Assembly (NCBI GenBank): GCA_905235065.1
Contig: CAJOJR010000015.1
Span: forward strand, 1-42,564
DNA: 42,564 nt
Origin: an uncultured Bacilli bacterium
GTDB taxonomy: Bacteria > Bacillota_I > Bacilli_A > RF39 > UBA660
Reading direction: 5' to 3'
This document shows, one piece after another, positions 1 to 42,564 of this stretch. The notes beneath the pieces are model-generated. The model saw only the letters and a list, made by a program, of their open reading frames with translations, was not told where the DNA came from and searched no databases. The translations under genes were made by a program, and so were the position numbers. Each line of letters begins with the position of its first letter. Within the stretch, counting starts at the first letter, position 1.

Positions 1-24
1 TAATTATGTGATATTATGAATAAG

Positions 25-111
25 CAAATTTATATTTATATATAATTTGATTAGTGGGAGATTATTGGATTATCGTGAACCACTCGCGAAAAAAATTATA
101 CTAATAGGGAG
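25..111 (+). promoter_or_regulatory. Probable 5' leader of rplK-rplA mRNA (r-protein autoregulatory leader-like)
   Basis: agtggg...ccact pairing and 'ccactcgcg' shortly upstream of the rplK SD (gggaggtg); resembles leaders preceding rplK in Firmicutes. Only weakly supported by eye. Confidence 0.35.
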
Positions 112-120
112 GTGTTTTTC

Positions 121-732
121 GTGGCAAAGAATATAACAAAAGTAATTAAATTGCAAATTGAAGCAGGTAAAGCTACACCAGCTCCACCAGTTGGAACTGT
201 TTTAGGTCCTGCAGGAATTAACTTACAAGAATTCTGTACTAGATATAATGATGCAACTAGAGATCAAATGGGTAATGTAATTCCAGTTGTAATTAATATT
301 TATGAAGACAGAACATTTGATTTTGTATTAAAGACTCCGCCAGCATCAGTTCTTTTAAAGAAAGCAGCTAACTTAGGGAAAGCTTCTGCTAAAGGAGCTA
401 ACCAAGTAGTGGCTACTATCACAAAAGATGATTTAAGAAAAATAGCTGAAATTAAATTACCTGATTTAAATGCGTACACAATTGAAGAAGCTATGAATAT
501 AGTTGAAGGTACTGCAAGAAATATGGGTATTGCTATTAAAGGTGTTAATGATGCTGAATTAGCAGAACAAGCTGCAGAAGCTCAAAAGGCTGCTGAAGAA
601 TATGCTAAAATGGAAGCTGACTTAGAACAAATGGAAGCTGATGCTAAATCTATGGCTGAAGAAACTCCAGAAGTTGAAGTAAGCGAACAATCACAAGCTA
701 CTGAAGAATCAGAAGAAAAAACTGAAGAATAA
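121..732 (+). CDS. rplK: 50S ribosomal protein L11 with an acidic C-terminal extension
   Basis: [33 protein letters not shown]...[11 protein letters not shown] is classic L11; GTG start at 121 behind SD gggaggtg. Confidence 0.95.
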
Positions 733-783
733 AAATATAAAGTCGAGTAAAAAATATAATCCAAACCACAGAAGGAGGGTATT

Positions 784-1473
784 ATGAAGAAACATGGTAA
801 AAATTATGTGGAAGCTTCAAAATTAGTTGATAAATCAAAAGTTTATTCAGTTGATGAAGCGCTAAAAACTTTAAAAAGTTTGAAGAAAAGAAATTTTGAT
901 GAAACTGTTGAAGTAGCTCTTAAATTAAATATAGATGCTAAGAAAACAGATATGAGCATTAGAAATTCAGTTGTATTACCTAATGGTACTGGTAAATCAA
1001 AAAAAATCTTAGTTGTTACTAAAATGGCTGCTAAAGATGCTAAAGAAGCTGGTGCTGATTATGTAGGAGATATGGATATGATTGAAAAAATTGAAAAAGA
1101 AAATTGGTTCGATTTCGATGTAATCGTAGCTACTCCTGATATGATGGCTGCATTAGGTAAAATAGGTAAGATTTTAGGACCTAAAGGTTTAATGCCAAAT
1201 CCTAAACTTGGAACTGTCACAACTAATGTAAAAACTGCAATTGAAAACATCAAAAAAGGTCAAGTTGAATATAAGAATGATTCTTACGGAAATGTTCATG
1301 CATTATTTGGAAAATTATCTTTTAGTGAAGAAGCTTTAAAAGAAAACTTAACTACAATAGTTAAAGAAATCATTAAAAATAAACCAAATGGTGTTAAAGG
1401 GACATTTATTAAGAATATAAGTATTTCTTCAACAATGAGTCCAGGTTTAAAAATTGATGTTAATGAATTTTAA
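784..1473 (+). CDS. rplA: 50S ribosomal protein L1
   Basis: MKKHGKNYVEA...GKIGKILGPKGLMPNPKLGTVT, L1 signature. Confidence 0.97.
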   Translation: MKKHGKNYVEASKLVDKSKVYSVDEALKTLKSLKKRNFDETVEVALKLNIDAKKTDMSIRNSVVLPNGTGKSKKILVVTKMAAKDAKEAGADYVGDMDMIEKIEKENWFDFDVIVATPDMMAALGKIGKILGPKGLMPNPKLGTVTTNVKTAIENIKKGQVEYKNDSYGNVHALFGKLSFSEEALKENLTTIVKEIIKNKPNGVKGTFIKNISISSTMSPGLKIDVNEF

Positions 1474-1500
1474 GAAGCATGTATATGCTTCTTTTTTGTT
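1471..1500 (+). terminator. Intrinsic terminator after rplA
   Basis: aagaagcat-gta-tatgcttctt followed by a T run. Confidence 0.8.
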
Positions 1501-1541
1501 TGTTTAAATGATATAATAAAGATGATAATAAGGAGAAACTT

Positions 1542-1706
1542 ATGAATAAAATATTTAGTGTTTTAGATATTAGCGGGCCCGGGATTCCAAAAAGGCCTAC
1601 CACAATATCTGATAGCACAATTATAATAGGAATAGCAGTAGCTGTTATAATAATTATTGTAGTGGCTGTATCAATTAAACTTATTAACAAAAAGAAAAAG
1701 CAGTAG
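1542..1706 (+). CDS. 54-aa single-pass membrane protein, not in the ORF track
   Basis: SD aaggag at 1530-1535; ATG 1542 to TAG 1706: MNKIFSVLDISGPGIPKRPTTISDSTIIIGIAVAVIIIIVVAVSIKLINKKKKQ. Stop is 8 nt before the next start. Confidence 0.75.
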   Translation: MNKIFSVLDISGPGIPKRPTTISDSTIIIGIAVAVIIIIVVAVSIKLINKKKKQ

Positions 1707-1714
1707 GTATAAGT

Positions 1715-2767
1715 ATGAGAATATTAAATGTATTAAAATCAAAAAATATTGCTTGTGGATACTTATATTTTTATGCCCACTTTATAACTGAGATAGCCTG
1801 TTTCTATTTTTTATCAAAAGTCACAAGTGGTTCAAACTTTATTTGGTTAATACCATTTATTTATGATGGCCTTGCATTTGTACCACAAAATTTAATTGGT
1901 TATATTAATGATTTAAAGCCAAAACTAAATACAGGATTAATTGGTGCTATATTGATGGCGCTTGCTTATGTATTTTACATATTAGGTTTTAATGTAATAA
2001 TTCCTCTAATTGTAATTGCTATTGGAAATGCTTTTTTACATGTCAGTGGAGCTGAAAATACTTTAAGGGTTAGTGAGGGGAAACTTGCTCATTCGGCCAT
2101 ATTTGTTGGTGGTGGATCTTTTGGTGTTATAACTGGTAAACTTTTAGCATCTACAAGCATTAATCCTATAATAATGATACCTTTAATTTTAACAATAATG
2201 CCTTTTGTATTACTTGCTGATACATATAGAGATTATAGTAAGAAAGAGACAAAATTTGATTATGCAAATAAAAAAGTATCCCCTTACTTAATTGTTATAC
2301 TTTCTATATTTGTAGTTATAGTAAGAGGATATATGGGATATGGAATACCAACAAGCTGGAATAAGACAGTTCTCCAAACAGTGTTACTCTTTGTAACTAT
2401 GGGAATAGGTAAATGTTTAGGGGGAATATTGTCAGATGCCTATGGTATAAGACGGGTTGGTATAATAAGCACACTTTTAGCAATACCATTTTTATGCTTT
2501 GGAGATGATTTAATGGTTGTCTCTTTAATAGGGGTAATGATGTTTTCTATGACTATGTCAATAACACTAGCATTACTTGCAAGCATATATAAAGATAAAC
2601 CTGGTCTTGCTTTTGGATTTACAACAATAGGTTTATTCTTAGGAACAGTACCAATATTCTTTATGACTATAACAAGTAAATTTGCAAATATATTTATGAT
2701 AATAATAATGTCAATAGTTTGTTCATTTATATTAGGAAGTATAATTAAAAAGGAGAGTAGATTATGA
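1715..2767 (+). CDS. MFS-like polytopic membrane transporter
   Basis: 350 aa with many TM helices; MFS-like loops such as GGILSDAYGIRRVG. Confidence 0.75.
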   Translation: MRILNVLKSKNIACGYLYFYAHFITEIACFYFLSKVTSGSNFIWLIPFIYDGLAFVPQNLIGYINDLKPKLNTGLIGAILMALAYVFYILGFNVIIPLIVIAIGNAFLHVSGAENTLRVSEGKLAHSAIFVGGGSFGVITGKLLASTSINPIIMIPLILTIMPFVLLADTYRDYSKKETKFDYANKKVSPYLIVILSIFVVIVRGYMGYGIPTSWNKTVLQTVLLFVTMGIGKCLGGILSDAYGIRRVGIISTLLAIPFLCFGDDLMVVSLIGVMMFSMTMSITLALLASIYKDKPGLAFGFTTIGLFLGTVPIFFMTITSKFANIFMIIIMSIVCSFILGSIIKKESRL

Positions 2768-2904
2768 TAAAAAGTATATTTAATGAGCTTTACATATCAA
2801 ATGACAAATTTGTTTTTTATAGTTATATATTTGTTATAATAGTTTTGATAATATTATCTATCATAATTGGATATAAGGAAGTAAAGAAAAATGAATCTAA
2901 ATGA
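2764..2904 (+). CDS. 46-aa small membrane protein, not in the ORF track
   Basis: ATGA overlap with the upstream stop; MIKSIFNELYISNDKFVFYSYIFVIIVLIILSIIIGYKEVKKNESK; overlaps the next CDS start at 2891. Confidence 0.7.
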   Translation: MIKSIFNELYISNDKFVFYSYIFVIIVLIILSIIIGYKEVKKNESK

Positions 2905-3241
2905 TTTACCTTATATAATGGCTAGATGCTTAATATTAACAATAATCATTGAAGTTGGTATTGCTATAATACTTGGTTACAGAAAAAAAGATTTGATAAA
3001 TGTATTACTTGTTAATATTATGACTAATCCAATAGTTGTAACTGTACCATTATATTTTAATGTAAAATATGGTTTATTAGAAAGAAATATAGCCTTATTA
3101 ATACTAGAATTATTAACGGTATTTGTTGAAGGATATATTTATAAAAAGTATTTATCAAAGAGAAAAATCAACCCATATATACTATCGTTAATACTAAATG
3201 CTTCCTCATATTTAATTGGGGTGGTTATAAATTATTTATAA
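2891..3241 (+). CDS. 116-aa polytopic membrane protein
   Basis: Several hydrophobic helices; overlaps the 46-aa ORF by 14 nt. Confidence 0.75.
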   Translation: MNLNDLPYIMARCLILTIIIEVGIAIILGYRKKDLINVLLVNIMTNPIVVTVPLYFNVKYGLLERNIALLILELLTVFVEGYIYKKYLSKRKINPYILSLILNASSYLIGVVINYL

Positions 3242-3254
3242 AAGGAGAAAAGAT

Positions 3255-4427
3255 ATGAAAAAAATATTTTATTTAATAATAGGGGTTTTAATGTCTATTC
3301 CATTATTTGTGAAGGCGGATATGGGTTCACCTATGATAGAAACGTATAAAGCTTCAATAAAAAATCCAGAAGGTGCACATGTATACAAATATGATTCTGA
3401 CAGACGTAAATATTTAGTTACAAGCGAAGTGTTACCTTATGGTAAAGAAATAACAGTTTGGTATGAAGAAGAAGGTTATGCGCATATTGAAGAGAACAAT
3501 GGAACTGTAAAATTAACTGATATAACCCCTGTTGTAAAGAATTATAGTGTAAATTTAAAAGATTTATTGCCAAGTGATTCTGCAATAGTTTTAGTTGACC
3601 AAGAAATAAAAAAAGGTCCAGCAGAAGCATATGATGGTACTGGAACAGTAATTCCTGCTGGTACTAAAATTTCAATAAGATTTTTTGATTCTGTCGCCAA
3701 AGAATCTGATCACTGGGTTTATGTTGAATATAATGGGGTAAAGGGATTTATAGATACATTAGGTGCTAAAATAGCTTATGGTAAAATAAACGATCAACAA
3801 TACATGACTAATAAGCTTACTGTTGTAAAAGATCCAAAGACTGGTGAGGAAATAAAAAAGATTAATGTAAATACAATTATAAAAGGTGAAGTATATGTCG
3901 TTGATCCATGGAGTCGATCTTACTATTTAATATGTGATGATTTTTCGGGGCTTGTACTTGAATTTGATTTAGCAGTAAAAAATGATGAACCAATAAAATA
4001 TACAATTTTACAAGACATGAATATATTTGAAACTATTGATGAAGATGCTGAAGTTGTTGGAACCATAACAGAAGGAACAGTTATTAATGCAATATATCAA
4101 TTCGAAGATAAAGGATTTTTGGGTATATATTATGAAAAAGGCAATATAAAAGGTTGGGTAACTCCAACATATGATATGAATTCTAGTTCATGGCATCAAT
4201 ATATAGAATTATATGCTGACTATGAAAAAGAGAATCTAGATTATTATTTATCCCAAAATGAAGAGGTTTCTAGCGAAGAAGATATTTATTATGAAGAAGA
4301 TGAGCCACAAAGTTATAAAAATCCAAAAGAGACTCTTTATATATGTATAGGTATAGGGTTTATTATTTGTGTAACTGGTGGAGTGATTATAGCATTAGTA
4401 AATAAAAAGAAGAAAGATAAAAAGTAA
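3255..4427 (+). CDS. Membrane-anchored extracellular protein with bacterial SH3-like repeats
   Basis: N-terminal signal peptide MKKIFYLIIGVLMSIPLFVKADMG, SH3b-like segments, C-terminal TM and KKKKDKK tail; SD aaggag. Confidence 0.8.
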   Translation: MKKIFYLIIGVLMSIPLFVKADMGSPMIETYKASIKNPEGAHVYKYDSDRRKYLVTSEVLPYGKEITVWYEEEGYAHIEENNGTVKLTDITPVVKNYSVNLKDLLPSDSAIVLVDQEIKKGPAEAYDGTGTVIPAGTKISIRFFDSVAKESDHWVYVEYNGVKGFIDTLGAKIAYGKINDQQYMTNKLTVVKDPKTGEEIKKINVNTIIKGEVYVVDPWSRSYYLICDDFSGLVLEFDLAVKNDEPIKYTILQDMNIFETIDEDAEVVGTITEGTVINAIYQFEDKGFLGIYYEKGNIKGWVTPTYDMNSSSWHQYIELYADYEKENLDYYLSQNEEVSSEEDIYYEEDEPQSYKNPKETLYICIGIGFIICVTGGVIIALVNKKKKDKK

Positions 4428-4453
4428 TTATCATAAGATGATTACTTTTTTAA
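4424..4453 (+). terminator. Intrinsic terminator after the membrane operon
   Basis: aaagtaattatc-ataa-gatgattacttttttaat. Confidence 0.75.
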
Positions 4454-4471
4454 TAAAATTAAAAGAAATAC

Positions 4472-4500
4472 TTGAAAAATACATTTTATTATTATATAAT
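4472..4500 (+). promoter_or_regulatory. Sigma-A-like promoter for rplJ-rplL
   Basis: TTGAAA-17-TATAAT. Confidence 0.75.
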
Positions 4501-4504
4501 ACAA

Positions 4505-4613
4505 ATCGATGAAGAAAAGAAGTCCCCAAAGACAGTAGGTACAAACATAAATCCTACCGAGGTGAAATCTTATATAACGTTTATAAGCTTTCCCTTGGGA
4601 AAGCTTTTTCTTT
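4505..4613 (+). promoter_or_regulatory. L10 leader (autoregulatory r-protein leader) with terminator-like hairpin
   Basis: agtccccaaagacagtaggt...cctaccgaggtgaaat followed by aagctttccc-ttgggaaagcttttt; typical L10_leader layout before rplJ. Confidence 0.88.
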
Positions 4614-4637
4614 ATTAATCAAAAAAGGAGGATATAT

Positions 4638-5141
4638 ATGGCAAGCGAAAGAATTCTTGAACAAAAGAAAGCTGTTGTTGAAGAAATTAAGAATAAGTTA
4701 GATAATGCTAAAACTTTCTTGTTAATAGATTATCGTGGACTTAGTGTTTCTGAGATTACAGAACTAAGAAGAAGTTTAAGAGAAATAGGATCTGACATAA
4801 AAGTTTATAAAAATACTTTAATGAATTTAGCTTTAAAAGATAAAGACATTAAATTAAATGACTTTATGGAAGGACCTAATGCATACTTATTCTCAGGTGA
4901 TATAATTGAACCTATTAAGGTTGTAAGTAAATTTGCTAAAGAACATCCTGCACTAGAAATTAGAGCTGGATATATCGATTCAGAAGTAGTTGATACAAAT
5001 GTTATTAAACAATATGCTGAAATACCTTCAATGGAAGGATTGCTTACAATGTTTGCTGGTGGCTTAATTGAACACTTAAGAAATTTAAGTATTGGGCTTA
5101 ACTTATATGCTGAAAAGTTAGAAAAAGGAGGAAATGAATAA
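4638..5141 (+). CDS. rplJ: 50S ribosomal protein L10
   Basis: [25 protein letters not shown]...[10 protein letters not shown]. Confidence 0.97.
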
Positions 5142-5509
5142 TGGCAAAAATTGAAAACAAAGACATTATCGCAGCATTAAAAGAAAAAACTATTCTTGAA
5201 GTTAAAGAATTAGTTGATATGATGAAAGAAGAATTTGGTGTTGATCCAAGTGCAGTAGCAGTAGCAGCTGCTCCAGCAGCTGCAGCAGAAGAAGAAGGAA
5301 GTTCTACTAAGACTGTTGTATTAAAGAATGCTGGTGCTCAAAAATTACAAGTTATTAAAGTAATTAGAGAAGTTACTGGATTAGGACTAAAAGAAGCTAA
5401 AGATTTAGCTGATGCTGGAGGAAATATTAAAGAAAATGTTTCAGCTGATGAAGCTAACGAATTAAAAGCAAAACTTGAAGAAGTTGGCGCTGAAGTAGAA
5501 TTAGCTTAA
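5141..5509 (+). CDS. rplL: 50S ribosomal protein L7/L12
   Basis: [23 protein letters not shown]...[19 protein letters not shown]. Confidence 0.98.
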
Positions 5510-5512
5510 TTT

Positions 5513-5541
5513 AAATAAGCCTTTGAAAAAAGGCTTTTTTG
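5513..5541 (+). terminator. Intrinsic terminator after rplL
   Basis: aagccttt-gaaa-aaaggctttttt. Confidence 0.75.
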
Positions 5542-5564
5542 CGTTTATAAAGGAAGGATATTTT

Positions 5565-6155
5565 ATGGAACATTATTTTACTAATAATGAATCTTTAGAA
5601 AGTAAGATAAAAGAAATAAATTATAGTATTTTGGATAAGAAATTTAGTCTCTTTACAGATTTAGGCGTGTTTTCTAAAGATAAAGTGGATTTTGGAACAG
5701 ATCTTTTATTAAGAACATATTTAAATAATCATAGTGAATCTTTAAAGGTTTTAGATGTCGGATGCGGTTATGGGGTAATTGGTTTAGTAGTTGAATCAAT
5801 AACAAACTCTAAAGTAGATATGATCGATATTAATAAGAGAAGTGTTCATCTTACTAAAATGAATATTAAAAAGATGAAATCAAATAATAATGTATTTTAT
5901 TCAGATGCTTATAGTGAAGTAAATGATAAATATGATGTAGTTATTACTAATCCGCCAATTAGAGTGGGAAATGGTAAGCTTTTTGAAATCTTAATAGACG
6001 CAAAAAAGCATTTAAATAAAGAAGGAGAATTATGGTATGTTATAAGAAAAGACCAAGGTGGGCTTACCATAATGAAAAAATTAGAAAGCATTTATAATGT
6101 GGAGATAAAAGAAAAGAAAAAAGGATATATAATTTTTTGCGCAAAAAATAAATAA
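5565..6155 (+). CDS. Class I SAM-dependent methyltransferase, RsmC-like
   Basis: MEHYFTNNESLESK...VLDVGCGYGVIG...VITNPPIRVG; NPP(I/F)R motif; sits between rplL and rpoB as ybxB does in Bacillus. ATG 5565 preferred over 5523, which lies in the terminator. Confidence 0.88.
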   Translation: MEHYFTNNESLESKIKEINYSILDKKFSLFTDLGVFSKDKVDFGTDLLLRTYLNNHSESLKVLDVGCGYGVIGLVVESITNSKVDMIDINKRSVHLTKMNIKKMKSNNNVFYSDAYSEVNDKYDVVITNPPIRVGNGKLFEILIDAKKHLNKEGELWYVIRKDQGGLTIMKKLESIYNVEIKEKKKGYIIFCAKNK

Positions 6156-6160
6156 AATCA

Positions 6161-6189
6161 TTGACTTGTTTACATACATTTGATAAAAT
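6161..6189 (+). promoter_or_regulatory. rpoB promoter
   Basis: TTGACT-17-TAAAAT. Confidence 0.75.
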
Positions 6190-6261
6190 TATAAATTGCG
6201 ATATATTGATTTTTAAATTATTGTATCTTTTAAAAAAAATTATTGGGATTGGGGTGAAAAT

Positions 6262-9200
6262 GTGGCATACAAAATAAAGAAATTTGGTGACCATACTGAG
6301 AGAAGATATTATGGTTCTTCTCGTAACACGTTGGAACTTAGCAATTTGCTAGAAATTCAAAAGAGTTCTTTTGAAAGATTCTTAAAGGAAGGAATAAAAG
6401 AAGTTTTCGATGATGTTTTCCCTGTTGAAAGTTTTTCAGGTTCATTATCACTAGAATTCGGTGATTATTCTTTTGATGAGCCTAAATATTCAGTTAAGGA
6501 AAGCAAGGAAAGAAGAGTTAGTTATGCTGCTCCATTAAAAGTTCAAGCAAGACTTTTCATAAACGAAACTGGTGAAGTTAAGGAACAAGAAGTATACCTA
6601 GGTGATATGCCTTTAATGACACCAACAGGATCATTTATTATTAATGGTGTAGAAAGAGTTATTAACTCTCAATTAGTTCGTTCTCCAAGTATTTATTTCA
6701 AAAATGAAGTAGATAAAAATGGTAGAAACTTAATTAAAAGTGAAATAATACCTAATAAAGGAACTTGGCTAGAATTTGAATTAGATGCTAGAAATATTTT
6801 CCATGTAAGAATTGATAGAACAAGAAAAGTTACAATGACAACTTTACTTAGAGCTTTAGGGTTATCTTCTGATGAAGATATCATTAAAGTATTTGGTGAA
6901 GATGAAATCATAACTAACACAATAGCAAAAGATTCTACTAGTAATACAGATGAAGCATTAATAGAAATTTATGAAAAATTAAGACCTGGTGAACCAGCAA
7001 CTCTTGATAGTTCTAAAAACCAATTAATAACTAGATTCTTTGATAAATTTAGATATGACCTTGCTAAAGTAGGTAGATATAAATTTAATAGAAAATTAAA
7101 TGTATTAGATAGATTACTTAATAATAAAATTGCTCAAGATATTAAAGATGGTAAAGAAGTAGTTGTTAAAAAAGGAACAGTTATTACTAAAGAAATTCTT
7201 GAATCTATTAGACCACTATTTGAAAATGGTTATGGTGTTCATGAAGTTAAAATTAATGATGAACTAGATCAATATAATAAAGTTCAAGAAGTTTTAGTAT
7301 ATGCTAATGATGGAAGTAATAATATTAAAAGTTATAGGTAACGATCAAACTATTAATGAAAGAAGACTAACTATATCAGATGTATATGCGGCTACATCTT
7401 ACTATTTAAATTTACAATATGGTGTGGGACATTTAGATGAAATAGACCATTTGGGTAACAGAAGAGTTAGACAAAGCGGCGAACTTATTGGTAACCAATT
7501 TAAAGTTGGTATTGAAAGAATGGAAAGAGTAATAAGAGAAAGAATGTCTACTCAAGAAATAGATGCTGTTACTCCTAAAAGTTTAATTAACATTCGTCCA
7601 GTTACTGCTGCTTTAAAAGAATTCTTTGGTAGTTCGCAATTATCAAAATTCATGGATCAAATAAATCCAGTAGCAGAATTAAATGATAAAAGACGTCTTA
7701 GTGCTTTAGGACCAGGAGGATTATCTAGAGATAGAGCTGGTATGGAAGTTCGTGACGTTAACCCATCTCATTATGGAAGAATTTGTCCAATTGAAACTCC
7801 AGAAGGACAAAACATTGGACTTATTACATCACTTGCAAGTTATGCTAAAGTAAATGAATATGGATTTATAATGACACCTTATAGAAAAGTAGTTAATGGT
7901 GTTGTGCAAAAAGATATAGTATATATGACTGCTGATGAAGAAGAAGATTACTATATTTCACAAGCTACAATTAATTGTGATGCAAAAGGTAAAATTCTTG
8001 ATGAGCAAGTACCTGCTAGATTAGGCGGAGAGAACTTAATTATACCAACTGAAAAAGTAAACTATATAGATGTATCTCCTAACCAAATTGTATCTATTAC
8101 AACATCAATGATTCCATTTATGGAACATGATGATGCTAATAGAACACTAATGGGAGCTAACATGCAACGTCAAGCAGTACCTCTATTAAAACCTGAAGCT
8201 CCAATTGTTGGAACAGGTGTTGAATATATGGCTGCTCATGATTCTGGTGCTGTAGTAGTGGCAGAAGAAGATGGTGTAGTTGATTATGTTGATGCTAAAA
8301 AAATAGTTGTAAAAGGTACCGATAATAAGAAACATACATATGAAATGATATCTTATCAAAGAAGTAATGCTGAAACTTGTTATAATCAACATCCGATTGT
8401 TAGAAAAGGGGATGCAGTACGTAAAGATATGGTTCTTGCTGATGGACCTTCAACTGAAAATGGAGAGTTAGCATTAGGACGTAACCTTTTAGTTGCATTC
8501 ATGACATTTAATGGTTATAACTATGAAGATGCTGTAATACTTAATGAAAGAATAGTTAAAGATGATGTACTTACAATGGTACACATTGAAATGAAAGAAA
8601 TAGAGTGTAGAGATACTAAACTTGGACCTGAAGAATTTACAAGAGATATTCCAAATGTTAGTGAAGAGGCACGTAAAAACTTAGGGGAAGACGGTATCAT
8701 TAGAATAGGTACTGAAGTAAAAGAAAATGATATCCTAGTAGGTAAAGTAACACCTAAAGGTGTACAAGAATTATCTAGTGAAGAAAAATTATTACATGCT
8801 ATATTCGGTGAAAAAACTCGTGAAGTTAGAGATACTTCATTAAGAGTTCCACACGGATCTGATGGAATAGTTCATGATGTTCAAATTTTCACTAAAGAAA
8901 ATTCTGATGAACTTCCAGCTGGTGTTTCTAAAATCGTTAGAGTATATCTTATTAAGAAGAGAAAGATGCAAGTCGGTGATAAGATGGCTGGTCGTCATGG
9001 TAACTCTCTTGTATTACCTGAAGAAGATATGCCATACTTGCCAGATGGTACTCCAGTTGATATCATGCTTAATCCATTAGGTGTTCCATCTCGTATGAAC
9101 TTAGGACAAATACTAGAATTACATATGGGTAATGCTGGTAGAAAATTAGGATGTAAGATTTGTACTCCAGTATTTGATAGTGCTTCTATTAAAGATATAG

Positions 9201-9892
9201 AAGATATTACTAAAGAAGCTGGATTAGATGCTGATTATAAAACTGATTTATATGATGGAAGAACTGGTGAAAAATTTGATAAGAGAGTGGCTGTTGGTGT
9301 CATGTATATGATAAGACTTGTTCACATGGTTGATGATAAATTGCATGCTCGTGCTACTGGACCTTATTCATTAGTTACACAACAACCACTTGGTGGTAAA
9401 GCTCAATTTGGTGGACAAAGATTTGGTGAAATGGAAGTTTGGGCATTATATGCATATGGTGCCGCACACGTACTTCAAGAAATATTAACAATCAAATCAG
9501 ATGATGTATTAGGAAGAGTTAAAGTATATGAAGAATTAGTTAAAGGACAACCTGTTGATCAAGCTGGCGTTCCAGAATCATTCAGAGTATTAATTAAAGA
9601 ATTCCAAGCATTAGGACTTGATATTTCAGTAATAACTAAATCTGGAGAAACCAAAGAAATTAAAGATCTTGAAGATGAAGAAGATAAATTAGATACTCCT
9701 GTTACAATTGATGAAATTGATATTAATAAAGAGTCAGAACCGGTTGTTGAACCAGGAGATGAACAAATAGAAGAAGAATATGATGAAAATGACGGGTTTG
9801 AGGATGAAGATGAAGAGGAAATCGAAAAAGATTTTGAAGCATTCGCAAATTCAGGAATTGAAGATAGTTTTGTAGAGGGGAGTGAAGAATAA
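6262..9892 (+). CDS. rpoB: RNA polymerase beta subunit, interrupted by an apparent +1 frameshift near 7333
   Basis: ORF 6262-7341 is the N-terminal third; ORF 7301-9892 continues in the +1 frame. Joined protein ...[27 protein letters not shown]... is continuous RpoB. Confidence 0.93.
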
Positions 9893-12800
9893 TGGAAGTA
9901 AATGATTTTGCAGGAATTCGTATAGGAATTGCATCCCCAGAGAAAATTAGATCTTGGTCTTATGGAGAAGTTAAAAAACCAGAAACTATAAATTATAGAA
10001 CACTTAAACCTGAAAGAGATGGACTATTTTGTGAAAAAATATTTGGTCCAACTAAAGATTATGAATGTTCATGTAAGAAATATAGAAGACTTAGATATAA
10101 AAATGTAATATGTGATAGATGTGGAGTAGAAGTAACTCGTTCTAAAGTTCGTAGAGAACGTATGGGCCATATCGAGCTTGCTTCTCCAGTTGCACATATT
10201 TGGTATACAAAAGGTGTACCTCCTAAAATTGGTCTAGTTCTTGGTATGTCTCCAAGAGACTTGGAAGAAGTAATTTACTTTGTAAGTTATGTAGTACTAG
10301 ATCCAGGAATTACAACTTTAGAGAAAAAACAAATATTATCTGATAAAGAATATAGAGCAAACTATGAAAAATATGGTAATGGCTTTAAAGTTGGTATGGG
10401 AGCTGAAGCTATTAAAACATTATTATCAGAAGTTGATTTGGATAAAGAAATTAAACAAATTAAGAAGGAACTTGAAAAAGCTCAAGGTCAAAAGAAAATT
10501 AGTCTTGTTAAGAGATTAGATTGCTTAAATGCATTTAAAGAAAGTGGTAATAGACCTGAATGGATGATATTAGATGTTCTTCCAGTAATACCACCAGATA
10601 TTAGACCTATGATTCAACTTCCAGGAGGAAGATTTGCTACTAGTGATTTAAATGATTTATATAGAAGAATTATTAATAGAAATAATCGTTTAAAGAAACT
10701 ATTAGAATTAGGTGCTCCTACAATTATCGTACAAAATGAAAAACGTATGCTTCAAGAAGCAGTAGATGCTTTAATTGATAATGGTAGACGTGGAAGAAGT
10801 GTACAAGGTGTAGGAAATAGAGCGTTAAAGAGTTTATCTTCAATGTTAAAAGGTAAACAAGGTAGATTTAGACAAAACTTATTAGGTAAACGTGTTGACT
10901 ATTCTGGTCGTAGTGTTATCGTAGTTGGTCCAAATCTAAAAATGCATGAATGTGGTGTTCCAAAAGAAATGGCTTTAGAGTTATTTAAACCACATGTAAT
11001 TCATGAAATAGTTGAAAGAGACTTAGCTCATAATATAAAAGGTGCTAAAAAATTAATAGATGCACAAGATGAAAGAATTTGGGATATAGTTGAAGATGTT
11101 ATTAAAGAACATCCTGTAATGCTAAACCGTGCACCAACTCTACATAGATTAGGTATTCAAGCGTTTGAACCTAAACTAGTTGGTGGTAAAGCCTTAAGAC
11201 TTCACCCTCTAGTATGTACTGCATTTAACGCAGACTTCGATGGTGATCAAATGGCTATTCACGTACCACTTTCAGAAGAAGCACAAGCAGAAGCAAGAAT
11301 CCTTATGTTAGGTGCTAATAATATCCTAAGTCCAAAAGATGGAAAACCAATTGTTACTCCATCACAAGATATGGTACTTGGTAATTACTATCTAACAATG
11401 GAAGAAGCTGGATTACCTCTAGAAGGACATGCTTATAAGAGTCCAGATGAAGTATTAATGGCTTATGAAAGAAAAGACATAACACTTCATACAAGAGTAT
11501 GTCTACTTGCTAAAACATTTAGACACAAAGTATTTACTGATGATCAAAGAGAAAAGTATTTAGTTACTACTCCTGGTAAAATTATATTCAATGAAATATT
11601 ACCAGATACATATCCTTACTTAAATGAACCAAGTAAAGAGAATATTGAGCATTTAACTCCAGATAAATTTTTCTTAGAAAAAGGAACAAATTTAGTTGAA
11701 GCGGTTAATTAAGAATATGCCTTTAACTGATGCGTTCAAAAAAGGAGATTTGGGAAAAATAATTGCTCAAATATTCAAAAGATATAAAACTACTGAAACT
11801 TCAGTAATGCTTGATAAACTTAAGAATTTAGGTTTCAAACATTCAACACTTGCTGGTATAACATTCTCTTTATCAGATATAACTGATAGTGATGTAAAAC
11901 AAACAGTAATTGATGAAACAAATAAAACAATTGAACAAATTAATAAACAATTTAAACGTGGTTTAATAACAGATCAAGAAAGACATGACAAAGTTGTTAA
12001 ATTATGGTTTGATGCTAAAGATAAAGTTCAAGCAGATTTAGTTGAAAAAGCTTCTAAAGATTTAGAAAATCCACTTAACTTAATCTTTAACTCAGGAGCA
12101 AGAGGAAGTAAAGCACAATTAGTTCAATTATCTGGTATGCGTGGTATCATGTCAAAGACAGATAACTCTTCTGTGGAAATCCCAATCTTAGCTTCATTTA
12201 AAGATGGTCTAGATGTACAAGAATTCTTCTTAAGTACGCATGGATCAAGAAAAGGTACAGCTGATACAGCTCTTCGTACTGCTGATGCTGGTTACTTAAC
12301 TCGTAGACTAGTTGATGTTGTACAAGATGTAATCGTAAGAGAACAAGATTGTGGAACTATTCAAGGTGTAGAAGTATCTGCATTTGTTGATGAAAAGAGT
12401 GGTGCTGTTCTTGAAAGTTTAGGAGAAAGAATTTTAGGTAGATATTCTAATCAAAAAATTATTAATCCTGAAACTAAAGAAGTTATCCTTGAAAAAGGTG
12501 AATTAATAACTGAAGCTATAGTTGATAAAATTGAAAAAGCTGGTATTAAATCAGTTGAAATTAGAAGTATACTTACATGTAAAACAGAAAATGGTGTATG
12601 TTGTAAATGTTATGGTAGAAACCTTGCAACTGGATCAACTGTTGAAGTTGGTGAAGCTATTGGTATTATGGCTGCTCAATCAATTGGTGAACCTGGTACA
12701 CAGTTAACCATGAGAACATTCCATACTGGTGGTGTTGCTGGTGCAGGAGATATAACTCAAGGTCTTCCAAGAGTTGAAGAATTATTTGAAGCAAGAAGTC

Positions 12801-13522
12801 CAAAAGTTAAGGCTACAATTGCTGAAATCAGTGGTAAAGTAACTAAAATATCAGAAGGAGATAAAGGAAAATATAAAATTTATGTTACTAATGATGTTGA
12901 AGTTAGAGAACATGTAACAATGTATAACTCAAAACTTGCTGTTGAATTAAAACAAGAAGTAGAAGCAGGACAACCTTTAACAGAAGGCGCAATTGCTCCA
13001 AAAGAATTACTTGCTGTAACAGATCCAATTACTGTTCAAGAGTATATCTTAAAAGAAATCCAAAAAGTTTATAAATCTCAAGGTGTTGATATGTCTGATA
13101 AACACGTAGAAGTTGTTGTTAAGAGAATGATACCTAAGATGAAAATTGTTGATCCAGGAGATACTACATTCATTGAAGGAACTGCTGTATCAATTAAGGA
13201 ATTTGGTGAGGTTAATAAACCAATTATCATAAGTGGTGGAGTACCTGCTACTGGTAAACCAGTATTACTTGGTATTACTAAGGCATCTCTAGAAACTGAT
13301 TCATTCTTATCAGCTGCATCATTCCAAGAAACTACAAGAATCTTAACAGATGCATCTATAAGAGGAAAAGTTGATCACTTAAGAGGATTAAAAGAAAATG
13401 TTATCCTAGGTAAATTGATAGGTGCTAGAGAGTATTCTGATATTGAATTAGAACTTTCAAAAGAACTAATTAGTGAAGATGCTGCAGAAGCACTAGAAGA
13501 AACATTTATATTAGATAAATAA
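9892..13522 (+). CDS. rpoC: RNA polymerase beta' subunit, interrupted by an apparent frameshift near 11705
   Basis: [16 protein letters not shown] in ORF 1 (9892-11712); ORF 2 (11696-13522) continues [36 protein letters not shown] in the +1 frame. Confidence 0.93.
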
Positions 13523-13546
13523 GACAAGGCAAACTTGTCTTTTTAT
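13522..13546 (+). terminator. Intrinsic terminator after rpoC
   Basis: gacaagg-caaa-cttgtctttttatttt. Confidence 0.75.
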
Positions 13547-13563
13547 TTTGAATTTGATAAAAT
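13535..13563 (+). promoter_or_regulatory. Promoter of antisense RNA 1
   Basis: TTGTCT-17-TAAAAT, conserved in copy 2 (14893-14921). Confidence 0.65.
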
Positions 13564-13569
13564 GTATTT

Positions 13570-13676
13570 ATTGAAGGAAACTTCATAAAATAAAAAAGGA
13601 CACACCTCAAAGAGTAGGTGTGCTTCCGGAATTTGGTTGCACACTAACATCGTTTCGATGCTAGTGTGCTTTTCTT
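13570..13676 (+). ncRNA. Putative antitoxin (antisense) RNA 1
   Basis: Begins about 7 nt after the -10; 5' hairpin tgaag-GAAA-cttca (13572-13585); ends at stem gcacactaacatcg-ttt-cgatgctagtgtgc plus ttttctta; convergent with and complementary to the 3' part of toxin mRNA 1. Confidence 0.6.
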
Positions 13677-13817
13677 ACTATATTAATACTATAAATAATA
13701 ATATAAGTAATAAGATGATTATGAAAAAATAAGATTTATCATGTTGACTCATAATTATCACCTCCCTTACTTTTATAGAATAAGGAAGCACACAACTAAC
13801 ATCTATTAAGGTGTGTC
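13590..13817 (-). ncRNA. Predicted toxin mRNA 1 (structured transcript)
   Basis: Minus promoter TTGCAT-17-TATTAT (13852-13824); TSS near 13817; terminator hairpin cacacct-actctttg-aggtgtg with T run; 5' and 3' ends complementary in two helices. Confidence 0.6.
13678..13752 (-). CDS. 24-aa hydrophobic peptide, candidate type I toxin 1
   Basis: SD gggaggtg then ATG: MSQHDKSYFFIIILLLILLFIVLI*. Paralog of 15030-15104. Confidence 0.7.
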   Translation of the reverse strand: MSQHDKSYFFIIILLLILLFIVLI

Positions 13818-13962
13818 TGTGACATAATAACATATTAAAAATAGTGATGCAAATCGCTATTTTTAAGTTTTATAGAGTATAAAACATCATATAAATTAAT
13901 TATTACTTAATACATAATTTAAATATATTTTTATAAAACTTAAATATATACAAAATTATAAT

Positions 13963-13977
13963 ATTTACACTGTAAAT
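13963..13977. promoter_or_regulatory. Palindromic operator-like site upstream of surface protein 1
   Basis: ATTTACA-C-TGTAAAT; a near-identical site lies at 15312-15326 upstream of the paralog. Confidence 0.55.
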
Positions 13978-13980
13978 GTA

Positions 13981-14016
13981 AAATATAGTCAACATAATAA
14001 ATATAGTCAACATAAT
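13981..14016 (+). repeat. 18-bp perfect tandem repeat (x2)
   Basis: aaatatagtcaacataat | aaatatagtcaacataat. Confidence 0.9.
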
Positions 14017-14059
14017 AATAATAAATGTTGTATACTCATAACAGAAAGGAAGTAAAAGA

Positions 14060-14878
14060 ATGGAAAGTAAAAAGAGTATGCCACCAATATTAATAGTAAT
14101 ATTAACAGTAATTGGTACATGTCTAGTGGGATTTTTGGTATATTATGGAATAAATTATTTTAAAGATGAAGAAACACCTAATAATTCAGTAGATGATAAT
14201 CCACCTAATGTAGTGAGTCCAGTTGGAGAAGAAATAGATTTTCCACAGAAATCAGATGATAGTGTTGCATTAGGAAATTTATCAGAGTATTTAAGCAAAG
14301 AGGTGTTTAAAACAGATTTTAAGAATTTAGAATTTACTAAAAACGGAAATAAATTAGTAATAAGTTGTGAAAAATATTTTGATAAAATACAATCATGTGG
14401 AAGTATAAAAGTTAATATTAATAATGAATTTGATGTAATCATTGGAAAAGAGGAACAAGGTTCGTTCAGTAATGCAAAGGATAAGGATGATTTAATGTAT
14501 GATCCGTTTGATTTGCTTGTTAAGTCATATTATTTCTTCAAAACTAGTAAATATTATGTGGTTTATAATGCATATGAGTATAGTATGAGAGATGATAACA
14601 ATATAAAAATATATAATAATTCCAATGAAGTTTATAATGTTTCTTGGGTAAAGTCCGGTTATTGGTTAAATGAAAACGATTGGCTTAATAACTCCAAAAT
14701 TTTAAACGTTAACCCAGTTATTGTTAATGAAACACTTCATTATGTGCATCAAACAGATACGAGTGCTGGTAATTATGGAATTTTAGTACATTATACAATA
14801 GATTTAAGTAAAGATGTGATACAAGTGACTTTTGTTAAAGAATTCGCTGCATATTATACTGGTGAATATCAAAAATAA
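14060..14878 (+). CDS. Membrane-anchored extracytoplasmic protein, paralog 1
   Basis: N-terminal TM PPILIVILTVIGTCLVGFLVYYG then linker and exported domain; shared NNSVD...GEEIDFPQ and FKNLEFTKNGN motifs with 15405-16187. Confidence 0.8.
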   Translation: MESKKSMPPILIVILTVIGTCLVGFLVYYGINYFKDEETPNNSVDDNPPNVVSPVGEEIDFPQKSDDSVALGNLSEYLSKEVFKTDFKNLEFTKNGNKLVISCEKYFDKIQSCGSIKVNINNEFDVIIGKEEQGSFSNAKDKDDLMYDPFDLLVKSYYFFKTSKYYVVYNAYEYSMRDDNNIKIYNNSNEVYNVSWVKSGYWLNENDWLNNSKILNVNPVIVNETLHYVHQTDTSAGNYGILVHYTIDLSKDVIQVTFVKEFAAYYTGEYQK

Positions 14879-14905
14879 AAAGACATGGTAACTTGTCTTT
14901 TTATT
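14879..14905 (+). terminator. Terminator after paralog 1
   Basis: agacatggtaacttgtctttttatttt. Confidence 0.6.
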
Positions 14906-14921
14906 TTAAATTTGATAAAAT
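14893..14921 (+). promoter_or_regulatory. Promoter of antisense RNA 2
   Basis: TTGTCT-17-TAAAAT, same as copy 1. Confidence 0.65.
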
Positions 14922-14927
14922 GTATTT

Positions 14928-15032
14928 ACTGAAGGAAACTTCATATAATAAAAAAGGACATGCTCTAAAGATATTAGAAGCATTCCATAAAAATGGGGCC
15001 CTAACACTTAGGTGTTAGGGCATTGTATTTTA
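14928..15032 (+). ncRNA. Putative antitoxin (antisense) RNA 2
   Basis: 5' hairpin tgaag-GAAA-cttca (14930-14943); 3' stem gccctaacac-ttag-gtgttagggc (14998-15021) followed by a T-rich tail. Confidence 0.55.
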
Positions 15033-15163
15033 TTTTAATATTGTAAATATCAAGATAATTAAGGCTATAATAATTATAAAATAAGAAAACTCTCTTTTAC
15101 TCATATTTTTCACCTCCTTTAAACTAAGTTTAAAGGAATGCACTAACACTTTTTAAGCATGTC
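14947..15163 (-). ncRNA. Predicted toxin mRNA 2 (structured transcript)
   Basis: Minus promoter TTGCAT-17-TATTAT (15198-15170); TSS near 15163; 5'/3' complementarity gacatgct/agcatgtc and gcattcc/ggaatgc; T run after 3' hairpin. Confidence 0.58.
15030..15104 (-). CDS. 24-aa hydrophobic peptide, candidate type I toxin 2
   Basis: SD aaaggaggtg then ATG: MSKREFSYFIIIIALIILIFTILK*. Same length and layout as copy 1. Confidence 0.7.
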   Translation of the reverse strand: MSKREFSYFIIIIALIILIFTILK

Positions 15164-15311
15164 TAAGTGATAATAACACATTAAAAATGGCCATGCAAAT
15201 CGATACTTTCAAAAGTTTTAATAATACAATAAATACATATAATTTTTATTTCCATTATATGCAATTTTTAATTTTTATTTATCGAATATTAAAAATATAT
15301 AAATTCTAATA

Positions 15312-15326
15312 ATTTACACCGTAAAT
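15312..15326. promoter_or_regulatory. Palindromic operator-like site upstream of surface protein 2
   Basis: ATTTACACCGTAAAT, one mismatch from the 13963 site. Confidence 0.5.
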
Positions 15327-15404
15327 GTAAAATGTAAATTATAAATAATGCAATTGTTATATATATAGTATAATAAAACATATGAAAGGTAGTGAATAAA
15401 AAAT

Positions 15405-16187
15405 ATGGAAGAAAAGAAAAAAGGAATGTCACTAATATTGATAGTAATACTTACAATAATTGGTACATGCTTAGTAGGGTTCCTAGTATGGTACGGTAGT
15501 AGGGTTCCTAGTATGGTACGGAGTAAATTTTTTAAAGGAGAAGAGAAGCCTAATAATTCGGTAGATGAACCAGTAATTCCATCAACAGATACTCCAGTAG
15601 AGGAACCGTCAGATATACCAACAGGTACTGTGGGAGAAAAAATTGATTTTCCACAAGAAGGTGGAGAAAGTGCTTTATTAGATGATTTGCTGGAATTATT
15701 ACCAGAAGAAAAAATAAATGAAAATTTCAAGAATTTAGCTTATACTAAAGATGGTAATATATATAAGTATGATTGTGAAAGTTATGAATCAAAATGTAAT
15801 TTGGTAAAAGTAACAATTAATAATGAAACATCTATAAATACAGTTGGTCATAATGATAGAACTGGAGAAGGATTAAAACTTTATAAAGTAGGGAACTATT
15901 ATATAACTATAACTGAACATGATGGTATTGCAACTTTAAAAGTTTATAACAAAAACAACGAAGTATTATCTGCAGAAGCAACTTCAAGATATTTCATAGG
16001 GAATGATTCATTTCCTACTGAACCAATAATAGTTAATAATAAATTATATTATGTAGAATTAAATGGTGAAATATTAAGCGATGGGACATCTAATTGTAGA
16101 TATGGATATATAGATTTATTAAATGACATTAATTTTGTTAGTATTCAATCATTAAAATTGAAAATAGATGATTATGGTGACAAATAA
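15405..16187 (+). CDS. Membrane-anchored extracytoplasmic protein, paralog 2
   Basis: N-terminal TM LILIVILTIIGTCLVGFLVWYG; shared motifs with paralog 1. Confidence 0.8.
   Translation: MEEKKKGMSLILIVILTIIGTCLVGFLVWYGSRVPSMVRSKFFKGEEKPNNSVDEPVIPSTDTPVEEPSDIPTGTVGEKIDFPQEGGESALLDDLLELLPEEKINENFKNLAYTKDGNIYKYDCESYESKCNLVKVTINNETSINTVGHNDRTGEGLKLYKVGNYYITITEHDGIATLKVYNKNNEVLSAEATSRYFIGNDSFPTEPIIVNNKLYYVELNGEILSDGTSNCRYGYIDLLNDINFVSIQSLKLKIDDYGDK
15472..15521 (+). repeat. 25-bp perfect tandem duplication within paralog 2
   Basis: tagtagggttcctagtatggtacgg x2. Confidence 0.92.
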
Positions 16188-16228
16188 TTATAGTATATAT
16201 GATGCCACTTGTACTATATTGAAAATTA

Positions 16229-16259
16229 AGACAAGTTATTAACTTGCCTTTTTATTTTA
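16229..16259 (+). terminator. Intrinsic terminator after paralog 2
   Basis: agacaagttattaacttgcctttttatttt. Confidence 0.6.
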
Positions 16260-16304
16260 TGTAAATATTTGTTATAATTAATATGTACACAAAAGGAGGG
16301 TATT

Positions 16305-17273
16305 ATGAAAGTAAGTATACTTGGAAGTGGAGCTTATGGTCTTGCTTTAAGACATATATTAGTAAACAATAAAATAAACGTTTGTTCTTGGACATATAGT
16401 GAAGAAGAATGTAAGAATTTAATAAAGACTAAGAAAAGTTTAAAATTAAAAGATTATGAATTAAATGGTGAAATTAATATTACTAGTAATATGGAAGAAT
16501 GTGTAAAAGATTCGGGTTTAGTTGTTGTAGCTGTACCTGCTTTTGCATTTGAAGAAACTATTAAGAATTTAAAAAAATATATTAATAAAAACTCAATTGT
16601 TTTAATTGCAACTAAAGGTATTGAACAGAATAAGTGCTTATTTCTAGATGAAATATTTACATTATATTTAAAGAATAAATTTGGTGTAATATCAGGGCCT
16701 ACTTTCGCGGAAGATATAATAAAAAATTCTAGCATAGGTTTTTCTTTGGCAACTAAATATAAAGAAGTTGATTATGTTGTTAGGTCTTGTTTTGAAAATA
16801 AGACAACAAAATTTAGAACAACTAAAGATGTTAGGGGAATTGAAATATGTGGTAGTATTAAAAATGTAATGGCAATAGCTTCTGGAATGTTAAGTGGAAT
16901 GAATGTTACTGATTCAACAAGGGCATTATTCTTAACTGAAAGTATGAATGATATAAAAGAATTAATCAAGTATCTTGGTGGTAAAAAGAAAAGTATTCTT
17001 TCTTTTGCAGGCTTTGGAGATATTCTTATGACTTGTACTTCTATTAAATCAAGAAATTATAGTTTTGGATATTTAATAGGTCAAGGTGCTTCCCAAGAAG
17101 AAATAAATAAATATTTAGAAAATACTACAGTGGAAGGAATGTATACTTTAAAATCAATTCATAAATTGGTTAGGAAGAAAAAAGTTAAAATGCCTATAAT
17201 AAATTTAATTCATAACATTATTGCTGGTAAAAAAGAAAAAGAAGAAATGCTTAAGTTTTTAATAGAGAAGTAA
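16305..17273 (+). CDS. gpsA: Glycerol-3-phosphate dehydrogenase [NAD(P)+]
   Basis: VSILGSGAYGLALRHIL...VISGPTFAEDI...IEICGSIKNVMAIASGM...FAGFGDILMTCTS. Confidence 0.94.
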   Translation: MKVSILGSGAYGLALRHILVNNKINVCSWTYSEEECKNLIKTKKSLKLKDYELNGEINITSNMEECVKDSGLVVVAVPAFAFEETIKNLKKYINKNSIVLIATKGIEQNKCLFLDEIFTLYLKNKFGVISGPTFAEDIIKNSSIGFSLATKYKEVDYVVRSCFENKTTKFRTTKDVRGIEICGSIKNVMAIASGMLSGMNVTDSTRALFLTESMNDIKELIKYLGGKKKSILSFAGFGDILMTCTSIKSRNYSFGYLIGQGASQEEINKYLENTTVEGMYTLKSIHKLVRKKKVKMPIINLIHNIIAGKKEKEEMLKFLIEK

Positions 17274-17349
17274 TAAGGCACAATTGACATTTTGTGTCTT
17301 TTTTTGTAAAATTATATGCGTAAATGATTAAAGGATTGAGGGTGTTAAA

Positions 17350-17676
17350 ATGTTAGATGATAAAATATTTTTAACTACAAAAGATATACTTGAAAAGGAA
17401 TTTAATTTTGATGTTAGAGGGTATAGGCCTCAAGAAGTTGATAAGTTTTTGGATTTGGTAATAAAGGATTATACTGAATTTCAAAATATTATTAAGAAAT
17501 TAGCAGTTGAAATTAAAAATCTTGAAAGTGAAAATCAAAGTTTACAAGGTGAAGTACGTGATTTGAAGTCTAAACTTGATATAGCAACTTCAAATACTGG
17601 TAAGAGTGTTACTAACCTAGATATAATTAAACGTATAAGTGATCTTGAAAAAATAGTATATGGTGAAAACGAATAA
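17350..17676 (+). CDS. gpsB: DivIVA/GpsB-family cell division protein
   Basis: TTKDILEKEFNFDVRGYRPQEVDKFLDLVIKDY then coiled coil; located just upstream of rnpB as in B. subtilis. Confidence 0.9.
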   Translation: MLDDKIFLTTKDILEKEFNFDVRGYRPQEVDKFLDLVIKDYTEFQNIIKKLAVEIKNLESENQSLQGEVRDLKSKLDIATSNTGKSVTNLDIIKRISDLEKIVYGENE

Positions 17677-17683
17677 TAATTTT

Positions 17684-18004
17684 TAGACAAACGCTGCATA
17701 GAATTCTATGTAGAGGAAAGTCCATACTCGCACTGTCCTGCAATGGCAGTAGTGTTCGTGCTAGAGGAAAAAATAACTCTAGGAAAGCTTTGCTTTACGG
17801 CTTCGAAATAGTCAAGAACTGATTAAAGTAGATATAAAAGTGCTATAGTGACGATGTCCTTAGGGATAAGGAAGTGGAACGACGTAAACCCCACGAGCGA
17901 GAAACCCAAATTTGGTAGGGGAACTTTTACAAGGGAATCAAACTGAGTAAAGGAAGGGAAACCTTAGATAAATGTTTGTCACCTTTATGGTACAAAATAT
18001 GGCT
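17684..18004 (+). ncRNA. rnpB: RNase P RNA (type B-like)
   Basis: gaggaaagtccatactcgc near the 5' end, gtgacgatgtcc..., ccccacgagcgagaaaccc, aagggaatcaaactgagtaaagg; 3' atatggctta. Confidence 0.95.
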
Positions 18005-18033
18005 TATTAAAATTATTATATAAAAGGAGAATA

Positions 18034-18546
18034 ATGAAAGATATAGGAGAAAATTTTAGGGAAAAAAGAGAAGAATTTGGCATAAGTAAAGAAGAAGCAG
18101 CTAATGATATGGAAATAACTCTTGCTCAACTTGATAATCTAGAAGATGGAAATGCCAATGCTTTTAAAGATGTTTTTTTTCTAAAAGAGTTAATTAAAAA
18201 ATATGCGAAGTATTTAAATATAAATGAAGATGTAGTTATGTCTGAATACAATGAATTTATGTTTAATTATACTTCTAGAATCCCAATTGAAGAAATTGAG
18301 AAGAAGGTAAGTGAAATAAAAAAAGAAGAAGAGAAAGAAGCTTCTAAAAAAGTATATTCACCTTACACAAAAATTAATGATAATAATAAGAATAGTTCAA
18401 AGAAAATAATATATATAATAATAGCTATATTTGTGATTGTTTTAATAACTTTAATAGCACTTTTAGTTAAAAATAAAGTAGATAATGAAAATTTTGTGGG
18501 ATTTAATTTTTTGAAAGGAGAAACTATTTATGAATTTACCAAATAG
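18034..18546 (+). CDS. RodZ/YmfM-like HTH membrane protein
   Basis: N-terminal HTH_25-like domain, C-terminal TM helix; immediately upstream of pgsA. Confidence 0.82.
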   Translation: MKDIGENFREKREEFGISKEEAANDMEITLAQLDNLEDGNANAFKDVFFLKELIKKYAKYLNINEDVVMSEYNEFMFNYTSRIPIEEIEKKVSEIKKEEEKEASKKVYSPYTKINDNNKNSSKKIIYIIIAIFVIVLITLIALLVKNKVDNENFVGFNFLKGETIYEFTK

Positions 18547-19135
18547 AATAACACTTAGTAGAGTATTTTTATCAATAATTTTGCTTATATTACTTATTTT
18601 TCCATTTTACAAATTTGGATTTAATTTTCCTACATTTGTGGTTGCTAATGGAAAGGTTATTTTGGATTTAAAATATGTAATATGTGGGATAATTTTTGTA
18701 ATAGCAGCTTCAACTGACTTTTTAGATGGATATTTAGCAAGAAAGAATAATCAAGTTACTGACTTTGGTAAAGTGTTAGATGCTATAGCTGATAAAATGT
18801 TAGTAAACGGAGTATTAATTATATTGGCTGTAGAAAGTCAAATTAGTGTTATTGTACCTGTAGTAATTGTAATTAGGGATATTGCAGTTGATTCAATCAA
18901 AATGATAGCTGGTCAAAAGAATGGTGCAGTAGGCGCTAGCTGGACTGGTAAAATTAAAACAATATGTATGCTTATAGGAATAACATTGCTATTTTTTGGT
19001 AATTTACCGTTTGAACTTGTTAATTTAAGATTTGCTGAATTCTTAATATTAATAGCAACTGTTTTATCTGTGGTGAGCGGTGTTCAGTATTATTTAAATA
19101 ATAAAAAATATTTATTTTCAAAAGATTTACAATAA
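18530..19135 (+). CDS. pgsA: CDP-diacylglycerol-glycerol-3-phosphate 3-phosphatidyltransferase
   Basis: MNLPNRITLSRVFL...ASTDFLDGYLARKNNQVTDFGKVLDAIADK (CDP-alcohol phosphotransferase motif). Confidence 0.95.
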   Translation: MNLPNRITLSRVFLSIILLILLIFPFYKFGFNFPTFVVANGKVILDLKYVICGIIFVIAASTDFLDGYLARKNNQVTDFGKVLDAIADKMLVNGVLIILAVESQISVIVPVVIVIRDIAVDSIKMIAGQKNGAVGASWTGKIKTICMLIGITLLFFGNLPFELVNLRFAEFLILIATVLSVVSGVQYYLNNKKYLFSKDLQ

Positions 19136-19205
19136 AAACTTAAAAATCTCTTATAGGGATTTTTTTATTTTGGAGTATAGTAAAATATGTAAAACTTAAT
19201 TTTAA

Positions 19206-19219
19206 CAAACAATTGTTTG
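19206..19219. promoter_or_regulatory. Candidate LexA/SOS-like box variant upstream of recA
   Basis: Perfect palindrome CAAACAATTGTTTG directly upstream of the recA -35 (TTGACT 19230); compare Gram-positive CGAAC-N4-GTTCG. Confidence 0.5.
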
Positions 19220-19229
19220 AAAAAAGTTG

Positions 19230-19258
19230 TTGACTTTGAAAAATAGGTGAGTTAAAAT
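19230..19258 (+). promoter_or_regulatory. recA promoter
   Basis: TTGACT-17-TAAAAT. Confidence 0.75.
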
Positions 19259-19281
19259 ATTATTGTAAAGGAGGAAAACAT

Positions 19282-20322
19282 ATGGAAAAGAAAGGAAAAG
19301 AGAAAGATAACACACTTGAACAAGTGCTTTTAGATATAGAAAAACAATTCGGTAAAGGCGCAATAATGAAACTAGGAGAAGGTGGAGTAAAAAATATAGA
19401 TGTGGTATCGAGTGGAAGTATTGCACTCGATGTTGCATTAGGAGTTGGGGGTTATCCAAAAGGAAGAATTATAGAAATATTTGGACCTGAATCTAGTGGT
19501 AAAACAACTATTGCTTTGCATGCAATTGCAGAAGTACAAAAACTTGGAGGTAGGGCCGCATTTATTGATGCTGAACATGCATTAGATCCAATATACGCTA
19601 AAAATTTAGGAGTTGATATTGATAATTTATTATTATCTCAACCAGATACAGGTGAACAAGCATTAGAAATTTGTGAGGCTTTAGTTAGAAGTGAAGCAAT
19701 TTCAATAATAGTTATTGATAGTGTTGCAGCACTTGTACCTCAAGCTGAAATTGAAGGCGAGATGGGGGATTCTCATGTTGGTCTCCAAGCCAGATTAATG
19801 TCTCAGGCATTAAGAAAATTGAGTGGCACTATTAATAAAACAAATACTATTTGTATATTTATTAATCAATTAAGGGAAAAAGTAGGGGTGATGTTTGGAA
19901 ATCCCGAAACAACTCCAGGCGGAAGAGCACTGAAATTCTATTCTAGTGTTAGACTTGATGTTAGACGCGCTGAGCAAATTAAAGTTGGAAATGAAATTCT
20001 TGGTAACAGAACAGTTATTAAAGTTGTTAAGAATAAAGTGGCTCCACCATTTAGAACAGCTGAAGTGGAAATTATGTATGGTGAAGGTGTATCAAGAGAA
20101 GGCGAACTTGTTGATTTAGCTTCAAATGTAGATATTATCAATAAGAGTGGTGCTTGGTTTTCTTATAAAGGTGAGAGAATTGGACAAGGTAAAGAAAACG
20201 TAAAACTTGTGCTTAAAAATAATCCTGAATTATGCAAAGAAATATATGATAAAGTAAGAGAACACTACTTTAACAAAGAAGATACTGATACAAAAAAACT
20301 TCCTAATTCAAAAGAAGGATAA
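19282..20322 (+). CDS. recA: Recombinase RecA
   Basis: [43 protein letters not shown]. Confidence 0.98.
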
Positions 20323-20329
20323 ATTTAAA

Positions 20330-20361
20330 ATAATTATAGTTTAAACTATAATTATTTTTTT
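20330..20361 (+). terminator. Intrinsic terminator after recA
   Basis: ataattatagtttaaactataattatttttttac. Confidence 0.75.
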
Positions 20362-20458
20362 ACTTAAATATCATTTGACAATACTACTAAAAAACTTTAA
20401 AATAATATTTAGGAAGTAGTTCACACTTTCTAAATATAAAATTAATGGAGGAATGAAT

Positions 20459-22003
20459 ATGGATAATGTTGCTTTCTCCATTTTGCTTGGCTTAATTGGA
20501 ATTATATTAGGAGTCACTATAACTTTTTTAATTAATAAATTAAAAGATGCGGCTACTAGAAATGAAGCCAATAAATTAATAGAAAACGCTAGAAAAGAAG
20601 CAGAAAGAATTAAAAGAGATAATGTTCTTGAATTAAAAGAAGAATCATATAAGTTAAAACAACAAACTGAACAAGAGATTAAAGAAAAGAAAAAAGAACT
20701 AAACGAATTAAACGATAGAATTGATAATCGTGAAAGAAGTCTTGATAAAAGAGATGAACTTATTAATGAACGCGAAAGATCATTAGATCAAAAAGACAAA
20801 AATTTATTGGCAAAACAAAAAGAATTGCAAGAAAAAGATGCAAAAATGGAGAATTTATTGAAAGAACAGATAGAATTATTAGAAAAAATATCTGGTTTTT
20901 CAAAAGAAAAGGCTAGAACTTTAGTAATGGAAAAAGTAGAAAATGAAATGTCTAAAGAAATAGCCGAATATTTAAAACAAAGAGAAGATGAGGCTAAATT
21001 AGAGGCTGATAGAAAATCAAAGGAATATTTAGTTGATTGTATGCAAAGATATTCAAATGATGTTACAAGTGAACAAACTGTATCTACTGTAACACTTCCT
21101 AATGATGAAATGAAGGGAAGAATTATAGGTAGAGAAGGTCGTAACATAAGAACTATCGAAGCTATAACAGGTGTTGATTTAATAATTGATGACACTCCTG
21201 AAGTTATTGTTCTATCAAGTTTTGACCCTCTTAGAAGAGAAATAGCTAAGTCTACTCTTGAGGCTTTGATTAAAGATGGAAGAATACACCCAGCTAGAAT
21301 TGAAGAACTTTATGATAAAATTTGTGAAGACTTTAAAAACAAAATTAAAGAAAAAGGTGAGGAAGCTTTATTTGAACTTAATTTAACAAAAGTAGATCCA
21401 TATCTTGTTGAATTAATAGGTAAATTGAATTTTAGAACAAGTTATGGTCAAAATGCTTTAAGTCACTCTAAAGAAGTTGCTCATTTAGCGGGATTACTTG
21501 CTTCAGAATTAGGAGAAAACGTTGCACTTGCTAAAAGAGCCGGTTTACTTCATGAAGCTATTGACTTTGAAATTGAAGGAAGCCACGTTGAAATAGGCGC
21601 TGATGTTGCTAAAAAAGCTAATGAAGATCCAGTTGTTATAAATGCAATTGAATCACATCACGGCGATAAGAAACCAACTTCAGTTATATCAGTATTAGTT
21701 CAAATAGCTGATGCTTTATCAGCTTCACGTCCAGGTGCTAGAAATGATAGTTTAGAAAACTATGTTAAGAGATTAGAGCAACTTGAAGCAATTGGAAATG
21801 AAATTGAAGGTGTTGATAAAACATTTGCAATGCAAGCTGGTAGAGAATTAAGAGTAATTGTTAAACCAGAAGAAATTGATGATGCCAAAAGTTATAAGAT
21901 TGCTAGGGATATTAAAGATAAAGTTGAAGCAGAAATGCAATATCCCGGAACAATTAAAGTAGTTGTTATTAGAGAAACAAGAGCAGAAGAAATTGCTAAA
22001 TAG
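20459..22003 (+). CDS. rny: Ribonuclease Y
   Basis: N-terminal TM, coiled coil, KH (GRIIGREGRNIRTIEAITGVDLIIDDTPE), HD domain (LAKRAGLLHEAID). Confidence 0.95.
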   Translation: MDNVAFSILLGLIGIILGVTITFLINKLKDAATRNEANKLIENARKEAERIKRDNVLELKEESYKLKQQTEQEIKEKKKELNELNDRIDNRERSLDKRDELINERERSLDQKDKNLLAKQKELQEKDAKMENLLKEQIELLEKISGFSKEKARTLVMEKVENEMSKEIAEYLKQREDEAKLEADRKSKEYLVDCMQRYSNDVTSEQTVSTVTLPNDEMKGRIIGREGRNIRTIEAITGVDLIIDDTPEVIVLSSFDPLRREIAKSTLEALIKDGRIHPARIEELYDKICEDFKNKIKEKGEEALFELNLTKVDPYLVELIGKLNFRTSYGQNALSHSKEVAHLAGLLASELGENVALAKRAGLLHEAIDFEIEGSHVEIGADVAKKANEDPVVINAIESHHGDKKPTSVISVLVQIADALSASRPGARNDSLENYVKRLEQLEAIGNEIEGVDKTFAMQAGRELRVIVKPEEIDDAKSYKIARDIKDKVEAEMQYPGTIKVVVIRETRAEEIAK

Positions 22004-22071
22004 CAATTTCTTTATTTGATTTTTAAATTACTTTGTGGTATAATATGTTCCATGTTTAAGGGGGAAAAGTT

Positions 22072-22428
22072 ATGAAAAAGTTTGAAGAGTTAAAAAATAA
22101 TAGTGTATTCAATGTTGGTGTGTGGGAATTAAAACCGACATTTAAAAGTGAAGAGTTTATAAATAAATATGTTTTTAATTCATATGTTCAAGGATTAACA
22201 TTTTCATTTATAAAAACCGGAGAAAACACTTGTAAGGAATTACTAAGTGGGACTGAATTCAATTTGGAAGAGTTATTAATGACTAACGAAGAAATTGGTT
22301 TATGTTTCTTTGGTGGTTATGTAAATGATATAGCAGCAAAAAATACTGCTGACAAAGAATACACAACAACTTATTTTAAAGCAGCTAAAGAAGCGAACAA
22401 AAATAATAAAAAATTAATAAGAAAATAG
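22072..22428 (+). CDS. Hypothetical protein, 118 aa
   Basis: Open frame with SD ggggaaaag and downstream terminator; no family recognised. Confidence 0.6.
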   Translation: MKKFEELKNNSVFNVGVWELKPTFKSEEFINKYVFNSYVQGLTFSFIKTGENTCKELLSGTEFNLEELLMTNEEIGLCFFGGYVNDIAAKNTADKEYTTTYFKAAKEANKNNKKLIRK

Positions 22429-22483
22429 GACTATAAAAATCCTATTTTTTATTTTATAATTGTTATATAAAAGAGGTGTTTTT

Positions 22484-23233
22484 ATGAGAGCATTAATAAC
22501 GGGTGCTTCTAATGGAATAGGGTTAGAATTTGCTAAGAAATTAAATAATTTAGGATATGATTTAATACTTGTTTCAAGAAATGAGGATAAGTTAAATGAA
22601 ATAAAAAGATCATTAAAAGGTGATATTGAGATAGTATCAATGGATTTATCTAACGAAAAGAATGTATATGATTTATATGATAAAACAAAAGGTAGAGTGG
22701 ATCTTTTAATTAATAATGCAGGATTTGGTTTATTTGGTAAATTTACTGAAACTGATTTAAAAGAAGAATTAAATCTAATTGATTTAAATATAAAAGCATA
22801 TCATATTTTAACAAAATTATTCTTACAAGATATGGTAAAAAGAGATAGTGGAAGAATACTTAATGTGGCTTCTTCTGCAGCGTTTGAACCAGGACCTTTA
22901 ATGTCCGCTTATTATGCTTCAAAATCTTATGTTTATAATTTAACTATGGCAATATATGAAGAATTAAGAAGAAATAAATCTCATGTAAAAGTAAGTGTAT
23001 TATGTCCTGGGCCAGTAAATACTGGATTTAATGATAGAGCTAATGTTAGATTTAGTTTAAAAAGTCTAACACCTGAATATGTAGTAGATTATTCAATTTC
23101 TCAAATGATGAAAAATAAATTAGTAATAATACCATCTTTAAGAGTGAGAATGGGTGTATTTGCTAATAGAATATTTAGTAGAAAATTTGTATTGAAAATA
23201 ATATATAATATTCAAAAGAAAAAAGATAACTAG
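22484..23233 (+). CDS. Short-chain dehydrogenase/reductase
   Basis: MRALITGASNGIGLEFAKKL...INNAGFG...SSAAFEPGPLMSAYYASKSYV; TGxxxGIG and YxxxK motifs. Confidence 0.9.
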   Translation: MRALITGASNGIGLEFAKKLNNLGYDLILVSRNEDKLNEIKRSLKGDIEIVSMDLSNEKNVYDLYDKTKGRVDLLINNAGFGLFGKFTETDLKEELNLIDLNIKAYHILTKLFLQDMVKRDSGRILNVASSAAFEPGPLMSAYYASKSYVYNLTMAIYEELRRNKSHVKVSVLCPGPVNTGFNDRANVRFSLKSLTPEYVVDYSISQMMKNKLVIIPSLRVRMGVFANRIFSRKFVLKIIYNIQKKKDN

Positions 23234-23247
23234 TCGTTATCTTTTTG
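23218..23247. terminator. Bidirectional terminator between convergent SDR and rnj genes
   Basis: aaaaagataact-agt-cgttatctttttg. Confidence 0.65.
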
Positions 23248-24912
23248 AATGTCTAAAATAATTGGTATAATAATCGGTCTTCTTCCAGTTGAATCAATTA
23301 TGTAAGAATTTATTTCAAGTATTATTTTATTCTTTAAATCAATTGGATTAAAGTTGTCTTTTTCGAGTTCATTTAATACAATTGACGATATTTTTGTTTG
23401 TATATTTTTAAGTAATTCTTGACTGTCATTTACAATTACAAATCCTCTCGTTGTTATATTTGGTTCTAATAACATTTTTTTATTTTTAGAATCAATATTT
23501 AATATAACAGAAAGAATTCCATCAGTAGACATTATTTTTCTATCTCTTATTATGTTAGTACCAACATCTCCGATTCTTTTACCATCTACATATATATCAT
23601 TAATTGGAATAGAACCCTTTTTCTCTACGATGTCATCATGTAAGGAAAGCATTTCACCATTTTTAAGTATAAATGTATTTTCTTTTTTTATATCACAATC
23701 TTCAGCCAGTTTAGCATGAGCTCTTAGCATTCTATATTCTCCATGCATTGGCATAAAGTATTCTGGTTTAATAATTCTAAGCAATAGTTTTAATTCTTCG
23801 CTTTTAGCGTGTCCACTTGTGTGAAGATCTGCTTCATCTGTATTAGTATAAACTTTAGCTCCCTTTAAATATAGTTTATTAATAATTCTATTAATACTAA
23901 GAGCATTACCAGGAATAGGAGAAGAAGAGAATATTACTGTATCTTCTGGCATTAATGTTATGTTTTTATCAGTTCCGTTTGCTATTCTAGATAAAGCGGC
24001 TAATGGCTCTCCTTGAGAGCCTGTACATAATAAGCATATTTCACTTGGTTTTAATGCTTTAGCTTCTTCTGGTGTTATAATTATATCTTTGTCTTTAATA
24101 TATCCACATTCTAAGGCTATATCAATACTATTATTCATGCTTCTTCCAAATGTTACAACTTTTCTGTTATTCTTTTTACAAGTTTCAATAATATGAGTTA
24201 ATCTGTAAATATTTGAAGCAAACGTAGCAATTATTAATCTGTGTTTACTTCTAGCAACAATTTCACCTAGAGTTTCATCGACAATAGATTCACTATTAGA
24301 AAATCCTTTTACTAAGGCATTTGTTGAATCACTCATTAGAAGTTTAACCCCATTACTACCAATTTTAGCCATTTTTTGTAAATTTGCCATTGGGCCGATT
24401 GGCGTTAAATCAAATTTAAAGTCTCCGGTTGAAACTATAACTCCATTAGGAGTAGTAATGCTTATTCCATAAGAATCTGGAATAGAGTGAGTGGTTCTAA
24501 AAAATTCTACTTTAAAATGTTTAAAATTAACAATAGTATCTTCATTGTATTCTTCTAAGTTAGTTGTTGGTATTAGTTTTTCATTTAATTTATTTGTTAT
24601 TAATTTATAAGCAACTTTTGATGCATATATTTTTGGAAACTCAACATTAGGTAAAACAAAAGGAAGAGCACCTATATGATCCTCATGGCCATGTGTTATA
24701 AATAGAGCTTTTACTTTGTCTTGATGTTGTTTTAAATAATTATAATCAGCAAGTACGTAATCAATTCCAAGTAAGTTTTCTTCTGGGAACATTACACCAC
24801 AATCAATTACAATTATTTCATCATCATGTTCAATAACATACATGTTTTTTCCAACTTCACCAAGTCCACCCAAAGCAAAAACTAAAGTTTCACCTTTATT
24901 TTTATCATTCAT
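23230..24912 (-). CDS. rnj: Ribonuclease J
   Basis: ALGGLGEVGKNMYVIEHDDEIIVIDCGVMFPEE...FITHGHEDHIGALPF; beta-CASP MBL RNase. Confidence 0.95.
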   Translation of the reverse strand: MNDKNKGETLVFALGGLGEVGKNMYVIEHDDEIIVIDCGVMFPEENLLGIDYVLADYNYLKQHQDKVKALFITHGHEDHIGALPFVLPNVEFPKIYASKVAYKLITNKLNEKLIPTTNLEEYNEDTIVNFKHFKVEFFRTTHSIPDSYGISITTPNGVIVSTGDFKFDLTPIGPMANLQKMAKIGSNGVKLLMSDSTNALVKGFSNSESIVDETLGEIVARSKHRLIIATFASNIYRLTHIIETCKKNNRKVVTFGRSMNNSIDIALECGYIKDKDIIITPEEAKALKPSEICLLCTGSQGEPLAALSRIANGTDKNITLMPEDTVIFSSSPIPGNALSINRIINKLYLKGAKVYTNTDEADLHTSGHAKSEELKLLLRIIKPEYFMPMHGEYRMLRAHAKLAEDCDIKKENTFILKNGEMLSLHDDIVEKKGSIPINDIYVDGKRIGDVGTNIIRDRKIMSTDGILSVILNIDSKNKKMLLEPNITTRGFVIVNDSQELLKNIQTKISSIVLNELEKDNFNPIDLKNKIILEINSYIIDSTGRRPIIIPIILDIQKDND

Positions 24913-24977
24913 AAAATTCCCTCCAAATAAAAGTTCTTTTGAGTAATATAAATTATACTATATTTACTAACTTTTGT

Positions 24978-27112
24978 CTAGTCATTAGGGTCAATTAAAG
25001 TAAGTGAGACTTTATTCTTATCTTTTAAAATATCTAATACATAGCAATCAACTATATCTCCAACTTTTAATACTTCGTTAGGGTGTTTTATATATTTTTT
25101 AGTTATTTTAGAGATATGAACAAGCCCATCATTTTTAATACCTATATCAATAAATGCTCCAAAGTCAACAACATTTCTAACCGTTCCTTGTAATTTCATT
25201 CCAATTTTTAAATCTTCCAGTTTCAAAATATTTTCTTTTAATATAGGTGCATCATATTGATCTCTAAAGTCTCTTTTAGGTGTTTTTAAAGAATTAATAA
25301 TGTCTTCTAAAGTATAAATATCAGTATTTAGTTCTTTTGATAACTCATTAATATTTGCATTATTTAATACATCTATTAATTCTTTTTTACCAATTAGTTT
25401 AATATCTAGATTTAAAAATTTTAATAATTTATTAGTTACTTCATAACTTTCAGGGTGAATATTTGTTTCATCGAGAAGATTAGATCCATTAATAACTCTC
25501 ATAAATCCGATTGATTGCTCAAATGATTTATCGCTTAACAATTTTTTCTTTATTATTTCATCCCTTGACATTATTTTTCCATTTTCTTCTCTATATTTAA
25601 TTATTTTATCAATATTATTTTTAGTAAGTCCTGAAATATATTTTAAAATGAATGGAGAAGCAGTATTAATATTAACTCCAACATTATTAACAACTTTTGT
25701 AACAATAAAATCTAATGATTCACTTAATTTCTTTTGATTAACATCATGTTGATATTCACCAACACCAATAGATTTAGGATCAATTTTAACTAGTTCATTA
25801 AGTGGGTCTTGAAGTCTTCTAGCAATTGATATTGCACTTCTTTTTTCAACTGTTAAATCAGGAAATTCTTCTATGGCTAGTTTAGAGGCGGAGTAAACAC
25901 TAGCACCTGCTTCAGATACAATTGCATATTTACACTTTTTGATTTCATTGATAGTCTCACTCACCAATTTTTCACTTTCTCTAGATGCAGTTCCATTACC
26001 AATAGCAATAATATCAATATTATATTTATTAATTAATTCTTTTAATAATTCTTTAGATTCATTCCATTCATTTTGTGGTGCGTGTGGATATATAACTTTA
26101 ATATCTAATACTTTAGAAGTGGAAGAGACTACTGCTAGTTTACAACCCGTTCTATAAGCTGGATCAAATCCTAATACAGTTTTATCTTTCATTGGTGGAG
26201 TAAGAAGTAAATGTTCTAAGTTTTCACTAAATACTTTAATAGCTTCATTATCTGATTTTTCAGTTAGTTCACTTCTTATTTCTCTTTCTATACTAGGACT
26301 AATTAATCTTTTATAAGCATCTAAAATAGAGTCTTTTATATAAATATTTACTGGTGAATCTTTCTTAATAATATTTTTTTCTAAAAATGAGATTATTTCA
26401 TCAATATTTAGATTAATATTAACATTTATTACTTTCTCATTTTCCGCTCTATTGATTGCTAAAAGCTTATATATTTAACTGGTTCATTAAAATCATAATA
26501 CATTTCATATGTTTTATTTTCATCATTTGCATTCTTTTTTAATTTAGTTTCTATTATTCCGGTATTAAAAAAGAAACTTCTAATCCATTTCCTATAATAT
26601 GCATTATCACTTATCCATTCAGAAATTATATATTTAGCCCCAGTAATTGCATCTTCATAAGTTTTTACATTTTCATTTAAGAATTTAGATACACTTTTTT
26701 CATCAAATGAAGTGGGGAAACTCATTATGATTTTAGCAAGTGGTTCTAATCCATTTTTAATAGCATCAGTTGCTTTAGTTTTCTTCTTTTCTTTATATGG
26801 TAAATATATATCTTCAACTTCAACTAATTTTTTAGCATTCATTATATTAGATTTTATTTCATCAGTAAGCATCCCTTTTTCATCAATTAATCTAATAGCG
26901 TCTTCTTTCCTTTTTAAAAGATTAGTTTCATATTCATAAGATTCATTTATTTTTCTTATTTGTTCTTCATCCAATCCATTAGTTGCTTCTTTTCTATATC
27001 TTGCGATGAATGGAATAGTGTTTCCTTCGCTTAATAGTTTCAAAGTGTTTTCCACTTGCTTGATTGTTATATTTAAATCAACGCTTAAATTTTTAATAAT
27101 ATCATTATTCAT
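24978..27112 (-). pseudogene. tex: Tex (S1 RNA-binding transcription accessory protein), frame-disrupted near 26460
   Basis: N-terminal ORF (27112-26459) NTIPFIARYRKEATNGLDEEQIR; C-terminal ORF GFDPAYRTGCKLAVV...GVGEYQHDVNQ...S1 domain. Frame lost where xHRxLA(I/M)NR is expected. Confidence 0.85.
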
Positions 27113-27240
27113 ATTAACTCCTTTACATACTAAAAATAATTTTATCAATAAAAAAATTTTAGTTCAAATAAATTAGTAAATAAATGTAAATATTTTTAAT
27201 AATTAATTTTTTATGATAAAATTATTGGTAGGTGATATAA

Positions 27241-28230
27241 ATGGGATTATTTTCTAAAATTAAAAATATATTTAATAAAAAAGAAGAGATTAAAGAATCT
27301 AAAGAAGTTGAAGAGATTAAAACTTATGAAAAAGGATTGGAGAAAACTAAAAAAGAATTTGTTAATAAGTTAAATATACTAGGGATTAAATATACTAAAA
27401 TTAATGATTATTTTTTTGATGAATTAGAAGAATTATTAATTATGTCAGATATTAGTGTTGAAACTGTTATGTTTATGATTGATAAATTAAAGAAAAGATG
27501 CAAAGAAGAGCATATAGATAGTTTTGAAGAATTAAAAGAAGTTATTGTTGATGAATTACTCTTACTATATGTTGATGGTGAAGTAGTAAGTTCTACTTTA
27601 AATATAGTACCTAATAAACTTAATGTATTATTATTTGTTGGAGTTAATGGAGTTGGTAAAACTACAAGTATTGCTAAAATAGCAACTAAATTAGTTAACG
27701 AAGGTAAAAAAGTAATGTTAATCGCAGGAGATACTTTTAGAGCTGGAGCGGTAGATCAATTATCTATTTGGGCAGATAGAGTTGGATGTGAATTTTATGG
27801 TAATGACTCTAAAGATCCATCAAGTGTTGTTTATGATGGATTAGTAAATGCTAAAAAAGATAATATAGATGTTGTTTTAATAGATACAGCAGGTAGACTT
27901 CAAAATAAAGTTAATTTAATGAAAGAATTAGAAAAAATTAATAAAGTAATTAACAATTTATGTGAGGGCTCTCCAGAAGAGACATTGCTTGTAATAGATG
28001 CATCAACTGGTCAAAATGGAATAGATCAAGCTAAAAGTTTTAAGGAAATAACTAATATAACTGGTTTAATACTTACTAAAATGGATGGTACTGCTAAAGG
28101 GGGAATAGTTTTAAGTATTAAGAAAGATACAGGCATTCCTGTTAAATTTGTTGGTTTTGGAGAGAGTGCTGAAGATTTAATGTCATTTGATATAGAAAAA
28201 TACATATATGGATTATTTAAGGAGTTTTAA
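27241..28230 (+). CDS. ftsY: Signal recognition particle receptor FtsY
   Basis: LLFVGVNGVGKTTSIAKIA...LIAGDTFRAGAVDQL...VLIDTAGRLQ...LTKMDGTAKGG. Confidence 0.95.
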   Translation: MGLFSKIKNIFNKKEEIKESKEVEEIKTYEKGLEKTKKEFVNKLNILGIKYTKINDYFFDELEELLIMSDISVETVMFMIDKLKKRCKEEHIDSFEELKEVIVDELLLLYVDGEVVSSTLNIVPNKLNVLLFVGVNGVGKTTSIAKIATKLVNEGKKVMLIAGDTFRAGAVDQLSIWADRVGCEFYGNDSKDPSSVVYDGLVNAKKDNIDVVLIDTAGRLQNKVNLMKELEKINKVINNLCEGSPEETLLVIDASTGQNGIDQAKSFKEITNITGLILTKMDGTAKGGIVLSIKKDTGIPVKFVGFGESAEDLMSFDIEKYIYGLFKEF

Positions 28231-28512
28231 TGGAAGAAAGAGAATATATAATTGAACTTTATGAAATATATAAAAAACTATTAACTGTATTTCGAAAATT
28301 ATTATTATGAAGATTTAAGTTTAAATGAAATCGCTGTTAATAATAAAGTTTCTAAAGCAATGGTTAGTAAAAATATCAATAATACTATAAGTAAATTAAA
28401 TGACTATGAAAACAAATTAAAAATATATTTTAAAGAAAAAAAATTATATGATGCTTTAAAAAACAAAAATAATTTGACAAATGTTGTAGAAGAAATTTTA
28501 TATAAAGACTAG
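28230..28512 (+). pseudogene. ylxM: YlxM-like DNA-binding protein, frame-disrupted near 28290
   Basis: Frame 1 MEEREYIIELYEIYKKLLT then shifted frame YFENYYYEDLSLNEIAVNNKVSKAMVSKNINNTISKLNDYENKL; directly follows ftsY. Confidence 0.72.
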
Positions 28513-28562
28513 AAATGAAATAAAAAATTATATATAATATACTTATTAAAGATGGTGATAAT

Positions 28563-29000
28563 ATGAATAAAAAAGGTTGGACTTTAGTTGGAGAATTAGT
28601 TGTATTCTTAATTATTGTTATAGGACTTATATATGCTGTATATGGTTTGGGTGTATTAGGACTAATTAGAAATTCAGATAAACCAACACCAGGTGTTAAA
28701 CCACAACTTATTATAAGTGGTAGAATTGTTAACTATGAAGTCGTTGAAGAAAACTTAATAGAAGCTACAAGGAATTATGTTTACCAAAAATATAATGATA
28801 GTTTTAATGGAGATACTATTATTGTTAGAGTTAATACATTAATAGAATCTGGATATATAAGTACTATTAGAGATAATAAAAACAAAAAATGTAGTGGATA
28901 TGTAAAAGTTAATAAAAATGATTATAATTTAGAATATAAACCATATTTAAAATGTAGTAATTATATAAGTGTTGGATATGAAAATGATTATGATTGGTAA
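28563..29000 (+). CDS. Pseudopilin-like secreted or anchored protein
   Basis: N-terminus MNKKGWTLVGELVVFLIIVIGL resembles prepilin KKG-FTL(V/I)E; C-terminal paired Cys segments KKCSGYVKV...KCSNYISV. Confidence 0.6.
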   Translation: MNKKGWTLVGELVVFLIIVIGLIYAVYGLGVLGLIRNSDKPTPGVKPQLIISGRIVNYEVVEENLIEATRNYVYQKYNDSFNGDTIIVRVNTLIESGYISTIRDNKNKKCSGYVKVNKNDYNLEYKPYLKCSNYISVGYENDYDW

Positions 29001-29030
29001 ATAAAGTATACTTTATTTACTTTTTTTGTA
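29000..29030 (+). terminator. Intrinsic terminator
   Basis: aaataaagtatactttatttacttttttt. Confidence 0.6.
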
Positions 29031-29106
29031 AAAAGCAATTATATAAATTGACTTTTAACTATATTTTATAGTAAAATTAAAATGTATAGAATAGAGGAAT
29101 AAATAC

Positions 29107-31272
29107 ATGAACTTACTTAAAGATATAAAAAAAGAAATATTTATTACTGTGTTAACAATTATAGGTTTAACTATAACTTTTTTTGGTGTGACTTATGCAA
29201 TTTATTTTACAATAGATGAGAAATCAATTGGCAATATTTTTGTTGATCAATTAGGATTTGATATGTGTATAGATGAGAATTGTACTGGTTATGGTACTTC
29301 CTATGGTAATACTATAAGTGGTGAAATCTATCCGATGAATACAACAGAGGGAACTTCTCAAACACCGTATAGATTCAAACTTACTAGTAATAGCATCGAT
29401 ACGTGTATGTATACAAATATATATGCTGCAATTAATGATAATATAGATTATGAGCATGTAAGATATGCTACTAGAATGGGTAATAGTGGAAGTTTTACAT
29501 ATGGTAGTTTCGATAATCCAACGGAAACTTTATATGAAGAGATATGTGCTCAAGCCGATGATAATGATATTATATTTGAATTCTATTTTTGGCTAGATGA
29601 GTCGGTTGGCAATGATGTTATCGGTGAAGAAATAACTGTTTTTATAAATGCAGTTGGATATTACCAACCTAGTGATCCAAATGGTTTGCATACAGGAGAA
29701 GCGATATTTGCCAATTCTGATATGTTTGATATAGAAACAAACTATGCATATTCCTCTAGTAGAAGAACTTATACAGCTCCAGCGTCAGGTTATTATTATA
29801 TTGAAGCATATGGACCATATTATTCAAGTGTCAATGGTTCAATGACATCTGGATATATATATTTAAATAAAGATGAAAAGTTATATATTTATACAGGTAA
29901 TACTGGTACAACAAATTCAACGGATATAAGATACTTTGATTCTGAACCATCTTCTTCTGATTTGACTCAGAGTTCAACAACAGGTTTAAGAGCAAGGATA
30001 ATGAGTGCCTCATATGGTGGAAGTGACTATACGGACTCATTTATATCTGGTTATGCCGGATCAAATATGGTTAATTCCAGTGGAACAGTAACAAATAATA
30101 CTCTACATTTTACAGAGAAATATTTTGTAAATGGTGATGTGAAATTAGCAAAAAATTCTGGAGCCGGTAGAGTATATATAAAATATGTTGGATTAGTTTC
30201 TAAAACAAATACAAAACTTAATAATGTAAGGTATATAAAAGATTGTACAAATGGAGCAACAGCAAGTACTTATAATGTTTGGGTAGAACTTCAAGCAATA
30301 AAAGACGGAATAAATCTTGCAAAAGGTAAAACGCCTACAGGAGCTGGCGGAAGCGCATATGTCACAGATGGAATTTTGGATAAAGAAAATTATGGAAGTG
30401 GTGGTACAGGCACAAAATGTGTAACAATTGATTTGGGAAGCACGTATGATTTAGATGAAGTAGCAGTGTGGCGTTATTTTGATGGTAGAACTTATATTGA
30501 TAATATAACTTCAGTATCAGCTGATAATAGTACTTGGACAGAAGTTATAAATGATATAATACAAGAAACATCGAAAGGAAAAAGAGTTAATGCATATAGC
30601 GAACCGTTGAATGGATATGTTCGTGATGGTCTATTAGTGTGGTATGATGGACTATATAATACATCTAATGGAAGAAACACAACCACAACAACTTGGAAAA
30701 ATTCAGCTTCTGTATCTACATATGATGGTGCAATTACATCTGGAACTTGGGGGGATAAATATTTAACCTTTAATGGTAGTAGCACTTGGGTATCTGTTGG
30801 TCAAATTGATTTAACTAGTGCTCATACAATAGATACTATTTTTAAGCAAAGTGCGACTTCTACAGGATCACAAGATCTTGTTGCTAACTGGCAAACGGGT
30901 GGATTTGCAACGACTACTTATAATAACAAATTTAGATCATGTGTTAGATATAACGGAGCCTATGTATGTAACATCGATACAACTAGTTTAGGAACAAGCA
31001 GTATTTATAACTATACTTCTGTTTTCAATCAAACATCTCTTAATATATATAAATCTGGTAAATTTGTACAAGGTGTTGATGTTGGTGGAACTATGACAGC
31101 CCCTTCAAATAGTACAATAGTTGCTATTGGAGCTAATCCAAACGGAAGTAATGCTACCGAAGAGTTCTTCAAAGGTAATATTTATTTGGTTAGAATATAC
31201 AATAGGGCACTTACAGATGACGAAGTATATCATAATTATTTAATAGATAAAGAAAGATATGGGATAAATTAA
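29107..31272 (+). CDS. Large surface protein: N-terminal TM, Gly-rich-like domain, discoidin-like and LamG/concanavalin-like domains
   Basis: Signal/TM at N-terminus; YTAPASGYYYIEAYGP...GYIYLNKDEKLYIYTGNTG; NLAKGKTPTGAGG...VTIDLGSTYDLDEVAVWRYFDGRTY; GLLVWYDGLYNTSNG...FFKGNIYLVRIYNRALTDDEV. Confidence 0.8.
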   Translation: MNLLKDIKKEIFITVLTIIGLTITFFGVTYAIYFTIDEKSIGNIFVDQLGFDMCIDENCTGYGTSYGNTISGEIYPMNTTEGTSQTPYRFKLTSNSIDTCMYTNIYAAINDNIDYEHVRYATRMGNSGSFTYGSFDNPTETLYEEICAQADDNDIIFEFYFWLDESVGNDVIGEEITVFINAVGYYQPSDPNGLHTGEAIFANSDMFDIETNYAYSSSRRTYTAPASGYYYIEAYGPYYSSVNGSMTSGYIYLNKDEKLYIYTGNTGTTNSTDIRYFDSEPSSSDLTQSSTTGLRARIMSASYGGSDYTDSFISGYAGSNMVNSSGTVTNNTLHFTEKYFVNGDVKLAKNSGAGRVYIKYVGLVSKTNTKLNNVRYIKDCTNGATASTYNVWVELQAIKDGINLAKGKTPTGAGGSAYVTDGILDKENYGSGGTGTKCVTIDLGSTYDLDEVAVWRYFDGRTYIDNITSVSADNSTWTEVINDIIQETSKGKRVNAYSEPLNGYVRDGLLVWYDGLYNTSNGRNTTTTTWKNSASVSTYDGAITSGTWGDKYLTFNGSSTWVSVGQIDLTSAHTIDTIFKQSATSTGSQDLVANWQTGGFATTTYNNKFRSCVRYNGAYVCNIDTTSLGTSSIYNYTSVFNQTSLNIYKSGKFVQGVDVGGTMTAPSNSTIVAIGANPNGSNATEEFFKGNIYLVRIYNRALTDDEVYHNYLIDKERYGIN

Positions 31273-31273
31273 A

Positions 31274-31305
31274 AAAAGTCAAGAAAGTTCTTGATTTTTT
31301 TTTCA
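31274..31305 (+). terminator. Intrinsic terminator
   Basis: aaaaaagtcaagaaagttcttgatttttttttc. Confidence 0.7.
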
Positions 31306-31405
31306 TATTATAGTATTATTAAGTAGTTCGAGTTTTCTAAGGAAAACTTAATTAAATTAGAAAATATGATACACCTGGAAGTGTGTCGTAGGAAGGAGAG
31401 TTTTT

Positions 31406-31816
31406 ATGCCTACAATTAATCAATTGATTAGAAACAAAAGAGGTCAAAAGGTAAGAAAAAGTAAAAGTCCAGTTTTAGGTTATGGATTCAACACTAAAGA
31501 TAGAAAAAAATCTTTATATGATTCACCACAAAAACGTGGGGTATGTACTCGTGTTGGTACTAAAGCACCTAAAAAACCAAACTCAGCATTAAGAAAATAT
31601 GCTCGTGTTAAATTAAGTAATGGTTCAGAGGTAACTTGTTATATACCTGGTGAAGGACATAACTTACAAGAGCACAGTGTTGTTCTTATAAGAGGTGGAC
31701 GTGTTAAAGACCTTATCGGTGTTCGTTATCACATTATTCGTGGTACCCTAGATACTGCTGGTGTTGATAAAAGAAGACAAGGTAGAAGCAAATACGGAGC
31801 TAAAAGACCTAAATAA
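31406..31816 (+). CDS. rpsL: 30S ribosomal protein S12
   Basis: [12 protein letters not shown]...[33 protein letters not shown]. Confidence 0.98.
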
Positions 31817-31848
31817 ATATAAAATAGTAAATTAGAAAGGAGTTAATT

Positions 31849-32316
31849 ATGCGTAAAAGAAGAGCAGAAAAAAGAGAAGTTTTAGCAGATCCTATATATA
31901 ATTCAAAAATGGTTACTAAACTTATCAACAGATTAATGATAGGTGGTAAAAAAGGTACAGCTGAAACAATACTTTATGATGCATTTGATATAGTTAAAAA
32001 GAAAACTGGGGAAGACCCAATGGAAGTTTTTATGAAAGCATTTGAAAATATTAAACCAGCTCTAGAAATTAGAAGTAGACGTGTTGGTGGATCTAACTAT
32101 CAAGTTCCAACTGAAGTTAGACCTGATAGAAGTCAGGCTTTAGCATTTCGTTGGTTAGTTCAATATGCTAAAAGTAGAAATGGTAAAGGTATGGCAGAAA
32201 ACCTTGCTGCTGAAATTATAGATGCTTCAAATGGTGTTGGTGGAGCATGCAAGAAAAGAGAAGACACACACAAGATGGCAGAAGCTAATAAAGCTTATGC
32301 ACATTATAGATGGTAG
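31849..32316 (+). CDS. rpsG: 30S ribosomal protein S7
   Basis: [30 protein letters not shown]. Confidence 0.98.
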
Positions 32317-32325
32317 GAGGTATTT

Positions 32326-34401
32326 ATGGCAAGAGACGTATCGTTAGATAAATTAAGAAATATTGGTATTATGGCTCACATAGATGCCGGTAAAACCACT
32401 TTTACAGAACGTGTTTTATTCCATACAGGTAAAACTCATAAAATAGGTGAAACACATGATGGTGAATCACAAATGGACTGGATGGAACAAGAAAAAGAAA
32501 GAGGTATAACTATTACTAGTGCTGCAACTACTGCGCATTGGAAAGGTTATAGACTTAATATAATTGATACACCAGGACACGTAGACTTCACAATTGAAGT
32601 TGAAAGAAGCTTAAGAGTTCTTGATGGTGCAATTGCACTTATTGATGCTCAAGCTGGTGTTGAAACTCAAACTGAACAAGTTTGGAGACAAGCTGATGAA
32701 TACAAAGTTCCTAGAATGATATTCGCTAATAAAATGGATAAAACTGGTGCAGACTTTGTAATGAGCTTAGACAGTATTAAGGATAGACTATCAGAAAGTA
32801 GTGCTCCAATTGAATGGCCTATAGGAGATGGAGATACTTTTAATGGAGTAATCGATTTAGTAACAATGAAAGCTTATCATTATGATGGTGAGCAACATGA
32901 AAATGCTACTGAAATTGAAATTCCTGAAGAATTAAAAGCAACTGCAGAAGAAAAGAGAAATGAACTTATTGAAACTGTAGCTATGTTTGATGATGCTTTA
33001 ATGGAAGATTACTTAGAAGGTAAAGAATTAAGCGTTGAACAAATTAAAGCTGCTATTAGAAAAGGAGTTTTAAGTGTACAATTCTTCCCAGTATTATGTG
33101 GTACTGCACTTGGAAATATGGGAGTAAAACTTGCATTAGATGCTGTTATTGATTACTTACCAGCTCCAACAGATATCCCACCAGTTAAAGGTGTTGATAT
33201 GAAAGATAATCCTATTGAAAGAAAAGCATCTGATAATGAACCATTCGCAGCTTTAGCATTCAAAGTTATGAATGATCCATTTGTTGGTAACTTAACATTC
33301 TTTAGAGTTTATTCTGGAGTATTAAAAAGTGGAAGTTATATAATGAATTCTACTAATGGAGAAAAAGAAAGAATAGGACGTATTCTTCAAATGCATGCTA
33401 ATCAAAGACAAGAGATTAGTGAAGTATATGCAGGAGAAATCGCTGCAGCAGTTGGTCTAAAAGATACAACTACAGGAGATACTCTTTGTGCAGAGAATAG
33501 TCAAGTTATTCTTGAAAAGATGGTATTCCCAGAACCAGTTATTGAACTTGCAATTGAACCAAAATCAAAAGCAGATCAAGAAAAAATGGGATTAGCTTTA
33601 CAAAAATTAGCTAAAGAAGATCCATCATTCAGAGCTTCAACTGATCATGAAACTGGTCAAACTATTATAGCTGGTATGGGTGAACTTCACTTAGATGTAT
33701 TAGTTGATAGAATGAGAAGAGAATTTGGCGTAGAAGCAAATGTTGGTAAACCACAAGTTGCTTATCGTGAAACTCTTACAACTTCTGCTGAATGCGAAGG
33801 TAAATACATTAAACAATCAGGTGGACGTGGACAATACGGACATGTTTGGGTTAGATTTGAACCTAATAAAGACAATGGATATGAATTTGTCGATGAAATT
33901 GTTGGTGGTGTAGTTCCAAGAGAATACATTCCAGTTGTTGACAAAGGACTTCAAGAAGCATTAGCTGGAGGAGTTCTAGCGGGATATCCTATGGTAGATG
34001 TTAAATGTACATTATTTGATGGATCATATCATGATGTTGACTCATCTGAAATGGCATTTAAGATTGCTGCTTCAATGGCTTTAAAAGAAGCTAAAAATAA
34101 ATGTAATCCTACAATACTTGAACCAATAATGAAAGTTGATGTAGTTGTTCCAGAAGAATTCTTAGGAACAGTTATGGGAGACTTAACAAGTAGAAGAGGT
34201 AAACCACTTGGAAATGAATCAAGAGGTAAAAACTTATGTATAAGTGCTATGGTTCCACTTGCAGAAATGTTTGGATATATGACAGATTTACGTTCTAATA
34301 CACAAGGACGTGGAACTTACCAAATGTTCTTTGATCATTATGAACCAGTTCCAAAAAATATTGAAATGGAAATCATAAAAAGAAATAGTGTTGCTGAGTA
34401 A
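32326..34401 (+). CDS. fusA: Elongation factor G
   Basis: [25 protein letters not shown]...[10 protein letters not shown]. Confidence 0.98.
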
Positions 34402-34430
34402 AAGTAACATGTAAAAAATTGCAATAATAC

Positions 34431-34459
34431 TTGAAAAAAAATAAAGTATTAGATAAAAT
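34431..34459 (+). promoter_or_regulatory. tuf promoter
   Basis: TTGAAA-17-TAAAAT. Confidence 0.7.
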
Positions 34460-34494
34460 AATATTTGTAAAAGAAAGGAAAGGAATTAAATATT

Positions 34495-35679
34495 ATGGCA
34501 AGAGAAAAATTTGATCGTTCAAAACCACATGTTAATATTGGTACTATTGGACACGTTGACCATGGTAAAACAACATTAACAGCTGCTATTACTAAGGTTT
34601 TAGCTAAAGATGGTGGTGCTGAATTCGTTGATTATGCAAATATCGATAAAGCACCAGAAGAAAGAGAAAGAGGTATTACAATTAATACAGCTCACGTTGA
34701 GTATCAAACTGCAAATAGACACTATGCTCACGTTGACTGTCCAGGACATGCTGACTATGTTAAAAACATGATCACAGGTGCTGCACAAATGGATGGAGCT
34801 ATCCTTGTAGTTTCAGCTACAGATGGACCAATGCCTCAAACAAGAGAACACATCTTATTATCAAGACAAGTTGGTGTTCCTAGAATGGTTGTGTTTATTA
34901 ATAAATGCGACATGGTAGATGATCCAGAACTTTTAGATTTAGTTGAAATGGAAGTTCGTGAATTATTAACAGAATATGGATTTGATGGAGATAATACTCC
35001 AATCGTTAGAGGTTCTGCTCTTAAAGCTCTTGAAGGAGATGCTAATTATGAAGCTGCTATTCATGAATTAATGGATGCAGTAGATTCATGGATTGAAACT
35101 CCAGTAAGAGATACAGACAAACCATTCTTAATGAGTATCGAAGATGTATTTACTATCACAGGACGTGGAACTGTTGTTACAGGACGTGTTGAAAGAGGTA
35201 AATTAAATCTTAATGATGAAGTTGAAATCGTAGGTATTAGAGATACTAAGAAAACTGTAGTAACAGGTATCGAAATGTTCAGAAAATCACTAGATTACGC
35301 TGAAGCTGGAGATAATGCTGGTGTATTACTTCGTGGTATCAATAGAGAAGATGTTGAAAGAGGACAAGTTCTTGCAAAACCAGGAACAGTTACTCCACAT
35401 AAAAAATTCAAAGCTAGTGTTTACGTATTAACTAAAGAAGAAGGTGGAAGACATACTCCATTCTTCACAAATTATAGACCTCAATTCTATTTCAGAACAA
35501 CTGACGTAACTGGTGTTATCGAGTTACCAGCTGGAACAGAAATGGTTATGCCAGGTGATAACGTAAATATCACAGTTGAATTAATCACTCCAATTGCTAT
35601 CGAAAACGGAACTGAATTCTCAATCCGTGAAGGTGGTAGAACAGTTGGTGCTGGTAAAGTTTCTGAAATTATTGAATAA
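34495..35679 (+). CDS. tuf: Elongation factor Tu
   Basis: [25 protein letters not shown]. Confidence 0.99.
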
Positions 35680-35689
35680 TTAAGAATTT

Positions 35690-35722
35690 AAAAAGAGTTC
35701 AAATTTTGAACTCTTTTTTTAT
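35690..35722. terminator. Bidirectional terminator between tuf and the convergent coat-like gene
   Basis: aaaaagagttcaaattttgaactctttttttat. Confidence 0.75.
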
Positions 35723-36036
35723 ACCATATACATATTGTTATTTGTATCTTCTAAAAATATATCACTTGATGATTCTAATTTAGATACTCTTGTTTCTAGT
35801 TTTCTCATTTGTCTTTCTAATTTAGAAATTCTTTGCTCATAATTTTCTTCGTCATATCCGGAATTTTCATATTGATTATTTGGCATCATTCCACCAGGGA
35901 TAACATTTGGTCCATATGCCATATAGTTATTAGTCCCTTGGAAACCAGATGGTGCCATATAATTATAATTCATCATTGGATTAAAGTAGCCTCCACTTTG
36001 TGTATTAGAATATACCATGTTTCTTGATTTTTTCAT
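35719..36036 (-). CDS. Asn/Met/Tyr/Gly-rich protein with C-terminal coiled coil, coat-like
   Basis: MKKSRNMVYSNTQSGGYFNPMMNYNYMAPSGFQ...RISKLERQMRKLETRVSKLESS; SD aaaggtg before ATG 36036. Confidence 0.7.
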   Translation of the reverse strand: MKKSRNMVYSNTQSGGYFNPMMNYNYMAPSGFQGTNNYMAYGPNVIPGGMMPNNQYENSGYDEENYEQRISKLERQMRKLETRVSKLESSSDIFLEDTNNNMYMV

Positions 36037-36103
36037 GTAAATCACCTTTACTACATTATATGACAAAAAATATATTTTGGTGTATAATTAATTTGGTGAA
36101 AAA

Positions 36104-36721
36104 ATGAGATTAAAAAAGATTAAAGATTCAGATAAAATAGTAAGAGAATGTAAAAACTTTATAGATAATACTGAAAAGCATAAAAATAATTGGAATAAAG
36201 TATTTAATAATACTAATCCCATCGAGATAGAAATTGGGATGGGTAAGGGAGACTTTTTAATAAGTAAAGCTTTGAATAATCCTAATATTAATTATATAGG
36301 CATTGAAAAGTATGATAGTGTTTTAGTATATGCTAAAAGAAAACTGGATGAATTAAATCTTGAAAATCTTAGGATAATAAATATAGATGCATCTAATTTG
36401 TTAGATGTATTTGGAAAAGAAATTAGTAAAATCTATTTAAATTTTTCTGATCCTTGGCCTAAAAAAAGACACGCTAAGAGAAGACTTACATATGAAACTT
36501 TTTTGAATATATATGATCAAGTATTTGTAAAGGACAGTGTAAACATAGAAATGAAGACTGACAATGATGATTTATTTGAATATTCATTAGAATCTTTTAA
36601 AGAACATGGTTATAAGATCAATACAATAGATAGAAATATAGATGATGTTTATAAAACTGAGTATGAAAAAAAATTTATTTCAAGAGGTAAAAATATTAAC
36701 TTTGTATCTATTAATAAATAA
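36104..36721 (+). CDS. trmB: tRNA (guanine-N7)-methyltransferase
   Basis: IEIGMGKGDFLISKALNNPNINYIGIEKY...NFSDPWPKKRHAKRRLT. Confidence 0.96.
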   Translation: MRLKKIKDSDKIVRECKNFIDNTEKHKNNWNKVFNNTNPIEIEIGMGKGDFLISKALNNPNINYIGIEKYDSVLVYAKRKLDELNLENLRIINIDASNLLDVFGKEISKIYLNFSDPWPKKRHAKRRLTYETFLNIYDQVFVKDSVNIEMKTDNDDLFEYSLESFKEHGYKINTIDRNIDDVYKTEYEKKFISRGKNINFVSINK

Positions 36722-36773
36722 AATCTTTAAAATAGTTATTATTTTTGTTATAATATAAATGATTGGAGAATAT

Positions 36774-37445
36774 ATGCGTAAAAGATTAATAATTGTGTTA
36801 TTAGTATTAGTTTTTACTTTAACAGGGTGCAGTTCTCGTAATATTGAAAATATAAATATTGAAGAAGCTTTAGCACTTGGAATTACAAGTAATACAGAAC
36901 TTTATAATACTAATAATATCGGATATAGATATTATCTTCCTAGAGGATTTATAGTAGAAGAAGATAGAGATAACATACAAATTTTAAAATCTAATGGAGT
37001 AGAGTATTTTTTAAATATTGATTTAGTAAGTTATTATAACAAAACAGAAATTACTAGAGATGAAAGTACAAATGTTTACAAATATTTGCCTATATATGTA
37101 AACAATAAACCAGGTTTTTTAGAAATTACTAAAAATGATGATTACTTTTTGGTAAAAATGGTATATAATTATGCTATAATAGAAGCGAATGTAAAGGAAA
37201 GTGAAATTAATAATTCTATTATAAATATGGGTTATATTTTGTCATCTATTAAGTATAATGATTCAATAATAAATAACAAATTTGGAGAAGATGTTTTAGA
37301 ACTCAAAGAAAGCGTCTATAAAATATTTGGTCCAGAAAAGAAAAAAGATGATAAAAAAACATATGCTTATTATCTTGAACAATACAATGAGTATACTGGA
37401 GAAATAAATACTAAGATTCAAGACCCAGATGTAATAAACAATTAG
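36774..37445 (+). CDS. Lipoprotein, hypothetical
   Basis: MRKRLIIVLLVLVFTLTGCSSRN, lipobox LTGC. Confidence 0.8.
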   Translation: MRKRLIIVLLVLVFTLTGCSSRNIENINIEEALALGITSNTELYNTNNIGYRYYLPRGFIVEEDRDNIQILKSNGVEYFLNIDLVSYYNKTEITRDESTNVYKYLPIYVNNKPGFLEITKNDDYFLVKMVYNYAIIEANVKESEINNSIINMGYILSSIKYNDSIINNKFGEDVLELKESVYKIFGPEKKKDDKKTYAYYLEQYNEYTGEINTKIQDPDVINN

Positions 37446-37458
37446 AAAGAGGTGTTGT

Positions 37459-38268
37459 ATGGGTATATTTAAAAAAATAAAGGATATTTTCTATGATGAA
37501 GAAGTTGTAGAAGTGCCAGTTAAAGAAGAAAAAAAAGAAGTGTTAAGAAATGAAGCGCCAGTTATTGAAGAAATAACTTCTCCTATTACTAATAAATATA
37601 AAGAGGACGAAGAAGAAAAGTCAAATGATTTTAGTGAAAGAGAATTATTCAAACCCGAAAAAACATTTGATTTTCCAGTGTTTGATGAAGAGGAAGAAGA
37701 ACCGGTTAAAACAAGAAGTAAAGTTAATGTACTTGAACTTCAAAAAGAACTTGAACAAAGAAGTATGATTTCTAAAAATAGAGATTATGAGAGAAGAGAA
37801 GTTTTAGAGTCGAAAAAAGAGTCCACATTCAAACCTAGTCCAGTTATTTCACCAATTTATGGTATCTTAGATAAGAATTATAAGAAAGAAGAAATTATTG
37901 AAAAAAAAGATACTTCAAAACCATATTCTGGAGAAATTAATTATGATTATGTTAGAAGAAAAGCATATGGAACTTTAGAAGATGAACTTGAAGACACTCT
38001 TACAAAGGTCAATACTGATATAGTCAGTAGTGTTGATGAGTTAGAAAAGGAAATAGATGAATTACCAAAACCTTCAAATAATATTGAAGAATTATTGGGA
38101 GAAATTAAAAAGAATGCAACAATTGGTGAACTCGAAGAAAAAGCAAAAGAAGAAATGATAGAAAACGACGAAGAGGAAGAAAAAGAGGAATCTAAAGTTG
38201 ATGATAATACATTGGAACATGATTTGTTTAACTTAATAGATTCGATGTATGAAGATAAGGAGGAATAA
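37459..38268 (+). CDS. Acidic, low-complexity cytoplasmic protein
   Basis: MGIFKKIKDIFYDEE...FKPSPVISPIYGILDKNYKKEE...; long open frame with SD. Confidence 0.7.
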   Translation: MGIFKKIKDIFYDEEVVEVPVKEEKKEVLRNEAPVIEEITSPITNKYKEDEEEKSNDFSERELFKPEKTFDFPVFDEEEEEPVKTRSKVNVLELQKELEQRSMISKNRDYERREVLESKKESTFKPSPVISPIYGILDKNYKKEEIIEKKDTSKPYSGEINYDYVRRKAYGTLEDELEDTLTKVNTDIVSSVDELEKEIDELPKPSNNIEELLGEIKKNATIGELEEKAKEEMIENDEEEEKEESKVDDNTLEHDLFNLIDSMYEDKEE

Positions 38269-38274
38269 AAAGGT

Positions 38275-38580
38275 ATGGAAATGTTAAAAGATGCATTACC
38301 AGTTATAATTTATTTTCTATTAATAGTTTTATTAGTTGTTTTGATTGTATTTTTTATAAAAGCAATTTATACTTTAACTAAGGTAAATGAAATAGTAGAT
38401 GATGTAAATGGTAAGATTAAAACATTAAATGGGGCTTTCTCATTAATTGATAGTTTAACTGATAAATTATCATCATTAGGTGATTTTATGGTGAATATAA
38501 TTAATGAGAAGATATTGAAATTATTTTCTAAAAGAAAAAAGAAAAATATAGAAGAGGAGGAAGAAGATTATTATGAGTAA
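38275..38580 (+). CDS. Small membrane protein, DUF948-like
   Basis: N-terminal TM then KVNEIVDDVNGKIKTLNGAFSLIDSLTDKLSS; precedes a YtxH gene. Confidence 0.65.
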   Translation: MEMLKDALPVIIYFLLIVLLVVLIVFFIKAIYTLTKVNEIVDDVNGKIKTLNGAFSLIDSLTDKLSSLGDFMVNIINEKILKLFSKRKKKNIEEEEEDYYE

Positions 38581-38995
38581 GAAAGGTTATGGAAAACTAT
38601 TAGTTGGTTTAGGAATTGGTGCTGGTTTAGGACTTTTATTTGCACCTAAGACTGGAATTGAAACAAGAAAGGAATTGAAATCTAAATTAGATGAGTTATA
38701 CTCTAAAGCAAAAGATATTGACAAAGAAGAAGTAAAGAAAAACATTGTTAAGAAAATTGATGATATAAAAAAAGAATTAGCTAGTTTAGATAAAGAAAAA
38801 GTTACTAAAATTGCCAAAGAACAAGCAGTTAATATACAAGCAAAAGCAGAAGATCTATATAAATATGCTGTAGAAAAAGGAACTCCAGTTTTAGAAAAAG
38901 CTGTTGATGAAGTTAGAAATCAAGCTATAAAATTAACAAAAGAAATTACTAAAAAATTAGAAGCTTCTAAAAAAGCAAATACTAAGAAGGCTTAA
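38573..38995 (+). CDS. YtxH domain protein
   Basis: YGKLLVGLGIGAGLGLLFAPKTGIETRKELKSKLDEL. Confidence 0.85.
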   Translation: MSKKGYGKLLVGLGIGAGLGLLFAPKTGIETRKELKSKLDELYSKAKDIDKEEVKKNIVKKIDDIKKELASLDKEKVTKIAKEQAVNIQAKAEDLYKYAVEKGTPVLEKAVDEVRNQAIKLTKEITKKLEASKKANTKKA

Positions 38996-39054
38996 TAGTG
39001 TAAATTATATAAAAGATAATTAACAATTATCTTTTTTTATTGTATAATTATTCT

Positions 39055-39735
39055 ATGAGTAAAATATTAGAGAATAAAATTTATAGAATTATATTATTTG
39101 TACTTGTAATTGCAAGTATGTATATACTACCTGCTGTTTTTTTAGCTATTTTAAATGTGGCTGGTATAAAAAACGAAGCTGTTTCAACTATTATTTCATT
39201 ACTACTTTATACATGCATATTAGTATTAATATATTTTCCAGAATTAAAGAAAGAATTTAATTTATTTAAAAGTAATGTAGGTAATTCATTTGATAATGGG
39301 TTTAAATATTGGTTAATTGGATTACTAATTATGCTTATTTCAAATGTAATTCTAAATTATTTTGTCTTTAAAGGAAATATTGCAGCTAACGAAGAATTAA
39401 ACAGACAAGCAATACTCAATAATCCACTATGGTATACAGTTTTATCAGTTGGTTTTCTTGCTCCAATAATGGAAGAATTAATCTTTAGAAAAGCTTTAGA
39501 TAAAGTTTTTAATCACGCTATCTTTTATTGCTTTTTTAGTGGATTCTTCTTTGGTTTTGCTCATGTACTTGCCGATTTAAGTAGTGCTTTAAATTTACTA
39601 TATATTATTCCTTATGGTTCTTTAGGTTTTGTATTTGCATTAATGGATAAAAAAACAAATACAGTATTTACGAGTATGTTAATGCATTCAATACATAACT
39701 TATTAACACTGGGGCTACTATTTATAGTTTTATAG
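39055..39735 (+). CDS. CPBP family intramembrane metalloprotease
   Basis: PIMEELIFRKAL...FFFGFAHVL: EExxxR and FxxxH motifs. Confidence 0.88.
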   Translation: MSKILENKIYRIILFVLVIASMYILPAVFLAILNVAGIKNEAVSTIISLLLYTCILVLIYFPELKKEFNLFKSNVGNSFDNGFKYWLIGLLIMLISNVILNYFVFKGNIAANEELNRQAILNNPLWYTVLSVGFLAPIMEELIFRKALDKVFNHAIFYCFFSGFFFGFAHVLADLSSALNLLYIIPYGSLGFVFALMDKKTNTVFTSMLMHSIHNLLTLGLLFIVL

Positions 39736-39742
39736 GTGAATT

Positions 39743-40594
39743 ATGGAAGAACAGAAGGAAAATAAAAGTCATATATTAATAAATATATTTATAGTATTAG
39801 TAGTTTTATTAATAGGATTATATTTATATGCTAGGTATGTTGAACATAATAAACTTATTATGAAAGAATATAAAATTGCGAGCGATAAAATACCCGAAAA
39901 TTTTAGTGGTGTTAAGATTGCACATATAAGTGATTTGTATTTTGGAAATACGACTAACATAAAAAATGTAGATACTCTTGTTGAAAGAGTTAATACTATG
40001 AAACCTGATTTAATATTATTCACAGGTAATATATATGGTAATAATATTAAGAAAGAGGAAGAATTGATAAAATCATTATCAAGGTTGGAATCAAAGTTAG
40101 GCAAATATGCGGTTAAAGGTAAAAATGATTATTTTAAAGATTATGATTCTTTTATGAAAAGCATTGGATTTAATGTACTTGAAAACAATTATGAATTGAT
40201 TTATAAAGATACTATCACCCCTATATTCTTATGTGGATTAAATAGTTCATTGAAAGAAGAGGTAAGTTTAGTTACTTGTGCAGATTATTTTAAAGAAACA
40301 AAAGAAGAATTTTATCAAATATATATGATACATGAGAGCGATAATATTAAAAAACTAGTTGATAATACTGACGCAAATTTAGTATTAACTGGTAATTCTT
40401 TAGGGGGATATATTAGAGTTCCAATTTACGGCCCATTATTTAAACCGACTGGAAGTAAAAATTATATGAATGAATATTATAAGTTTGAAGATGTAGAAGT
40501 TTTTGTATCAACTGGAATTGGAACTGATAAGTATGCATATAGATTTTTAAATAAACCATCTTTTAATTTATATAGGCTAAAATCTTTAAAATAA
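39743..40594 (+). CDS. Membrane-anchored YkuE/metallophosphoesterase-like protein, probably catalytically dead
   Basis: KIAHISDLYFGN...PDLILFTGNIYG...GKYAVKGKNDYF...LTGNSLGGYIRVPIYGPLF aligns with DLHFG/TGDL/GNHD/GHTHGGQIR but metal ligands are changed. Confidence 0.78.
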   Translation: MEEQKENKSHILINIFIVLVVLLIGLYLYARYVEHNKLIMKEYKIASDKIPENFSGVKIAHISDLYFGNTTNIKNVDTLVERVNTMKPDLILFTGNIYGNNIKKEEELIKSLSRLESKLGKYAVKGKNDYFKDYDSFMKSIGFNVLENNYELIYKDTITPIFLCGLNSSLKEEVSLVTCADYFKETKEEFYQIYMIHESDNIKKLVDNTDANLVLTGNSLGGYIRVPIYGPLFKPTGSKNYMNEYYKFEDVEVFVSTGIGTDKYAYRFLNKPSFNLYRLKSLK

Positions 40595-40597
40595 AAT

Positions 40598-40632
40598 AAC
40601 ACTTCACATATTATAGAGTGAGGTGTTTTTAT
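40598..40632 (+). terminator. Hairpin whose 3' arm carries the next gene's SD
   Basis: aacacttcac-atattataga-gtgaggtgtt-ttt-ATG. Confidence 0.6.
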
Positions 40633-40816
40633 GTATCATAATTGTAAAAATGGTGATAGACTTGTTGGTTTTGCGGCACCATTTGTATTGGGAGCTTTAA
40701 CTGGCGGAGTAACTTATGCAGCGTTTAATCCATATAGGCCTAGACCAGTATATCCATATTATGGAGGATATGGTTATGGAAATTATGGATATAATTATTA
40801 TCCATACTATTATTAA
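40631..40816 (+). CDS. Tyr/Gly-rich small protein, coat-like
   Basis: Hydrophobic helix followed by YPYYGGYGYGNYGYNYYPYYY; SD gaggtg. Confidence 0.72.
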   Translation: MYHNCKNGDRLVGFAAPFVLGALTGGVTYAAFNPYRPRPVYPYYGGYGYGNYGYNYYPYYY

Positions 40817-41880
40817 GTATTAGGAAGCACAATTTTAACTATAGTTCCTTTATTTAAAACGGAACTATAAGTTATTTTTCCTTTATGTGCTTCTATTATT
40901 TCTTTGGACAAGCATACGCCAAGACCAGTGCCTTTTTCTTTGGTTGTATTGAATGGAATAAATAAATTGTTTAGAGTCTCATTATTCATACCAATTCCAT
41001 AATCTTTAATTATAATATTCAAATCTTTATTAATATAGCATGTAATATCTATTATTGAATCATTAAAACTAGCTTCAATAGAGTTTTTTATTATGTTGAT
41101 TAATACTTGCTTAATTCTATTATAATCTGCATTTATTTTGATATTATCTTCTGTTTTAAAGTTTAATGTAATATTTTTATTTTCTATAAGAGATATTAAT
41201 ATATTTTTTGCTTCATCTAATAGATCACTTAGATTAAACAAAGTTTTATTTATTTCAATTTTACTAAACTGCATAAAGTCGTTCAATAAGTTAATTGTTC
41301 TTTCAACTTCACTGTTAATAATATTTAAATATTTAATACTTTTATCTTTATTATCAATATTTATCATTGTTAAATATCCTTTAACAACTGCTAATGGATT
41401 CTTAATTTCATGAGTTATTTTGAATAATGAGATTTTTAAATCTGATTCTTTTTTATATTCTTTTAATAAATTTTTTAGTTTCAATATTTTAGAAGATTCA
41501 TTAATTATATAGTTAATTATAAAATATGATATAGAAAATATAAAAATATTCATTAATATATTAGTGATACTATAAGTTAAGATGTTTAAATGTATATAAA
41601 TGTATTCCCCAATTATAAAGAGTATTAACGTACTTACTAAAAATCTTTTGTTTTTCAAGGATAAAAATAGAATTATAAAAGAATATGTAATAATTAATTT
41701 GATGTCAAAACATTTATCTGTAATAATAATTAAAAATAAAGAAAAAAGTAGAGCAGCATCTAATATTATTTTATTGATATCTTCTTTTAAATTTTGCTTA
41801 TTAGCAGAGTAGATTATATATAAAAAATTTGAAAATATTATTAATATGGTATTTATAATACAACTAATAAAAAGAATCAT
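40813..41880 (-). CDS. Orphan membrane sensor histidine kinase (KinB/sporulation kinase-like)
   Basis: Multiple TMs; HEIKNPLAVVKGYL H-box, N-box IIKNSIEAS, G-box DYGIGM and GTGLGVCLSKEI; ATG 41880 with SD gaggtg. Confidence 0.86.
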   Translation of the reverse strand: MILFISCIINTILIIFSNFLYIIYSANKQNLKEDINKIILDAALLFSLFLIIITDKCFDIKLIITYSFIILFLSLKNKRFLVSTLILFIIGEYIYIHLNILTYSITNILMNIFIFSISYFIINYIINESSKILKLKNLLKEYKKESDLKISLFKITHEIKNPLAVVKGYLTMINIDNKDKSIKYLNIINSEVERTINLLNDFMQFSKIEINKTLFNLSDLLDEAKNILISLIENKNITLNFKTEDNIKINADYNRIKQVLINIIKNSIEASFNDSIIDITCYINKDLNIIIKDYGIGMNNETLNNLFIPFNTTKEKGTGLGVCLSKEIIEAHKGKITYSSVLNKGTIVKIVLPNT

Positions 41881-41956
41881 TATTTCACCTCGAAATAATG
41901 ATATCAAATAGTTTTGTCAAAATTTGTCGAATAATGAAAAAAAGTGATATATTTTA

Positions 41957-42268
41957 TCATTTTAAGTCTACTATATATTTTTTAAGTTCTTTAGAGTTTG
42001 CTCCAAATATGATTTTTAATTGGTTATCAACTTCAACAATTCCTCTTGCACCTAATTTTTGAATTCCGTCTTTATCTACAATAGTCATATCCTTTAGAGT
42101 AACTTTTAATCTAGACATATTGACTTCAACATCTACAATGTTATCTTTACCACCTAGACATTGAATCAATTTATTTATTTCTAAAGAAAAGCCTTTTCTT
42201 TTTAATTTAACAATTACTAAAGAAATTAATAATAAGACGGCTAAAATTATTAAATACTGCCAATTCAT
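41957..42268 (-). CDS. Membrane-tethered PTS EIIB-like domain protein lacking catalytic Cys
   Basis: TM helix, then LIQCLGGKDNIVDVEVNMSRLKVTLKDMTIVDKDGIQKLGARGIVEVDNQLKIIFG. Confidence 0.78.
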   Translation of the reverse strand: MNWQYLIILAVLLLISLVIVKLKRKGFSLEINKLIQCLGGKDNIVDVEVNMSRLKVTLKDMTIVDKDGIQKLGARGIVEVDNQLKIIFGANSKELKKYIVDLK

Positions 42269-42345
42269 TTTTTATCACCCAATAATATTATACTATAAAA
42301 CTAATAAAAATACCACATATTAAAAGAGCTCAAATTTGAACTCTT

Positions 42346-42564
42346 TTATAAACATTCAACATATGTGTCATTTAAACATCTAACTGCACACATGCAGCCT
42401 ACATCCATTGTAAATATTGAATCAGTGCTTACATATGGATATATACTAGTTGTATCTGGATTAGGTGCTAAAACTCTAAAAGTTGCGCAACAACCATTGA
42501 TTTTTTCAACTCTAAATACGCTACTTGTAACACCCTCCTCAGCTCTAGTTATAGGCATTGACCA
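42346..42564 (-). CDS. CotY/CotZ-like spore coat protein, C-terminal part; 5' end off window
   Basis: FRVEKINGCCATFRVLAPNPDTTSIYPYVSTDSIFTMDVGCMCAVRCLNDTYVECL; frame open to the window edge. Confidence 0.8.
   Translation of the reverse strand, partial: WSMPITRAEEGVTSSVFRVEKINGCCATFRVLAPNPDTTSIYPYVSTDSIFTMDVGCMCAVRCLNDTYVECL

Follow-up and report, generated by a model that had tools for sequence, protein, structure and literature searches.

MFS transporters that depend on an obligate single-pass partner have been described in animals. MCT1 is accompanied by basigin, which has an extracellular domain and a single transmembrane (TM) segment with an acidic residue (PMC2409183), and MFSD1 requires GLMP as its partner (PMC6819133). 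The locus analysed here may encode a bacterial complex in which an MFS transporter likewise needs a partner, as gene neighbourhood and coupling suggest. However, the animal pairs show no detectable sequence relation to it and have neither a four-helix partner nor an extracellular D-motif nor microproteins, and the analogy is a mechanistic one only. As for the genomic setting, a few genes at a time invade between the concatenated operons of the secE-rpoBC-str-S10 cluster of Bacilli (PMC8046335). At our locus, a few genes likewise invaded the space between two operons; it differs from those insertions in that a functional module was placed there and the old terminator was left downstream. Our literature search found no publication on the module or on the sequence ADMGPKPS.

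The window (the whole stretch of 42,564 nt analysed, from an uncultured Bacilli bacterium) has the following features between rplA and rplJ.

1472-1493, plus strand: terminator-like hairpin directly 3' of the rplA stop (9 pairs, T-run)
1474-4419: inserted segment, from the alignment with locus L107 of genome G144
1542-1706, plus strand: A54, a 54-aa single-TM protein (ORF translation; homologs in relatives)
1563-1589, plus strand: predicted extracellular D-motif of A54, LDISGPGIP (shared-motif comparison)
1715-2767, plus strand: MFS protein, 350 aa (Pfam MFS_1, AlphaFold2, Foldseek)
2764-2904, plus strand: B46, a 46-aa single-TM protein (counterparts in relatives' loci)
2891-3241, plus strand: C116, a 116-aa four-helix membrane protein (alignments and AlphaFold2)
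3255-4427, plus strand: SH3 protein, 390 aa, secreted (Pfam SH3_3; homologs in module loci)
3315-3332, plus strand: D-motif ADMGSP, lying where signal peptidase is predicted to cut the SH3 protein (pattern scan)
~4420-4451, plus strand: ancestral rplKA terminator, now 3' of the SH3 gene (same hairpin in L107)
4508-4619, plus strand: L10 leader of the next rplJL operon, the module boundary (Rfam RF00557)

All five ORFs lie between rplA and rplJ with the positions and overlaps given in the earlier note, and its description of a translationally coupled operon holds: the MFS and B46 frames overlap in ATGA at 2764 and those of B46 and C116 by 14 nt (from 2891), which suggests coupled synthesis of MFS, B46 and C116. 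The two small ORFs, which had been missing from the gene list, were found again at equivalent positions of other loci. Between the two nearest relatives (L020 and L021), A54 showed mostly synonymous changes (dS 0.73, dN 0.07); the values were dS 0.34 and dN 0.02 for C116 and dS 0.29 and dN 0.02 for MFS, and B46 had two changes in all, too few for a dN/dS reading. With equivalents in other loci and, for A54, a dN well below dS, both small ORFs are, judged by this comparison, real genes, as had been supposed. A promoter consensus scan gave nothing beyond the shuffled expectation and listed no site 5' of A54; a TATAAT at 1512-1517 was noticed by eye only. No Rfam family matched among the five ORFs, and the next element was the L10 leader (55.6 bits, cut-off 44). 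Elsewhere in the window, rpoB (6262-9892) and rpoC (9892-13522) consist of two ORFs each in different frames, with breaks near 7301-7341 and 11696-11712 that are likely sequence or assembly errors of the MAG, and a tex-like gene on the minus strand (24978-27148) is split in two ORFs. Two related secreted/anchored proteins (14060-14878 and 15405-16187) have a near-identical N-terminal TM segment (LIVILTIIGTCLVGFLV); a relative of them is also encoded 5' of rplK in the same-genus genome (L107).

By comparison with the nearest genome, the cassette was probably acquired recently. G144 belongs to the same genus (rplA and rplJ ~96% identical), and there rplK-rplA-rplJ-rplL is unbroken and the site is empty. 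The alignment of the window with L107 is exact up to ...AATGAATTTTAA (1473, rplA stop) and resumes from AAAAGTAATT (4420), with ~2.95 kb in place of ~10 nt. The unbroken order was found in 7 of 10 relatives (those with a locus reaching rplJ), that is in G144 and six more, and the earlier observation that the usual rplKA-rplJL order is interrupted here was thereby borne out. Loss of the cassette in G144 is less likely, because other relatives are also without it at the rplA/rplJ site; no MFS match was found anywhere in the G144 genome. The G+C of the inserted segment resembles that of its flanks. The hairpin at 1472-1493 is missing at the matching position of the empty site and by this comparison arrived with the insert. 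The hairpin behind the SH3 gene had been taken for the cassette's own terminator; this has to be corrected, since in G144 the same hairpin follows rplA directly, which identifies it as the terminator that rplA had in the host before the insertion. Phage or defence cargo was rejected, as searches for a phage, plasmid or defence origin gave no PADLOC, PHROGs, viral-contig or plasmid match. Because the module stands at unrelated places in other genomes, its site in the ribosomal cluster would be without functional meaning. At L016 (G020) the module lies ~2.6 kb from rsmC-rpoB-rpoC on the same strand, with rplKAJL on another contig.

Relatives of the MFS protein were found in 6 of 144 other sampled genomes of the family and on 7 named GTDB contigs, most of them from MAGs of rumen or gut; a profile search recovered it in 23 of 296 genomes of the class. 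C116 adjoins MFS in 22 of these 23 class-wide loci, the exception being L030, where the protein beside the MFS is longer and carries a stretch resembling a signal peptide. On the Clostridia side (a phylum sample of 300 genomes), the same adjacency was seen in four of the five best-scoring loci, and the fifth ends at a contig edge. Many relatives are fragmented MAGs, and TM segments were assigned by a simple hydropathy scan. Module-type small TM proteins are present beside most of the class-wide MFS loci. The neighbourhoods, at unrelated chromosomal sites, repeat the gene order MFS, B46, C116, SH3, whereas the place of the A54-type proteins differs from locus to locus. Going by this distribution, MFS and C116 are the ancient core, and B46 and SH3 are limited to the nearest relatives. 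The neighbourhood search that the earlier note had advised thus revealed strong co-conservation of MFS and C116 (22 of 23 loci) and not homologs occurring singly. Several loci have further genes at or in the module. Directly 5' of it, L020 (666-1964) and L021 (6658-7953) encode a membrane-anchored M14-carboxypeptidase-like protein; L032 (477-2520) has four consecutive motif-bearing TM proteins of 45-57 aa between MFS and C116; and T7SS-like genes were recognised at L024 and L021 (EssC by profile; WXG100-like, YukD-like, PknB-like and PP2C-like ORFs by eye).

The AlphaFold2 model of the MFS protein (pLDDT 87.9; 7 sequences per job, as for C116) has 12 TM helices and resembles solved MFS transporters in Foldseek (E ~6e-6, TM 0.68; best TM-score up to 0.70). 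The window protein matched Pfam MFS_1 at E=1.7e-4 with 21.1 bits, below the curated cut-off of 33.4, which its relative in L042 exceeded with 38.2 bits. It has motif-A-like loops, with GGILSDxxGxRR in the second half, and its invariant polar TM residues in the alignment are H22, N105, H109 and R204. On its predicted structure, the protein is a member of the 12-TM MFS fold. SfMCT (6g9x), NorA, OxlT and LmrP have the fold and the motif-A-like loop in common with it, whereas the window protein is 12-17% identical to solved MFS proteins, scores below the MFS_1 cut-off, falls in no NCBIfam subfamily and is tied to C116. We infer that it is active in transport; given the MFS_1 score below cut-off, it could also be a non-transporting derivative.

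C116 was modelled with a pLDDT of 84.8 and helices at 3-27, 32-60, 62-87 and 95-115. Alignments gave the signature T-x3-E / N-x2-T-[N/Q] / E-x6-E-x3-Y / N-x2-S, and the invariant residues E21, N42, T45, N46, E73, E80, N103 and S106 all fall in predicted helices. No PDB fold matched the model at E<1, and nothing scored above cut-off in Pfam, NCBIfam, PHROGs, PADLOC or the PDB sequences. An N-out/C-out topology is predicted because loops 1-2 and 3-4 are rich in Lys and Arg. The domain was detected in 44 of 392 genomes in the sample of the window's phylum and in 17 of 300 Clostridia-side genomes. Many of these domains are the C-terminus of proteins of 240-320 aa that carry a signal peptide and whose mature form begins with ADxGPKPS or ANSAEPPS; in the ADxGPKPS alignment, A, D, G and K never vary and the four-helix signature given above is kept. 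This architecture (one of the two starts, a secreted domain, a C116-type C-terminus) is found in two large Bacillota families without annotation, which are mostly encoded by stand-alone genes (L053, L054, L057-L059, L064, L065, L067, L069, L072, L073, L077, L080, L091, L092, L098; L063, L094, L096, L097, L099, L100, L102-L106). As fused C116 proteins are also found without an MFS neighbour, C116 has a role independent of this MFS transporter. The occurrence of motif and four-helix domain in one polypeptide in two other protein families indicates that they belong together, fused or separate, and this fusion is the strongest argument that both may act together. Docking of the D-motif on the polar cluster of C116 is not claimed, because the positive-inside placement of the loops puts the invariant residues in the centre or the inner half of the bilayer.

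The motif itself, [hydrophobic][D/N]x2-6P, is a common N-terminal feature of proteins coded beside MFS and C116. Examples are LDVAPPG (L020), LDVIDPDFP and LDIARP (L017), ADVAAP (L016), LDIVAP (L035), LDVPPLP (L041) and LDAGGP (L101). Among TM or secreted proteins of the module, 45 of 67 carried it, versus 7 of 64 controls (p-value 1.5e-11, odds ratio ~17, both descriptive only because the motif was defined on the same data), and two of the seven control matches are SH3-type module proteins themselves. At least one motif protein occurs in 31 of the 34 loci having such proteins, and a few MFS-C116 pairs (L048, L060) have no adjacent one. In some relatives a Cys follows the motif (for example LDVASC). 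This could be a lipobox, in which case removal of the signal peptide would take the motif away as well. A degenerate AD[MVI]xxP-type pattern, covering the AD-form only, had a single match in the 878-kb assembly, namely the SH3 gene. A genome-wide sorting signal was rejected on this ground for the AD-form as scanned; the single occurrence fits a module-specific latch better.

Within the window, A54 combines the N-terminal LDISGPGIP with a KKKKQ tail and has homologs in L020 (3555-3719), L021 (9536-9709) and L017. B46 has no D-motif and represents a second class of small protein, with counterparts in L013-L016 and L020-L025. Matches of the small ORFs to Rv3627c_N, insulin receptor TMD, ETRAMP, EssA and DsbI in Pfam and NCBIfam were below cut-off and were discarded as matches of TM composition. 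The SH3 protein has a signal peptide, SH3b domain(s), a C-terminal TM segment and a Lys-rich cytoplasmic tail (KKKKDKK); it scored 31.7 bits against Pfam SH3_3 (E=1.8e-7, cut-off 27) and is predicted to bind the cell wall. SH3b (PF08239) wall-binding proteins likewise have the SH3_3 domain, a signal peptide and a membrane anchor, but the predicted mature N-terminus of the window protein starts with the D-motif and its gene accompanies an MFS-C116 pair. The charge distribution would orient A54, B46 and the SH3 protein N-out/C-in.

Taken together, we give about an even chance (roughly 0.5) to the reading that the cassette encodes a secondary-transporter complex of MFS, its obligate partner C116 and wall-facing auxiliary subunits. 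The MFS protein would transport a solute, with C116 as its dedicated four-helix membrane partner; A54, B46 and SH3, each crossing the membrane once and predicted to be N-out, would be auxiliary subunits or partners of the pair. The extracellular D-motif of A54 and SH3, at the membrane face, would serve as a docking latch, and the SH3 ectodomain would either connect the complex to the wall or act as a wall sensor. This reading is favoured by the MFS-C116 adjacency, the clustering of motif proteins around the pair, the C116 fusions, the frame overlaps, the predicted 12-TM fold, the invariant polar residues within helices and the single genomic match of the motif pattern. The MFS_1 score below cut-off, the fused C116 proteins that lack an MFS neighbour, the pairs lacking an adjacent motif protein and the possible lipobox speak against it. 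Both the physical association of MFS, C116 and the small proteins and the role of the motif as a latch are our deductions. Of the earlier proposal of an export or sensing complex with small subunits, the uncharacterised envelope operon and the real small subunits stand, while export or sensing finds only partial support.

MFS and C116 could instead be a maturation or export machine that inserts, processes or exports the D-motif proteins as substrates, not subunits. A locus has between one and four kinds of motif protein, whose ectodomains are unrelated but which all share the N-terminal motif; they resemble clients served by a single handler, and A54-type proteins lack a signal peptide. However, the AD-form motif occurs in the window's genome only inside the module, and the fused C116 proteins hold motif and four-helix domain without MFS, which makes this reading unlikely. 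MFS proteins are not known to act as protein insertases, which also counts against it. A sensor, in which a transceptor-like MFS and wall-binding SH3 subunits monitor the envelope and signal via cytoplasmic tails, would be in line with the SH3b ectodomain, the Lys-rich tails and the small TM proteins; yet in the neighbourhoods compared no signalling gene, whether for a kinase or a regulator or of another type, was conserved with the module, and we regard the sensor as improbable. It might also be that unlinked genes merely share a small inserted segment, given that the arrival in the ribosomal cluster is recent and that loci differ in which of A54, B46 and SH3 they have and in what order. This is very improbable, and for the MFS-C116 core it is already contradicted by the association across families and in Clostridia, the frame overlaps and the motif clustering. 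An accessory role in type VII secretion, suggested by two loci with the module beside T7SS-like genes (L024 1-9300, L021 1-10959) and a weak EssA-like match of A54 (E=0.053; 13.4 bits, below the cut-off of 32.45), has hardly any probability left and was rejected, as EssC exceeded its cut-off in 4 of the 7 genomes of the family that have the module versus 54 of 145 overall, no enrichment, and none was found in the window's own genome (91.7% complete).

Beyond the transporter complex itself, we tentatively consider, at less than even odds, that C116 founds a new family of four-helix membrane domains across Bacillota and that the D-motif, as a new kind of extracellular latch, recruits interchangeable single-pass ectodomain proteins, either in cis (fused, as in the ADxGPKPS and ANSAEPPS proteins) or in trans with MFS, giving a modular envelope complex without known counterpart. 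If these readings are right, Bacillota would have a widespread, unannotated class of envelope complexes that join a transporter to a new four-helix protein and to tiny membrane proteins, which gene prediction can easily overlook. Mutation could then target the invariant residues and the motif directly, and from the fused proteins it would be seen which parts belong together.
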